Part shown: positions 1-64,000 of the stretch, in pieces
How the letters are laid out: every line of letters starts with the position of its first letter
How positions within the stretch are numbered: position 1 is the first letter of the stretch
Assembly (NCBI RefSeq): GCF_019636075.1
Contig: NZ_JAHBYG010000012.1
Span: forward strand, 1 to 64,000
Length of the DNA: 64,000 nt
Direction of reading: 5' to 3'
DNA from: Ferrovibrio sp.
Lineage (GTDB): Bacteria > Pseudomonadota > Alphaproteobacteria > Ferrovibrionales > Ferrovibrionaceae
Position numbers and translations under genes: made by a program
The notes under the pieces: model-generated
The model's database searches: none
Seen by the model: only the letters and a program-made list of their open reading frames with translations
What the model was told of the DNA's origin: nothing

Positions 1-268
1 CGCCACCTATATCGGCATCCTGATCGCGCTGGCGTGGCCGGCGGCACTGGTGTTCGGCGCGGTCTGGCTCGGCGTCGCCGCCGCGTTCCGCTACTCCTCC
101 CTCGCCGCGCTCGCCGCCAGCGCGGCGACGCCATTCGTGCTGTGGTGGCTGGGTGCGCAGGACGCGGCAGTGTTGATGGCGCTGCTCACCGTGCTCTTGT
201 GGATCATGCACCGGCAGAACATCGCCCGGTTGCGCGCCGGGACCGAGACCCGGATCGGCAGCCGCTAG
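1..268 (+). CDS. plsY: Glycerol-3-phosphate acyltransferase PlsY, C-terminal part
   Basis: The window opens inside this gene; frame 2 reads about 88 residues to the stop at 266-268. The visible part is two hydrophobic helices followed by a short basic tail, [18 protein letters not shown], which matches the usual PlsY ending (helix, then R-x-N-I-x-R-L-x-x-G-T-E-x-R-I-G). PlsY is the inner-membrane enzyme that moves acyl groups from acyl phosphate to glycerol 3-phosphate in phospholipid synthesis. The following dprA supports the call, because plsY-dprA is a common alphaproteobacterial pair. The catalytic motifs lie upstream of the window, so the family call rests on the tail and context. Confidence 0.8.
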
Positions 269-335
269 GCCGATCGCGCCACTCCCGGTTGTGTCCGCGC
301 CATGCTTGCGCGAAGCTCGCCATCGGGGGCAAGCC

Positions 336-1457
336 GTGAGCACACGCGGACGGATCGCGCTGACCGACGAGCAACGGATCGACTGGCTGCGCCTGATCCG
401 CGCCGACCATGTCGGCCCGCGCACCTTTCGCACCCTCATCAATCATTACGGTGGCGCGGCAGCGGCGCTGGCTGCCCTGCCCGACCTCGCTCGGCGGGGC
501 GGCGCCGCGCGGCCGGGCCGCATTCCCGCGCGCGCGGAAGCGGAAGCGGAGTTCAAAGCTGCACGCGACCATGGCATCGCGCTGGTAGCGCTCGGGGAAG
601 CCGATTATCCGGCGAGGCTCACCGCCATCGACGATCCGCCGCCGCTGCTGGCGGTGCGCGGCCATGCTCCGGTCCTCACCCAGCCGCTGGTCGCCATCGT
701 CGGCTCGCGCAACGCCTCGGCAGTCGGGGTGAAATTCGCCGAGCGGCTGGCGCACGATCTCGGCGCGGCAGGTTTCGGCATCGTCTCCGGGCTCGCGCGG
801 GGGATCGATGCCGGCGCGCATCGCGCGAGCCTGACGACTGGCACGATTGCCGTGCTGGCCGGCGGTCACAACCGGATTTATCCGGCCGACCATGTGCCGC
901 TGCTCGACGCGATCCTGCCGCGCGGCGCGGCTGTCTCGGAAATGCCGCTGAACTGGGAGCCGCGGGCGCGCGATTTCCCGCGCCGCAACCGGCTGATCTC
1001 GGGTGCTTCGCTAGGCGTGCTGGTGGTGGAAGCGGCGATGAAAAGCGGTTCGCTGATCACCGCGCGCTTTGCTGCCAGCCAGGGCCGCGAGGTGATGGCG
1101 GTGCCGGGCTCGCCGCTGGATCCGCGCTGCAATGGCACCAACGATCTGATCCGCAATGGCGCAGCGCTGATCGAGCGGTTGGAAGATGTGCTGGCGGTGA
1201 TCGATCCGATCCGGCGCGGCGCGCTGCAGATGCCCGAGCGCAGCTTTTCCGCCGGCCCGGCCGAGCCGGTGGATGATGACGATATCGTTGCAGCCCATCG
1301 CCGGCTGACGGAATTGCTCTCGCCCAGCCCGGTTGGCATAGACGAGTTGATCCGCTTGTCTGGCCAAACTCCGGCTGCGATCCATACCGCACTCTTGGAG
1401 CTTGAACTGGCGGGCCGTATCATGCGCCATCGCGGCAACAAGGTTTCCCTGAGCTGA
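336..1457 (+). CDS. dprA: DNA-processing protein DprA
   Basis: DprA (Smf) loads RecA on incoming single-stranded DNA during natural transformation; many non-competent bacteria also keep it. The 373-residue product has the Rossmann-like core with [11 protein letters not shown] (around residue 118), the helix [15 protein letters not shown] and the segment [11 protein letters not shown] that follow it in this family, and a C-terminal winged-helix region ([15 protein letters not shown]). I chose GTG at 336, preceded by a GGGGGC purine-rich stretch, rather than an in-frame start at 291, whose extra 15 residues do not resemble the family. It sits 67 bp after plsY and 4 bp before chrA, so it is probably cotranscribed with both. 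Confidence 0.93.
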
Positions 1458-1461
1458 CACA

Positions 1462-2784
1462 ATGCATTCCCCGCGCCCAAGTTTTGCCGAAGCCGCCCGG
1501 CTTTGGCTGAAGATCGGCTTGCTCGGCTTCGGCGGCCCGGCCGGCCAGATCGCGCTGATGCATCGCCTGCTTGTTGAAGAGAAGAAGTGGATCGGCGAAG
1601 CGCAATTCCTGCACGCGCTGAATTTCTGCATGCTGCTGCCGGGACCAGAGGCACAACAGCTTGCCACCTATATCGGCTGGCTGCTGCATCGCGGCAAGGG
1701 CGCGCTCGTGGCCGGCCTGTTGTTCATCCTGCCTGGCCTTGCGGTGATCCTGAGCCTGAGCGCGGTGTACATGCTGTGGCGCGATGTGCCGTTGATCAGC
1801 GGTTTGTTTTTCGGCTTGCAGGCCGCCGTGCTGGCTTTGGTGATCGAGGCCTTGCGCAAAGTGGCCGCCAAGGCAGCAAAAACCCGCTTTCTGATGCTGC
1901 TGGCGGCATTGGCCTTTATCGCCATCTGGGCGTTACACGTGCCATTCCCGCTGATCGTTCTGGCGGCAGCCATCATCGGCCTGATCGCGGGCGCGGTAAA
2001 ACCCGGCTGGATGGCAACCGCTGCCGGTTCGCCGCAGGATGCCGATGTATTGCCCAGCCCGCCGCCCAGCGCCGGACAAAGCATCGGCACACTGTTGATC
2101 TATGGCGGGCTTTGGGCGCTGCCGGTTGTTGCAAGCCTGCTGTTGCTGGGCGACGGCCATATATTCAGCCGCATCGGCCTGTTCTTCAGCGAAATGGCGG
2201 TGGTTACTTTCGGCGGCGCCTATGCCGTGCTGGCTTATGTGGGCCAACAGGCCGTGCAGGCCTATGGCTGGCTGCTGCCGGGTGAAATGCTGCATGGCCT
2301 TGGCCTGGCCGAAACCACGCCGGGCCCGCTGATCCTGGTGCTCAGCTTCGTGGGTTTCGTGGCCGGCTTCCGCGAGGCCGGCATCGATCCGCCATTGCTG
2401 GGCGGCCTGCTCGGCGGATTGCTGGCCACCTGGGTCACCTTCGCGCCTTGCTTCCTGTGGATATTGCTGGGCGCCCCTTACGTGGAACGCCTGCGCCATA
2501 TCCGTGCCTTGCGCGATGCGCTTTCAGGCATCACCGCCGCTGTGGTGGGCGTGATCCTCAATCTGGCGGTATGGTTTGCGCTGCATGCGCTGTTCAAGCA
2601 AAGCAGTATGCTCAGCCTTGGCCCCCTGCACCTGGATTGGCCCCTTTGGGCCAGCCTTGATTGGCGCATGGCCCTGCTCAGCGCATTGGCTTTGGTTGCG
2701 GTCTTCCGCTTCAAGCTGGCCATCGGCTGGCTGCTGGCCGGCGCTGCGCTGGCCGGCATGCTGATGATCAGTACGGCATCGTGA
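1462..2784 (+). CDS. chrA: Chromate efflux transporter, two-domain CHR family
   Basis: This 440-residue inner-membrane protein has two related halves, the mark of long-chain ChrA proteins. The first half carries KIGLLGFGGPAGQIALM near residue 17 and LLPGPEAQQLATYIG near residue 58. The second half carries VVTFGGAYAVLAYVG near residue 248 and TTPGPLILVLSFVGF near residue 283. ChrA exports chromate and gives resistance; known members act at the cytoplasmic membrane. It begins 4 bp after dprA. Its last 17 bp overlap the end of tonB on the other strand. Whether chromate is the substrate here is inferred from the family only. No chrB or other metal-resistance gene is nearby. Confidence 0.93.
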   Translation: MHSPRPSFAEAARLWLKIGLLGFGGPAGQIALMHRLLVEEKKWIGEAQFLHALNFCMLLPGPEAQQLATYIGWLLHRGKGALVAGLLFILPGLAVILSLSAVYMLWRDVPLISGLFFGLQAAVLALVIEALRKVAAKAAKTRFLMLLAALAFIAIWALHVPFPLIVLAAAIIGLIAGAVKPGWMATAAGSPQDADVLPSPPPSAGQSIGTLLIYGGLWALPVVASLLLLGDGHIFSRIGLFFSEMAVVTFGGAYAVLAYVGQQAVQAYGWLLPGEMLHGLGLAETTPGPLILVLSFVGFVAGFREAGIDPPLLGGLLGGLLATWVTFAPCFLWILLGAPYVERLRHIRALRDALSGITAAVVGVILNLAVWFALHALFKQSSMLSLGPLHLDWPLWASLDWRMALLSALALVAVFRFKLAIGWLLAGAALAGMLMISTAS

Positions 2785-3571
2785 AGTTCACCGGCAGCAC
2801 GATATCCATCACGCTTTTATTCAGTGCCACCGGAATCGGCGGCAGCGGCGTGGCCCGCTGAATCATCTCGATCACGGCTTCGTCCAACAACCGGTAGCCT
2901 GAACTGCGATGCACGCTATAACTTGAAATGCTGCCATCGCGGTTCAGTTGAAACCGCAATTGCACCGTACCTTGCTGGCGGCGCTGTTGCGCCCGGCGCG
3001 GATATTCCTTGTGCTTTTCCAGCGTCGCCACCAGCAGGCCCAGGTAATTGGCCTCCAGCGACGGATCCGGCGCCATGCGCGGCGCGGCCGGCATCGGCAC
3101 GGCCACGGGGGCCGCCGCTACCACAGGCGCCGGCGGGGCCGGCCGGTAAGTCGGCTGCGGCTCGGCGGCCGGTTGCGTCGCCGTCTGCTGCGGAAGCGGT
3201 TCCGGCATCGGCTTGGGCGGCTCGGGTTTCTTTTCCGGCGGCTTCGGTTTGGGCGGCGGCGGCCGCTCCACAAGCTTGGGCTTGGGTGGTTCCGGTTTGG
3301 GCGGCGGCGGATCCGGATCAGGATCGGGCTCAGGCGCCTTGGATTCGATCAGCGGGATTTCTTCCTGTGCCTGCGGCGGTTCCGGAGCAACCGGCGGAGG
3401 CGGAGGCGGCGGAGGCGGCGGGGGTTGCACAGGCAAGGCCGCCAGGGCGATGGCGATGGTTTGCATTTCCTCGCCCTTCTGCACGTGCAGATTCAGGCTC
3501 GGATGCCAGATCAGCAAAGCACCCGCGCAGGCATGCGCTGCAACAGAAACAATCCAGCCACGCCTGGACAT
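2768..3571 (-). CDS. tonB: Energy transducer TonB
   Basis: TonB transmits the proton-motive force from ExbB-ExbD to outer-membrane receptors. The 267-residue product has one N-terminal membrane anchor (WIVSVAAHACAGALLIW), a run of eleven prolines near residue 50, a long Pro/Lys/Glu-rich periplasm-spanning region (about residues 50-165) and a C-terminal TonB domain with YPRRAQQRRQQGTVQLRF and SSGYRLLDEAVIEMIQRA. It follows exbD by 2 bp and is the last gene of exbB-exbD-tonB. The transcript must run into the 3' end of chrA, which it overlaps by 17 bp. The receptor encoded at 6923-9271 is its likely partner. Confidence 0.95.
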   Translation of the reverse strand: MSRRGWIVSVAAHACAGALLIWHPSLNLHVQKGEEMQTIAIALAALPVQPPPPPPPPPPPVAPEPPQAQEEIPLIESKAPEPDPDPDPPPPKPEPPKPKLVERPPPPKPKPPEKKPEPPKPMPEPLPQQTATQPAAEPQPTYRPAPPAPVVAAAPVAVPMPAAPRMAPDPSLEANYLGLLVATLEKHKEYPRRAQQRRQQGTVQLRFQLNRDGSISSYSVHRSSGYRLLDEAVIEMIQRATPLPPIPVALNKSVMDIVLPVNFTMPY

Positions 3572-3573
3572 AC

Positions 3574-4041
3574 CTAGCGCGCCTCGCCTTTCTTCTGGCC
3601 TTCCGCCACCAGCGAGATGCGGGAGAAACCGGCCTCGCCAACCCAGCCCATAACCTGCATCACCCGGCCGTAATCCAGCGCCTTATCGCCACGCACATAG
3701 ATCACCTTATCGGGCTTGTCGCCGCGCAGATCGCGCAAACGCGCAATCAGGTCGGCTTCTTCCACCGCATCCTTCAGGATGAACAGCTTGCCATCCTTGT
3801 CGATGGACAAGACCAACGGCTCGGCCTGCGGCGTTACGGTTTCGGCGCTGCTCTTGGGCAGTTTCAACGGCACACCGACCATCATCAGTGGCGCTGCCAC
3901 CATGAACACGATCAGCAAAACCAGCATCACATCCACCAGCGGCGTGACGTTGATTTCGGAAAGCGGACGATAGCCGCCCTCGCCTAGTTCGTCGTCATCC
4001 AGGCCGGCGCCCAAACCGCCGCCCATCGGGCTCATCGCCAT
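3574..4041 (-). CDS. exbD: Biopolymer transport protein ExbD
   Basis: ExbD forms the proton-driven motor with ExbB and energises TonB. The 155-residue protein has a short glycine-rich N-terminus, then INVTPLVDVMLVLLIVFMV, the single membrane helix with the conserved proton-carrying aspartate, then a periplasmic domain (about residues 55-155). TolR has the same topology, but the adjacent tonB and the nearby siderophore receptor favour ExbD, and tolAB-pal are absent. It lies 10 bp after exbB and 2 bp before tonB, so translation is probably coupled. Confidence 0.93.
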   Translation of the reverse strand: MAMSPMGGGLGAGLDDDELGEGGYRPLSEINVTPLVDVMLVLLIVFMVAAPLMMVGVPLKLPKSSAETVTPQAEPLVLSIDKDGKLFILKDAVEEADLIARLRDLRGDKPDKVIYVRGDKALDYGRVMQVMGWVGEAGFSRISLVAEGQKKGEAR

Positions 4042-4051
4042 GGCGCAGCCC

Positions 4052-4741
4052 TCACTCGGCGGCGTGGCTGCGGGCCACGCCTGACGTGTCGCTGGCGGTC
4101 AGCCTTTCGCCGAGAATACCGATGCAGGCATTGAAGCGCTGGCCGATGCGGCCAAGATCGGTGGCGAATTTGTTATAAGCGATAACCGCCGGAATGGCGG
4201 CCACAAGGCCCAATGCCGTGGCCAGCAATGCTTCCGCGATACCCGGCGCCACCACGGCCAAGGAAGTATCGTTGGATTGCGCAATCGCCGTAAAGCTGTT
4301 CATGATGCCCCAGACCGTACCGAACAAGCCGATGAACGGCGCCGCCGAACCCAGCGTGGCCAGGAATGGCAAGCCAGGCTCCACCTTGCGCAGATAGGCG
4401 CCTACGCCGGCACGCATGGCCCGCTCGATACGCTCGCGGCGGTCCTTGCGGCTTTCTTCCTGGTCGCTATCCCGCCAGGCGGCCAGGCCACGCTGCACCA
4501 TATGGCTGCCCAGCGGCAGCAGGCCGGCTTCCGAAGGCAGGCCGGGACGTGCCGTCGCCGCTTCCACCGCCGTCGCTTCGCGCTTCAACCGGCGCAGCAC
4601 AAAAATCTTGTCAACCACGATCGCCCAGCAGGCGATGGATGCCAGCAATAGCAACAGCATCACAGCCTTGACGACGATGTCTGCCTGCATGAACAGGCCA
4701 AGCATGGAATGGTCCGGGGCGGCGGGCATGAGTTCGGTCAT
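4052..4741 (-). CDS. exbB: TonB-system motor protein ExbB
   Basis: This 229-residue MotA/TolQ/ExbB channel protein has three membrane segments: VVKAVMLLLLLASIACWAIV near residue 25, the central pair opening with FLATLGSAAPFIGLFGTVWG near residue 127, and EALLATALGLVAAIPAVIAY near residue 170. The APFIGLFGTVWGI stretch is the family signature. It assembles with ExbD to convert proton flow into TonB movement. It is the first gene of the operon; the 257 bp upstream hold a good promoter with a Fur-like box, which suggests iron repression. Confidence 0.94.
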   Translation of the reverse strand: MTELMPAAPDHSMLGLFMQADIVVKAVMLLLLLASIACWAIVVDKIFVLRRLKREATAVEAATARPGLPSEAGLLPLGSHMVQRGLAAWRDSDQEESRKDRRERIERAMRAGVGAYLRKVEPGLPFLATLGSAAPFIGLFGTVWGIMNSFTAIAQSNDTSLAVVAPGIAEALLATALGLVAAIPAVIAYNKFATDLGRIGQRFNACIGILGERLTASDTSGVARSHAAE

Positions 4742-4998
4742 CGAATGTCACTCTTCGTATCGCGCGGCAGAAACCCGCGTATTCCAATGAAGCCTTTATC
4801 GGGCCGGGTTGGAACATCGCACTTAACCTTGCTGGCCAACGGACCGGGGGTTCCGCCCATGGCATGGGAAGATTGATGCCCTTCGCACTAGCAGCATAGC
4901 TTGCGGTGTCGACCGTTTATAGGGGCTTACACATTGGTTTGCAATACATTCTCATTTGCATAATGACCGATAAAAACGTTCGTGGCTTGGCTGCGGTA
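4742..4998 (-). promoter_or_regulatory. exbB-exbD-tonB promoter with Fur-like box
   Basis: Read on the minus strand there is TTGCAA (4939-4944), a 17-bp spacer and TATAAA (4916-4921), a near-ideal sigma-70 promoter. Overlapping the -35 is the 19-bp GCAAATGAGAATGTATTGC (4941-4959 on the minus strand), which matches 11 of 19 positions of the Fur consensus and has GCAA/TTGC ends. The transcript would have a leader of about 170 nt before exbB. Regulation by Fur (or another iron regulator) is inferred. Confidence 0.6.
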
Positions 4999-6150
4999 TC
5001 ACATCAGGCAATCGCTGCCGATTGCCGTAAGGTCCCGGCAGCCGGTTAGCGCCATTGTCAGTTCAAGTTCTGCGCGCAGCATGTGCAACACGTGCGATAC
5101 GCCCACGGCGCCCGCGGCCGCCAGGCCATGCATATAGCCGCGCCCCACCAGTACCGCCTTGGCGCCCAATGCCAGCGCCTTGAAGGCATCGCTGCCGCGC
5201 CTTATCCCCCCATCTAGCAGTACGGGTACGCGGTTTGAAACGGCGGCCGCGATATCCGGCAATAGATCTATGCTGGCCGGCAGGCCATCCAGCATGCGGC
5301 CGCCATGGTTGGAAACGATGATGCCATCAACCCCATGCTGCATGGCAAGCACGGCATCCTCGGCCGATGTAATGCCCTTCACCAACAGCGGCAGCCTGGT
5401 TTGATCGCGCAACCAGGCGAGATCGCGCCAGGTGGCTGCCGCAGCCATCAGCGCTCCGCCCAGCAATACCCCCTCGCCTGCCTGCGCCTGCTTGCCGGGC
5501 GGCGCCTGAGCCAATTGCAACGGCCGCATCCCACGCAGGTTGGCGGCCTGAATATCGGCAGGCAGCGCAAAGCCTGTCCGCTGCTCGGCATTGCGCAAGC
5601 CGTTCACCGGGGCATCCACGGTCAACACCAGCGCGCCGTAGCCGGCGACTTCGGCACGCCGCACCAGGGCCAGGGTGAAATCACGATCAGGCTGGATATA
5701 CAGTTGAAACCATAACGGAGGCCTGCCTGCCCGATCATCGGCCACCGCATGCGCAGCAATCTCTTCCAGCGTGATGCTGGCCTGGGTAGAAACCACCATG
5801 CCGGCCTGCATCGCCGTCGCGCCCAGCAATGTGGCCAACTCGCCATCGGGATGCGCCAGCCTGTGATAGGCCACCGGCGCCAGCAGGATCGGATGCGCGA
5901 AATCCTGTCCCAGCAGGCGCAGCCTGGTATGACCGCCACTCAGATCCCGCAGCACCCGGCTGCGCAGACGGATGCGCTGGAAAGCCGCGCGGTTTTCCTG
6001 CAGCGTCCATTCATCCGCCGCGCCGCCATTGATATAGGCCCAGGCACCGGCATCCATACGCGCACGGGCATAGGATTCATAATCCGTAACAGCGGCGATA
6101 TCCGGGGGAATCCTGCTCAGCTTCGGCAAGGGGGCGGCGGCTTGCATCAT
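4999..6150 (-). CDS. FMN-dependent alpha-hydroxy-acid oxidase/dehydrogenase
   Basis: This 383-residue protein belongs to the lactate/glycolate/mandelate oxidase family, TIM-barrel flavoproteins that oxidise 2-hydroxy acids to 2-oxo acids. Visible family features are AWAYINGGAADEWT near residue 37, HPILLAPVAYHRLAHPDGE near residue 86, LPLLVKGITSAEDA (FMN-contacting Lys) near residue 253, SNHGGRMLDG with the catalytic His near residue 280, and VPVLLDGGIRRGSDAFKALA near residue 308. It starts 13 bp after the PiuC-type gene, so the two probably form one transcript. The substrate cannot be read from sequence; L-lactate is the default guess. Family members use oxygen or a membrane quinone. Confidence 0.88.
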   Translation of the reverse strand: MMQAAAPLPKLSRIPPDIAAVTDYESYARARMDAGAWAYINGGAADEWTLQENRAAFQRIRLRSRVLRDLSGGHTRLRLLGQDFAHPILLAPVAYHRLAHPDGELATLLGATAMQAGMVVSTQASITLEEIAAHAVADDRAGRPPLWFQLYIQPDRDFTLALVRRAEVAGYGALVLTVDAPVNGLRNAEQRTGFALPADIQAANLRGMRPLQLAQAPPGKQAQAGEGVLLGGALMAAAATWRDLAWLRDQTRLPLLVKGITSAEDAVLAMQHGVDGIIVSNHGGRMLDGLPASIDLLPDIAAAVSNRVPVLLDGGIRRGSDAFKALALGAKAVLVGRGYMHGLAAAGAVGVSHVLHMLRAELELTMALTGCRDLTAIGSDCLM

Positions 6151-6163
6151 GTTTCGGACCCCA

Positions 6164-6844
6164 TCACGTTTCAGACCATTGCCTTAGCAGGTTATGATAC
6201 AGGCCGGTCAGCCGCAGACCGGCGCCATGCTCGGGGTGATCGCCGCGCAAATCGCGGATCGTATCGTCCAGTTCCAGCAGCAAGGCGCGGCGCTCGGCCT
6301 CTCGCACCAGGCTTTGAACCCAGAAGAAAGCGCCCAGCCTTTCGCCACGCGTGACCGGGCGTACCTGATGCAGCGTCGTGGCGGGATACAGCACCATATG
6401 CCCTGCAGGCAGCTTTATCGGCGGCACATCGCCCAAGCCCTGCATCTGCAACTCGCCGCCATCGTAATCGGCCGGATCGCTGAGAAACAGCGTGGCCGAA
6501 AGATCGCTGCGGATGCGCTGGCTGCTGCCAGGCAAGGTGAAAATCGCATTATCGACATGATAGCCATAGGTGCCGCCGCCGGCATGACGATTGAAACGCG
6601 GCGGTAGAATCTTCAGCGGCAACGCTGCCGCGATGAAACGCTCGATCTGGCCAAGCCGTTGCAGGATGAATTCTCCCAGCCGGATCGCCAGCGGGTCGTC
6701 GTTGGCCAATTGCTGGTTATGCTTTACCTGGATCGCTACATGGCCGGCGGTTTCGCTGCCATCGCGCCAGGCGGCCTGCTGCAAAGCCTGGCGTATCTGC
6801 AGGACTTCCTCTGGTGTGAGCACGTCGGGAATTTGCAAGATCAT
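6164..6844 (-). CDS. piuC: PKHD-type Fe(II)/2-oxoglutarate hydroxylase, PiuC/YbiX family
   Basis: A 226-residue non-haem iron dioxygenase. The iron-binding triad is visible as HVD in [10 protein letters not shown] (about residue 100) and the distal His in [15 protein letters not shown], whose Arg would bind 2-oxoglutarate. PiuC-type genes usually sit beside catecholate siderophore receptors and are iron-repressed; here the receptor is directly upstream. I chose ATG at 6844: the longer in-frame start at 6892 lies inside the receptor terminator hairpin, and 226 residues is the normal family length. The biochemical substrate of the family is not established. Confidence 0.9.
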
Positions 6845-6862
6845 GGCCGCAGCTTGCCTCGT

Positions 6863-6900
6863 CTGAAAAACAATGACCCCGGCTGTTTGCACAGCCGGGG
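6863..6900 (-). terminator. Rho-independent terminator after the siderophore receptor
   Basis: On the minus strand a 10-bp GC-rich stem, CCCCGGCTGT with ACAGCCGGGG, closes a GCAA loop (6877-6900) and is followed by TCATTGTTTTTC. It ends the receptor transcript and separates it from the hydroxylase gene. Confidence 0.85.
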
Positions 6901-6922
6901 CCGGTGGGCCGGAGCCCTTGGG

Positions 6923-9271
6923 CTAGAACTTGAAGTCGGTGGTCAGCATTACCGTACGCGGAGCCCCGAGCGCGGCTAGCGTGCCGTTCCAGTTGGTGCT
7001 CACCGCATAGGTCTTGTCGGCGATGTTATCCACGTTCAGACGCAGGCTTACGCTCTCCGTCAGTTCATATGATGCCATCGCGTTGAACACCATATAGGCC
7101 GGCAGCTTGCCGAACACACCATTGGGAATGATGCGGAAGGCATCGTCCGGGCGGCCGAGATAGGATTCGCCTACATATTGCAAACCGCCGCCGACAGTGA
7201 GGCCGATCGGAAAACGATAGGTGGTCCACAGATTGGCTGTCACACGCGGCGTGAAGGCCAACTCGTCGCCATTGGTGCTGGTATAGCTGGCATAGTCGGC
7301 CGGATTGGCGCGGCGACGCACGTCATCCAGATAGGCGCTATGCTTACGCTCGCTCTTGATCAGCGCAAGGCCGCTGAACACTTTCCAGCCTTCGGTCACC
7401 TCGCCCGACAAACCGAATTCGATGCCCTGCACGATCTGCTCGCCATAGCCTTTCAACGAATCTGCCGCGTCGCCCACGTCGCGGCCGGTGATCGGCACAT
7501 CGGTCTTTTCCGTGCGGAACAACGCAGCCGATGCCGACAGGCGGTCGTTGAAGAAGTTCCACTTGGTGCCGATCTCGTAATTGAACATCGTGACCGGCTT
7601 GGCACCGGGCACGAAACCCGGGAAGGCATTGTCGCCCGTGCGCGAGATATCCGGGTTGGACAGGAACGAAGCCGGCGGCAGATGCGACATGCCGAACGAC
7701 GTGTACACACTGGCATTCGGCAGCGGTTTGTACACAACGCCCAGTTTGCCGCCCAGCGTGCTCTCGGTGTCGCTATAGCCGTCGAAGCCGCCATTCGCGG
7801 CGCCGGTGGCGGTCTTGCTGTCCAGCTCCACTTTATAGCGTTCCGCCCGCAGGCCGCCGGTCACTTCCCATTGCGGCGTGATGGTCAACGTGTCGTAGGC
7901 ATATAGCGCCAAGGTATTCACCAGCACCTTGTTGGTTTCCGCCGCGCCGCCATTGCGCGCGGAGAGACGATCCGGATTCGGATCGAACAGGCTGGTATTG
8001 CCGGCATTGGCGGTGCCGAAACGATCCGCATCGGAGGTCTCGCGGGTCAATTCCAGACCCGACACGAAATTATGCTTCAGCCCGGCGGTTTCGAACTCGG
8101 TGGCATAGCTGGTCAGGTTGGTGAGCGTGATATTTTCTCGATGATAGAATTGCGACTGCGTGGTGACGATTCTCGTGGTTTCGTTATAGCCGGTTGGCAA
8201 CGTATAGCGCGCATCGCGCTTCACCCGAGACAATCGGATCTGGTTGCCGATGGTGGAGGCATTGCCGAAATCGTATTCGAAATGCGCCTGCAGCACATCG
8301 CCAATCGTGTCGTCGTAATCCGACCGGAGGCCATAGAAGGAATCGCGTGACGCGCCAGCGGTGGAATGATGGTAGCGGAACAAGCCGTCCACCATCGCAC
8401 CAGGCACGCCCCAATCGGGCAGGTCGCTGGAGCTGAGCCGCTCATACGACAGCACGGTGCGGAATTCCTTGTTCAAGCCGAAGGCCACGGATGGCGCGAA
8501 ACCATTCACCTTGCGCTCGGCCACTTCACGCCCGGCAACGCCGCTATCCTCCAGCAGCATATTCAGACGCAGCGCCGTGCCATCATCCACTTTGTAATTA
8601 CCATCCAGCGTGGCACGCTTGCGGGATTCGGAATCATACTGGTCCAGCCCATAGCTGACGCTTCCGGAAAGGAAAGTGTCGAGCTTCGGGGTCTTGGTCA
8701 CCATGTTCACATAACCGCCGGCGCCGCCACGGCCGTTATCGGCCGCAGGCCCCTTGAACACTTCCACCTGCTCCATATTGAACACGTCGCGGGCGTAGCT
8801 GCCGGAATCGCGCGTGCCATCGATGAAGATGTTGCCGCTGCCATCGAAGCCGCGCATCTTGAAATTGTTGGTTGAGGTGGCGAAACCGTTTTCGCCGGCA
8901 TCGAAGCTGATGCCGGGGGTATTTTTCAGCACTTCGGTGAGGGTGCGGGCGCCCTGCTCCTTGATCACGGCCTGCGGGATCACGCTGATGGTCTGCGGCG
9001 TATCCAGCAGGGGCGCTGTCTGCTTGGACGATTGCGCCTCGTCCACCTTGTAGGTTTCATCGCTCTCCGGCACCACGCGGCCTTCGATCTGCATGCGCGG
9101 CAATTGCACGGGTTGCTGGGCTTGCTGGGCAAAGGCCGTGCCCGGCGCGGTGCCCCCGGCTGCCCCCAGCGCCATGGCTAGCGTCATAAGGCCCAGGCGG
9201 CCGGGCTCTACCAGACGTGGCGCCAGACTGCTTAGCGCATGAGAATTTGATATATTTTCGGTATCAGCCAT
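6923..9271 (-). CDS. TonB-dependent siderophore receptor
   Basis: An outer-membrane receptor of 782 residues. After a long leader ending near GTAFAQQ it has a plug domain (about residues 75-190, with TPQTISVIPQAVIKEQGA, NNFKMRGFDGSGNIFIDG and VEVFKGPAADNGRGGAGG) and a 22-strand barrel that ends in LTTDFKF, with terminal Phe as in outer-membrane proteins. The plug features fit the siderophore receptor subfamily (Fiu/FhuA-like). The neighbouring piuC points to catecholate siderophores, by inference. The first in-frame start at 9283 is TTG; ATG at 9271 has GGAGA at 6 bp and is preferred. The gene has its own terminator. Confidence 0.93.
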   Translation of the reverse strand: MADTENISNSHALSSLAPRLVEPGRLGLMTLAMALGAAGGTAPGTAFAQQAQQPVQLPRMQIEGRVVPESDETYKVDEAQSSKQTAPLLDTPQTISVIPQAVIKEQGARTLTEVLKNTPGISFDAGENGFATSTNNFKMRGFDGSGNIFIDGTRDSGSYARDVFNMEQVEVFKGPAADNGRGGAGGYVNMVTKTPKLDTFLSGSVSYGLDQYDSESRKRATLDGNYKVDDGTALRLNMLLEDSGVAGREVAERKVNGFAPSVAFGLNKEFRTVLSYERLSSSDLPDWGVPGAMVDGLFRYHHSTAGASRDSFYGLRSDYDDTIGDVLQAHFEYDFGNASTIGNQIRLSRVKRDARYTLPTGYNETTRIVTTQSQFYHRENITLTNLTSYATEFETAGLKHNFVSGLELTRETSDADRFGTANAGNTSLFDPNPDRLSARNGGAAETNKVLVNTLALYAYDTLTITPQWEVTGGLRAERYKVELDSKTATGAANGGFDGYSDTESTLGGKLGVVYKPLPNASVYTSFGMSHLPPASFLSNPDISRTGDNAFPGFVPGAKPVTMFNYEIGTKWNFFNDRLSASAALFRTEKTDVPITGRDVGDAADSLKGYGEQIVQGIEFGLSGEVTEGWKVFSGLALIKSERKHSAYLDDVRRRANPADYASYTSTNGDELAFTPRVTANLWTTYRFPIGLTVGGGLQYVGESYLGRPDDAFRIIPNGVFGKLPAYMVFNAMASYELTESVSLRLNVDNIADKTYAVSTNWNGTLAALGAPRTVMLTTDFKF

Positions 9272-9546
9272 AACCATCTCCAATTGAATGAAATCGAGAT
9301 TGGCTCGCTGGCTTGGCGGATTGCCTCGCTGGCTGGCTGATTGAGTCCTTCCCCCTTTGACTCATGCCAAACTTCGGGAATAATTGGTCTTTATATGCTA
9401 ATTACTCTTAATAACAGTCATAATGTTACAGATGGTCATAATATTTTTGTGAGTGGCAAACACCGGAAGTAGAAAACCGCGAAAAATGCCGACAAAAAAA
9501 GGGGGCCAAAGCCCCCCTTTTCCAGTGTTTTTGTCGCGCGATCGGA
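9272..9546 (-). promoter_or_regulatory. AT-rich promoter region and leader of the siderophore receptor
   Basis: The part between 9370 and 9460 is much more AT-rich than its surroundings, as expected of a promoter. It contains a perfect direct repeat GTCATAAT at 9417-9424 and 9435-9442, 18 bp apart. Nearer the gene, 9298-9340 holds two imperfect copies of a 21-bp unit (GATTGSCTCGCTGGCT...). I could not place a convincing Fur box here. Confidence 0.4.
9494..9522 (-). terminator. Rho-independent terminator of gabD
   Basis: Minus-strand AAAAGGGGGGC, loop TTTG, GCCCCC, then a run of seven T. It lies 25 bp beyond the gabD stop and separates that gene from the receptor promoter. Confidence 0.88.
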
Positions 9547-10980
9547 TCAGAGGCCGATCTGGCTGATGAACTTGGTGTTCAGATAAGCCTCTATGGCCTC
9601 CGAACCGCCTTCCGAACCATAGCCCGAATCCTTCACGCCGCCGAACGGCACTTCCGGCAGGGCCAGACCATGATGGTTGATCGACACCATGCCGCTCTCG
9701 AAAGCCGAGCCGATGGCAGCGGCCGTCTTGGCAGACTTGGTATAGGCATAAGCCGCCAGGCCGAACGGCAGGCGGTTGGCTTCCGCCACCACCGCATCGA
9801 AATCCTTGAACGGCACGACCGGGGCGATGGGGCCGAACGGCTCCTCGTTCATGATACGGGCATCCAGCGGCACATCGGTCAGCAGGGTGGGCTCGTAGAA
9901 ATTGCCTACATTGCCGATGCGCTTGCCGCCGGTCTGCAGCTTGGCGCCCTTGCTCACGGCATCGGCCACGAACATGTCCATGGCTTCCACGCGGCGGCCA
10001 TTGGCCAGCGGACCCATGCGGGTATCCTTGTCCATGCCATTGCCCACCTTGGTGCCGGCCATCAGCTTGGTCATGCCATCCACGAACTGGTCGTAGACCT
10101 TTTCATGCACCAGCATGCGGGTCGGCGACACGCAGACCTGACCGGCATTGCGCAGCTTGTTGGTGCCCAGCACCTTCACCGCCACATCAACATCGGCATC
10201 CTCGAACACGATGGCCGGCGCATGGCCGCCCAGTTCCATGGTGGCGCGCTTCATATGCAGGCCGGCCAGCATGGCGAGATGCTTGCCCACCGGGGTGGAG
10301 CCGGTGAAGGTGATCTTGCGGATGATCGGATGCGGGATCAGGTATTCGGAAATCTCCGCCGGCACGCCGTAGACCAGGCCGACAGAGCCTTCCGGGAAAC
10401 CGGCATCGATATAGCACTGGATCAGCGCGGCGCAGGAGGCCGGGGTTTCTTCCGGGCCTTTCAGGATCACCGAGCAGCCGGCGGCCAGCGCGGCGGAAAC
10501 CTTGCGCACAGCCTGGTTGATCGGGAAGTTCCACGGCGTGAAGGCGGCAACCGGACCCACCGGTTCCTTCACCACCAGCTGATACACGCCCTCGGCGCGC
10601 GGCGGCACGATGCGGCCATAGGTGCGACGCGCTTCCTCGGCGAACCAGTCCATGATGTCGCCGGCCAGAGCGGTCTCGCCCTTGGCTTCCAGCAGCGGCT
10701 TGCCCTGCTCGATCACCATGTTGGCCGCTATCTCATCGACGCGGCTGCGGATGATGTCAGCCGCCTTGCGCAGCAGCTTGTAGCGGTCGAAGGCGGACAG
10801 CTTGCGCAGCGCGGCAAAACCCTTCTGGGCAGCGGCCAGCGCGGCATCCAGATCGGCCTTCTCGGCATGGGCGACGTGGCCGGCAACCTCGCCGGTGGCG
10901 GGATTCAGAACCGGGATGGAGCGGCCGCCGGCGCCGTCGCGCCAGGTGCCGCCGATATTCAGCTGGGTATTCGGATACAT
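9547..10980 (-). CDS. gabD: NAD(P)-dependent succinate-semialdehyde dehydrogenase
   Basis: A 477-residue aldehyde dehydrogenase. The cofactor site shows [13 protein letters not shown] (near residue 148) and [11 protein letters not shown]; the catalytic pair is Glu in [12 protein letters not shown] and Cys in [12 protein letters not shown], with [14 protein letters not shown] near residue 379. Overall it resembles GabD-type enzymes, which oxidise succinate semialdehyde to succinate in GABA breakdown. An AGGAGG site lies 4 bp before ATG 10980. It stands alone: no gabT or regulator is adjacent, so another small aldehyde as substrate is possible. Confidence 0.88.
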
Positions 10981-11131
10981 TGGTCCTCCTGCGGAATGCC
11001 CTACCGGCCGGGAAAAAACTCCGCGATAGCCGGACGGGGCCGGGATTATGGCCGAAACCCCGAGCCACCGCTACAGCTTGCATCCTGCCAGGCAGCATCG
11101 CTAAATACCCGCCCGACCCGAGACGAGAGCA

Positions 11132-12091
11132 ATGAAAAAGACCGTATCCGTCAAGAATACGGGCCAGGCCGCAACCAGCGCCGCGCCCCTTACTAACCCT
11201 GGCTTCACCCCAAATGCCACCCCAGGTGCCATCGCCGACACTCTGGCCCGCATCGCAGCGGCATTGGAACGCTTGGTGCCGCCTGCGCCGCCGGCTTTCG
11301 ATGATCGCGCCGCCGATGCCTATGTGTGGCATGCCCAACCGGCTCCGGGTTGGTTGGAACCGGTAAAACGCGTGAATGCCGTGTCGATCAAGCTGCTGCG
11401 CGGCGTGGATCGGGTGCGCGACATATTGCTGGAGAATACGCGCCGCTTCGCCCAGGGCCTGTCGGCTAATAACGCGCTGCTCTGGGGTGCGCGCGGCATG
11501 GGCAAAAGCTCGCTGGTGAAAGCGGTGTCGGCGGCGGTGAACCGCGAAAAGGGCGCCGACCTGGCGCTGGTGGAAATCCACCGCGAAGACATCCCCTCCC
11601 TGCCCGATCTGCTGAAGCTGCTGAGCGGCTCCGCCCGGCGCTACATCCTGTTTTGCGACGACCTCTCCTTCGATGCCGAAGATCAGCATTACAAGTCGCT
11701 GAAGGCGGTGCTGGAAGGCGGCATCGAGGGCCGGCCGGAGAATGTTATCTTCTACGCCACCTCGAACCGCCGGCATCTGCTGTCGCGCGAGATGGTGGAG
11801 AATGAGCGCTCAACGGCGATCAATCCCAGCGAGGCGGTGGAGGAAAAGGTTTCGCTGTCCGACCGCTTCGGCCTCTGGCTCGGCTTCCACTCATGCAGCC
11901 AGGACGATTACTTCGCCATGCTGGATGCCTATTGCACCAATTACGGCCTGAAGATCGACCAGAAGCAGCTGCGCGCCGAAGCGGTGGAATGGTCGATGAC
12001 GCGCGGCGCCCGTTCGGGCCGCGTGGCCTGGCAGTTCATCCAGGATTTGGCTGGCCGCCAGGGCGTGCGGCTGGAAAAAGCCAAGCGCTGA
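11132..12091 (+). CDS. DUF815 family ATPase
   Basis: A 319-residue AAA-type ATPase of the DUF815 family. It has Walker A GARGMGKSS near residue 127, Walker B YILFCDDLSF near residue 171, and FYATSNRRHLLSREM, a sensor-1-like segment. A low-complexity Ala/Pro N-terminus precedes the domain. The role of the family is not established. In alphaproteobacteria it commonly lies next to the M23 lipoprotein and yajC-secDF; here the M23 gene is present and converges with it, overlapping by 56 bp. The gene is divergent from gabD with 151 bp between. Confidence 0.88.
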   Translation: MKKTVSVKNTGQAATSAAPLTNPGFTPNATPGAIADTLARIAAALERLVPPAPPAFDDRAADAYVWHAQPAPGWLEPVKRVNAVSIKLLRGVDRVRDILLENTRRFAQGLSANNALLWGARGMGKSSLVKAVSAAVNREKGADLALVEIHREDIPSLPDLLKLLSGSARRYILFCDDLSFDAEDQHYKSLKAVLEGGIEGRPENVIFYATSNRRHLLSREMVENERSTAINPSEAVEEKVSLSDRFGLWLGFHSCSQDDYFAMLDAYCTNYGLKIDQKQLRAEAVEWSMTRGARSGRVAWQFIQDLAGRQGVRLEKAKR

Positions 12092-13511
12092 AGCCGGCTT
12101 GCGCGAATTGCGGCGTGGCGCCGCCATCCAGCAGCGCCACGCTGAGGAATTTCGCCGGGTCCACCGCCTGGGTGCCGCGCCGGATCTCGAAATGCAATTG
12201 CGGCTGGTCCACGCCGCCGCTGGTGCCCACGGTGGCAATCGCCTGACCGCGCGTCACGCGCTGGCCCTTCTTCACCAGCACACGATCGAGATGGGCATAG
12301 GCGGTGATCCAGCCATCGGCATGGCGCAGCAGCAGCAGATTGCCGAAACCACGCAACTCACTGCCTTGATACACCACCACGCCGTTTTCTGCCGCGATCA
12401 CCGGGGCACCGGCACGGGCCGCGATATTCAGCCCGTCGTTATGCGTGCCATCAGGCTTGGTGCCGAAGGTGGACAGGATGCGCCCACGCACCGGCCAGGC
12501 AAAACTGCGGCCTGAACGCGGCGGCGGCTCAGAATCGGCATCGGCGCGAGGCGCGGGTTGCGAAGGCGGTGTAACGGTTGCCGCCGGCGCTGCAGGAGCC
12601 GGGGCCGGAATCTGGGCCGGTGCTGGCGGCACGGCAGCTACCTGTGGGGCCGCTTGCGGCTCAGGCTCGGCGGCGGCTTGGGGCTGGACCTGGGCCTGGA
12701 CCGGGGCCTGGGGCTGTTGAGGCTGTGAAGACTGAGCCTGCGGCGCTTGCTGCGCCTGGCTTGGGGCTGGCGCGCGTGGCACCGGCAAGGGCGCAACAGC
12801 GGTTTGCTGTGGAGCGGGCGTTGGCTGCGTTGCCGGTGCGGGCGCAGCGGATGGCGGCGGCAAGGCCTCCATGGTCACGCCGCCCGCGCTGCTGGTGGCC
12901 GGCGCGCTGGAGGGAGTATTGGCTGGCGCAATCGTTTGAGCCACGCTGGTATCCGCACCATAGGCCTGCGGCGCGGCTGCTAGCGTGGTTCCGCTGCTGA
13001 TCGGCTGGCCGCTGATAGACTGGCCGCTGGTCGGTATGCGCAGCGATTGCCCGGCACTCAGCAGATAGGGTTGCGGCAGATCGTTGGCCTGGGCCAGGCT
13101 ATACATGTCCACATCATAGGCACGCGAAATCGCATAAAGCGTTTCCCCGCGCTGCACCAGATGGAAGCGTTGGCCGGGCAAACGCAAACGCTGGCCCGGC
13201 TGCAAAACATAGGGTGCTTGCAGATCGTTGGCCTCGATCAGCGAACGCACCGGCACCTGATGTCGGCGCGATAGCGCATAAAGCGTGTCGCCGCGCTGTA
13301 CCTCGATATCGCCCTGCATGGGGGCCGGCGCCACATTGACTGGGGCGACACTGGCCGGCGCCATGCCATGGCCAACCTGCGCGGTTGCTGGCGGCAAACC
13401 CGAAGGCGTGGCCGTCTGTACCGGCACATGGTTAAAAACAACGGGCGCAGGCGCCTGCTGGCCACAGCCGGCCAGGACTAAAAGCAGGGCAAAAGCGCGA
13501 ATCCGTTGCAT
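12036..13511 (-). CDS. NlpD-like lipoprotein: two LysM domains and degenerate M23 (LytM) domain
   Basis: The 491-residue product begins with a lipoprotein signal (ALLLVLAGC). Two LysM domains follow (about residues 68-110 and 116-160; VQRGDTLYALSRRHQVP and VQRGETLYAISRAYDVD), then a long Ala/Pro/Gln-rich linker and a C-terminal LytM domain (about 365-470). The LytM zinc ligands are partly lost: the usual HxGxD reads NDGLN and the usual HxH reads QLH, as in E. coli NlpD. It is therefore probably a cell-wall amidase activator rather than an active peptidase (inference). The gene follows surE-pcm in related genomes; here a GGDEF gene intervenes. Confidence 0.87.
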   Translation of the reverse strand: MQRIRAFALLLVLAGCGQQAPAPVVFNHVPVQTATPSGLPPATAQVGHGMAPASVAPVNVAPAPMQGDIEVQRGDTLYALSRRHQVPVRSLIEANDLQAPYVLQPGQRLRLPGQRFHLVQRGETLYAISRAYDVDMYSLAQANDLPQPYLLSAGQSLRIPTSGQSISGQPISSGTTLAAAPQAYGADTSVAQTIAPANTPSSAPATSSAGGVTMEALPPPSAAPAPATQPTPAPQQTAVAPLPVPRAPAPSQAQQAPQAQSSQPQQPQAPVQAQVQPQAAAEPEPQAAPQVAAVPPAPAQIPAPAPAAPAATVTPPSQPAPRADADSEPPPRSGRSFAWPVRGRILSTFGTKPDGTHNDGLNIAARAGAPVIAAENGVVVYQGSELRGFGNLLLLRHADGWITAYAHLDRVLVKKGQRVTRGQAIATVGTSGGVDQPQLHFEIRRGTQAVDPAKFLSVALLDGGATPQFAQAGFSAWLFPAARPGGQPNPG

Positions 13512-13692
13512 GGCGCGGAGTCTAAGCGCTTAGGCTGGCAGCGACAATCGGCCCAGCCAATGCGCCGCCTAGCTTTACGCTGCATACGCAGCATCCATAT
13601 CTACTTAAAGTACAATATACCTTGGGCGCGGCATCGCACCTGCTATACTCTGCGCAACATAGACTGCGGATATCCGGGGAGCGTATCTAACC

Positions 13693-15189
13693 ATGGCTGC
13701 TGGCCAAAGCCATACATTCCAGGTTTTTGCTGGAAAAACCGGCGATACTCCGGAAGCGGTAGAACCCTATTCCTTGGGTGTTACGCTCGGCCCCTTGATC
13801 GCCGCCGCCGTGGTTGGCGGTGCGGTGCTTGCCGCTTCGCTGCTTGGTATTCTCTCCCGCCCGATAGGCCAATTAGCCAGCTTCTGGCCAACCAATGCGC
13901 TGCTGCTCGGCCTGATGCTGCGCGACCGACAATTTACCCAGCCGCTCTGCTGGGTGGCCGCCCTGATCGGCTATCTGGCCGCCGACCTGATCACCGGCAG
14001 CACATTGCAGCGTTCGGCACTGCTCACCATGGGTAACTTCGCCGGTGTGATCGGCGGCATTGTGGCCTGGCGTTTCGTTGCAGAGGAAAACCGCAGCCTG
14101 GGCACACCGTTGGCTGTGCTCTATCTGCTGCTGGTGGCGATCGTGGCATCGGCATCGGCAGGCCTGGTTGGCATGTTCATCAGCGCCTTGATCTTCAACC
14201 GGCCGCCTCTCACCGCCTGGGTCTACTGGTTCATTTCCGAATTGGTGAATTTTATCGCCATATTGCCGGTGATGCTTACCCTGCCAAAACTGCCCTGGCG
14301 GCTGGGGCGGATGCTGTTCGAGCGCCGCCGTGCCGGTGGGCCGCCGCTACGCCTGCACAAGCTGGTGCCCTTTGCCACGCTGATGCTTTCCGTGCTGCTT
14401 GCCGGTGCGCTGGGCGGCCCAGGCGCCATAGCCGTATCGGTGCCGGCCCTGCTGTGGTGCGCCCTCACCTATCCGCGCTTCATCACCATGCTGATCACTT
14501 TGCTATGCAGCGCCTGGGTTCTTGTGGCTGCCGCGCTTGGGCATATGGATCTCGGCGTCGATACCAATGATTACTCCACGCAGCTTTCCATGCGGTTAGG
14601 CGTGATGCTGATCGCACTGGCGCCGATCACCGCCGCCAGCGTGATGGCTGCACGCAACGAGTTGCTCGATCGCCTGCGCCACATGGCCGATCATGACAGC
14701 CTGACCCGCACCCTGAACCGCAATGCGTTTCGCAAAAGCGCGCTTGACTTGCTCGATCAGGTTTCGGTCGATAACCGCTCGGCCGCTCTGCTGATGCTCG
14801 ATCTCGATCACTTCAAACTGGTGAACGACACACATGGCCACCAGGCCGGCGATATGGTGCTGATCGGATTTTCGCAATTGGTGGCCAGCCACCTGCGGGC
14901 AAGCGACGCTTTTGGCCGGCTGGGCGGCGAGGAATTTGCAGTGCTGCTGCCGCATTGCAGAGCCGAGGATGCCAAGGCGATTGCAGAGCGTATCCGCAGC
15001 AGCCTTGCCGCAACCAGGATAAAGCTGGCCGATGGCAGCGAAGTCTCCATCACCGTTAGCATCGGCCTGGCCCATGCCGATGCCGCGCAATGCGACCTGG
15101 AAGCGCTGCTGCAAAGCGCCGACCGGGCGCTGTATCGCGCCAAGAATGGCGGGCGCAATCGCGTGGAATTCGTCAGCCTGTCGGGCTGA
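13693..15189 (+). CDS. MASE1-domain diguanylate cyclase
   Basis: A 498-residue membrane protein. Residues about 28-315 are a multi-helix MASE1-like sensor (FWPTNALLLGLMLRDRQF and following). The C-terminus is a GGDEF domain: DHDSLTRTLNRNAF, MLDLDHFKLVNDTHGHQAGD and the active-site motif GGEEF. An RASD sequence five residues before GGEEF is the RxxD inhibitory site, so feedback by c-di-GMP is expected. There is no EAL domain. The gene is inserted between pcm and the NlpD-like gene; it is divergent from the latter and ends 4 bp from the end of pcm. The ligand of its sensor is unknown. Confidence 0.92.
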   Translation: MAAGQSHTFQVFAGKTGDTPEAVEPYSLGVTLGPLIAAAVVGGAVLAASLLGILSRPIGQLASFWPTNALLLGLMLRDRQFTQPLCWVAALIGYLAADLITGSTLQRSALLTMGNFAGVIGGIVAWRFVAEENRSLGTPLAVLYLLLVAIVASASAGLVGMFISALIFNRPPLTAWVYWFISELVNFIAILPVMLTLPKLPWRLGRMLFERRRAGGPPLRLHKLVPFATLMLSVLLAGALGGPGAIAVSVPALLWCALTYPRFITMLITLLCSAWVLVAAALGHMDLGVDTNDYSTQLSMRLGVMLIALAPITAASVMAARNELLDRLRHMADHDSLTRTLNRNAFRKSALDLLDQVSVDNRSAALLMLDLDHFKLVNDTHGHQAGDMVLIGFSQLVASHLRASDAFGRLGGEEFAVLLPHCRAEDAKAIAERIRSSLAATRIKLADGSEVSITVSIGLAHADAAQCDLEALLQSADRALYRAKNGGRNRVEFVSLSG

Positions 15190-15193
15190 AACG

Positions 15194-15838
15194 CTAGCCC
15201 ACTTCCTTGGCGATACCGGGCAACAACGGCACGAAACGCACCGGCAGCAATTTCTCTTCGGCAATCCCCAGGCCGTTCTTGGTGTAGCGCACGATCTCTT
15301 GCTTGTCGGGATCGCGGCCCACCGGGGCCACCAGGATTCCACCCATGGGATTCAGTTGATCAAGCAGCGCATCCGGCCGGGTATCGGCGGCGGCCGTAAC
15401 CAGGATGCGATCGAACGGCATCTGCTCATGCCAACCCTTGTTGCCATCGCCCAGCTTGGCGGTCACGTTGCTGATATTCAATTCCGCCAGCCGGCGCTCG
15501 GCCTGCAGCAGCAACGAACGATAGCGTTCGATGGTGTAAACGCGCCGGCACAGCTTGGCCAGCACGGCGGTTTGATAACCAGAGCCGGTGCCGATCTCCA
15601 GCACCTTCATGCGGTCGTTTACCTGCAAAGCCTCAGACATGAAGGCAACCACATAGGGTTGGCTGATGGTCTGGCCCTGGGTGATCGGCAGCGCGATGTT
15701 GTCGTAGGCATGCTCCAGGAACTGCGCCTGCACGAAACGGTCGCGCGGCACCCGCTCGATGGCAGCCAGCACGCGCGTATCCGTGATGCCCTGGTGGCGC
15801 AACTCCATGATCAACTGGATGATGCGCGGATCGGTCAT
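15194..15838 (-). CDS. pcm: Protein-L-isoaspartate O-methyltransferase
   Basis: A 214-residue cytosolic repair enzyme that methylates isoaspartyl residues with S-adenosylmethionine. MRHQGITDTRVLAAIERVPR (N-terminus), PITQGQTISQPYVVAFM near residue 52 and the SAM-binding motif VLEIGTGSGYQTAVLA near residue 80 are typical, as is DRILVTAAADTRPDALLDQL near residue 148. It lies 4 bp after surE; the two share an operon in most proteobacteria and both deal with stress and stationary-phase damage. Confidence 0.96.
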   Translation of the reverse strand: MTDPRIIQLIMELRHQGITDTRVLAAIERVPRDRFVQAQFLEHAYDNIALPITQGQTISQPYVVAFMSEALQVNDRMKVLEIGTGSGYQTAVLAKLCRRVYTIERYRSLLLQAERRLAELNISNVTAKLGDGNKGWHEQMPFDRILVTAAADTRPDALLDQLNPMGGILVAPVGRDPDKQEIVRYTKNGLGIAEEKLLPVRFVPLLPGIAKEVG

Positions 15839-15842
15839 GCGT

Positions 15843-16598
15843 TCAGCCGAAGGCAGACTTGAGCTTCTTCAGCGCCTGGGTGTTGGTCATGTTCAGGTGC
15901 AAGGGCGATACCGAAATCTGGCCGCTTTCGATAGCAGCCAGATCGGTGCCCTGCTTCGGCGCGCCGTTATCATGGCGGAAGCCGATCCAGTAATACGGCA
16001 CGCCGCGGGCATCCACGCGATGATCCAGCATCAGGTCGGTCAGGTCGCGCTGGCCCTGCGAACAGATCTGCACGCCCTTCACGGAATCATGCATCACATC
16101 GGGGAAGTTGATGTTGATCAGCGTATCCTTCGGCCAGCCGGCTTTCAGCAATTTGCGGATCAGCTTGGGGGCGTGCTGTTCGGCGGTGGCCCATTTCACC
16201 GGATGGCCTGGCGTTAGTTTCTGACTCAGCGCGATCGAGGGTATGCCCAGCAGCGTGCCTTCCATCGCCACCGCCACGGTGCCGGAATAGGTCACGTCCT
16301 CGCCCAGATTGGAGCCGCGGTTGACGCCGGACAGCAGCAGATCGGGCCGCTTGCCCTTGAAGATTTCGTGCACCGCCATCATCACGCAATCGGTGGGCGT
16401 GCCGCGCACAGCGAATTTGCGCGGATTGATCTTGCGCAGCCGCAGCGGCTGGGTGAGCGTGAGCGAATGCGACGCACCCGATTGTTCGTATTCCGGCGCC
16501 ACAACCCACACATCCTTAGACAGGCTGGCGGCGATCTTCTCCATCACCTTCAGGCCGGGCGCGTGGATGCCGTCGTCGTTGGAAACCAGGATGCGCAT
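15843..16598 (-). CDS. surE: 5'/3'-nucleotidase SurE
   Basis: A 251-residue metal-dependent survival protein phosphatase. The N-terminus [16 protein letters not shown] holds the metal-binding DD pair; SGVNRGSNLGEDVTYSGTV near residue 93 contains the conserved Asn and Ser/Gly ligands. It removes phosphate from nucleoside monophosphates. Its ATG shares one base with the serS stop (TGATG), so translation is coupled. Confidence 0.96.
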   Translation of the reverse strand: MRILVSNDDGIHAPGLKVMEKIAASLSKDVWVVAPEYEQSGASHSLTLTQPLRLRKINPRKFAVRGTPTDCVMMAVHEIFKGKRPDLLLSGVNRGSNLGEDVTYSGTVAVAMEGTLLGIPSIALSQKLTPGHPVKWATAEQHAPKLIRKLLKAGWPKDTLININFPDVMHDSVKGVQICSQGQRDLTDLMLDHRVDARGVPYYWIGFRHDNGAPKQGTDLAAIESGQISVSPLHLNMTNTQALKKLKSAFG

Positions 16599-17881
16599 CA
16601 GGCTGCCTTCTCGATCTTTTTCAGGCCGCCGGTATAGGGCAGCAGCGCATCAGGAACGGCGATGGAGCCATCTTCCTGCTGATAATTCTCCAGCACCGCG
16701 ATCAGCGTGCGGCCCACGGCCAGACCCGAGCCGTTCAGCGTATGCACGAAGCGCGTACCCTTCTCGCCCGGCACGCGGCAGCGCGCATTCATGCGCCGGG
16801 CCTGCCAGTCGCCGCAATTGGAGCAACTGGAAATCTCGCGGTAACGATCCTGCCCCGGCAGCCAGACTTCGATATCATAGGTCTTACGCGCCGCACCGCC
16901 CATATCGCCGGCGCAGAGCAGCATGGTGCGGAATGGCAAGTCCAGGCGCTTGAGCACGGTTTCGGCGGCAGCGGTCATGCGCTCATGCTCGGCTTCGGAG
17001 TCTTCCGGCCGGGTGATACTGACCAGTTCCACCTTTTCGAATTGATGCTGGCGAATCATGCCGCGCGTATCGCGCCCCGCCGCACCGGCTTCCGAACGGA
17101 AGCAGGGCGTCAGCGCCGTGAGCCGCCAGGGCAACTGGCTTTCGTCGATGATTACATCGCGCGCCAGATTGGTCAGCGGCACTTCCGCCGTCGGGATCAT
17201 CCAATAGCCCGTGGTGGTGCGGAACAGGTCGTCGCCGAATTTCGGCAACTGGCCGGTACCGAAAGCCGTGTCGTCGTTCACCAGCAACGGCACGATGGTT
17301 TCGCTATAGCCGAATTCGGTGGTGTGCAGATCGAGCATGAATTGCCCGAGCGCACGGCTGAGCCTGGCAAGCTGCCCGCGCATCACGGTGAAGCGCGCAC
17401 CGGCCAGCTTGATGCCGGCCTCGAAATCCATCAGGCCCAAGCCCTCGCCGAGATCGAAATGCTCTTTCGGCTTGAAGGCGAAAGCGCGCGGCGTGCCGTG
17501 GCGGCGCAGTTCCTGGTTGGCGTTTTCGTCCAACCCATCGGGCACATCGGCCGCCGGCAGGTTGGGTATAAGGCTCAGCGCATCGGCCAGCGCCACTTCA
17601 TGCTGTTTCTGCTCGGCTTCCAGCGCCGAAAGGCGGTCCTTCAACTCGCCCACCTCGGCCATCAACGCATTGGCCCGGGCTTCGTCCTTCTTCGCTTTGG
17701 CGGCGCCGATTTCCTTCGACAGCGTATTACGTTTGCCCTGGGTGGCGTCGAACTCGGCCTGGGCGGCGCGGCGCTTGGCATCCAGCGCAATCAGGCTTTC
17801 AGCCAAAGGCGACAAGCCACGGCGCGCAATGGCGGCATCGAAGGCGGCGGGATTTTCCCGGATGATCTTTATGTCATGCAT
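16598..17881 (-). CDS. serS: Seryl-tRNA synthetase
   Basis: A 427-residue class II synthetase that charges tRNA-Ser. The N-terminal coiled-coil arm (about residues 30-100) is rich in Lys, Glu and Ala. The catalytic core shows [13 protein letters not shown] (near residue 227), motif 2 as [20 protein letters not shown] (near residue 259) and motif 3 as [19 protein letters not shown] (near residue 383). It starts 9 bp after tatC. Confidence 0.97.
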
Positions 17882-17890
17882 GGCGGTCTA

Positions 17891-18769
17891 TCACGGCGGC
17901 GGCGGATTGGCGCCGGTTTCTCCGGTTTCAGCGGGCTTGGGCGGCGGCGCTTCATCGGCCTCCTGCTCGGCCTTTTCCGCGGCCTCGCGCTTGGTACGAT
18001 CGCGCTCGATCAACTTCACCGCCCAGATCGACATTTCGTAGAGCAGGATCAGCGGCACGGCCAGGCCGACCTGGCTGATCACGTCTGGTGGCGTTACCAC
18101 GGCGGCGAAAATGAACATGCCAACGATGGCATAGCGGCGCTTGGCGGCCAGGCCTGCGGCACTGACAATGCCCACCTTGCCCAGCAGGGTGAGCAATACC
18201 GGCAATTGGAAAGCCAGGCCGAAAGCGAAAATCAAGGTCATCACCAAGGAAAGATATTCATTCACCTTGGTTTCGAGCTGGATCGGGATGCCGCCATTGC
18301 CGCCGGGCGATTCAAAGCCGATGAAGAATTTCAATGCCAGCGGCATGATGAACCAATAAACGAAACCGCCGCCGATGGTGAATAGCACCGGTGTGGCCAC
18401 CAGAAACGGCAGGAAGGCGCGGCGTTCGTTCTTGTAGAGGCCGGGCGCCACGAACATCCATATCTGCGAGGCGATGATCGGGAAAGCCAGCATCGCCGCC
18501 GCCCAGAAGCCCAGCTTCACATAGGTGAAAAAGGCTTCCTGCGGCGCGGTGAAGATCATGCGCCGGCCTTCGATATCGCCCAGGGCGATGATCAGCGGGT
18601 GCATCAGCATGTTGTAGATCTGCGGCGCGAAATAATAGCAGACCACGAAGGCGATCAGGATCGCGCCCACCGAATACATCAGCCGATTGCGCAACTCGAT
18701 CAGATGATCGAGCAACGGCATGCGGGATGCTTCAACCTCATCCGCCTCTGGGGTCTTGTCCGCGCTCAC
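17891..18769 (-). CDS. tatC: Sec-independent protein translocase TatC
   Basis: The 292-residue product is the polytopic receptor for twin-arginine signal peptides. It shows MPLLDHLIELRNRLMYSVGA near the N-terminus (the conserved LIELRxR motif), KLGFWAAAMLAFPIIASQIW with FVAPGLYKNERR behind it, and six hydrophobic helices. A charged Glu/Lys/Pro tail of about 40 residues follows the last helix. ATG overlaps the tatB stop by 4 bp. Confidence 0.97.
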   Translation of the reverse strand: MSADKTPEADEVEASRMPLLDHLIELRNRLMYSVGAILIAFVVCYYFAPQIYNMLMHPLIIALGDIEGRRMIFTAPQEAFFTYVKLGFWAAAMLAFPIIASQIWMFVAPGLYKNERRAFLPFLVATPVLFTIGGGFVYWFIMPLALKFFIGFESPGGNGGIPIQLETKVNEYLSLVMTLIFAFGLAFQLPVLLTLLGKVGIVSAAGLAAKRRYAIVGMFIFAAVVTPPDVISQVGLAVPLILLYEMSIWAVKLIERDRTKREAAEKAEQEADEAPPPKPAETGETGANPPPP

Positions 18770-19212
18770 GGCTTCTGGCTCCCGGCCTCTGGAACGACGG
18801 GGGATTCGACCTTCGGAGTCTCAGCCGCCTGGGCTTCAGCAGCCTGGGCTTCAACAGGGGCCGGTGTTTCAGCCGCAGGCACTGCCGGGGTGCTAGGCAC
18901 ATCCCCGCTCGGGGCATTCGCCAGCGCATCGGCATTCAGCGTACGCTCGAGGCTGCCATCGGGATCGATGGTCTTCTTCACTTCATCCTGCAGCGAAAAG
19001 CTGCTCACATCCTTGGCGGCCTTGCGCAGGTCGTCCAATTCCGCTTCACGCACCATGTCGTCGATGCCGGACTGGAACTCGCGCGCCATCGCGCGGGCCT
19101 TGGCGGTCCACTGCCCGATGCTGCGCAAGACTTTCGGCAAATCCTTGGGGCCGATCACCAGCAGCGCAACGACTGCGATAACCCCCAATTCGGACCAGGC
19201 GATGTCGAACAT
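18766..19212 (-). CDS. tatB: Sec-independent protein translocase TatB
   Basis: TatB works with TatC in recognising Tat substrates. The 148-residue form starts MFDIAWSELGVIAVVALLVI at 19212, the standard TatB N-terminus with one membrane helix. It continues with GPKDLPKVLRSIGQWTAKAR, an amphipathic helix, and a Pro/Ala-rich tail. A longer in-frame start at 19272 would place 20 extra residues before the helix, so I rejected it. It lies between tatA and tatC. Confidence 0.95.
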   Translation of the reverse strand: MFDIAWSELGVIAVVALLVIGPKDLPKVLRSIGQWTAKARAMAREFQSGIDDMVREAELDDLRKAAKDVSSFSLQDEVKKTIDPDGSLERTLNADALANAPSGDVPSTPAVPAAETPAPVEAQAAEAQAAETPKVESPVVPEAGSQKP

Positions 19213-19278
19213 CCCCGACGCCTTTACTCGGCTGGCCCGGACTGCCCCGCAGGGCAGCCTGGGCGGTTGCAATACGCG

Positions 19279-19527
19279 TTAGTGCTTTTCGCCGGCATTG
19301 GCGCCAGTGCTGCTGCCCTGGTTCGCACCGGGGGCAGGCGGCGGCGTCTGCTGCTGGATGGTGGCGGAATCCTTGGCCTCGTCACCCGGCTCTTCCTTCA
19401 TGCCCTTGCGGAAATTCTTGATGCCCGAAGCCAGGTCGCCCGCCACCTTGGGCAGCTTGCCGGCGCCGAACAGTATCAGGATGACCACCAGAACCAGCAG
19501 CCAATGCCAAATGCTGAACGAACCCAT
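19279..19527 (-). CDS. tatA: Sec-independent protein translocase TatA
   Basis: The 82-residue pore component of the Tat system. [20 protein letters not shown] is the membrane helix, followed by the [20 protein letters not shown] hinge and amphipathic helix, and an acidic, Gln/Pro-rich tail. TatA proteins polymerise to pass folded proteins. It heads tatA-tatB-tatC-serS; 120 bp separate it from the orphan ABC ATPase upstream, so a promoter may lie there. Confidence 0.96.
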
Positions 19528-19647
19528 GATCTTTCTCCTTCAAAAGGCCCGTTCCAAGCAGGCCCGGCCCGACGCCTCCACCCGGCGCCAATCCCTGCCC
19601 GCACTATGACAGACATAACCATGCCGGCGCAATTCGCAGGCCCTGGT

Positions 19648-20691
19648 TTAAGTGCCCGAAAACACGATACAAGCGGCGCGATCAATGGCCAATTTCAGTG
19701 TTGATCCGGCAATCAGCGGCGGACCCGGCGGCAGACGCGCCACCAGCAGGTTTTCCGGCACTGCCCCCTGCCCGGTTTCCGCTGCCACTTCTACGCGCCG
19801 GAAGGGCCCCAATACACGGTCGCGGATCACGCGGAAAACCGGGGCATCGTCGCGCTCGAATAGGCTTTCGGGACGAAACATGGCCAGCGCCGCAGCGCCC
19901 TCGGGCAGGCCCTTTGCTGCAATAGCCCCCCAGGGAGTAAGCAACGCCCCATCCTGCACGCGCCCTGCCCATTCATTGGTCTCGGCCAGAAAGCGCATCA
20001 CGAAAGGCGTGGCCGGGCGGGCATAAACCTGTTCCGGCGTACCCACCTGCACCAGGCGGCCATCCTGCATGATGCCGATATGGTCGGCCATGCGCATGGC
20101 TTCTTCCGGATCGTGGGTGACCAGCAAGGTAGGCGTGCGGCTGTGCTGCAACAGCGCCACGGTGTCGTCGCGGATACGATCGCGCAGACGGTTGTCGAGG
20201 CTTGAAAACGGTTCGTCCAGCAGCATCACCGCCGGCTGCGGCGCCATCGCGCGGGCCAAGGCCACGCGCTGTTGTTCGCCGCCCGAAAGGCTGTGCGGAT
20301 AAACTGCGAGATGGCGCGACAGGCTGAGCCGCTCCGCCCATTGCCCGGCAATGGCGGCCTGCTCGCGCGCCGACATATGGCTGAGGCCGAAAGCGATATT
20401 CTCGCGCACGGTCAAATGCGGAAACAACGCATGGTCCTGGAACACCATGCCCACGCGGCGATCTTCCGCCGGCAGGTTGATCCTGTCGCCTGCCACCAGC
20501 TTGCCGCCGATATGCACCTCGCCCTGTTGTAGGGCTTCAAGGCCGGCAGCGATGCGCAATGTGGTGGATTTGCCGCAACCCGAGGGCCCAAGCAGGCAGA
20601 AGATTTCGCCTGCCGCCACATCCAGTCCCACATTCTCCACCGCCAACCGGTCGCCGTAGCGATGGCTGACATGGCGCAGGGTCAGGCTCAT
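19648..20691 (-). CDS. Orphan ABC transporter ATPase, iron/polyamine-importer type
   Basis: A 347-residue ATPase with Walker A GPSGCGKSTT (near residue 34), Q-loop VGMVFQDHALFP, signature LSGGEQQRVALARAMA (near residue 133), Walker B VMLLDEPFSSLD and H-loop VTHDPEEAMRMADHI. The C-terminal 110 residues look like a TOBE domain, as in FbpC/PotA-class importers. Neither a permease nor a binding protein is adjacent, so the substrate is unknown. It is set between scpB and tatA, which normally adjoin. It might pair with a permease elsewhere on the chromosome. Confidence 0.85.
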   Translation of the reverse strand: MSLTLRHVSHRYGDRLAVENVGLDVAAGEIFCLLGPSGCGKSTTLRIAAGLEALQQGEVHIGGKLVAGDRINLPAEDRRVGMVFQDHALFPHLTVRENIAFGLSHMSAREQAAIAGQWAERLSLSRHLAVYPHSLSGGEQQRVALARAMAPQPAVMLLDEPFSSLDNRLRDRIRDDTVALLQHSRTPTLLVTHDPEEAMRMADHIGIMQDGRLVQVGTPEQVYARPATPFVMRFLAETNEWAGRVQDGALLTPWGAIAAKGLPEGAAALAMFRPESLFERDDAPVFRVIRDRVLGPFRRVEVAAETGQGAVPENLLVARLPPGPPLIAGSTLKLAIDRAACIVFSGT

Positions 20692-20723
20692 GGTGTTCTC
20701 ACCCCAGGTCAGGCATCCCGCGA

Positions 20724-21623
20724 TTAAGCATTTTTGGGTGCCGATTCAGTATCCGGGGCATTTTCAGAATCCGCTTGGGAAGCATTTTCAGCTTCGTCGA
20801 TCAGCGGGTCGACAACGAATTCGCTGCCATCGTCATCCTCAGACAGCGGGTCTTCCGGCGTGTAATCCATCGCCTCGCCCGGCATCGGCAGGCCGCCGCT
20901 GCTGGGCAGCGCCTCCAGCAAGCCGGTGGCCCGCAGTTCTTCCAGGCCTGGCAGGCTATCGATGGTTTCCAAACCGAAATGCACGAGAAATTCGTCGCTG
21001 GTGCCATAGGTGATCGGGCGGCCCGGCACACGGCGGCGGCCGCGCACCTTCACCCAACCGGCTTCCATCAGCACATCCAGCGTGCCCTTCGACAACGCCA
21101 CGCCGCGAATTTCCTCGATCTCGGCGCGCGTCACCGGCTGGTGATAGGCCACGATGGCCAGGGTTTCCACGGCGGCGCGCGACAGCTTGCGCGTCACCTC
21201 ACGGTGATGCTCCAGCATATGCTTCAGATCGGGCGCCGTGGTGAAGGCCCAGCGCCCGGCCAGATTCTTCAGCACCACGCCGCGATGGCGGTATTGGTCT
21301 TCCAGCGCGGCCAGCAACGCCTTGGTGCGCGCGCCCTTGGGCAGGCGCTTGCGCAAGCTGGCTTCATCCAGCGGTTCGGAGGCGGCAAACAACAAAGCTT
21401 CCACTACGCGCAGCTGAGCGGCGAATTCCACTTCGGCATCGGCCGGTTCGGCGGCCGCATCTTCGCTGTCGTCGTCACCGTCTGCGTCGGCGTCATCAGA
21501 GCTAGCCCCGTCATCAGAGCCAGCGTCATCCTCGGAGACTTCGTCCAGCTCCGTTTCGCTGCTCTCGGCAACGGTGTCGTCGATCTCGTCTTCCGGCAAT
21601 TCGGTTTCGGGCAACTGCGACAT
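20724..21623 (-). CDS. scpB: Segregation and condensation protein ScpB
   Basis: ScpB binds the ScpA kleisin in the SMC condensin. The winged-helix core lies at about residues 65-230 with LRVVEALLFAASEPLDEASL, ALLAALEDQYRHRGVVLKNL and ETLAIVAYHQPVTRAEIEEI. The 299-residue length is unusual: the first 60 residues and the last 70 are acidic low-complexity (Asp, Glu, Ser, Ala), where many ScpB proteins have about 200. It begins 3 bp after scpA. Confidence 0.94.
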   Translation of the reverse strand: MSQLPETELPEDEIDDTVAESSETELDEVSEDDAGSDDGASSDDADADGDDDSEDAAAEPADAEVEFAAQLRVVEALLFAASEPLDEASLRKRLPKGARTKALLAALEDQYRHRGVVLKNLAGRWAFTTAPDLKHMLEHHREVTRKLSRAAVETLAIVAYHQPVTRAEIEEIRGVALSKGTLDVLMEAGWVKVRGRRRVPGRPITYGTSDEFLVHFGLETIDSLPGLEELRATGLLEALPSSGGLPMPGEAMDYTPEDPLSEDDDGSEFVVDPLIDEAENASQADSENAPDTESAPKNA

Positions 21624-21626
21624 GAC

Positions 21627-22577
21627 TCAGTTTTCCTTGGCTTCTTCCTGGGCCCGCGTATCAATCTGGGCAGCGTCGTCGCCCATCCCAGGCTGCGCGC
21701 CAGTGCTGCGGCGAATATAGATCGGTCCGAAAGTCTGCACCTGGCGCAGCTCGATATGGCCCTGCTTGGCCATTTCCAGGCTGGCATTGAAGGTGGAGGC
21801 TATCGCCGAGCGTATGGTGAAGGGGTCGTCCATATCGGGCGGCAGAAATGCCTGCAGCGTGGCCCAATCCGGGATCGCGCCAACCATGTTGCGCAAACGC
21901 TCCAGCGCCTCTTCCACCGACACGATGCGGCGGCGCGCCAGCTTCATGGTCAGCACCTCGGTGCTGCCCTTCGACGAACGGAATTCGGCATAAGCCTTCA
22001 GCAATTCGTACAGCGTGGCGGAATACACCGCCTTGCGGATCACCCGCACGCCTTCGGGCATGCCGCGCATGAACACGCTCAGGCCAACCTGATCGCGGTT
22101 CATCAACTGCTCGGCAACCTGACGCATGGCTTCCAGCTTGCGCAACTGCAATTGCAGGCGCTCAGCCATCTCCTCGCCGCTCGGCTCGCCGGGCTTTTCC
22201 TTTTCCGGCAACAGCAGGCGGGATTTCAAATAGGCCAGCCAGGCGGCCATCACCAGGTAATCGGCCGCCAATTCCAGCCGCGCCTTGCGGGCCTCGGCCA
22301 CGAAAACAAGATATTGCTCGGCCAGTTGCAGGATGGAAATGCGGCGCAGATCCACCTTCTGCTCGCGCGCCAGCAGCAGCAGCACATCCAGCGGGCCTTC
22401 GAAGCCGTCCAGGTTCAGTTGTAGCGTCTGGCCAATATCCACAGGCTCGCCAGAACCGCCCGCAGCCAGGCCATCGCGGGTCGGGCGCTCGAACGGCTCT
22501 ACGGTTCCGGCATCGGGCATGGGCCCGGCGTCTGGCGCAGGAACGGACTCAGCAGGAATGGCAGGTATATCGCTCAC
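21627..22577 (-). CDS. scpA: Segregation and condensation protein ScpA
   Basis: The kleisin subunit of condensin. The core begins LNLDGFEGPLDVLLLLAREQ and continues QLAEQYLVFVAEARKARLEL, ADYLVMAAWLAYLKSRLLLP and, at the C-terminus, IRSAIASTFNASLEMAKQGH, all typical. I chose GTG at 22577, 10 bp after the M50 stop, giving 316 residues. A longer ATG start at 22709 would use a frame shadowing the protease gene. The N-terminal 40 residues before the core are Pro/Ala-rich. No strong Shine-Dalgarno is seen, so ATG 22520 is an alternative. Confidence 0.9.
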   Translation of the reverse strand: MSDIPAIPAESVPAPDAGPMPDAGTVEPFERPTRDGLAAGGSGEPVDIGQTLQLNLDGFEGPLDVLLLLAREQKVDLRRISILQLAEQYLVFVAEARKARLELAADYLVMAAWLAYLKSRLLLPEKEKPGEPSGEEMAERLQLQLRKLEAMRQVAEQLMNRDQVGLSVFMRGMPEGVRVIRKAVYSATLYELLKAYAEFRSSKGSTEVLTMKLARRRIVSVEEALERLRNMVGAIPDWATLQAFLPPDMDDPFTIRSAIASTFNASLEMAKQGHIELRQVQTFGPIYIRRSTGAQPGMGDDAAQIDTRAQEEAKEN

Positions 22578-22587
22578 GAAAGGGGTG

Positions 22588-23283
22588 TTACCGGCTATGG
22601 CCGGACAAAACAAGCAGGATGTCTTCCAAACCCGCCACCATGGGGAAAAGCAGCTGTCCCACCGGGTTGATCGCCACCCCCATGGCCTGGCCCAACAAAG
22701 GCACAGCAAGCAATAAAATCAACAAGATGACCATGCCATAGCGTTCCAGCCGGGCCAGCGGACGGGCCAGGAAAAGCGGCAGCCAGCCCACCGCAACACG
22801 GCCGCCATCCAGCGGCGGCAATGGCAACATATTGAAAACACATAGCAGCAGATTGATCAGGATGGCATTTTGCAGATTCGCCGCGATCCAGGGGGCGGTA
22901 TAGCTGCCGAAATAGGGAATCAGGTGAAACAGCAGCATGGCGATATAGGCCTGGGCCAGATTGACCAGCGGGCCGGCAATGGCCACCACCGCCATGTCGC
23001 GGCGCGGCGAAGGCAGGCGCATGAAATCAACGGGCACCGGCTTGGCCCAGCCGAACAGGAAAGGTGCCTTCAACAGCACCAGCATGCCAGGCACAACCAC
23101 GGTGCCCATCGGGTCGATATGGCGCAGCGGGTTGAAGGTCACCCTGCCCTGCATGTAGGCGGTATCGTCGCCCAGCTTCCAGGCCATCCAACCATGCGCC
23201 GCCTCATGCAGCGTGATGGCCAGCAGCGCCGGCAACACCCAGGTGGAAACCGTGTAAAGCAGACCGACGATATCCATGCTCAA
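22588..23283 (-). CDS. Site-2 protease family (M50) membrane metalloprotease
   Basis: A 231-residue intramembrane zinc protease. The zinc motif is HEAAH in LLAITLHEAAHGWMAWKLGD (near residue 25) and the third ligand region is LPPLDGGRVAVGWLP (near residue 155). At least four hydrophobic segments are visible. It resembles the short YwhC/Rip-like group without a PDZ domain; physiological substrates of this group are largely unknown. It overlaps nagZ by 4 bp and precedes scpA by 10 bp, so it is part of that operon. Confidence 0.9.
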   Translation of the reverse strand: MSMDIVGLLYTVSTWVLPALLAITLHEAAHGWMAWKLGDDTAYMQGRVTFNPLRHIDPMGTVVVPGMLVLLKAPFLFGWAKPVPVDFMRLPSPRRDMAVVAIAGPLVNLAQAYIAMLLFHLIPYFGSYTAPWIAANLQNAILINLLLCVFNMLPLPPLDGGRVAVGWLPLFLARPLARLERYGMVILLILLLAVPLLGQAMGVAINPVGQLLFPMVAGLEDILLVLSGHSR

Positions 23284-24344
23284 CCGGCCGCAGCGCGCGG
23301 TAAATTCTGGTTCAGCAATTGATCCAGCCTCGTGCGGTCGGCGGCGCTGAAAGCCTTCGGCGCTGCCGGCTTGCGCGCGGCCGCCTTGGCCACCCGGGCG
23401 GCGGCCTGGGCATCCATTGCCGGCAAGGCCTGCAACAGGCTTTGCATTTCATCGAAGGCGCCCGAGCAATGCAATGCCAGATCGCAGCCTGCCGCCAATG
23501 CCGCCTGCCCGCGCGACACGACATCGCCGGCCAGCGCCTTCATGGTCAGGTCGTCGGAAATCAGCACGCCATCGAAACCGATATGGCCACGGATCACCTC
23601 GGCGATGATCCTTGCCGAAGTGGTGGCCGGCTGGGCGACATCCAGCGCGGTGTAAAGGATATGCGCGGTCATCGCCCAGGGTGCCCCGGTATGCTTATCG
23701 GCCAGTTGCACGAAAGGCTGGAAATCGCTGGCTTCCAGCGTGGCGCGATCCGCATCCACGCGCGGCAATTCCAGATGGCTATCGGCGCGCGCCCGGCCAT
23801 GGCCGGGAATATGCTTCACCACCGGTAGCACGCCGGCATCCAGCAGGCCATGCATCACCGCACGGGCGATATCGGCCACCTGCTGCGCGCTGAAACCATA
23901 GGCGCGGTCGCCGATCACATCATGGGCGCCGGCCACCGGCAGATCCGCCACCGGCGCGCAATCCACATCGATGCCAAGGGCCGTCAGTTCAGCTGCAATC
24001 GCGGCCGCATTCAGATAAGCGGCTTCGCAAGCCGCCTGCGGATCGGCGGCATAGAGTTCGCCAAACCGCGCACCGGCGGGAAACACCGGCCAATGCGGCG
24101 GCTTCAGGCGCGCCACACGGCCGCCCTCCTGGTCGATCAGCACCGGCGCCTGCGCATTGCCCACCACGGCACGGAATTGCGCCACCAAGCTTTTCACCTG
24201 TGCGGGCGTATCGATATTGCGCGCGAACAGGATGAAGCCCAGCGGGCGATGCCGCTTGAACAGCGCTATCTCGTTGTCGGTCAATGCCTGACCGGCGCAG
24301 CCGACAACGATGGGCGCGAAGCCCTGCCAATCAACGGCCGACAA
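23280..24344 (-). CDS. nagZ: Beta-N-acetylhexosaminidase NagZ
   Basis: A 354-residue family 3 glycoside hydrolase that removes GlcNAc from muropeptides during cell-wall recycling. Signatures are RPLGFILFARNIDTPAQVKS (near residue 34), LIDQEGGRVARLKPPHWPVF (near residue 68), VVKHIPGHGRARADSHLELP (near residue 168) and the nucleophile segment DGVLISDDLTMKAL (near residue 247). The start is a TTG at 24344 with AGGGG about 10 bp before it, overlapping the end of the SPOR gene by 14 bp; the in-frame ATG at 24665 would force a 107-residue shadow of that gene. Confidence 0.93.
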   Translation of the reverse strand: MSAVDWQGFAPIVVGCAGQALTDNEIALFKRHRPLGFILFARNIDTPAQVKSLVAQFRAVVGNAQAPVLIDQEGGRVARLKPPHWPVFPAGARFGELYAADPQAACEAAYLNAAAIAAELTALGIDVDCAPVADLPVAGAHDVIGDRAYGFSAQQVADIARAVMHGLLDAGVLPVVKHIPGHGRARADSHLELPRVDADRATLEASDFQPFVQLADKHTGAPWAMTAHILYTALDVAQPATTSARIIAEVIRGHIGFDGVLISDDLTMKALAGDVVSRGQAALAAGCDLALHCSGAFDEMQSLLQALPAMDAQAAARVAKAAARKPAAPKAFSAADRTRLDQLLNQNLPRAAAG

Positions 24345-25275
24345 CGAGGCACCCCTGCTTGGCGGCCGAGAGCTTTTCGCACAAGGCCTGAGCGGCGGCA
24401 CGATCACGCAACGGGCCGGCCTGCAAACGGAAATAAATACCGCGCGCGCCGAGATCCACGCGCTCGAAGCTGGGCGAAAGCCCGCCAAGCTCGGCTGGGA
24501 ATTTGCGCTGCAGCTGGGTCCAGGTGGCCTGGGCCTGAGATTGTTCGGGCAAGGAAGCCAATTGCACACGAGCGCTGCCGCCGGCGGAAGCCGTGGTTGC
24601 CGGGGCCTGAACTGGGGCCTGAGCCGGCGCGGGCGTTGCCGCTGGGGCCGCTGGGGCCGCAGCACGCGCAGCCGGTTGCGCCGTCTGGGCAGTATTCGCC
24701 GGCGGATTCAGCGGCTGCACGCTGGCCGTGCGCGGCGGCGCTGCTGCTGGGGCCGGCTGCTGTGCGCTCGGGCTCTGGTTCGGCACGGCCTGCGCAGCCG
24801 GGCGATTTTGGATCGTAACCGCCGGCCCGGCGGTCGGCCCGGCGGTGGGCCCGGGGGTTGGGCTGGCGGTAGCCGTGGCTGGTGCCTGTGCCGCAGCCAC
24901 CGATGTGTTGCCACCGGCGCCATTAGGCAGCGGACGTTCAGGCGGCGGCAGCAGGCGTTCCACCTGGCCATTCTGCTGTTGGTTACCGCCCAGGCGTTCG
25001 AAAATCTGCTTGTCCTGATTGGGCACCTGCATGCCGCCGGGATTTTCCGGCGCCACCTTGGTTGGCGATTGATCGGCGCGGATCAACGGCGGCGCGCCGC
25101 TGGCGCCGCGTTTCACACCCTGGTCGTAGGCAAACCAGATGCCGATGCCGAACACCGCCACCGCACCCAGCGCGATGCCGGCCGTGATCGCCCGTTTGGG
25201 GCCGCCCGGCTGCGGAACGCCCCTGTCCGGCGTGGGAACCGGTCGCGAAGACCGGTCGGTGCGCAGATCGCTCAT
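24331..25275 (-). CDS. SPOR-domain membrane protein
   Basis: A 314-residue bitopic protein: short basic N-terminus, one membrane helix (AITAGIALGAVAVFGIGIWF near residue 29), a long Ala/Pro/Gln-rich periplasmic linker and a SPOR domain in the last 80 residues (SARVQLASLPEQSQAQATWT and FRLQAGPLRDRAAAQALCEK). SPOR domains bind denuded glycan at division septa, so a role in septal wall processing is inferred. It lies between argS and nagZ, as in most alphaproteobacteria. Confidence 0.9.
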   Translation of the reverse strand: MSDLRTDRSSRPVPTPDRGVPQPGGPKRAITAGIALGAVAVFGIGIWFAYDQGVKRGASGAPPLIRADQSPTKVAPENPGGMQVPNQDKQIFERLGGNQQQNGQVERLLPPPERPLPNGAGGNTSVAAAQAPATATASPTPGPTAGPTAGPAVTIQNRPAAQAVPNQSPSAQQPAPAAAPPRTASVQPLNPPANTAQTAQPAARAAAPAAPAATPAPAQAPVQAPATTASAGGSARVQLASLPEQSQAQATWTQLQRKFPAELGGLSPSFERVDLGARGIYFRLQAGPLRDRAAAQALCEKLSAAKQGCLVVGR

Positions 25276-25277
25276 GA

Positions 25278-27029
25278 CTACCTCATTTCCTCAACGGGCG
25301 TGACACCCATGACGGCCAGGCCGGATGCGATCACAATCGCCACCGCCCGGATCAACCCAAGCCGGGCGCGGCTCAGTTCGCGCTCCTCGGGCAGCAGAAA
25401 ACGCAAGCCCGCATCGTCGCGTCCGGCATTCCACAAACCATGGAAACCGGCTGCCACATCCTGCAGGAAAAACGCCACGCGATGCGGTTCATGGGCATCG
25501 GCGGCGGATTCCACCAGGCGCGGCCAGCTTGCCAGCAATTTCAGCAGAGCCAGTTCGGCCTCATGCTTCAGCAGGCCCATATCGGCGCCGGCCAGAGCCG
25601 AATCCGTAACATCCAATCCGGGCAATTCCGTGGCAGCATTGCGAATCACCGAACTGATGCGCGCATGGGCGTATTGCACATAGAAAACCGGATTATCCTT
25701 CGATTGCTCGGTCACCTTCTTGAAATCGAAATCCAGCTGCGCGTCGTTCTTGCGCGTCAGCATGATGAAGCGCACCACATCGCGGCCCACTTCGTCCACC
25801 ACATCGCGCAGGGTCACGAACGTGCCGGCCCGCTTGCTCATGCGCACCGGCTGGCCATCGTCCAGCAGGTTCACCATCTGCACCAGCTTCACATCCAGAT
25901 CGGCCTCGCCGCCAGACATCGCCTTCACGGCGGCCTTCATACGCTTCACATAGCCACCATGATCGGCGCCCCACACATCGATCATGCTGTGGAAGCCACG
26001 GCGGTATTTGTCGTCGTGATAGGCGATATCGGCGCCAAAGTAGGTCCAGCTATCGTCAGACTTCTTGAGCGGACGGTCGGTATCGTCGCCGTATTCGCTG
26101 GATTTAAACAGTGATTGCGGGCGCGGCTCCCAATCGTCGGGCAGCTTGCCCTTGGGCGGTTCCAGCACACCGGTATAGATCAGGCCGCGCTGTTGCAGGC
26201 GGTCGTATGCCTGTTGCACCGCGCCCGATTCATGCAGCGCGCGCTCCGAGGTGAATACCGCATGGCGGATATTCAGCGCCGCCAGATCATCCTTGATCAT
26301 CGCCATCATGGCATCGGTGGCGGCCTGGCGGAAAGTTTGCAGCCAGTCGGCTTCCGGCGCATTGCGATAAGTGTCGCCGTATTTTTGCGCCAGCGCCGCG
26401 CCCACCGGCTTCAGGTAATCGCCGGGATACAGGCCTTCGGGAATCTCGATGCTTTCGCCCAGCGCCTCGCGGTAACGCATATGAACAGAGCGCGCCAGCA
26501 CATCCACCTGGGCGCCGGCATCGTTGATGTAATATTCGCGGCAGACCTGATAGCCGGCCTTTTCCAAAAGCGCCGCCAGCGCATCGCCGAACACGGCGCC
26601 ACGGCAATGGCCCACATGCATCGGGCCGGTAGGATTGGCCGACACGTATTCCACATTCACCGGCTTGCCTTCGCCGCGCTGGCTGTCGCCATAGCCGATG
26701 CCGGCCTTGAGGATCACGGCGGTCTGCTGCTGCCAGTATTCGGGCTGGAGGCGCAGGTTGATGAAGCCGGGGCCGGCAATCTCCACCGCCGTCACCGCCG
26801 GATGGGCTGCCAGCAACGGCTGCAGCTTTTCGGCCAGGGCGCGGGGCGCCAGCTTGGCCGGCTTGCCCAGCACCATGGCCACATTGGTGGCGAGGTCGCC
26901 ATGGCTGGGATCGCGCGGCGGCTCCACGGCAATGGCATCAAACGGCAGGCTGGCGGGCAGGTCGCCCTGCTCGGCAAGCGTCTGCACGGCTTGCATGACC
27001 GTGCGGCGAAATTCGGCGAAAACGTTCAT
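25278..27029 (-). CDS. argS: Arginyl-tRNA synthetase
   Basis: A 583-residue class I synthetase. The HIGH-like motif is in [20 protein letters not shown] (near residue 128); MSKR in [20 protein letters not shown] replaces KMSKS (near residue 393). The N-terminal additional domain (residues 1-110) and the DALR anticodon-binding C-terminus ([16 protein letters not shown] onward) are present. It heads the argS-SPOR-nagZ-M50-scpA-scpB run and ends 2 bp before the SPOR gene. dgt, which often lies between erpA and argS, is absent. Confidence 0.97.
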
Positions 27030-27230
27030 AATCGGGTCTGGCCTAAACGAGTCTATCGGGGGCGGCGGACACTAGCGACACGGCCCCGGCATGGCAATCC
27101 TGGCAAGCTTACTGAATATCCAGGGATAAATTGACATCCGGCAGAAACCGCCTAAATACTGGTACAGCAAGGTAAACCGCCAAGGTAAACCGTTGGTAAA
27201 CCCGCAAAAGCCGATCCGAAAGTGCATCCC

Positions 27231-27608
27231 ATGACCAGCCTGCAAACCGAGACCGCCTCGCCCTCCCCGGCACCTGCCGCCGGCGAGCTGACGCTTTCGG
27301 CCAATGCGGCGGCCCGGATTCGCAAGATCGTGGCCTCTGAGGGCAACCCGGATTTGAAGCTGCGGCTCTCGGTTTCCGGCGGCGGCTGCTCGGGTTTCCA
27401 ATACGGCTTCACGCTGGACGACAGCCAGGGCCATGACGATCTGATCATCGAGCGCGACGGCGCCGCCCTGGTGATCGATACGCTGTCGGCCGAATATATG
27501 CGCGGCTCGGAGATCGACTTCGTGGAAGACCTCTCCGGCGCCGGCTTCCAGATCCGCAACCCGCTGGCCACGGCCAGCTGCGGCTGCGGCAATTCCTTCG
27601 CTATCTGA
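27231..27608 (+). CDS. erpA: A-type iron-sulfur carrier ErpA
   Basis: A 125-residue HesB/IscA-family protein that carries Fe-S clusters to target enzymes. The three cluster-binding cysteines are present: one in SVSGGGCSGFQYGF and two in ASCGCGNSF near the C-terminus. The N-terminal 20 residues are a Ser/Pro/Ala-rich extension. I chose ATG 27231 rather than GTG 27222, three codons earlier. It is divergent from argS with about 200 bp between, and 16 bp from xth. Confidence 0.94.
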   Translation: MTSLQTETASPSPAPAAGELTLSANAAARIRKIVASEGNPDLKLRLSVSGGGCSGFQYGFTLDDSQGHDDLIIERDGAALVIDTLSAEYMRGSEIDFVEDLSGAGFQIRNPLATASCGCGNSFAI

Positions 27609-27624
27609 CCGCGCCCGCCAGACC

Positions 27625-28407
27625 GTGCGCGTCGCTTCCTGGAACGTCAATTCCATCAAGGCCCGTCTGCCCAATGTGCTGGACTGGCTCGGCAAGGTAC
27701 AGCCCGATGTGCTGCTGATGCAGGAAATCAAATGCCAGGACGGCGACTTCCCCGCCCTGGAATTCGAGAGCCTGGGCTACAAGGCCGTGGCCCATGGGCA
27801 GAAAAGCTATAACGGCGTGGCGGTGGTTTCGCGCCTGCCGATCCAGGCCGCCCGGCCGGTCCTTCCCAAGCTGCAAGACAGTGATCCCGACGATCCCCAG
27901 GCGCGCTACCTGGAAGTCGAAATCAACGGCGTGATCCTGGGTAATCTCTATCTGCCCAACGGCAATCCCCGGCCTGGCGATAAATACACTTACAAGCTGG
28001 AATGGATGCAGCGCCTGCACAAGCATGCCGCCAAGCTGCTGCAAGGCGACATGCCCTTCCTGCTGGCCGGCGATTACAATATCTGCCCCACCGACCGCGA
28101 TCTCTACGATCCTGCCGGTTGGGCCGAGGATGCGCTGTGTTATCCTGATTCTAGAAAGGCTTACCGAGCAATCCTGAACCTCGGCCTCACCGAATCTTGG
28201 CGCGCCCTTCACCCGAATATCCAGGATTACACCTTCTGGGATTACCAGGCCGGCGCCTGGTTCAAGAACCACGGCCTCCGCATCGACCATTTCCTGCTCT
28301 CCCCGGCCCTCGCCGACCGCCTGCAAAGCTGCGAAATCGACCGCGCGCCCAGGGGGCTGGAAAAGGCATCGGATCACACACCGATTGTGTGCATGATTGG
28401 GGATTAA
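27625..28407 (+). CDS. xth: Exodeoxyribonuclease III
   Basis: A 260-residue AP endonuclease/3'-5' exonuclease. It begins VRVASWNVNSIKARLPNVLD from a GTG at 27625. Metal- and DNA-binding motifs are MQEIKCQDGDFP (catalytic Glu), NLYLPNGNP, LAGDYNICPTDRDLYDP, and the closing GLRIDHFLLSP with KASDHTPIVCMIGD (catalytic Asp-His). It repairs abasic sites in DNA. The pair erpA-xth is frequently seen together. Confidence 0.96.
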   Translation: MRVASWNVNSIKARLPNVLDWLGKVQPDVLLMQEIKCQDGDFPALEFESLGYKAVAHGQKSYNGVAVVSRLPIQAARPVLPKLQDSDPDDPQARYLEVEINGVILGNLYLPNGNPRPGDKYTYKLEWMQRLHKHAAKLLQGDMPFLLAGDYNICPTDRDLYDPAGWAEDALCYPDSRKAYRAILNLGLTESWRALHPNIQDYTFWDYQAGAWFKNHGLRIDHFLLSPALADRLQSCEIDRAPRGLEKASDHTPIVCMIGD

Positions 28408-28426
28408 AGGCTCAGGCCCCACCAAT

Positions 28427-28528
28427 CGTCACCCTCGGATTTATTCCGAGGGTCCATGCCCGACCCAGCAAAGCCACTGAACCATGGACCGCCGGGAATG
28501 GACCACCGGGACAAGCCCGGTGGTGACG
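28427..28528. repeat. Palindromic intergenic repeat (REP-like, three-stem)
   Basis: The element is bounded by CGTCACC (28427-28433) and its complement GGTGACG (28522-28528). Inside are ACCCTCGGA/TCCGAGGGT around TTTAT, the pair GGTCCATG and CATGGACC, and ACCACCGGG/CCCGGTGGT around ACAAG. The arrangement would fold as a three-arm cruciform. It fills the gap between the convergent xth and sulfite-oxidase-like genes and may also act as a terminator. No second copy was seen in the window. Confidence 0.75.
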
Positions 28529-28539
28529 CTCTTGGGCTC

Positions 28540-29214
28540 TCACCCGTACCTATCTTCCTTCCAGGGGTCGCCTTCGTTGTGATAGCCGCGCACTTCCCAA
28601 TAGCCGGGTGCGTCGCGGTCGAGGAAGGCGATGTGCTTCACCCATTTGGCGGATTTCCAGAGATACCAGCGCGGCAGCAGCATCCGCACCGGGCCGCCAT
28701 GTTCGCGCTTGAGCGGGCTGCCTTCCCAGCTATGGGCCAGGATCACATCGGGGCCGCTGAAATGCTCGAAGGTCACGTTCGTGGCATAGCCGTCATAGCT
28801 CTGGAGGACGACATGCTTCACCTCCTTGCGTGGCTTCACAGCCTTGATCAGATCGCGTGCCAGCACGCCGGACCAATGGTTGTCGTAACGCGACCAGGCG
28901 GTGACGCAATGCATGTCCGACACCGTGTCGGTCTGCGGCAGATCGAGGAAATCATTCCAGGTGAACTTGGTGGGTTTTTCCACAAGCCCACCAATAGTTA
29001 GCTGCCATTTATCGAGCAGAATGTTAGGCTGTACGCCGAGATCCAGCACCGGCCAGTCGCGGGTCAGGCGCTGGCCCGGCGGCAGCCTTCTGCCTCCTGG
29101 GGCAGCCGGCGCTTCGCCAGTCAGCAAACGGCCATCCTTAGCCCATTGCTGCTTGGTATTGATCAGCTTGTCCTTGATCTGGCCGATCAGGCCCGGCTTG
29201 TAATCGTCATCCAT
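28540..29214 (-). CDS. Molybdopterin-dependent sulfite-oxidase-like oxidoreductase
   Basis: A 224-residue member of the sulfite oxidase fold. The molybdenum-ligand cysteine is in SDMHCVTAWSRYDNHWSGV (near residue 99); GLVEKPTKFTWNDFLDLP precedes it and HGGPVRMLLPRWYLWKSAKW follows near residue 167, as in MsrP/YedY relatives. No twin-arginine or Sec signal is present, so it looks cytoplasmic, unlike MsrP. No haem membrane partner lies beside it. It follows smpB by 6 bp. Substrate unknown. Confidence 0.87.
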   Translation of the reverse strand: MDDDYKPGLIGQIKDKLINTKQQWAKDGRLLTGEAPAAPGGRRLPPGQRLTRDWPVLDLGVQPNILLDKWQLTIGGLVEKPTKFTWNDFLDLPQTDTVSDMHCVTAWSRYDNHWSGVLARDLIKAVKPRKEVKHVVLQSYDGYATNVTFEHFSGPDVILAHSWEGSPLKREHGGPVRMLLPRWYLWKSAKWVKHIAFLDRDAPGYWEVRGYHNEGDPWKEDRYG

Positions 29215-29220
29215 GACGCT

Positions 29221-29694
29221 TCAGCCTTTCTCGCGCAAAAGCCTCTGCTTCTCGCGGTTCCAGTCACGCTCTTTCTCGGTCTCGCGCTTGTCGTGCAGCT
29301 TCTTGCCGCGCGCCAGGGCGATCTTCAGCTTGGCCAGCCCGCGTTCGTTGAAATATAGGGTCAGCGGCACCAAAGTCACGCCGCCGCGCTTCAGGCTGCC
29401 GAGAAGTTTACTGATCTCCTTGCGCTTGAGCAGCAAGGCCCGCGCCCGGCGGGGTTCGTGGTTGAAGCGGTTTGCGCCGGGATATTCGGGAATATAGCAA
29501 TTGATCAGCATGATCTTGCCGTTTTCCTCGGCGGCATAGGCATCCTGGATATTGGCCCGGCCGGTGCGCAGGCTTTTTACCTCGGACCCCAGCAGAGCCA
29601 GGCCGGCATCGTAGACTTCATCAAGGCTGTAATCGAACCGCGCGCGGCGGTTCTCGGCCACGGTCTTGGAGGCCGAGAGCTTTGCTGCGCCCAT
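29221..29694 (-). CDS. smpB: SsrA-binding protein SmpB
   Basis: A 157-residue RNA-binding protein that brings tmRNA to stalled ribosomes. Typical segments are [58 protein letters not shown] and the tail [20 protein letters not shown], which enters the mRNA channel. It lies 7 bp after dapA. The tmRNA gene is not in this window. Confidence 0.96.
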
Positions 29695-29701
29695 CGGCTG
29701 C

Positions 29702-30583
29702 TTACCGCTTCTTGCGGATGCCGGCCGCCTTGAGGGCTGCGCGCACCCGCGCCTGGGTTTCCTTGGTGGTGGTCACCAGGGGCAGACGCACATCCGGGCC
29801 GCAGATGCCCAGCAGCGAGGCGGCGAACTTCACCGGCGCCGGATTGGGCTCCACGAACAGGCTCTGATGCAGCGGCAACAGCTTTTCCTGAATCGCCAGC
29901 GCCTTGGCATGGTCGCCGGCTAGGCTGGCTTCCTGCAGTTGGGCCACTTCCTTCGGCGCGATATTGGCGGTCACCGAAATGCAGCCGACGCCGCCATGGG
30001 CGTTGAAGGCAATCGCAGTCACGTCATCGCCATCGAGCTGGCAAAAGCGGTCGCCGGCGGCTTCGCGCATGCGCAGCGGACGCACGATGTCGCCGGTGGC
30101 ATCCTTCACACCCCGGATACGCGGCAGCTTGGCGAGTTCCGCCATGGTCTCCACGCTCATGTCGATCACGCTGCGCGGCGGGATATTGTAGATGAAGATC
30201 GGAATCCGCGTGGCATCGTGCAGTGCCTTGTAATGCGCATACAGGCCGGCCTGGTTCGGCTTGTTGTAATACGGCGTCACCACAAGCACGGCATCGGCGC
30301 CGGCCTGCTTGGCATGCTTGGTCAGCGCGATCGCCTCGGCGGTGGAATTCGAACCCGCACCGGCCATCACCGGCACGCGGCCATGGGCCACCTCGATGCA
30401 CATCTCCACCACGCGCTTATGCTCGTCATGGCTCAGCGTCGGCGATTCACCGGTGGTGCCGCACGGCACCAGGCCATGGGTGCCCTGCTTGATCTGCCAA
30501 TCCACCAAGTCTTGAAATGCCTTCGCATCCACCTTGCCGTTCTTGAACGGGGTGATCAGCGCAACGAAAGAGCCCTTGAACAT
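29702..30583 (-). CDS. dapA: 4-hydroxy-tetrahydrodipicolinate synthase
   Basis: A 293-residue TIM-barrel lyase that condenses pyruvate and aspartate semialdehyde in lysine and diaminopimelate synthesis. [15 protein letters not shown] holds the conserved Thr-Thr pair, [12 protein letters not shown] the catalytic Tyr, and [12 protein letters not shown] the Schiff-base Lys. ATG 30583 starts [16 protein letters not shown], the usual beginning; a longer in-frame ORF runs upstream through the divergent transglycosylase and was rejected. Confidence 0.96.
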
Positions 30584-30683
30584 GGCCGTATCCTCGTAAC
30601 CATTTGTTCCGCGCACCATAAACGCGGCCCGGGCCTGCGGCAAGGGTCGTGCTTTTTCTGCCAACGATGCTATTCTGGCCAGG

Positions 30684-32918
30684 ATGATCAAGCGATTCAC
30701 AGAGTTAGGTCGCAGCCTCGGGCTGCTCGCGGTGCTGTTTCTGGCGCTGCCGTCTGTCGCGGCCGAGGCCACGGAAGCGCAGGCTGCGCCCAAGCCTGCC
30801 GCAAAAACCTCCGCTGCAAAAATTGCACCCGGACAATCCGCGCAGCCGGCCAAACCAAAAACCAGCCAGGCCCAAAAACCGGCAAGTACCGCCAAGACGC
30901 CCGCCCAGGCTAAGTCTCAGGCCAAGTCCCAGGCCAAGCCCCAAGTCAGTCACCAGACCAGTCCCCTGGCCAGCCCGCTGCACCCTGCCATCCTGAGCGA
31001 GCAGGACCGCGACCTCGGCCGCCAGGCGATGCGCGAGGCATCCGCCGGCCGTTTCGACAAGGCGCGTGAAATCGCCAGCCGCGCGAAAGAGCCGTTGGTC
31101 GGCCGGCTGGTGCATTGGCTGTGGTTGCAGACCACCAATTCCGGCGCACCGTTCGAGCAGATCGCGCAATTCATCGAAACCTCGCCCGACTGGCCCTCGC
31201 GCGAGGCGTTGCTGCGCCGCGCCGACGAGGCCATCACCCAGGCGGTGGGCGATGCGCGCATCCTGGCCTGGTACAAGGCCTATCCGCCGGAAAGCGGCCT
31301 GGGCTGGCTGCGGCTGGCGGAGGCGCTGGAACGTCAGGGCCGCGATGCCGAGATGATGGCGGCTTTGCGTCGGTCGTGGAGCGACGGCAATCTCAGCCTC
31401 ACCGATGAAACCGAGCTGTGGCGCGAATTCTCCACCCGGCTCACCGCCGATGATAATGCCCGGCGGCTCGACCGGCTGTTGTGGGAAGAGCAATACGATG
31501 CCGCCCGCCGCATGCTGCCGCGCGTGACGCCCGAGGCGCGCGCCATCGCCGAGGCGAGGCTGGCGCTGGGCCGCAACATCGATGGCGCCGAGCGCGTGGC
31601 GGATTCCCTGCCGCAGATCCTGCAATCCGATGGCGGCCTGGCCTACGACCGCATGCGCTGGAACCGGCGCCGCGGCAAGGACGATATCGTGGAAGCCCTG
31701 CTCTATGCCGCGCCCGACGATCTGGGCCGTGCCGAGAAATGGTGGGTAGAACGGCATTTCCGTGCCCGCAAGGCGATGGCCGAGGGCCGCATCTCGGAAG
31801 CCTATCGCCTGGCTGCCGGCCATGGCCTGAAAGCCGGCAACAGCATGGTGGAAGCCGAATGGCTGGCCGGTTGGATCACCCTGCGGCTGTTGCAGGAACC
31901 GCGCATTGCGCAGAAGCATTTCGAGGCCCTGCTCAGTTCCGTCACCACGCCGGTCAGTCAGGCCCGTGCCGGCTATTGGCTGGGCCGCAGCTTCGAGGCA
32001 TTGGGCGACCGCGAACAGGCCCGGCTCTGGTATAGCCAGGCCTCGAAGCATGCCACGGTTTTCTACGGCCAATTGGCCAGCTTCGCTCTGACCCCAAGCG
32101 CGCAGTTACGCCTGCCCCAGGAAGCCGAACCCAGCGCCGAGGCCGTGGCGCGGTTTAACCGCCGCCCGGTGGTGCGTGCGGCAAAAATCCTGGTCGAGCT
32201 TGGCCAGGAGCAACGCCTGCGGCCTTTCATCCTGCGGCTGGCGCATACATCCGAAAGTGTCGATGAACACCGCTTGGTGGCCCGCCTGGCGCGCCAGTTG
32301 AACCGCGTGGACCTTGCCGTGGCTGCCACCAAGCGCTCGGCGCGCTATGGCGGCCTGGCCCAAGTGCAGGAAGCCTTCCCGCTGGTGGAGCCGATGGCCC
32401 GCACCCGCATGCCGGAAACCGCTCTGGTGCTGGCTGTGGCCCGGCAGGAAAGCGAGTTCAACCAATTCGCGGTTTCGCCGGCCGGCGCGCGCGGCCTGAT
32501 GCAATTGATGCCGGCCACAGCCAAAGGCGTGGCCAAGGAATTGAAGACCGGCTATGCCCCGGCCAAGCTGACCGACGATGCCCATTACAATGTGCAGCTC
32601 GGCAGCCATTACCTGCAGGGCCTGCTGGATAACTGGGATCACAATTATGTGCTGGCGCTGGCCGGCTATAATGCCGGCGAGGCGCGGGTGCGGCGCTGGA
32701 TCAAGGATTGGGGCGATCCGCGCCTGGATGGCATCGACCCGGTGGATTGGATCGAGTTGATCCCGTTCTCCGAAACCCGCAACTACGTGCAGCGTGTACT
32801 GGAAAGCGTGCAGGTCTATCGCGCCTTGCTGGGCGGCCAAGCCCCCACCACCGAACGCCTGCTGGCCGATATGCGCGGCCTGCAACGCCGGGCCTGTGCA
32901 GCCAATGTGGGCTGTTGA
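30684..32918 (+). CDS. slt: Soluble lytic murein transglycosylase
   Basis: A 744-residue periplasmic enzyme that cleaves glycan strands with 1,6-anhydro product. After a signal peptide ([19 protein letters not shown]) there is an Ala/Lys/Gln-rich linker to about residue 90, then a long all-helical superhelix domain, and a C-terminal SLT domain (about 580-730) with catalytic Glu in [33 protein letters not shown] and [14 protein letters not shown]. It is divergent from dapA with 100 bp between. Confidence 0.94.
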
Positions 32919-34644
32919 TCGCATAGCGCCTCTGATCCGGCCCGCCGCCCTGCTGGGCTGGCTTTTCATCGCAATCCCCGCTTTCGCCCAGCCGGCACCG
33001 GAAGCCGCCAGCCAGCGCCAGGAAAAAGCCGAGGCGCGCGCCCGCACATACATGGCGGCCACGGCGCATCCGCTGGCAACGGAGGCAGCCGTGGCGATGC
33101 TGCGGCGGGGCGGCAACGCGCTGGATGCCGCAGTGGCGGCGCAGATGATGCTGGGCCTGGTGGAGCCGCAATCATCGGGCATCGGCGGCGGCGCGCTGAT
33201 CCTGTATTGGGATGCCGCCAACAAACAATTGCATGCCTTCGATGGCCGCGAAACAGCGCCGGCCGCCGCCCGGCCCGAGCGCTTCCTGAAACCCGATGGC
33301 AAACCGATGGGCTTTGCCGAAGCCGTGCCCAGCGGGCTGAGCGTGGGCGTGCCCGGTGCGGTTGCCGCGCTTGAAATGGCCCACAAGACCCATGGCCGGC
33401 TGCCCTGGTCTGCGTTGATTGCGCCAGCCATCGCCCGCGCCGAGCAGGGCTTTGCCGTCACCCCGCGCCTGCATCAGTTGCTGACTGTCGATCCGCTGCT
33501 GCGCAACGATGCCGACGCGGCCTCGTTGTATTACCCCGATGGCAAACCGTTGGCGGTGGGTGCGCATTTCAGCAACCCGGCTTATGCGCAAAGCCTGCGG
33601 CAGATCGCCGGCCAAGGCGCGGCGGCCCTGCAACGCGGCCCGCTGGCAGACGCCATGCTGGCCAAGCTGCAAGCGCGCGGCAGCGACATGACGGCCACGG
33701 ATCTGGCCGCCTATCAGCCCAAGCAGCGGCCCGAACTCTGCGGCAGTTTCCGCGTCTACCGTATCTGCGGCTTCGGCCCGCCAAGCTCGGGCGGCATTGC
33801 CGTTCTGCAAATCCTGGGCATCCTTGAGGCATTGGACCCCAATCCATCCGCTGCATTCTCGGTTGTCGATATCCATCGCTTCAGCGAGGCCGGCCGGCTC
33901 GCCTTTGCCGACCGTGATCTCTATGTGGCCGACAGCGACTTCGTGTCCGTGCCGGTGGCCGGCCTGATCGACAAAGGCTATCTCGCCGAACGCGCCCGGC
34001 TGATCCGCACTGACGCCAGCCTGGGCAAGGCGCAGGCCGGCAGCCCGCCGGGCCGGCGCGGCGCCCTGCCCGGCCTGTGGCCGCAAGCCGATCTGCCCGG
34101 CACCAGCCATGTTTCTATCATCGACAGCCAGGGCAATGGCCTGAGCATGACCACCACCATCGAAAGCGCCTTCGGCGCCCGCATGCTGGTGGCCGGTTTC
34201 CTGCTCAACAACCAGTTGACCGACTTTTCCTTCATGCCCGAGATCGAAGGCCGTTTGGTGGCCAACCGGATACAGCCCGGCAAACGGCCGCGCAGCTCGA
34301 TGGCGCCTACGCTGGTTTTCGATGCCAGGGGAGACTTGCTGATGGCAGCGGGTTCGCCCGGCGGCAGCATGATTATCAATTATGTCGCGCAAAACCTTTT
34401 CACCATCCTGGATCGAGGCTTCTCTCCGCAGATGGCGGTTTCGCAGCCGCATTTCGGCAGCCGCAATGGCCCCACCGAGCTTGAAACCGGCGCCGATCCG
34501 GCCTGGGCCGAGGCCCTGCAAAGACTGGGACACCGGGTCCAAACCCTGGAAATGACCTCCGGCCTGCATATAGTGATGCGCCCCGGCAACGGGCTGCTCG
34601 GCGGAGTCGATCCGCGCCGCGAGGGCTTGGCGCTGGGCGACTGA
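32905..34644 (+). CDS. ggt: Gamma-glutamyltranspeptidase
   Basis: A 579-residue periplasmic enzyme that cleaves glutathione and gamma-glutamyl compounds; the proenzyme cuts itself. It starts at ATG 32905 with a signal peptide (RPAALLGWLFIAIPAFAQ), overlapping the end of slt by 14 bp. Family motifs are GGNALDAAVAAQMMLGLVEP, SSGIGGGALILYWD, and the nucleophile Thr in PGTSHVSIIDSQGNGLSMTT (near residue 400). The usual TTH reads TSH here; the Thr is kept. PGKRPRSSMAPTLVF is also typical. Confidence 0.94.
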   Translation: MWAVDRIAPLIRPAALLGWLFIAIPAFAQPAPEAASQRQEKAEARARTYMAATAHPLATEAAVAMLRRGGNALDAAVAAQMMLGLVEPQSSGIGGGALILYWDAANKQLHAFDGRETAPAAARPERFLKPDGKPMGFAEAVPSGLSVGVPGAVAALEMAHKTHGRLPWSALIAPAIARAEQGFAVTPRLHQLLTVDPLLRNDADAASLYYPDGKPLAVGAHFSNPAYAQSLRQIAGQGAAALQRGPLADAMLAKLQARGSDMTATDLAAYQPKQRPELCGSFRVYRICGFGPPSSGGIAVLQILGILEALDPNPSAAFSVVDIHRFSEAGRLAFADRDLYVADSDFVSVPVAGLIDKGYLAERARLIRTDASLGKAQAGSPPGRRGALPGLWPQADLPGTSHVSIIDSQGNGLSMTTTIESAFGARMLVAGFLLNNQLTDFSFMPEIEGRLVANRIQPGKRPRSSMAPTLVFDARGDLLMAAGSPGGSMIINYVAQNLFTILDRGFSPQMAVSQPHFGSRNGPTELETGADPAWAEALQRLGHRVQTLEMTSGLHIVMRPGNGLLGGVDPRREGLALGD

Positions 34645-34681
34645 GAAACGCTGAGCGACTGAGAACCTGAGGAAACCGCCG

Positions 34682-35707
34682 ATGAACGCGCCTTTAACGC
34701 CGCCAGCCGTAACGCTGCCCACCATCCGCGATGTGGAAGATGCCGCGCGGCAATTGCGCGGCGTGGCGCTGGGCACGCCGCTCTGCGAACATCCGCTGCT
34801 GAACGAGCGCCTGGGCGGGCGGCTGCTGGTGAAGGCGGAAACCCTGCAGCTTACCGGCTCGTTCAAATTCCGCGGCGCCTATAACCGCATCAGCCGCCTG
34901 AGCCCCGAACAGCGCGCGCGCGGCATCGTCGCCTTCTCATCGGGCAACCATGCCCAGGGCTGCGCCTATGCCGCCAAGATCTGCAATGCGCCGGCGGTGA
35001 TCGTGATGCCGTCGGATGCGCCAGCCATCAAGATCGCCAACACCCGCGCCTATGGCGCCGAAGTGGTGCTGTACGACCGCTGGACCGAAAGCCGTGAGGC
35101 GATCGGCCGCAAATATTCCGACGAGCGCGGCATGACCCTGGTGCCGCCTTTCGACGATCCCTATATCGCCTCGGGCCAGGGCACCGTGGGCCTGGAGATT
35201 GCGGCCCAGCTTGCCGAGCGCGGCCTCGTCGCCGATGCCGTGCTGGCGCCGGCATCCGGCGGCGGCCTGGTTTCGGGCATCGCACTTGCGATCCACGACC
35301 GGATTCCCGGCGCCGAGGTGTATTGCGCCGAGCCGGCATCCTTCGACGACATCGCCCGCTCGCTGGCCAGCGGCAAGATCGAAAGCAACGGCCCCGATGC
35401 GGCGCCCAGCTTCTGCGATGCGCTGATGGCGCCTGCGCCCGGCAACATCACCTTCGGCGTGATGCGAGACCATCTGAAAGGCAGCCTCACGGTGACCGAC
35501 GCCGAGGTGGAAGTGGCCATGGCCACTGCTTTCCATTACCTCAAGCTGGTGGTGGAGCCCGGTGGCGCCGCCGCTTTGGCCGCCATCCTGGCCGGCAAGA
35601 TTTCCATCAAGGGACGCACGCTGGTGGCCGTGTGTTCCGGCGGCAATGTGGATGCCGCTTTGTATGCCGCCGTATTGAGCCGCACGAAGCCGGTGCATGC
35701 CGACTAG
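34682..35707 (+). CDS. PLP-dependent threonine/serine dehydratase-like lyase
   Basis: A 341-residue fold-type II PLP enzyme. The Schiff-base Lys is in LTGSFKFRGAYNRIS (near residue 59), a PLP phosphate-binding segment is SSGNHAQGCAYAAK and another glycine-rich segment is ASGGGLVSGIALAIH. There is no C-terminal ACT regulatory domain, so it is a short, catabolic-type threonine ammonia-lyase or a serine racemase/hydroxyectoine-type dehydratase. It starts 37 bp after ggt with GAGGAAA before ATG. Substrate not resolved by sequence. Confidence 0.85.
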   Translation: MNAPLTPPAVTLPTIRDVEDAARQLRGVALGTPLCEHPLLNERLGGRLLVKAETLQLTGSFKFRGAYNRISRLSPEQRARGIVAFSSGNHAQGCAYAAKICNAPAVIVMPSDAPAIKIANTRAYGAEVVLYDRWTESREAIGRKYSDERGMTLVPPFDDPYIASGQGTVGLEIAAQLAERGLVADAVLAPASGGGLVSGIALAIHDRIPGAEVYCAEPASFDDIARSLASGKIESNGPDAAPSFCDALMAPAPGNITFGVMRDHLKGSLTVTDAEVEVAMATAFHYLKLVVEPGGAAALAAILAGKISIKGRTLVAVCSGGNVDAALYAAVLSRTKPVHAD

Positions 35708-35753
35708 TGTTTATTAGCAACCTCTGTCAACGAGAGACCTTCGGGAGAGACAA

Positions 35754-36956
<1,203 letters not shown>

Positions 36957-36983
36957 ACCCACTCTGAATACTGGGAAAATTGG

Positions 36984-37017
36984 CGGCAGGCGGGGCTCCC
37001 TCGCCTGCCGTTTTTAT
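36984..37017 (+). terminator. Rho-independent terminator after pcaF
   Basis: CGGCAGGCG (36984-36992) pairs with CGCCTGCCG (37002-37010) and is followed by TTTTTATTTG. It ends the transcript about 30 bp after the pcaF stop. Confidence 0.9.
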
Positions 37018-37183
37018 TTGTTGTTTCAAGATGGTAGCTGGCGGCTGGATTACCTGGCGTTAAGCCTGCGTAAATCATATTCAACCATCCTGCTTGCCCG
37101 ATCCGCTGGTTTCCGCGTTAAATCGCCAAGCCAAAGCGGCCAGGGTATGCCATCGCGGCAAGCTTACGGAGGGTGCGCGCATA

Positions 37184-37618
37184 ATGCTGCGCCAGCTAGC
37201 CAAACGCATCGTCGGTCAGAAACCAGACGCGCAGGACGAACCTTCGCCGCGCGACCGCGAACGCGTGGACCGCATTCTCAACAAGATTTCCGAGGAAACC
37301 TTCCTGGTCTTCGACCTGCTGAAGGATGGCATGGTGAAAGAGGCGTCATTCAAGACCGTTGAAGAAAGCATCACCCGGCGCGGCATCCTCTCCACCTTCG
37401 AGCAGGTGCGCGCCGATGCCTATGGCGATGCCGCCAATATCGCCCGCGAGAATTCGCGCCGCTTCGCGCAGGCCGCACTCGACATGCCCGAGCCGCAGCA
37501 ACGGCAATTCGCGCTTTCGGTGGCTAATGCCTTCGAGCGTTTCGCCAAGCAATTGCAAGCGGTGGAGCGCAAGATGAACGAAGCGGCAAATGCCAAGCTG
37601 ATGCCGCCGGAAAATTGA
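37184..37618 (+). CDS. Uncharacterised helical protein
   Basis: I do not recognise this 144-residue protein. It has no signal peptide or membrane helix, is mainly helical by inspection, rich in Arg, Glu and Ala, with one long amphipathic stretch (FALSVANAFERFAKQLQAVE) near the end. I chose ATG 37184, preceded by GGAGG, because earlier TTG starts lack a ribosome site. It follows the pcaF terminator by about 165 bp and is 77 bp before the next unknown gene, so the pair may be cotranscribed. Confidence 0.6.
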   Translation: MLRQLAKRIVGQKPDAQDEPSPRDRERVDRILNKISEETFLVFDLLKDGMVKEASFKTVEESITRRGILSTFEQVRADAYGDAANIARENSRRFAQAALDMPEPQQRQFALSVANAFERFAKQLQAVERKMNEAANAKLMPPEN

Positions 37619-37695
37619 TCCGGTTGCCGACCAGCACTTGCCAGCATGGCGCAACATCATAAAGTTGGGCCATAGGGCCGTATCCAGGGGGATTT

Positions 37696-38895
37696 ATGTT
37701 CGGATCGATTTTCGGCACACGTAGTTATGCCTACGAAATCTATGTGATGGTGGATGGCCGCTGGCGCATGGACAAACGGCTGGAGAGCGAACCCGGCGCC
37801 ACCAAGCTTGCCAATGAACAATTGGAAAAAAACGCCATCGCCCAGGCCAATGCGCTGCTGAACATGGGCGATTTTTCTGCCGTGCGGGTGATGCGCACCC
37901 GTTCGCGCGACGATGGCTTCGGCACCCAGACCGAAATCTTCTCCAAACAGGCGCCAGTCAATCGCGTCAAGCCGATGCAGGTGCGCCCCTTCCGCGGGCA
38001 GTTCCCGGTTTGCGAAACCGTCTTCGACCTCACCACCCGCACCGCCTGCCGCGCCTTCGGCACCGTGTTTCGCGAATTCCTCGACAAGCAGAACAGCACC
38101 GCCATCGAGTTGCTGCATTCGCCGCAGCATCAGCGCAAGCTGGCCGACAACAGCAACTTCCTGCGGGCCGGTATTTATGCGCTGGCCGGCGCCCAGACCC
38201 AGCAAGGCCTGCCCAGCCAGGCCGAACGCAGCCGCAAGCTGGAAGCGTTGTTCGACAAGCTGATCACCCATACCCGCGCGGCGCTTGGCGAAAAAACCCT
38301 GCCCACGCTGGAATCCGGCGGTTTCGACAAGCTCTGCGAAGCCATGGCCGCACGTTATGCGCAGCCCAACGATGCGCGTTTCTATACGTTGTTCCAGATC
38401 AGCAAGCAGACCATGCAGATGCCCAGCCAGGGCGCCAAGCTGGATTTCACCTTGCGCACCCTGGAAGAACACCAGAACCATGCCTTCGATGGCCTGTTGG
38501 ATGAACTGGCGGCTTCCTGCATGGATTCCGGCACCCTGGTGCAGGATCTGCTGGGCCATCGCGCCAATCTTTCAGAAGCCCTGCTGGCACTAGCCGAGCT
38601 TTCCGCCGGCAAGCTGGTGATCCCACCGGCGCCGAAGCCCGATCCGATGCTGGAAAAGCTGAATGCGCTGTTGGGCCAGAACCGCCTGCCCCTGGTGGCC
38701 GAGACTTTGTGGGACCGCGTGCTGAACGCGCTGTCGTCGAAACAGCTGCTGTCCAAGAACGAGCCGAAGAAGGAATGGCAGCTTACCCGCAACCTAAACC
38801 ACAAGCTCAATACCCTGGCGCCGCCGGCCTTCAAGGAGCCGATCGACCATGCCGGCCGCATGCGCATGGAGCGCGTGCGCGACATGCAGGGCTGA
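37696..38895 (+). CDS. Uncharacterised 399-residue protein
   Basis: Not recognised. It is soluble (no membrane helix or signal peptide), basic at the end (RMRMERVRDMQG), and Ala/Leu/Gln-rich with several amphipathic helices. The first 80 residues contain a short mixed alpha/beta stretch (YEIYVMVDGRWRMDKRLES, then DFSAVRVMRTRSRDDGFG); the rest looks all-helical. Four or fewer cysteines, no evident metal or nucleotide motif. It ends 6 bp before the converging end of the HxlR-type gene. Confidence 0.6.
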   Translation: MFGSIFGTRSYAYEIYVMVDGRWRMDKRLESEPGATKLANEQLEKNAIAQANALLNMGDFSAVRVMRTRSRDDGFGTQTEIFSKQAPVNRVKPMQVRPFRGQFPVCETVFDLTTRTACRAFGTVFREFLDKQNSTAIELLHSPQHQRKLADNSNFLRAGIYALAGAQTQQGLPSQAERSRKLEALFDKLITHTRAALGEKTLPTLESGGFDKLCEAMAARYAQPNDARFYTLFQISKQTMQMPSQGAKLDFTLRTLEEHQNHAFDGLLDELAASCMDSGTLVQDLLGHRANLSEALLALAELSAGKLVIPPAPKPDPMLEKLNALLGQNRLPLVAETLWDRVLNALSSKQLLSKNEPKKEWQLTRNLNHKLNTLAPPAFKEPIDHAGRMRMERVRDMQG

Positions 38896-38901
38896 GCCGC
38901 C

Positions 38902-39309
38902 TCAGCCCGCCTTGCGCTGCATTTGCGCTGCCGCGATATAGGGAAACTTGATCTCGATCCAATCGGCCAAGGCCCGTACTTTTTCGGCGGCTTCCTCGCC
39001 CATCGGCGTGAGGCTGTATTCCACATGGGGCGGCACCACCGGCAGCGCCTCGCGCCGCACCATGCCATCCTGCTCCAACCATTGCAGGGTCTGGATCAGC
39101 ATCCGCTCGCTCACCCCGCCGATCTTGCGGCGTAAGTCGCTGTAGCGATGCATGCCCGATTGCAGGGCGATCAGCACCAGCACGCCCCAGCGGCTGGTGA
39201 GATGCTTCAACACCTCCCGCGAAGGACAATCCACGGCCATCAGATTGCCGGCCTGCAAATAATTCGACAGTGTTTTTGATTGATATTCCGCGATATCTGC
39301 ATCGGCCAT
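38902..39309 (-). CDS. HxlR-family transcription regulator (QorR/YtfH-like)
   Basis: A 135-residue winged-helix regulator. It has CPSREVLKHLTSRWGVLVLI with the conserved Cys of redox-sensing members, SDLRRKIGGVSERMLIQTLQ (recognition helix) and PHVEYSLTPMGEEAAEKV. ATG 39309 has GGAGA before it; a longer in-frame start at 39390 would cover the divergent promoter. It is divergent from a QorB-like quinone reductase, the same pairing as ytfH-ytfG of E. coli; it is likely to repress that gene and itself in response to quinones or diamide (inference). Confidence 0.88.
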   Translation of the reverse strand: MADADIAEYQSKTLSNYLQAGNLMAVDCPSREVLKHLTSRWGVLVLIALQSGMHRYSDLRRKIGGVSERMLIQTLQWLEQDGMVRREALPVVPPHVEYSLTPMGEEAAEKVRALADWIEIKFPYIAAAQMQRKAG

Positions 39310-39326
39310 TATATTTTCTCCATACT

Positions 39327-39355
39327 TACTTTTATGTAGGTACCTTCTAAAAGTA
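39327..39355. promoter_or_regulatory. Inverted-repeat operator candidate between qorR-like and qorB-like genes
   Basis: TACTTTTA (39327-39334) and its exact complement TAAAAGTA (39348-39355) are separated by 13 bp, so their centres are 21 bp apart, two turns of the helix. The site lies in the divergent intergenic region about 18 bp before the regulator start and 53 bp before the reductase start. HxlR dimers bind such repeats. Confidence 0.55.
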
Positions 39356-39407
39356 ACTGCCGTAGTTATATGGCGTGGCACCACGACCAAACAAGAGGGC
39401 TTTTGCC

Positions 39408-40256
39408 ATGACCATTGCCGTTACCGGAGCCACCGGCCAGTTGGGCCGCATCGTGATTGCAAAGCTGAAGGCCAAGCTGCCGGCGGCTGAAATCGTCGCC
39501 CTGGTGCGCGATCCGGCCAAAGCCGCCGATCTGGGCGTTGCCACCCGCGCCGCCGATTACACCAAGCCGGACCAACTGGCCGCCGCGCTCAAGGGCGTGG
39601 ATAAGCTGCTGCTGATCTCGTCTTCGGAAGTGGGCCAACGCGCGCCGCAGCATCAAAATGTGATCGATGCCGCCAAGCAGGCCGGCGTGAAGCTGATTGC
39701 CTATACCAGCATCCTGCATGCCGATAATTCGCCGCTGGGCCTGGCCGTGGAGCATCGCGCCACCGAAGCCGCGCTGAAGGCTTCCGGCATTGCCTATGCC
39801 ATCCTGCGCAATGGCTGGTATAGCGAGAATTACACCAGCGCGATTGCCGGCGCGGTGCCCAATGGCGGCATCGTCGGCGCGGCCGGAGACGGCAAGATTT
39901 CGGCCGCCGCCCGCGAGGATTACGCCGAAGCCGCCGCAGCCGTGCTGACCGGCAGCGGCCATGAAAACACGATCTACGAACTGGGTGGCGACGACGCCTT
40001 CACCATGGCCGATCTGGCTGCCGAAGTTTCCAAGCAGACCGGCAAGAGCATCGCCTACAGCAACATGCCCGAGGCCGCTTATGCCGATCTGCTGAAAAGC
40101 TTCGGCCTGCCGGAAGCCTTTGCCAACCTGCTGGCGGATTCCGATACCGGCGCGTCGAAAGGCGGCTTGTTCGATGGCAGCCGCACGCTATCCAAGCTGA
40201 TCGGCCGCCCCACCACGCCGTTGGCCAAGACCGTCACGGCGGTGTTGAGGGACTGA
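39408..40256 (+). CDS. qorB: NAD(P)H-dependent quinone oxidoreductase, QorB (NmrA/SDR) type
   Basis: A 282-residue atypical SDR. MTIAVTGATGQLGRIVIAKL is the dinucleotide-binding start; GVDKLLLISSSEVGQRAPQH, KLIAYTSILHADNSPLGLA and GIAYAILRNGWYSENY follow the YtfG/QorB pattern. Family enzymes reduce quinones with NAD(P)H. ATG 39408 is preceded by AAGAGGG. A stress role is supported by the divergent HxlR regulator and the inverted repeat between the two starts. Confidence 0.88.
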   Translation: MTIAVTGATGQLGRIVIAKLKAKLPAAEIVALVRDPAKAADLGVATRAADYTKPDQLAAALKGVDKLLLISSSEVGQRAPQHQNVIDAAKQAGVKLIAYTSILHADNSPLGLAVEHRATEAALKASGIAYAILRNGWYSENYTSAIAGAVPNGGIVGAAGDGKISAAAREDYAEAAAAVLTGSGHENTIYELGGDDAFTMADLAAEVSKQTGKSIAYSNMPEAAYADLLKSFGLPEAFANLLADSDTGASKGGLFDGSRTLSKLIGRPTTPLAKTVTAVLRD

Positions 40257-40263
40257 GTATAAA

Positions 40264-40290
40264 GCCCGGTCGGCGCCCTGCCGTCCGGGC
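40264..40290. terminator. Bidirectional hairpin between qorB and the DUF817 gene
   Basis: GCCCGGTCGGC pairs with GCCGTCCGGGC through one T-T mismatch, with AA on the left flank and TT on the right. It fits between two convergent genes, so it may end both transcripts. The U-tract is short in both directions. Confidence 0.55.
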
Positions 40291-40291
40291 C

Positions 40292-41152
40292 TTAATCATC
40301 CTCATGGATCGGACGCGGCTTGCGCACCAAAGTCACCAGCACGAAGCTGATGATCATCAGCAAGAACCATGAGCCGTATTTGGCAAAGGAAACCATATTC
40401 CAACCCCGCATCTGGCTGGGATAGAGCCAGGCGCTGGTGAAGGTGCCGATATTCTCGGCAAACCAGATGAACAAAGCCACCAGCATGAAGCCAAGCAGCA
40501 GCGGCATGCGGCGATGAACGCGCCAGACCCTGAAATAGACCCAGCAGCGCGCATAAAGCAGCGCCGTTGCCGCAAACAGCAGATAGCGTAAATCCATCAT
40601 GTAATGATGGCTGTAGAAGTTGGCATAGATCGCCGCCGCCAGCAGCATGGTCGCCCAAAGCGGCGGATAATGGCTGAAGCGCATGTCGAATACACGGCCG
40701 ATCCGCGCGAAATAACTGCCCACCGCGGCATACATGAAACCGGTGAAGAGCGGCACGCCGCCAATGCGCAGCAGGCTGACTTCGGGATAAATCCAAGACC
40801 CCATGGCGGTCTTGAAGATTTCCATTGCCGTGCCGACCAGATGGAACAGGAAGATCACCTTCGCCTCCTCCCAGCTTTCCAGCCGGAAGGCCAGCATGGC
40901 GATCTGCAGGGCCAGGCAGGCGACAAAGAGAAAATCATAGCGCGCCAGCCCAACATCACCCAGGCCAGCATCACGCGGATACCAGAGATGCGTGGCGATC
41001 AGCAGCGCCAGCAAGGCGCCGCCAAACAGGCAGGCCCAGGCCTCCTTGATGCCGAACAGCAGGAACTCATACGCCCAGGCCGCCCAGCGCCCACGCGCAA
41101 TGGCGCGGCGGCCATACTCTTCCTGCAGCAGGAAAAGCCGTCGCGCCAGCAT
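40292..41152 (-). CDS. DUF817 family membrane protein
   Basis: A 286-residue polytopic membrane protein with eight or so hydrophobic helices (AWAYEFLLFGIKEAWACLFG, FTGFMYAAVGSYFARIGRVF, ATMLLAAAIYANFYSHHYMM, LLLGFMLVALFIWFAENIGT among them). The histidine pair in YSHHYMMDLR and the acidic and basic residues inside helices hint at transport, but the DUF817 family is uncharacterised. I use ATG 41152; the longer ORF upstream shadows pccA. It begins 14 bp after the pccA stop and is likely in that operon. Confidence 0.82.
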   Translation of the reverse strand: MLARRLFLLQEEYGRRAIARGRWAAWAYEFLLFGIKEAWACLFGGALLALLIATHLWYPRDAGLGDVGLARYDFLFVACLALQIAMLAFRLESWEEAKVIFLFHLVGTAMEIFKTAMGSWIYPEVSLLRIGGVPLFTGFMYAAVGSYFARIGRVFDMRFSHYPPLWATMLLAAAIYANFYSHHYMMDLRYLLFAATALLYARCWVYFRVWRVHRRMPLLLGFMLVALFIWFAENIGTFTSAWLYPSQMRGWNMVSFAKYGSWFLLMIISFVLVTLVRKPRPIHEDD

Positions 41153-41166
41153 CGGCGGGGGAATCT

Positions 41167-43233
41167 TTAAGCGAATTCCAGGATTACCTGATCCACGGCC
41201 AGGCTGTCGCCCTTCTTGGCGTTGATCTTGCGCACGGTGCCGTCGCGTTCGGCGCGCAGCACATTTTCCATCTTCATGGCTTCCACCACGGCCAAGGCCT
41301 GCCCGGCCTTCACCGGTTCGCCCTCCGCCACATTGATCGAAACCACCAAGCCCGGCATCGGGCAGAGCAGGAATTTCGACATGTCCGGCGCCACCTTCTC
41401 GGGCATCAGGCGAGCCAGTTCGGCGGCGCGCGGCGTGCGCACCGCCACATCCAGTTCGGCGCCGCCATGGGTGATGCGGAAGCCTTCCACGCGGCTGGCT
41501 ACACGCGCCACCACCTTCACGCCATCGATCTCGGCACGCAGGAAGGCATCGCCGGGGCGCCAATCGGTGCGCACCTTGATCGCCTTGCCCTTGCCATCCA
41601 GCTTCACATCGATGCCACCGGCCGTTTCGTCGATGCTGACGACATGCTCTTCCCGACCGCCGCCAGCGCTGCCCAGCGCCACCACCCATTCAGCAGGGGT
41701 CTGCTTCTCGGGCAGTCCAAGCTTGCCGCTGATATGGCCGGCACGGCGATCTGCGCGCAATTGCAGCAGCACAGCGGCCGCGATCAGGCCATTGCGGCGA
41801 GCCGGCGGCAGAACGGCGCCGGCAAAACCCGCCGGCCATTCCTCGGCGATGAAATTGGTGGAAAGCCGGCCGGCGACAAAGCGCGGATGCGCCAGAACGG
41901 CCGACAGGAAATTCACGTTATGGCCGATGCCGCTGATCCAGGTTTCATCCAACGCACCGGCAAGGGCGGCGGTGGCTTCTTCACGGGTTTTGCCATAGCC
42001 GCACAGCTTGGAGATCATCGGATCGTAGAACATGCTGATCTCGCTGCCTTCCACAACGCCGGTATCGTTGCGGATGGCTGCGGATTCCTCCGCCGTGCTC
42101 CAGCGCACCAGGCGACCGGTGCTGGGCAGAAAGCCGCGATAGGGATCTTCGGCATAGATGCGGGCCTCGATGGCCCAGCCATTCAGCTTCACATCCTTCT
42201 GCGCGATGGTCAGCTTCTCGCCGGCCGCCACGCGGATCATCTGTTCGACAAGATCGACGCCGGTGATCAATTCGGTGACGGGATGCTCCACCTGCAAACG
42301 CGTGTTCATTTCGAGGAAGTAGAATTTCTTGTCGGGACCGACGATGAATTCCACCGTGCCGGCGCTGTCGTAGCCCACGGTCTTGGAAAGCGCCACCGCC
42401 TGCTCGCCCATCGCCTTGCGGGTCTTGGCATCCAGGAAAGGCGATGGCGCCTCTTCCACCACTTTCTGATGCCGGCGCTGGATCGAGCATTCGCGCTCGC
42501 CGAGATAGATCACATTGCCATGCTTGTCGCCCAGCACCTGGATCTCGATATGGCGCGGCTCTTCAACGTATTTTTCGATGAACACGCGATCATCGCCGAA
42601 AGAATTCTTCGCCTCGTTGGTGGCGGACGAAAAGCCCTGCTCGACCTCGGAATCCGAGCGCGCGATACGCATGCCCTTGCCGCCGCCGCCCGCCGATGCC
42701 TTGATCATCACCGGATAGCCGATATCGCGGGCGATCTTGATGGCTTCCTTGCCATCCTTGATGGCGCCGAGATAGCCCGGCACGGTAGAAACGCCGGCCT
42801 TCTTCGCCAGCTTCTTGGACTCGATCTTGTCGCCCATGGCGAAAATCGCTTCCGGATTGGGCCCGATGAAGGCGATGCCGGCCTTGGCCAGGGCTTCGGA
42901 GAATTTGCGGTTCTCGGACAGGAAGCCATAGCCCGGATGCACGGCCTGCGCACCGCTGCGCTTGCAGGCATCCACGATCTTGTCGATCACCAGATAGCTT
43001 TCGGCCGCTTGCGGCGGGCCGATATGGATGGCCTCGTCGGCCATGCGCATATGCAGGGCGCCGTCATCGGCATCGGAATACACCGCCACGGTCTTGATGC
43101 CGAGCTTGCGGCAGGTCTTGATCACGCGGCAGGCGATTTCGCCACGATTGGCGATCAGGATTTTGTCGAACAACTTGCCCGCCCCGAAACCGGTTCTGGG
43201 AGCGGCAACCTTGCTTACGGTCTTCTTGGCCAT
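41167..43233 (-). CDS. pccA: Propionyl-CoA carboxylase alpha subunit (biotin carboxylase/carrier)
   Basis: A 688-residue multidomain protein: biotin carboxylase (ILIANRGEIACRVIKTCRKL, MIKASAGGGGKGMRIARS and MNTRLQVEHPVTELITG), a linker BT-type region, and a C-terminal biotin carrier with VVEAMKMENVLRAERDG, where Lys takes biotin. It carboxylates biotin with ATP and bicarbonate. ATG 43233 is preferred; a GTG at 43248 directly after the pccB stop is possible. It is translated right behind pccB and fits PccA in domain order and length; acetyl-CoA or methylcrotonyl-CoA specificity is less likely. Confidence 0.92.
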   Translation of the reverse strand: MAKKTVSKVAAPRTGFGAGKLFDKILIANRGEIACRVIKTCRKLGIKTVAVYSDADDGALHMRMADEAIHIGPPQAAESYLVIDKIVDACKRSGAQAVHPGYGFLSENRKFSEALAKAGIAFIGPNPEAIFAMGDKIESKKLAKKAGVSTVPGYLGAIKDGKEAIKIARDIGYPVMIKASAGGGGKGMRIARSDSEVEQGFSSATNEAKNSFGDDRVFIEKYVEEPRHIEIQVLGDKHGNVIYLGERECSIQRRHQKVVEEAPSPFLDAKTRKAMGEQAVALSKTVGYDSAGTVEFIVGPDKKFYFLEMNTRLQVEHPVTELITGVDLVEQMIRVAAGEKLTIAQKDVKLNGWAIEARIYAEDPYRGFLPSTGRLVRWSTAEESAAIRNDTGVVEGSEISMFYDPMISKLCGYGKTREEATAALAGALDETWISGIGHNVNFLSAVLAHPRFVAGRLSTNFIAEEWPAGFAGAVLPPARRNGLIAAAVLLQLRADRRAGHISGKLGLPEKQTPAEWVVALGSAGGGREEHVVSIDETAGGIDVKLDGKGKAIKVRTDWRPGDAFLRAEIDGVKVVARVASRVEGFRITHGGAELDVAVRTPRAAELARLMPEKVAPDMSKFLLCPMPGLVVSINVAEGEPVKAGQALAVVEAMKMENVLRAERDGTVRKINAKKGDSLAVDQVILEFA

Positions 43234-43248
43234 GGTTCTTGCGCTCAC

Positions 43249-44781
<1,533 letters not shown>

Positions 44782-44994
44782 GGAACTCCCCCGCTAAACC
44801 CGGCCCAACCGACACGCCGGATAACACCGATCTTACAGTCTTATGGCGACGCATAGCACACTGTTTCGCAGCGCAAAATAGCCGGCAATGCGCCCGCGCG
44901 ATGCAATCTTTCAAAATTCCAGAGCGGATCGTAAGGAATTGCAAAACAAGGGTTTTTTATGGATGGAAAATTGCGCAGAGGCAATGGTGCCGGA

Positions 44995-46248
44995 TCAGTT
45001 GCGCCGCCGCATGCCGGCCGGCATCTCCGGCAGCCGGCAATCGGTCAGATCGGCGCCATCCAGCAAAGCGCGGGCAAGGTCGGCCTCGTCCATCACCGCA
45101 TTCTTCAGCAACGCGCCGCGCAGGTCGGCCGAACGCAGCAGGCTGCGGCTGAGATTGACCGGAAAATAGCGCCCGCCGCCCATGGTGAGCGGACCGAGAT
45201 TGGCATCGCGCAGATCGGCCCGCACCAGATGCGCCCCGGAAAGATTGGCGCCACGCAGATCGGCACCCATCAGGTTGGCATCGCGCAGATCGGCATCCAT
45301 CAGCTTGGCGCCCTGCATCATGGCGCGCTCGAGATTGAGGCCCTGCAATACCGAGCCGCGCAGATTGGCGCCGGTGAGGATCACGCCCTGACGCGGGCCG
45401 ATGCCGCGCAGATCCAGTTCGCTGAAATCGAACAGCCTGCCCTGCTGGCCGCCCGTGCCAACCCAGGCGGCATAAAGTTTCAGGGCTTCATCGATGGAAA
45501 CCCCCAGATCGCTGATCGGCCGGCCCTTCTGGCGGTCATCCAGCACGCCCTGCACATCAGCGCCCGCCATCATTGCGTTTTCCAGCTTGGCGCCCACCAT
45601 AACGGCGCCGCGCAAGGTGGCATCCTTCAGGTTGGCACCAGACAGGTCCGCGCCGGACAGATTGGCGCCTTCCAGCCGCGCCGCCGCCAGATTGGCGCGC
45701 GTAAGCACGCAATTGACCATGATCGCATCGGTGAAATCGGTGCGCCCGGCACTCACGCCAGACAGATCGGCGCCGGTCAGATCGGCTGCTGCCATTTTTG
45801 CGCCGCCCAAATCCACCGGATCGTGGTCGGGCTTCTTGATATGCACATTGCCGTATTTGTCGCGTTCGGCCACCACGCCATCGCGCATGTCGGCATCCAG
45901 CAGCCGCGCGCCGGTCAGGTCGGCGCCGCGCAAAGAGGCGCCGCGCAAATCGGCCCGGTCCAGCCGCGCGCCCTGCAGATTGGCGCCGCGCAGGTCGCAG
46001 GCATACAGCACAGCCTGGCTCAGATTGGTCTCGGCCAGATTGGCGCCCTGCATCTTGCAGCCGGTAAAATCTGCGCCGGCCAAGTCAGCCCCAGCCATGG
46101 TCAGATTGGACAGATCGCGGAATTGGAAAATGGTACGACGCCCGCCAGAGAGCCTCTGGCGGTATTTCTCATGATCGGCAATGGCAGCCAGCAACTCGCC
46201 GTACCCAACCTTGGGACGCTGCCGATTATCCTTACGCCCAGCCGACAC
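44995..46248 (-). CDS. Pentapeptide-repeat protein
   Basis: The 417-residue product is largely A(D/N)LXX pentapeptide repeats, folding as a right-handed square beta helix. Tracts run at about residues 55-125, 150-225 and 285-400 (MQGANLAETNLSQAVLYACD and similar). Two segments interrupt them: a short charged insert (ERDKYGNVHIKKPDHDP) and a longer one of about 60 residues (DDRQKGRPISDLGVSIDEAL onward). No signal peptide is convincing. I chose GTG 46248 with GGGGGA before it over ATG 46305, whose extra residues are not protein-like. Function unknown; some relatives protect gyrase, but nothing here shows that. Confidence 0.85.
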   Translation of the reverse strand: MSAGRKDNRQRPKVGYGELLAAIADHEKYRQRLSGGRRTIFQFRDLSNLTMAGADLAGADFTGCKMQGANLAETNLSQAVLYACDLRGANLQGARLDRADLRGASLRGADLTGARLLDADMRDGVVAERDKYGNVHIKKPDHDPVDLGGAKMAAADLTGADLSGVSAGRTDFTDAIMVNCVLTRANLAAARLEGANLSGADLSGANLKDATLRGAVMVGAKLENAMMAGADVQGVLDDRQKGRPISDLGVSIDEALKLYAAWVGTGGQQGRLFDFSELDLRGIGPRQGVILTGANLRGSVLQGLNLERAMMQGAKLMDADLRDANLMGADLRGANLSGAHLVRADLRDANLGPLTMGGGRYFPVNLSRSLLRSADLRGALLKNAVMDEADLARALLDGADLTDCRLPEMPAGMRRRN

Positions 46249-46519
46249 CCAACATCCCCCGAAAAAGCAAAAAGCCCCCGGAAATCCAATGCATGGCAAA
46301 ACCACGCTTTACCGATTCAGGATTTACGGGCGGACAGTACCGCTCTCATGCAGCACCTGCAACAACAAACAATTAGCCGACAATAACGTGCATATTGCAT
46401 ATTTTTACGCGTATTAAATTGTGGTAACTCTGCGAGACGTTCTTAGATTCAACGCTTTAAAAGTGTATGATTGCATGCATATCATGCCTCCGGCTTAAAC
46501 CAAGCCCTTGGAGAGCATC
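46249..46519 (+). promoter_or_regulatory. AT-rich upstream region of the chemoreceptor
   Basis: The 271 bp between two divergent genes are AT-rich from 46370 on, with TTGGAGAGC (ribosome site) before ATG 46520. I see no unmistakable sigma-70 or flagellar sigma promoter; a TATTAAATT stretch at 46413-46421 might serve as a -10. The palindromic GCATGC near 46474 has no known meaning here. Confidence 0.3.
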
Positions 46520-48427
46520 ATGCAGAAATCTACTTTTTCTGACAAATATGCGGTTCTCATAAGCCTAGCACTGGGCGCAATCGCATTATTGCTCTTCTCT
46601 CCCGTTCTGCAGGGCGGCAATCCAGGATGGCGCGAAGGTCTGTTCATACTCTGCGTGCTCGGTGCTGCCGGGCTTGGTTTGAAGCTGATGCGCGGCGCTG
46701 CTGCATCTGACGAATCGGCAGCGGCGGATAAACAAACCGCCCAGGCCAGGTTGGTGCAGTTGGAGGCCGCGCTGGCCAATCTGGATGCCAATGTGATGAT
46801 GGCCGATAACGATGGCAAGATCATCCTGGTGAACCATGCGATCCACCGCATGTTCAAGGAAGCGCAGAGCGACTTGCGGCGTTGGCTGCCGGATTTCGAC
46901 GCCGACAAACTGCTGGGCGAAAATTTCGACCGCTTCCACAAAGACCGCAATCACCAGCGCAACCTGATCGGCAATCTCACCGGCAGCCATCGCGGCCGCG
47001 CCGAAACCGCCGGCCGGGTATTCGATGTGGTGGCCAATCCGCTTTTCGATGCCGCCGGCAAACGCATGGGCGTGGTGATCGAATGGCAGGACATGACCGA
47101 GCGCCTGCGTATCGAGCGCGAAGTGATGCAGGCCATCACGGATTCCTTCGAGAGCGGCCTGGCCAAGCCGATCGATCTTGCCGGTAAAACCGGTTTCGTG
47201 AAGACTCTATCCGAAACCATCAATGCCAGCGCCGATCAGGTGCTGCATATGGTGGCGGATATTTCCGGCAGCCTGGATGCACTGGCCAAGGGCGACCTCA
47301 CCCGTAAACTGGACAAGCAATATCCCGGCGTGTTCGACACGCTGGCGCGCAACACCAACAGCGTTACCGAACAGATCGGCGATGTGGTGCGCAAGCTTTC
47401 GGACCTGTCGGGCACCGTGCGCGAAGCCGCCGATGAAATCTCCATGGGCAGTCAGGATCTGGCGCAACGTACCGAATCCCAGGCTGCCAATCTGGAACAG
47501 ACTGCCGCTTCCATGCATCAGGTCACCACCACGGTGAAACAGAATGCCGAGAATGCCCAGGCGGCCAATCAGTTCACCGCCAATGCGCGCGACATCGCCG
47601 AAAAAGGCGGCGCCGTCACCACAGAAGCCGTATCGGCGATGAGCGAGATCGAAGGCAGCGCGCAGAAGATCGGAGATATCGTCGGGTTGATCGACGAGAT
47701 CGCCTTCCAGACCAACCTGCTGGCCCTGAATGCCAGCGTGGAAGCCGCACGCGCCGGCGAAGCCGGCAAGGGTTTTGCCGTGGTGGCGCAGGAAGTGCGT
47801 GCGCTGGCGCAGCGCTCGGCCAATGCCTCGAAGGACATCAAGGCGCTGATCCAGGCCTCCAACAGCCAGGTACGCAAAGGCGTGCAATTGGTCAATCAGG
47901 CCGGCTCCACGCTCGGCGAGATCGTCGCAGCCATCAAGAAAGTGGCCGACATCGTGGGCGATATCGCCGCCGCCAGCCGCGAACAATCGCAAGGCCTGGA
48001 GGATGTGAACCGCGCCGTCGGCAGCATGGACGAGATGACCCAACGCAACGGCGCCCTGGTGGAAGAAACCACGGCCTCGGCACAAAGCCTGGCCGGCCAG
48101 GCCCAGGCGCTGGCCGGCATGGTGGCCTATTTCAAGCTGGGCGACGAAGCCACGCGCAAACCGGCTGCCAGCCCCGTATCCAGGCCTGCGCCCTCGCCCA
48201 ATCCGGTTGCCACACCGGCGCCGCACAAGGCCGTACCCGGCACCACAATGCATACAAAACCGCCTGCCGCCCGGCCCAGCCCGGCCAAACCGGCAGCACA
48301 ACCTGCCATGGCGCCTGCGGCACCGAAGCCTGCGCCGCGACCAGTGGCCAGCCCGGCCCCACGCCCAGTGGCCAGCACAGCCCCACGCCCAGTGGTCAGC
48401 GACGACGACGATTGGAAGGAATTCTGA
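46520..48427 (+). CDS. PAS-domain methyl-accepting chemotaxis protein with CheR-docking tail
   Basis: A 635-residue chemoreceptor. Two membrane helices near the N-terminus are separated by a loop of only about 10 residues, so there is no periplasmic ligand domain. A PAS domain (about residues 75-200, [20 protein letters not shown]) follows, a HAMP-like segment, then the MCP signalling hairpin with [21 protein letters not shown] Pro/Ala-rich linker of about 90 residues ends in DDDDWKEF, which fits the WxxF pentapeptide that tethers CheR. Sensing is therefore probably cytoplasmic, e.g. redox or a small metabolite (inference). Confidence 0.93.
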
Positions 48428-48453
48428 TCAGACCGGTTCGATGGCTGCCGATC

Positions 48454-49155
48454 TCACAGCAGCTTCAGGAAATGCTGCACCTGGCGCAGCTCTTCGAGCA
48501 GGCCTGAACGGCGATCCTGCGCTTCGTAATCCTCGCCCCAGGCTTCCGCCTGAAACAATTCATCGAGCTGGCCGGCAGCAAAAGCCGCATCGGCATCCAC
48601 CCGGCCAGCCAGCAAGGCCAGCCCGATCACCAGCGAGCCGGTGCCGGTGGTCGCGCTATGCAGAGCCACAAGGCGGAAATCGTCCAGCGCCTCGAGTATC
48701 CGGGTCAGGCGCGCCGGCAAATCTTCCGGCTGCTTAACAGCGATGATCCCGGTGGTGACATTCAGCCCGATATCGTAACGCTGGCTGAACCAATCCAGCA
48801 AAGGCTGCCAAACCTGTTGCTCGCGCGCGATCAGCGCAGCCGGGTCTTCCGCACGATAGCAAAGCAGATCCGAGCCGCCATAGCGCACCAATTCCTGAAC
48901 GGTGTAGCTGCGATCCTGCGCCACACGGTCAATCGCCGTGGCGCAAAAGCGCATCAGCGGCATGCTGTCGGGTTTGATCTGTTCGGCCTGCGCCGCCCAT
49001 TCCGCCGCCACTGCCTCGGCCAGCGCGGCATTCGGCAGCAGCAACGCGGCCTTGGCCGGGGTTTTCAGCACCCGGCCATCCAGCAGCACATGGAAACCTT
49101 CAACATCGGAAGCGGCGGCCGGCGCTATGCCGACCGCCTTATAGAAACGCCGCAT
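48454..49155 (-). CDS. ATP12-family F1-ATPase chaperone
   Basis: The 233-residue product belongs to the ATP12 family, chaperones that help assemble the alpha subunit of F1 ATP synthase. Typical segments are FHVLLDGRVLKTPAKAALLL, MPLMRFCATAIDRVAQDRSY and YGGSDLLCYRAEDPAALIAR. In alphaproteobacteria it usually follows the HAD phosphatase; here an AsmA-family gene stands between them. It starts 6 bp after that gene. Confidence 0.93.
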   Translation of the reverse strand: MRRFYKAVGIAPAAASDVEGFHVLLDGRVLKTPAKAALLLPNAALAEAVAAEWAAQAEQIKPDSMPLMRFCATAIDRVAQDRSYTVQELVRYGGSDLLCYRAEDPAALIAREQQVWQPLLDWFSQRYDIGLNVTTGIIAVKQPEDLPARLTRILEALDDFRLVALHSATTGTGSLVIGLALLAGRVDADAAFAAGQLDELFQAEAWGEDYEAQDRRSGLLEELRQVQHFLKLL

Positions 49156-49161
49156 GGAATT

Positions 49162-51522
49162 TTACCGCCGCAACAGGCCGCCAAGGCCGCGTTGTAGATT
49201 CTGCAGCGGATTATTGTTTTGCTGCTGCTGCTGCTGTTGCTGCTGTTGCTGGCCAGAGCGGTTGCTGGATTGCGGCACCGGCCGGCCTTCGGCCAGGGCA
49301 ACCGCTTTGGCGCAAGCCGGCTGCCCGCGATCGCTATCAGACGAACCGCCGCTCATCATCGGCATCAGGATCGCCGCCGGCCCCATCAGCGCTGCACCGG
49401 CCACTGCCCCCAGCGCACCCTTGGCCATCGCCGCGGCATCCGGCGAGAAACTGGGCTTGGCGAAAGTGCCGCCCACCCGCACGGGAACGGCCAGCGGTGC
49501 AATGCCGGCATCGCGCGGCGCCGGCACCACCTTCAAGGCCAGTTGTTCGGTACCCAGGTTGATATCGCCTTCGGCCACAACGCCCAGCCGTCCGGTTTCC
49601 ATCAGAATGGCCTTCGGCGTGACGATGCCGGATTTGATATCAAGCCCGGCCACCACGCATTCCAGCTTGGTGCGGGCCGTGGCCTGCCCCAGCTTGCCCA
49701 GCATGCCAACCATGTCGCCGCCCAGAAAATCCAGATACTGGTCGCGCAACTCACCCTCGCCCACCTTCAGCAGCACCTTGCCATTCAGGCCGGCCATCAA
49801 CTGGCGCACCGAACCGCCCTGGCTGGTGAGGTCCACCGAAATATCGGTGGGCGCATCGCGCGAGACGATGGCGGTGATCTTGTTGGCCGTCAGATAATCG
49901 CTCAGGCCGAATTTCGCGCCATCCAGCTTCACCCGCAAAGCCTTGCTGGCGGCATTGAGCGCGAATTCGCCGTTGAAGCTGCCGCCCGAGGCGTTCAGGC
50001 CGAAGGGCCGCACGCTCAACGCACCGTCTTTCAGCGTCAGCACCACATTCACCGCCTTGGCATCCACCATCGGCGCCTTGAAGGCATCGGCCTTGAAGCG
50101 CAGTTCCGCATCGGCAGCTTTCAGGCCATCCAGCGGCAGCGGTTCGTCGCTGAACACCCGGCCATCGGATTTCGCGCCGCCGCCGGCACCGCCGCCAGAG
50201 CCGGAGCCGGAGCCACTGCCAGGACCGCCACCAACCGTTTTGCCGGACTCGCCAAGCAGCGGCGTGAGATCGAGCGACTTCGAGGCGAGGTCGAATTTCA
50301 CGGCCGGCCGCGCACCCGCCAAGGCGATATCGCCCGACCCAGCCAGATCGCTGGTGGCAACCTGCGCTGCCAGATCGGATATGGCATAGCGCATGGTACC
50401 GGCATCTTTCACCGAAAACTTCGCCGTCACCGGAACCGCCTGAGCCACTTCGGCGCCCAGCGTGGCGGCAAATTTCTTCGCATCCGGGGTGGCAAAGGCG
50501 ATGGCCAGCGCCAGGCCCTTCTGCGTCAGCGGCTGGGCAATGGCACCGGTCACCTGCACGCGCCCCAGCTTGTCTTCACCCAGCACCAGATTGAGATTGG
50601 AAATCGCCGGCTGGCCGCCCTGCTCTTTCACATCGGCAGCAAAATTCAGCGGGCCGAAGCTCGGCGCCTTCTGGCCGGCCAGGGCCGCCAGCTTGGCGAT
50701 ATCCGGCGCGGTGGCGGAAAGCTTCAGCGCATAGCCCTTGCCTTCGGCGGGATTGGCAACGCTGCCTTCCACATTGGCTTTCAGATCGGCATTGGGGATC
50801 GAAAGCGCCAGTTTCACCGGCCAAGGTTTGCTGGGCTTCAGCATCTCGGCCAGGGTGCCGAAGCTGCCATCGGCCACGATATCGTTGCCATCGAAATTCG
50901 CGCGCAGCTTGGCCACCATGGTGCCGCCGGATGCGCTTTGCAGCGAAAACTCATCCAGCCGCACATCGCGCGTCACAGTTTGCTGCGGGGTCTGGCCAGC
51001 CTCGCGGTAGGCCAGCCTGATATTCTTCATCAGCAGGTTATCCAGCGACGGAATGCCAAGCTGCATGCCGCTGCCATCGCCCGCCGCAGGCTGCTGAGCG
51101 GGTTGAGACGGCTGCTGCGGTTTGGCCGGCGCGCTGAATTCCCAATTGGCGCGGCCCTGGCGATCCTTCTCCAGCAGCACATCCACATCGGCCAGCACCA
51201 GACGATCCACCTGGATACGACGACCGATCAGCGCAAACAGGTCAAGCTCGGCACTGAACTCGCCCACCTTGGCCATCTCCGGCCGGCTGCCCCAGGACGC
51301 ATTGGCGAAGCTGACACCCTTCACGCTCACTGCCGGCTTGGGAAAGATCGAGAGTTTCAGATCGCCGGCAATCTCCAGCTTGCGGCCGGTGGCATCCTGC
51401 GCGGCGGCAACGATCTCAGGCTTGAAGCGGTTCACGTCGATATTCGCCGCCACAATGGCAAGGCCGCCGACCAGCAGCACCAGAACCGCAACCGCGATCA
51501 ATCCCCATTTCACGAAACGCAT
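49162..51522 (-). CDS. AsmA-family protein with C-terminal poly-glutamine tract
   Basis: A 786-residue protein with an N-terminal membrane anchor (WGLIAVAVLVLLVGGLAIVA), then NIDVNRFKPEIVAAAQDATG, GRKLEIAGDLKLSIFPKPAV and SFANASWGSRPEMAKVGEFS, the AsmA domain start, and a C-terminal AsmA_2-type region before a low-complexity tail. Family members act in outer-membrane assembly or lipid transport. A glycine-serine run near residue 435 and eleven glutamines near residue 760 come from simple DNA repeats. It lies 2 bp after the HAD gene and 6 bp before ATP12. Confidence 0.88.
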   Translation of the reverse strand: MRFVKWGLIAVAVLVLLVGGLAIVAANIDVNRFKPEIVAAAQDATGRKLEIAGDLKLSIFPKPAVSVKGVSFANASWGSRPEMAKVGEFSAELDLFALIGRRIQVDRLVLADVDVLLEKDRQGRANWEFSAPAKPQQPSQPAQQPAAGDGSGMQLGIPSLDNLLMKNIRLAYREAGQTPQQTVTRDVRLDEFSLQSASGGTMVAKLRANFDGNDIVADGSFGTLAEMLKPSKPWPVKLALSIPNADLKANVEGSVANPAEGKGYALKLSATAPDIAKLAALAGQKAPSFGPLNFAADVKEQGGQPAISNLNLVLGEDKLGRVQVTGAIAQPLTQKGLALAIAFATPDAKKFAATLGAEVAQAVPVTAKFSVKDAGTMRYAISDLAAQVATSDLAGSGDIALAGARPAVKFDLASKSLDLTPLLGESGKTVGGGPGSGSGSGSGGGAGGGAKSDGRVFSDEPLPLDGLKAADAELRFKADAFKAPMVDAKAVNVVLTLKDGALSVRPFGLNASGGSFNGEFALNAASKALRVKLDGAKFGLSDYLTANKITAIVSRDAPTDISVDLTSQGGSVRQLMAGLNGKVLLKVGEGELRDQYLDFLGGDMVGMLGKLGQATARTKLECVVAGLDIKSGIVTPKAILMETGRLGVVAEGDINLGTEQLALKVVPAPRDAGIAPLAVPVRVGGTFAKPSFSPDAAAMAKGALGAVAGAALMGPAAILMPMMSGGSSDSDRGQPACAKAVALAEGRPVPQSSNRSGQQQQQQQQQQQNNNPLQNLQRGLGGLLRR

Positions 51523-51524
51523 GG

Positions 51525-52238
51525 TCAGCCTCCTGTCGTCATGCGGATCAGAGCCGGCAATTCGCCATAGCTCTCTGCCACCGCCAAAGCCCCGGCCTCC
51601 AACAATTCGGCCGGATCATGATACCCCCAGGCCACGCCAATCGCGCGCGCCCCGGCATTTCTTGCCATCAATATGTCGAATGTGGTGTCTCCCACCACCA
51701 ATGTCGACCCCGGCTCGGCGCCGGTTTCGCGCATTGCCCGCAACACCATATCCGGATCCGGCTTACCGCGCGCGATATCGGCGGTTTGCAGGGTGACAAA
51801 GCGATCATGCAACCCATGCAAGGACAGAGTGGCATCCAATCCCCGCCGTGCTTTGCCGGTAGCAATGCCCAGCAGATAGCCATCGGCTTCCAGCTTCGCC
51901 AGAGCTTCCAACAGACCGGGAAACAGCGGCTCGTCATGGTCTGGCGCATGGCGCATGGCAAACGCCGCCTGGCGATAGGCCGCCACCACCGCATCGGCAT
52001 CCGCCTCGGCGCTCAAGGCCATGCTTTCCAGCAAGCGGCGCACAGACACTTCCAGCGACAGACCCACCAGCCGGCGCACCGCATCCGGCGCGGGTGCAGC
52101 CAAGGCATGGCTGGCAAAAGCCGCCTGCATGGCGGCTACGATATGGTGCTGGCTATCCACCAGCGTGCCATCGCAATCGAACAGCACCAAACGCGGCGCC
52201 TCGAAAGCAGAGGATTGAGTGAATCGAGCGGCAGACAT
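51525..52238 (-). CDS. HAD-IA hydrolase, phosphoglycolate-phosphatase-like
   Basis: A 237-residue phosphatase with the four HAD motifs: VLFDCDGTLVDSQ (nucleophile Asp), IATGKARRGLD, KPDPDMVLRAM (Lys) and VVGDTTFDILMARNAG. A helical cap lies between the first two. The length and cap fit Gph-like phosphatases; the substrate is not fixed. In alphaproteobacteria the gene usually follows rluC; here four genes separate them. It is the first of a three-gene run with the AsmA and ATP12 genes. Confidence 0.88.
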   Translation of the reverse strand: MSAARFTQSSAFEAPRLVLFDCDGTLVDSQHHIVAAMQAAFASHALAAPAPDAVRRLVGLSLEVSVRRLLESMALSAEADADAVVAAYRQAAFAMRHAPDHDEPLFPGLLEALAKLEADGYLLGIATGKARRGLDATLSLHGLHDRFVTLQTADIARGKPDPDMVLRAMRETGAEPGSTLVVGDTTFDILMARNAGARAIGVAWGYHDPAELLEAGALAVAESYGELPALIRMTTGG

Positions 52239-52314
52239 GGCGCCAAGGTCGCATGACTGGGCCGCCAGGGGAAGCGATGGCCAATAAAAAGCGGTTTACC
52301 GCAATACTTGCAGA

Positions 52315-52347
52315 CAAAAACAAGCCCCCGGACCTTGCGACCCGGGG
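52315..52347 (-). terminator. Rho-independent terminator of the Lys/Ala-rich gene
   Basis: On the minus strand CCCCGG (52342-52347) and CCGGGG (52326-52331) pair around a 10-nt loop and are followed by CTTGTTTTTG. It lies about 25 bp after the stop of the gene at 52371-52712. Confidence 0.65.
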
Positions 52348-52370
52348 ACTGTTGCTTGGGGGAAGGACGT

Positions 52371-52712
52371 TCAGTTGACGGCCTTTTTCGCTTCGGCGGC
52401 CTTGTCGTCGGCCTTCTTGGCGAGTTGCTTCTTTTCCGCCTGCTTGGCCGCATGCTTTTCGTCATGCGCCTTCTTGTCGGCGGCCTTCTTGGCATCCGCC
52501 TTGTGTTCGCCGGCCTTCTTTTCGGCGGCCTTATGCTGCAGCTTTTCGGTCTGCTTCATTTCGGAAATCGGCGGCGTGGTGGGGGCCACGACGCCCGAAG
52601 TGGCGGGAGCGGTCTGGGCCGAAGCATTGGCTGCCGAAAGGCCGAGCAGCAGGCCAAAGCTCAAAGCCGGCAGGATGGCGGCGAGAGCGAAGGGTTTACG
52701 GGACATCGACAT
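52371..52712 (-). CDS. Small secreted Lys/Ala-rich protein
   Basis: A 113-residue protein. A signal peptide ([20 protein letters not shown], cleavage near NASAQT) leads to a short Pro/Thr region and a 75-residue tail of Lys, Ala and Glu/Asp in AKK/EKK-like repeats, probably a single long charged helix. It looks like histone-H1-type tails but is exported. ATG 52712 has AGGAG at 7 bp; the longer ORF at 52841 is rejected. I do not know its function. Confidence 0.7.
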
Positions 52713-52894
52713 GGTCGAACTCCTGGTTATCATCACGCGGGGTTCCGGTTCCTGGTTTGCCAGCGGTTGGTTTGGCTGGCGGTACCGGTCTGCCTGCGCA
52801 CAGTCTTTATCGCCGGCAATCGCGGCGGCCATGGGGTGCAAAAGCGGAAAGGCCGAGGTATTCTCGCGGCGAAATCAAGGCGGACCAGAGTAGC

Positions 52895-53401
52895 ATGGCA
52901 AAGAAACAAACAGCCGGGCGCAAAAGCATCGCCCCTATCACCCCTGGATATGCTGTTGGGTTAACCCAGTTGGGCAAACCTGTTGCGGCCCCCACCAGCC
53001 CGGAAACCGCCGTGCTGGAAACCGTGCCCAACCCGCATCCCGGCAAGCTTTACGCGATCCGCTTCGTGCAGCCGGAATTCACCAGCCTCTGCCCGCTGAC
53101 CGGCCAGCCGGACTTCGCTCATCTCTGCATAGATTACGTGCCCAACCGGCGCATCGTGGAGAGCAAGTCGCTCAAGCTTTTCCTGGCCAGCTTCCGCAAC
53201 CATGGTGCCTTCCACGAGGATTGCACGATCGGCATCGCCGAACGCCTGGTGCAGGCGATGAAGCCGCGCTGGCTGCGCATCGGCGGCTATTGGTATCCGC
53301 GTGGCGGCATGCCGATCGATGTGTTCTGGCAGACCGGAAAGATGCCGGCCGGCCTTTGGCTGCCCGATCAGGGTGTGGCCTCCTATCGTGGCCGTGGCTA
53401 G
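52895..53401 (+). CDS. queF: NADPH-dependent 7-cyano-7-deazaguanine reductase
   Basis: A 168-residue type I (short, YkvM-like) QueF, which reduces preQ0 to preQ1 for queuosine in tRNA. The catalytic Cys is in [14 protein letters not shown]; the NADPH motif region is [20 protein letters not shown] and the Asp/His follow. It begins at ATG 52895, although an in-frame ORF begins at 52757 in the divergent promoter region. The last residues overlap the following lipoprotein gene. Confidence 0.95.
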
Positions 53402-54125
53402 GCGCGCATACGCCTTCATCGCCCTGTTGCTTCTGACCGGCTGCGGCGGGTTGGAAGATAATCTGCGCGACATCAATCGCAGTCTCTATCGCGGCATGGG
53501 CGGCAAGGCCGATGCAAGGATATCCGCGCCAGGCACCGGCGCCGTTCTGGCCAGTTGCTTCAACCCCGATACCGGCACGCTCTATCCCAGCCAGACCGGC
53601 CGCTGCGCCCCAGGCTATACGGCAATTCCGTTTTCCGAAGCCGAGCAACGCTTCATGGCATCACAGGAACCGCCGCCGCCTGCGCAGCCACAGCAACGGG
53701 TTGCCCGCGCCACATTGCCCGCCGAACCGCAGCAGCAACAGCCGCCGGCCTATCTGCGCCAGGAAGGCCAGGCGCTATGCTACGACGATGCCAGGCAGCA
53801 GATTTTCGGCGCCGATCATTGCCCGCCCGGCAGCCGCTGGATAGATACGCCCGAGGCCGAGGCACTGCAGCGCGCCGCCCTTGAGCAAGCCATGTGGTGT
53901 TACTATCCCTCGCGCCGCCTGCTCTATCGCAGCCGCGCCTGCCGCCCCGGTGATCGCGCCCTGCCGCTGGCCGAAGCCGAAACCCTCTGGGCGCAGTTGC
54001 CCGCCGCAAACAAACCGCGCCAGCGCCCGGGCGACAGCCAGCGCAACCTGGCCCCGGTGCCGCAGGTGCAATCCGCACCGCGCGGCAGCATCGACGCCAC
54101 GCCGCTGCCGGCGCCTAATCGCTAA
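53388..54125 (+). CDS. Lipoprotein with three Cys-pair repeats
   Basis: Not a recognised family. The 245-residue product has a lipoprotein signal ([10 protein letters not shown], lipidated Cys 19). Three repeats follow, each with two cysteines 14-16 residues apart and a C-x-P-G turn: Cys 57-73 (CAPG), 131-145 (CPPG) and 171-185 (CRPG), each ending with a SEAEQ, PEAEA or AEAET stretch. Disulphide pairs are likely. A Gln/Pro-rich linker separates the first from the others. It starts with GTG 53388 (or 53394), overlapping the end of queF by up to 14 bp, so it is translationally coupled. Confidence 0.7.
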
Positions 54126-54180
54126 TTATCTATACAGAAGTAATTTGCAAAGATTCTAACTTTTACAATCATAATTGACA

Positions 54181-54864
54181 TTAAGCGATAGCCTGTTCGT
54201 TTGGCTCTTTGCGTTCAATATAAGGCAACTTTACAAGTAACCACAGGAAGGATGTCAGGGCAGAAAGCACAACCACACTCCAGCTAATTGCCCAATGGAA
54301 TGATGGGTGCATGGCTACGTCATAGAGTACAGCAATCTGGATACCGAACATAAAAATAAGAATCATACGCATAATTACAATCAAGGTTTTTCTTACTATT
54401 ACCCCTCGCATCTGTATTCCAAAAGGCTGCTCTTTTCCCAAGCTATCGAAATGGATTGGTGTGTAATCGCCTAAACTATCGAGATAGCGCATATCTAGCG
54501 CTTGCAGCGCATGAGCTTTTAAAAGCGGCGATGGAAGATCCTCATATTTATCCAATCGTAACTGAATGCGCGATTTCAACATTTCTCTCATGACCATCAG
54601 GTCATTAAATAAGAGGCACCCAGTAAAACTGCCTGCAGTGTGAAGGAATAATAATAACTCCTTTAGCTTATCGACTTCTATATGCACTCCTTGAAACGAT
54701 ATATCTGGTTTCACGCCAAATGCCACGAGCGCAAGTAAAAGCAAAAGCACAACATTGCTAGCTATGATCTTATTTGTAGCAGCACGCTTTTCATCTCTAC
54801 GTTTCGCTAGAACTTCAAAATATGGATCATCAAAAATGCTAGGAAGTAGATTCTTCTCATACAT
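54181..54864 (-). CDS. Uncharacterised membrane protein in an AT-rich islet
   Basis: A 227-residue protein not recognised. Two hydrophobic parts: ASNVVLLLLLALVAFGV near residue 35 with LLLFLHTAGSFTGCLLF near residue 75, and a C-terminal pair (KTLIVIMRMILIFMFGIQIA, SVVVLSALTSFLWLL). In between is a charged, Leu-rich region. The DNA is far more AT-rich than its neighbours (sample lines of 60 bp count 31 and 21 G+C), with different codon use, so it may be acquired. ATG 54864 is preferred to TTG 54900; no clear ribosome site is seen. Confidence 0.6.
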   Translation of the reverse strand: MYEKNLLPSIFDDPYFEVLAKRRDEKRAATNKIIASNVVLLLLLALVAFGVKPDISFQGVHIEVDKLKELLLFLHTAGSFTGCLLFNDLMVMREMLKSRIQLRLDKYEDLPSPLLKAHALQALDMRYLDSLGDYTPIHFDSLGKEQPFGIQMRGVIVRKTLIVIMRMILIFMFGIQIAVLYDVAMHPSFHWAISWSVVVLSALTSFLWLLVKLPYIERKEPNEQAIA

Positions 54865-55058
54865 GCCGAGAATGGAAGAATAATGGATTTTCACCCACAA
54901 AGACGGGGCAAAAAAATAAATTTAGAAAGGAAACCCCTAATACTCATTTATATGAACCTCAGCGTTTAGCGTTACGCTTTTCGGCAATTTAAATTAGCCT
55001 TTCTCCATACGCTCGAAGGTAGTGATAAAAAGTCTTACCGTCACTAAAGAACGCTCTA
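54865..55058. other. AT-rich non-coding spacer after rluC
   Basis: The 194 bp between rluC and the islet gene are AT-rich. The inverted repeat AGCGTTACGCT lies at 54968-54978. A short reading frame on the minus strand ends in HYLRAYGERLI but is otherwise a shadow of rluC. I see no functional RNA or terminator with certainty. Confidence 0.3.
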
Positions 55059-56105
55059 TCATTCCAGCCATTCATCGGCTTCGGCATCGATCTCCAGCCC
55101 CAGCAGATCCCAGCTAGCCTGCATATGGGGTGGCAACGGCGCCTTGGCCTGCAGGATGCCGCCATCGGGATGCTCCAGCCGCAAGGCCCGGGCATGCAGA
55201 TGCAGCTTGCGGCTGATGCTGCCGGTAAGCTGGTTTTCGCTATCGCCGTATTTGCCGTCGCCGGCAATCGGCGTGCCCAGCGCGGCGGCATGCACGCGCA
55301 GCTGATGGGTGCGGCCGGTGATCGGCGCCATGCCCAGCCAGGCGGCACGCCGGCCGGCGGTGGCAATCACCCGATACAGCGTGATGGCGGATTTGCCGGC
55401 TTCGGGGTCGCCGGTCATGCGCTCGCCCAGAATGCCCGGCAGCTTGGCCAGCGGCATGTCGATCTTGCCCTCGCGCGGCGTGGGCACGCCCACCGTGAGC
55501 GCCCAGTATAGCTTATGCGCCTCACGCTTGCGCAGAGCGGCCGCCAGCTTGGCCGCAGCCGAGGCGGTGCGCGCCAGCACCAATACGCCAGAGGTATCTT
55601 TGTCCAGCCGGTGCACCAGGCGCGGCCGCTCGGTGGAACCGAAGCGCAGATAATCCAGCAGGCCGTCCAGATGCTCGGAAATGCCGGTGCCGCCTTGGGT
55701 GGCCAGGCCCGGCGGCTTGTTCAACACGATCACCGCATCATCCTTATGCAGCACAGCGGCCTGCAATTCGGCGATACGCTGCGGATCGGCCTTGGGGGCG
55801 CGCGGCTTGTCGTCATCCTTCGGTGCTTCGCCCAACGGCGGAATCCGGATGCTTTGGCCAGCCTCTAGCCGCGTGGCCGCCTTGGCGCGGCCGCCATCGA
55901 CACGCACCTGCCCGGTGCGCAGCAGCTTTTCCAGCTTGCCATGGCCAAGCCAGGGATAATGCCGCTTGAACCAACGATCCAAGCGGATATCGGCCTCGTC
56001 GGCGGCAATGATGCGGGTGGTTATGGTGTTTTTTTCAGCCGCCGGCTGGTGCGCCGGCTTTTGCTCAGGCTTTTGCCCGGGGTTTTGATCTGCGTCTAGC
56101 GCCAT
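55059..56105 (-). CDS. 23S rRNA/tRNA pseudouridine synthase, RluC/RluD family
   Basis: A 348-residue enzyme: an S4 RNA-binding domain (DEADIRLDRWFKRHYPWLGH, near residue 35), then the synthase domain with catalytic Asp in VHRLDKDTSGVLVLAR, plus VLNKPPGLATQGGTGISEHL and ITGRTHQLRVHAAALGTPIA. I chose ATG 56105, which overlaps the preceding gene's stop by 10 bp; an earlier in-frame ATG at 56252 gives an Ala/Gly-rich shadow. RluC (positions 955, 2504, 2580) or RluD activity is not distinguishable by sequence. The first 25 residues are low-complexity. Confidence 0.9.
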   Translation of the reverse strand: MALDADQNPGQKPEQKPAHQPAAEKNTITTRIIAADEADIRLDRWFKRHYPWLGHGKLEKLLRTGQVRVDGGRAKAATRLEAGQSIRIPPLGEAPKDDDKPRAPKADPQRIAELQAAVLHKDDAVIVLNKPPGLATQGGTGISEHLDGLLDYLRFGSTERPRLVHRLDKDTSGVLVLARTASAAAKLAAALRKREAHKLYWALTVGVPTPREGKIDMPLAKLPGILGERMTGDPEAGKSAITLYRVIATAGRRAAWLGMAPITGRTHQLRVHAAALGTPIAGDGKYGDSENQLTGSISRKLHLHARALRLEHPDGGILQAKAPLPPHMQASWDLLGLEIDAEADEWLE

Positions 56106-56497
56106 ACGCGGCGCACGCGGTCCGGCTCCTGCTGCGGCTCCGGCTGCTGCGCCGCCGGCTCTACCGGTTTTGGCACGGCCAGAGCCTTTCGCTCCAGCCA
56201 TTCCAGCCGCGCCTGTTCGTGTCCTTCGATCGACTGTACTTCGAGTTCGCATTCCTGGGCGGCCTGGAAAAGGATTTGCTTGTTCAGATTCTTGTAACGA
56301 CCGATTTTCTCATAAAAACAGTCGTCACGCGAGGGCACCTTGCCCGGCGTATAAAACGGCTTCTCTGCTTCGGAAACGATTTCCAGACCCATATATCCGG
56401 CCAGGCCGAGCAACGCCATTACCCCGGCGAAAATTATGCCGAGGCGACCAAGCGAACTACGCTGGCTATTATCTACGGGTGGCGAACGTGACGGCAT
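56096..56497 (-). CDS. Uncharacterised single-span membrane protein
   Basis: The 133-residue product has one N-terminal membrane helix (LGIIFAGVMALLGLAGYMGL near residue 19) and a periplasmic region with two cysteines (DDCFYEKIGRYKNLNKQI and AAQECELEVQSIEGHEQA) followed by a Pro/Gln-rich tail ending RVRRVWR. Not recognised. ATG 56497 is preceded by GGATAAGG; GTG 56506 is possible. It stands where crcB usually lies, between rarA and rluC, and overlaps rluC by 10 bp. Confidence 0.7.
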   Translation of the reverse strand: MPSRSPPVDNSQRSSLGRLGIIFAGVMALLGLAGYMGLEIVSEAEKPFYTPGKVPSRDDCFYEKIGRYKNLNKQILFQAAQECELEVQSIEGHEQARLEWLERKALAVPKPVEPAAQQPEPQQEPDRVRRVWR

Positions 56498-56567
56498 GGC
56501 AGGCACCTTATCCGGTGCGGGGTTAACATATTATTTAGGAAGCCGGGCTGGCTTATTCCAGACAACT

Positions 56568-57884
56568 TCAGGGGCTTTCGGCCTGTTTCTTTTCCCTAAG
56601 TTTTTGCCAGTATTCCAATCTTTTTATAACTTCACGTTCAAAGCCCCGCTCTTTCGGCTTGTAAAATTGCCGGCGATCCATGGCATCGGGGAAATAATTC
56701 TGCCCGGAAAACCCCTCGGCAGTATCGTGGTCATAGGCATAGCCGTCGCTATAGCCAAGATTTTTCATCAGCTTGGTGGGTGCATTGAGGATATGCATGG
56801 GTGGCATCAGCGAGCCCTGCTCGCGCGCCGCACGCTTGGCACCCTTCTCGGCCATATAGACCGCATTGGATTTCGGCGCGGTGGCCATATAAACCACCGC
56901 CTGCATCAGACCGATCTCGCCTTCCGGGCTGCCCAGGAAATCGTAGAGTTCCTTCGCCGCCATGGCCTGCAACAGCGCATTGGGATCGGCCATGCCGATA
57001 TCCTCGACAGCAAAGCGCGCGACCCGGCGCATGATGTAAAGCGGATCCTCGCCGCCAACCAGCATGCGAGCCAGCCAATACAAGGCGGCATCGCAATCCG
57101 AACCGCGCATGGATTTATGCAGCGCGCTGATCAGATTGTAATGCTCTTCCTGGCCCTTGTCGTAAAGCGGCGCACGGCGTTGCAGCAGATTGGCCAGCCT
57201 GGCCGGATCGAGCTGGCCCTCGGGCTGCAACTCGAAAACCTGCTCGGCCATGTTCAGCAGATAACGGCCATCGCCATCGGCCATGGCACGCAGCGCGGCG
57301 CGCGCCTCGGGCGTCAATGCCAATGGCCGTTCCCGCACGGCTTCGGCCTTGGCCAGCAGGCTTTCCAATGCCGCATCATCCAGCCGGTGCAGCACCAGCA
57401 CGCTGGCGCGCGACAACAAGGCACCGTTCAGCGCGAAGCTGGGATTCTCGGTGGTGGCCCCAACCAGCACCACGGTGCCATCTTCCACATAGGGCAGGAA
57501 ACCATCCTGCTGGGCGCGGTTGAAACGATGGATCTCGTCTACGAAAAGCAAAGTGCGTTGGCCCTGTTCGCGCCGCGCCCGTGCCGCCTCGAAAGCCTTG
57601 CGCAGATCGGCCACCCCCGAAAACACCGCCGATAGCGGCGCGAAATACATATTGGTGGCTTCGGCAAGCAAACGGGCGATAGAGGTTTTTCCGGTGCCGG
57701 GCGGACCCCACAGGATCAGGCTGGCCAGCTTCTTGGCGGCCACCATGCGGGCCAGCGGCGCATCATTGGCCAGCAGATGATCCTGGCCGATCACGTCTTC
57801 CAGCTTTTTCGGACGCAATTGTTCGGCCAGCGGCACGTCGCCCTGATTGGCAAACAGCGACGGGCCGGATTCTGGCGCGGCCAT
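56568..57884 (-). CDS. rarA: Replication-associated recombination protein A (MgsA/RarA)
   Basis: A 438-residue AAA+ ATPase that acts at stalled replication forks. Walker A is WGPPGTGKTSIARLLAEA, Walker B is TLLFVDEIHRFNRAQQDGFL, and TTENPSFALNGALLSRASV is the sensor-1 region; AKELYDFLGSPEGEIGLMQA is typical of the C-terminal tetramerisation part. It begins 16 bp after degQ, an arrangement found across alphaproteobacteria. Confidence 0.96.
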   Translation of the reverse strand: MAAPESGPSLFANQGDVPLAEQLRPKKLEDVIGQDHLLANDAPLARMVAAKKLASLILWGPPGTGKTSIARLLAEATNMYFAPLSAVFSGVADLRKAFEAARARREQGQRTLLFVDEIHRFNRAQQDGFLPYVEDGTVVLVGATTENPSFALNGALLSRASVLVLHRLDDAALESLLAKAEAVRERPLALTPEARAALRAMADGDGRYLLNMAEQVFELQPEGQLDPARLANLLQRRAPLYDKGQEEHYNLISALHKSMRGSDCDAALYWLARMLVGGEDPLYIMRRVARFAVEDIGMADPNALLQAMAAKELYDFLGSPEGEIGLMQAVVYMATAPKSNAVYMAEKGAKRAAREQGSLMPPMHILNAPTKLMKNLGYSDGYAYDHDTAEGFSGQNYFPDAMDRRQFYKPKERGFEREVIKRLEYWQKLREKKQAESP

Positions 57885-57900
57885 CAGGCGCTCACGCAGA

Positions 57901-59355
<1,455 letters not shown>

Positions 59356-59433
59356 GCTGGATACTAAGGACGCCCGGGGGCGGATTTCAAGGCGGGCTTA
59401 CTGCCAGCATGAAACAATGCTAGGCTTGCCGCC

Positions 59434-59898
59434 ATGATGGAAGCAGAGCTTGAACAGCCGCGCCTGCGCAAGTTGCTTGCCTATTGGCAGGGTAAGCGCG
59501 GCGACCGCCCCTACCCTGCCCGGGCCGATATCGACCCAGCCGAATTGCTGTTCATGCTGGGCGACCTGATCCTGTTCGATATCGAAAGCGGCGAGGATGA
59601 CCAGCCCCGCTTCCGCTACCGGTTGTTCGGCAGCAACATCGCCAGGCGCCAGGGCTTCGACATGACCGGCAAGTATATCGACGAACATCCCTGGCAGGGC
59701 TTTGCCCGCCGGGCCAGCGAAGGCTATCTGCGGGTCACTCAAACCGGCGCACCGGATCTGATCACCCGGCGCGAGGAAATCGATGGCCGGCTCTTCCGCC
59801 ACCAGTCGTTGCTGCTGCCCCTGGGCATCGGCTGTGCGGTCACGCCATACCAGGTGAACAAAATCCTGGTGGGGGTTTCGTTCGATGCTGATCGCTAG
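59434..59898 (+). CDS. PAS-domain protein of the PAS_5 type
   Basis: A 154-residue single-domain protein of the PAS_5 type common in Rhodospirillales. It begins LRKLLAYWQGKRGDRPYPAR and carries FRYRLFGSNIARRQGFDMTG and SLLLPLGIGCAVTPYQVNKI, matching the family. No output domain is attached. It could bind a small ligand or act as a partner of another sensor; no function is shown. It is divergent from degQ and converges on rplQ. Confidence 0.82.
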   Translation: MMEAELEQPRLRKLLAYWQGKRGDRPYPARADIDPAELLFMLGDLILFDIESGEDDQPRFRYRLFGSNIARRQGFDMTGKYIDEHPWQGFARRASEGYLRVTQTGAPDLITRREEIDGRLFRHQSLLLPLGIGCAVTPYQVNKILVGVSFDADR

Positions 59899-59934
59899 AA
59901 AAGGCCTGATCGCTCCCCGATCTTAAAAAACGAA

Positions 59935-59973
59935 CGACAAAAAGAAAAAGCCGGCGGGTTGCCCCACCGGCTT
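59935..59973 (-). terminator. Rho-independent terminator after rplQ
   Basis: On the minus strand GCCGGTGGG, loop GCAA and CCCGCCGGC form a stem (59950-59971) followed by TTTTTCTTTTTG. It ends the ribosomal protein transcript about 30 bp beyond the rplQ stop. Confidence 0.88.
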
Positions 59974-60000
59974 CTGCATATCTGAAGTGAAGCTGCCCGA

Positions 60001-60423
60001 TCAGGCGGCTTCGGCTTCCTCAGCAGCGGTCTGCACCGGGCCGGAATCCTTGCCCTTGGCAGACACATCGCGGTCGACCAATTCAACCACGGCCATCGGG
60101 GCGGCATCGCCATAGCGGAAGCCGGCCTTCAGCACGCGGCTATAGCCGCCATTGCGGCTGGCATAGCGCTGGTTGAGGGTCGAGAACAGCTTGTCCACCG
60201 CCGACTTCTCGGGGATGAAAGCCAGGGCCTGACGGCGGGCATGCAGGTCGCCGCGCTTGCCGAGCGTGATCAGCTTGTCGATCAGCGGCTTCAGTTCCTT
60301 GGCCTTGGGCAAGGTGGTGGTGATCTGCTCATGCTTGATCAGCGAGGCAACCATGTTGCCGAACATCGCGCGGCGATGCGAGCTGGTCTTGTTGAGCTTG
60401 CGGCCGGAATTGCCGTGGCGCAT
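60001..60423 (-). CDS. rplQ: 50S ribosomal protein L17
   Basis: A 140-residue ribosomal protein. [20 protein letters not shown] is the universal L17 start; [40 protein letters not shown] and [20 protein letters not shown] follow. An Ala/Glu-rich tail is longer than in E. coli. It is the last gene of the alpha operon, 29 bp after rpoA. Confidence 0.98.
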
Positions 60424-60452
60424 GGGGTGAACTCCTTCGGATGTTTAGAGGA

Positions 60453-61469
60453 TCAGTACTGATCCTGGTATTTCTTCGCCAGCTCTTCGATGTTTTCCGG
60501 CGGCCAGTTGGGCACATGCATGCCGAGATGCAGACCCATCTGCGACAGCACTTCCTTGATCTCGTTGAGAGACTTGCGGCCGAAATTCGGGGTACGCAGC
60601 ATTTCGGCTTCGGTCTTCTGGATCAGGTCGCCGATATAAACGATGTTGTCGTTCTTCAGGCAGTTCGCCGAACGGACCGACAGTTCCAGCTCGTCCACGC
60701 GACGCAGCAGATTCGGATTGAACTCCGGCTCGGCAATCGTCTTCTCGCGGGATTCGTTCTTCGGCTCTTCGAAATTGATGAAGAGCTGCAGCTGGTCCTG
60801 CAGGATACGGGCGGCATAGGCCACCGCGTCTTCCGGCTTGACCGAACCGTTGGTCTCGATCTGCATGGTCAGCTTGTCATAGTCGAGAATCTGGCCCTCG
60901 CGGGTATTCTCGACCTTGTAGGAGACCTTGCGGACCGGGCTGTAGAGCGCATCCACCGGGATCAGGCCGATCGGCGCATCTTCCGGACGGTTTGCGGAAG
61001 CCGGCACATAGCCCTTGCCGGTTTCAACGGTCAGTTCCATGCGGATGCTGGCGCCGTTATCCAGCGTGCAGAGCACGTGGTCGGGGTCCATCACTTCCAC
61101 ATCGTGACCGGTCTCGATCATCTTGGCGGTGACTTCGCACGGGCCCTTGGCATTCAGGTACATGCGCTTGGGGCCTTCGCCGTGCATGCGCAGAGCCATC
61201 GACTTGATGTTCAGCACGATGTCGGTGACATCCTCGCGCACGCCCGGGATGGAGGAGAATTCGTGCAGTACGCCGTCGATCTTGATCGAGGTGACGGCAG
61301 CACCCTGCAGCGAGGAAATCAGCACGCGGCGCAGGGCATTGCCCAGCGTGAGGCCGAAGCCGCGCTCCAGCGGCTCGGCCACGATGGTGGCGGTGCGGCC
61401 CGGCACGGAGCCGGCTTCGATCACCAGTTTATTCGGCTTGATCAGATCGGTCCAATTCTTCTGGATCAC
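60453..61469 (-). CDS. rpoA: RNA polymerase alpha subunit
   Basis: A 338-residue subunit that starts polymerase assembly and touches upstream promoter DNA. The N-terminal domain shows [20 protein letters not shown] and [20 protein letters not shown]; the C-terminal domain has [20 protein letters not shown] and [20 protein letters not shown]. It lies between rpsK and rplQ as in most bacteria. Confidence 0.98.
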
Positions 61470-61607
61470 CTGCGACCTCGTTCGGTTGCGGCCTGGCCTG
61501 GGGGCTTCCCAGGGGCGGCCTGTACCATCTCGGCTGCTGCAGCGGCATCACTCGCGCAGCGGGCCGAGAAAACATGCCCGGCGCCGGGGTTACCGGCGCC
61601 GGATGGA

Positions 61608-62000
61608 TCAGATGCGGCGACGCTTCGGCGGCCGGCAGCCGTTATGCGGGATCGGCGTCACGTCGCGGATGCTGGTGATGGTGAAACCCACCGCCTGCAG
61701 CGCGCGCAGAGCAGATTCGCGGCCCGCGCCCGGGCCCTTCACCTCTACTTCCAGCGTGCGCACGCCATGTTCGGCGGCGCGGCGGCCGGCGACATCGGCT
61801 GCCACCTGGGCGGCATAGGGGGTCGACTTGCGCGAACCCTTGAAGCCCTGGCTGCCCGACGACGACCAGGCAATGGTATTGCCCTGCGCGTCGGTGATGG
61901 TGATCATCGTGTTGTTGAAGGAGGCATTCACATGCGCAACGGCAGAGGTGATGTTCTTCTTCTCTTTGCGCCGGGGGCGCGCGGCCTTGTCCTTGACCAT
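61608..62000 (-). CDS. rpsK: 30S ribosomal protein S11
   Basis: A 130-residue ribosomal protein. [40 protein letters not shown] and the C-terminal [20 protein letters not shown] are typical of S11. A GC-rich hairpin (CCGCCCCTGG with CCAGGGGCGG) occupies the 69-bp gap to rpsM and another lies between it and rpoA. Confidence 0.98.
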
Positions 62001-62069
62001 GGCGATCCTACAGTTCCTTAAAGTGCGTATATGGGGCCGCCCCTGGTTTGGCCAGGGGCGGCGGAGGGA

Positions 62070-62447
62070 TTAGCGGGCCGCCTTCTTCTTACCGGCAATC
62101 GCCACGGCCTTGCCCTTACGGGTGCGGGCGTTGGTGTGGGTGCGCTGGCCACGGACCGGCAGGCCCTTGCGGTGGCGCAGGCCGCGATAGCAGCCCAGGT
62201 CCATCAAGCGCTTGATGTTCATAGCGATTTCGCGGCGCAGATCGCCTTCGACCTTGTATTCGCGGTCGATGGCTTCGCGGATCTGCAACACTTCCGCGTC
62301 GGTCAGCTGGTTCACCCGGCGCTCCACCGGGATGCCAACCTTTTCACAAATCTCTTTCGCCTTCACCCGGCCGATGCCGTAGATGTAGGTCAGAGCGATC
62401 TCTACCCGCTTGTTGGTCGGGATATTCACGCCTGCAATACGCGCCAC
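62070..62447 (-). CDS. rpsM: 30S ribosomal protein S13
   Basis: A 125-residue ribosomal protein. [20 protein letters not shown] is the standard start, with [40 protein letters not shown] and [20 protein letters not shown] toward the end. It follows adk after 191 bp, which hold a strong promoter and a structured leader. In E. coli the alpha operon is under S4 control through the rpsM leader; rpsD is not here. Confidence 0.98.
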
Positions 62448-62638
62448 GCCTTCTCTCCTCGCGTCAACGACTCAGGGGCCTGAGTCGGTCATCTCTTGGG
62501 CGACACGGTAGCCAACACGAAAACTCAACGTAAACAATTATTTACGCTGAGCCGACCACCTAGTTGTCCTATCGCGCCCGCTGCCCAAGGGGCGCGATTA
62601 TAGAAACTCTCCGTAACTAGTCAACTCGAAAAGGATTT
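62448..62638 (-). promoter_or_regulatory. rpsM promoter and structured leader
   Basis: On the minus strand TTGACT (62619-62624), a 16-bp spacer and TATAAT (62597-62602) make a near-consensus sigma-70 promoter. The predicted leader of about 140 nt contains three inverted repeats: TCGCGCCC/GGGCGCGA (start), CTCAGCGTAAA/TTTACGTTGAG around TAATTG, and the perfect palindrome GACTCAGGCCCCTGAGTC 30 bp before the gene. GAGGAGAGAAGG is the ribosome site. It would let rpsM-rpsK-rpoA-rplQ be expressed apart from secY-adk. Confidence 0.75.
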
Positions 62639-63295
62639 TCACGCCTTAACGGATTTAAGCACCTCTCCGATCTGGCGTGTAACCTCGTCGATCTCCGCCA
62701 TGCCATCGACTTTCCGCAGTATACCACGCCCCTCGTAATACGGGAGGAGCGGTGCGGTCTGCTCGTGATAGGCCTTAAGCCGTGGAACCACGGTCTCGGC
62801 CTTGTCGTCGGCACGACGGGTGAATTCGGTAGACCCGCAGCGGTCGCAAACGCCCGCCTGCTTGGTCGGATTGAAATGGTCATGATAGCCGGCGCCGCAT
62901 TTGGCGCAGGTGAAGCGGCCGGTGATGCGGTCCACCAGCACGCCATCGTTGACCTGCATCTCGATCACGGCATCCAGCTTCAGCTTGCGCTCGGCCAGCA
63001 TGCGATCCAGCGCCTCGGCCTGCTTGGTGGTGCGCGGAAAACCGTCCAGAATGAAGCCCTTGCGGCAATCCGGCTGATCGATTCGGTCGGCGATGATGCC
63101 CACCACGATCTCGTCAGACACCAAACCACCCTGATCCATGATCGCCTTGGCCTTCAGGCCGACGGCGGTGCCGGCCTTCACGGCGGCGCGCAGCATGTCG
63201 CCGGTGGAAAGCTGTACCAGGCCGTGGCTGTCGGTCAGACGCTGTGCCTGCGTGCCCTTGCCGGCACCAGGAGGACCCAGCAGGATCAGCCTCAT
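62639..63295 (-). CDS. adk: Adenylate kinase, lid-extended zinc form
   Basis: A 218-residue enzyme converting AMP and ATP to ADP. It shows [20 protein letters not shown] (P-loop), [20 protein letters not shown] and [20 protein letters not shown]. The LID has four cysteines in [14 protein letters not shown] and [17 protein letters not shown], the zinc-binding type of LID. ATG overlaps the secY stop by 4 bp, so the two are coupled. Confidence 0.98.
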
Positions 63296-64000
63296 TTCCG
63301 CGCCCCCCGCAGCTTGGCCTTCTTGATCAGGCCTTCATATTGGTGCGCCAGCAGATGCGATTGCACCTGGGCAACTGTATCCATGGTAACGCTGACCACG
63401 ATCAGCAGCGAGGTGCCACCGAAATAGAACGGCACGCTGAGGCGCGAGATCAAGATCTCAGGCAGCAAGCAGACCGCGGCGATATAGGCGGCGCCCACCA
63501 CGGTGAGACGGGTCAGCACATAATCGAAATACTCGGCGGTGCGCTGGCCCGGACGGATGCCGGGCACGAAGCCGCCATTCTTCTTCAGATTGTCGGCCGT
63601 TTCGGCGGGATTGAACACCACGGCGGTATAGAAGAAGCAGAAGAACACGATCAACGCCACATACAGCGCCATATAGAGCGGCTGGCCATGGCCCAACAGG
63701 GCGGTGACAGTGGTAAGCCACTCGGGGCCACCGCCGCTGGCGGCAAAGCCGGCCAGAGTGGTGGGCATCAACAGCAGTGACGACGCGAAGATCGGCGGAA
63801 TCACGCCGGCGGCGTTCAGCTTCATCGGCAGATGCGAGCTTTCGCCGCCGAACATGCGAGCACCCACCTGGCGCTTGGGATATTGGATCAGGATGCGGCG
63901 CTGGGCGCGCTCCAGGAACACGATCAGGGCAATCACGGCGGCGCCGCCGACGAAAACCGCGATGATGGCGAAGGAAGACAGCGCACCGGTGCGGCCGAGT
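63292..64000 (-). CDS. secY: Preprotein translocase subunit SecY, C-terminal part
   Basis: The gene enters from beyond the right edge; about 235 C-terminal residues are visible. They include [80 protein letters not shown] and the final membrane helix before the charged tail [12 protein letters not shown]. SecY is the protein-conducting channel. It precedes adk, as in the usual spc operon order. Confidence 0.97.

What the first reader, a model, noticed from the sequence alone, without database searches (positions are those of the whole stretch)
54126..55058. AT-rich islet with one orphan membrane protein inside a conserved gene neighbourhood
The HAD-rluC order usual in alphaproteobacteria is broken by several genes, one of which has strongly lower GC (two 60-bp lines counted 31 and 21 G+C) and foreign codon use. 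The protein has two pairs of hydrophobic stretches around a charged middle, like some 2TM effector proteins, but I could not name a family. It may be acquired; a defence or toxin-like role is only a guess.
Basis: partly seen in the sequence, partly recalled or inferred. Interest (0 to 1): 0.5.

Follow-up and report, generated by a model that had tools for sequence, protein, structure and literature searches.

The report
Foreign membrane gene in variable spot
A short AT-rich stretch of this bacterial chromosome looks like foreign DNA carrying one unknown membrane-protein gene; close relatives carry other acquired genes at the same spot, two of them resembling anti-virus genes, so a role in virus defence is plausible but unproven.

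Summary
Window 54126-55058 (933 bp) is 39.3% GC against 62.7% for the window, changing abruptly at the stop codons of both flanking genes. It carries one real-looking gene, 54181-54864 minus, 227 aa, with foreign codon use. No family matched in Pfam, PHROGs, NCBIfam, PADLOC or PDB sequences, and no relative was found in the collections searched. The genome is taken to be a Ferrovibrio by kinship to named MAGs. All nine congeners held lack the gene. There the interval holds isochorismatase (9 of 9), LysR (8 of 9) and DUF3422 (8 of 9), and the LysR/DUF3422 junction is variable: 7 of 10 genomes, the window included, carry cargo, each different. Two cargos are anti-phage-like: a DUF262+HEPN pair resembling PD-T4-2, and a DUF2971 gene. 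In the window the islet stands in place of the whole resident block. Acquisition is well supported (about 0.9). A defence role by action at the membrane rests on location and topology alone (about 0.4). The structure model was poor and fold searches uninformative.

The parts
54126..55058 (.). AT-rich islet, 39.3% GC, from the stop codon of the lipoprotein-like gene to the stop codon of the rluC-like gene; stands where congeners have 3-4 resident genes
   Evidence: GC; comparison with 9 congeners
54181..54864 (-). Orphan gene, 227 aa from ATG at 54864 (or 239 aa from TTG at 54900; start uncertain, no clear ribosome-binding site seen by eye). Predicted inner-membrane protein, 3 clear and 1 borderline TM stretch, both ends and a roughly 65-residue middle in the cytoplasm by the positive-inside rule (inference)
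   Evidence: no family
54865..55058 (-). 194-bp AT-rich leader upstream of the orphan gene; no Rfam match; the consensus scan put no promoter-like site in it
53400..54125 (+). Left flank: lipoprotein-like gene, found in 10 of 21 genomes searched, the 10 of the window's genus
52757..53401 (+). QueF-type nitrile reductase gene (start uncertain), next to the lipoprotein-like gene in 9 of 9 congeners
55059..56252 (-). Right flank: rluC-like pseudouridine synthase gene, intact to its stop codon (true start probably nearer 56030, inferred from relatives)

Best explanation
The islet is horizontally acquired cargo at a small accessory-gene hotspot of the window's genus (taken to be Ferrovibrio). The spot is the junction of the convergent LysR and DUF3422 genes between the lipoprotein-like gene and rluC. 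Recombination between the conserved flanks probably swapped an AT-rich one-gene cassette in and removed the resident genes (inferred). The gene makes an inner-membrane protein of about four TM helices with a cytoplasmic middle. I propose that it protects the cell against phage or other mobile DNA by acting at the membrane: either blocking DNA entry (superinfection exclusion) or disturbing the membrane on infection (abortive infection). Shown: foreign composition, absence from relatives, turnover at the spot. Inferred: replacement of resident genes, recombination route, topology. Guess supported by location and topology only: defence. My figures: acquired hotspot cargo 0.9; defence role 0.4.
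For: Abrupt GC change at both stop codons and foreign codon use. Gene found in 0 of 95 relatives beside the window's own genome. The same interval in 9 of 9 congeners holds other genes; 7 of 10 genomes, the window included, have cargo and 3 (G005, G006, G008) have LysR and DUF3422 abutting. The six congener cargos do not match each other, apart from one 35-residue stretch shared by G001 and G002, and the window protein matches none of those proteins. G003 and G009, with identical rluC proteins and 98% identical DUF3422, differ in cargo, and so do the sister pair G004 and G007. G004's cargo is DUF262 (PF03235, E 1.4e-28) plus HEPN (PF18737, PF18735); the first gene matches PADLOC NsnA and PD-T4-2_A. 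G002's is DUF2971, matching PADLOC PDC-S31. PD-T4-2 is reported to hold DUF262 and HEPN domains and to be native anti-T4 defence (passages of PMC10952713 and PMC9519451). Control junctions QueF-lipoprotein and rluC-136aa gene are unbroken in 9 of 9 congeners.
Against: No defence or phage family match for the protein itself (PADLOC none; PHROGs best E 0.091). No relatives, so no evidence of selection or of a recurrent neighbourhood. Other cargo is not plainly defence-like: SDR plus HxlR in G003 (the HxlR protein's weak PADLOC hit, Csa3 E 0.0052, is probably a shared helix-turn-helix), and unassigned ORFs in G001, G007, G009. The second protein of G004's pair had no PADLOC match. No tRNA in the window and no direct repeat flanking the islet. 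Expression is unknown.
Confidence: 0.4

Rival explanations
1. Acquired cargo without a defence role: a small transporter, stress or envelope membrane protein, or a selfish or neutral ORFan passing through the hotspot.
For: Hotspot cargo is mixed (SDR/HxlR in G003, unassigned membrane proteins in G007 and G009). No defence family match.
Against: Of the 3 congeners whose cargo could be named (G002, G003, G004), 2 hold anti-phage-like genes. A lone gene without partner enzymes fits no pathway seen here.
Confidence: 0.42
2. A gene of phage or satellite origin (moron-type membrane protein, e.g. superinfection exclusion) left behind by a decayed prophage.
For: AT-rich orphan membrane proteins are common among phage accessory genes (recalled). 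PHROGs match to a moron-category membrane protein at E 0.58, not significant.
Against: No tblastn match in 50,697 phage records; none confirmed in IMG/VR by the pattern scan, which finds close relatives only. None of the 7 neighbour proteins scanned against Pfam is a phage family; no direct repeat flanks the islet. The rest of the window was not scanned for phage genes.
Confidence: 0.12
3. Artefact: assembly error or contamination joining foreign DNA into the contig, or a non-coding AT-rich spacer with a chance ORF.
For: Reads cannot be checked; the genome is in 85 contigs (98.65% complete, 0.34% contamination).
Against: Both edges fall at the stop codons of intact flanking genes, unlikely for a misjoin; the frame is longer than in all of 1000 random sequences and encodes hydrophobic stretches with flanking positive charge.
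Confidence: 0.06

Closest known systems
Accessory or defence gene hotspots (e.g. E. coli P2 prophage and ICE-like hotspots, passages of PMC9519451)
   Same: Conserved flanking genes, different cargo per genome, many hypothetical genes, some anti-phage genes
   Different: No prophage or ICE seen at the locus; small chromosomal spot between convergent genes; defence activity tested for none of the cargo in this genus as far as I saw
PD-T4-2 (DUF262 plus HEPN; resembled by the cargo of congener G004 in the same interval)
   Same: Position in the same chromosomal interval as the window's gene
   Different: Unrelated protein; the window gene matches neither DUF262 nor HEPN
Small multi-TM membrane effectors of bacterial conflict systems (SLATT, S-4TM, Pycsar TM effectors; names and features recalled)
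   Same: Approximate size, TM pairs, charged cytoplasmic middle
   Different: No Pfam match to any such model at E up to 1; no cyclase or other partner gene in the islet

Membership tests
Accessory-gene hotspot | Same core junction occupied by different unrelated cargo in different genomes | tested here: met
   7 of 10 genomes of the genus with cargo, 3 empty; two nearby control junctions unbroken in 9 of 9 congeners. In the window, G001 and G002 resident genes are missing as well, so there the cargo is not a clean insertion
Accessory-gene hotspot | Cargo gained recently and of foreign composition | tested here: met
   Islet 39.3% GC, CAI-like 0.28; absent from all 9 congeners. Other cargo ranges from 31-46% GC (G004) to 58-64% (G003)
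Integrative element or genomic island proper | Integrase or recombinase, tRNA site, flanking direct repeats | tested here: not met
   No second ORF of 60 aa or more lies wholly in the islet, no tRNA in the window, no flanking direct repeat of 11 nt or more. The rest of the window was not scanned for integrases
Known anti-phage system (PADLOC-DB) | Match to a PADLOC model | tested here: not met
   0 families at E up to 1
Known anti-phage system | Protects cells against phage | not testable with these tools
   Needs a plaque assay
SLATT / S-4TM type membrane effector (names recalled) | Match to the family profile | tested here: not met
   Pfam scan gives only BCDHK_Adom3 at E 0.072, below its cut-off
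SLATT / S-4TM type membrane effector (names recalled) | Fold of TM bundle with cytoplasmic helices | tested here: inconclusive
   AlphaFold model mean pLDDT 53.6, pTM 0.28; no Foldseek match at E 0.001 in PDB or BFVD

The most novel reading that the evidence does not exclude
The gene is the founding member of an undescribed one-gene, membrane-acting phage-defence family, lodged in a Ferrovibrio defence hotspot that also trades a PD-T4-2-like pair and a DUF2971 gene; no report of this hotspot was seen in the listings.
Probability: 0.25. Interest if true: 0.5.

Novelty: new member of a known kind. Interest (0 to 1): 0.33.

Why it matters
It gives a defined chromosomal spot, with empty and occupied states within one small genus, whose unassigned cargo (this gene and the membrane proteins of G007 and G009) can be tested directly for anti-phage activity. 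It also shows an ORFan standing in place of resident genes, among them a DUF3422 gene kept in 8 of 10 genomes of the genus. Otherwise it is an ordinary case of accessory-gene turnover.

Tried and rejected
Homology: Pfam, PHROGs, PADLOC, NCBIfam, PDB sequences, plasmids and phages by tblastn and by blastn of the islet, GTDB and IMG/VR pattern scans (six exact 8-residue peptides, so close relatives only; 17 and 9 stretches matched a pattern, none confirmed), and the genome search on 96 relatives, 385 of the class, 398 of the phylum and 18 of the order, own genome counted in each (the sets overlap). Two weak hits, G162 (E 0.0025) and G539 (E 0.00094, each for one genome), lie in ORFs that read as sigma-54-type response regulators (identified by eye) and were rejected as chance.

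Structure: one single-sequence AlphaFold job, too poor to use; Foldseek gave 4 PDB and 53 BFVD matches at E up to 10, none at E 0.001.

Have the missing genes moved? DUF3422 has no match in the window genome, while the same query finds it in 8 of 9 congeners, not in G002, and in 0 of 4 genomes outside the genus. For isochorismatase and LysR the own genome has matches only 48% and 35% identical to the G003 proteins, less than the 59-98% and 48-98% of the congeners' copies at the locus (34). The histidine phosphatase was not searched for in the own genome.

Rival that the window lineage never had these genes: an rluC tree puts the window with G003, G004, G007 and G009 (95/96), apart from the other five, and isochorismatase is in 9 of 9 congeners, so loss is simpler. 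Against this, DUF3422 is absent from the 4 outside genomes, so it was gained within or near the base of the genus; the tree is of one gene, midpoint-rooted, with two long outgroups that the program warned about.

Repeats: one search found no direct repeat flanking the islet, only one 16-nt pair inside it (81%). It found two inverted pairs with one arm in each flanking gene: 23 nt at 74% (54083-54105 and 55202-55224) and 11 nt perfect (53970-53980 and 55075-55085). Both lie in GC-rich coding sequence and are taken as chance; not tested.

Kinship of cargo: the window protein has no match to the other cargo proteins beyond chance-level BLAST hits (E 1.2 and above). The G009 membrane protein gave no match in 385 class genomes (G009 itself cannot have been in that sample, so there was no positive control) nor in plasmids, the G007 one none in plasmids. 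Six cargo proteins had no NCBIfam match. No Rfam match at 53900-55300 (65). ORFs in relatives come from a simple script; starts are uncertain, the two short G001 ORFs may not be genes, and its long ORFs that run across known genes in the wrong frame (L037 among them) were dropped in favour of the tblastn map.

Literature: listings only; passages read in PMC9519451 and PMC10952713. No whole paper was read.

Full report
What was checked. The reported islet at 54126-55058 is real. GC is 0.37-0.42 in the 300-bp windows that lie wholly in it, against 0.61-0.70 in the kilobase on either side; over its 933 bp it is 39.3%, against a window mean of 62.7% with sd 3.5 for windows of that size. The edges are sharp and fall at the stop codons of the two flanking genes, the lipoprotein-like gene on the left (ends 54125) and the rluC-like gene on the right (ends 55059). 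One gene fills most of it: 54181-54864 on the minus strand, 227 aa from the ATG at 54864. Upstream in-frame starts exist and no clear ribosome-binding site was seen, so the start is uncertain. The frame is longer than in any of 1000 random sequences of like composition, GC by codon position is 0.52/0.30/0.40, and codon use is unlike that of six neighbour genes.

The protein. Three hydrophobic stretches pass the threshold used and a fourth, residues about 70-86, is borderline. Positive charges lie at 21-32, 93-103, 153-159 and 212-219, which by the positive-inside rule puts both ends and the middle of about 65 residues in the cytoplasm (inference). No family model matched: Pfam (one sub-threshold hit, E 0.072), PHROGs (best E 0.091), PADLOC (none), NCBIfam (none), PDB sequences (none at E 10). 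tblastn in plasmids and phages was empty. In genomes only the window's own copy was found, apart from two chance-level hits. The structure model was poor (mean pLDDT 53.6, pTM 0.28) and fold searches returned nothing at E 0.001.

The place. Nine relatives, G001-G009, are of the same genus. All nine keep QueF, the lipoprotein-like gene and the rluC-like gene, and 8 of 9 show rarA (the G004 contig begins too late). In 3 of them (G005, G006, G008) the interval holds isochorismatase, LysR and DUF3422, with LysR and DUF3422 convergent and abutting: the empty state. G003, G004, G007 and G009 also have a histidine-phosphatase-like gene beside the lipoprotein-like gene. Between LysR and DUF3422, G003 has an SDR and an HxlR gene (named by eye), G004 a DUF262 gene with a HEPN gene in DNA of 31-46% GC, G007 a 251-aa protein with two hydrophobic stretches, and G009 a 275-aa membrane protein. 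G001 has two short ORFs and no LysR match; G002 a DUF2971 gene and no DUF3422. With the window that makes 7 of 10 genomes with cargo. The congener cargos do not match each other by tblastn, save a 35-residue match of a G001 short ORF in G002. The junctions QueF-lipoprotein and rluC-136aa gene carry no insert in 9 of 9.

Replacement. In the window nothing remains of isochorismatase, DUF3422 or histidine phosphatase at the locus, nor of LysR apart from one weak match (E 3e-6, 33% over 88 residues) at 56641-56901, inside rarA, which I take as chance. DUF3422 is absent from the window genome and from G002, present in the other 8 of the genus, and absent from the 4 genomes outside it that were searched. 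An rluC tree groups the window with G003/G004/G007/G009 at 95/96, so loss of resident genes is simpler than their primary absence, though not proven. The route is not shown. With no tRNA in the window, no flanking direct repeat and no second gene in the islet, homologous recombination in the shared flanks is the most likely one (inference).

Function. Two of the congeners' cargos are anti-phage-like. In G004 the first protein matches PADLOC NsnA (E 2.2e-67) and PD-T4-2_A (E 1.4e-39), and more weakly REase_II and SspE; the second is a HEPN by Pfam but had no PADLOC match. G002's DUF2971 protein matches PADLOC PDC-S31 (E 2.2e-19). PD-T4-2 is described as containing DUF262 and HEPN domains (PMC10952713, passages), and deleting it from its native strain raised T4 plaquing (PMC9519451, passages). 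Location thus favours defence, and a multi-TM protein encoded alone would most simply act at the membrane, by exclusion or abortive infection. Against this, the other cargos are not defence-like or not assignable, and the protein has no known kin. I give 0.9 to acquired hotspot cargo and 0.4 to a defence role.

Novelty. Accessory and defence hotspots with hypothetical genes are well known (PMC9519451, passages). This is a new instance, with an orphan gene that remains to be tested. Interest is modest.

Noticed in passing
L036:2937-4635 (G004): DUF262 (GmrSD_N) plus HEPN gene pair in 31-46% GC DNA, resembling the anti-phage system PD-T4-2/NsnA, in the same chromosomal interval as the window's islet.
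   Followed up: yes
L034:3613-4596 (G002): DUF2971 gene matching PADLOC candidate PDC-S31 lies where DUF3422 stands in other congeners; DUF3422 has no match in this genome.
   Followed up: partly
L039:3451-4206 (G007) and L041:4041-4868 (G009): Two further unassigned membrane proteins in the same interval, without a sequence match to the window gene or to each other's locus.
   Followed up: partly
L036:4718-5567 (G004): The LysR gene next to the DUF262/HEPN cargo matches in two overlapping pieces in different frames, as if frameshifted or misread.
   Followed up: no
window 53400-54125: Lipoprotein-like gene found in 10 of 21 genomes searched, the 10 of the window's genus, with several invariant cysteines; function unknown.
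   Followed up: no
window 46001-47183: Second-lowest GC region of the window (about 0.54 over 933 bp).
   Followed up: no
window 56250-56850: Mild GC dip (0.51-0.53) around the 136-aa gene and the 3' end of rarA; both genes are conserved in congeners, so probably not foreign.
   Followed up: no
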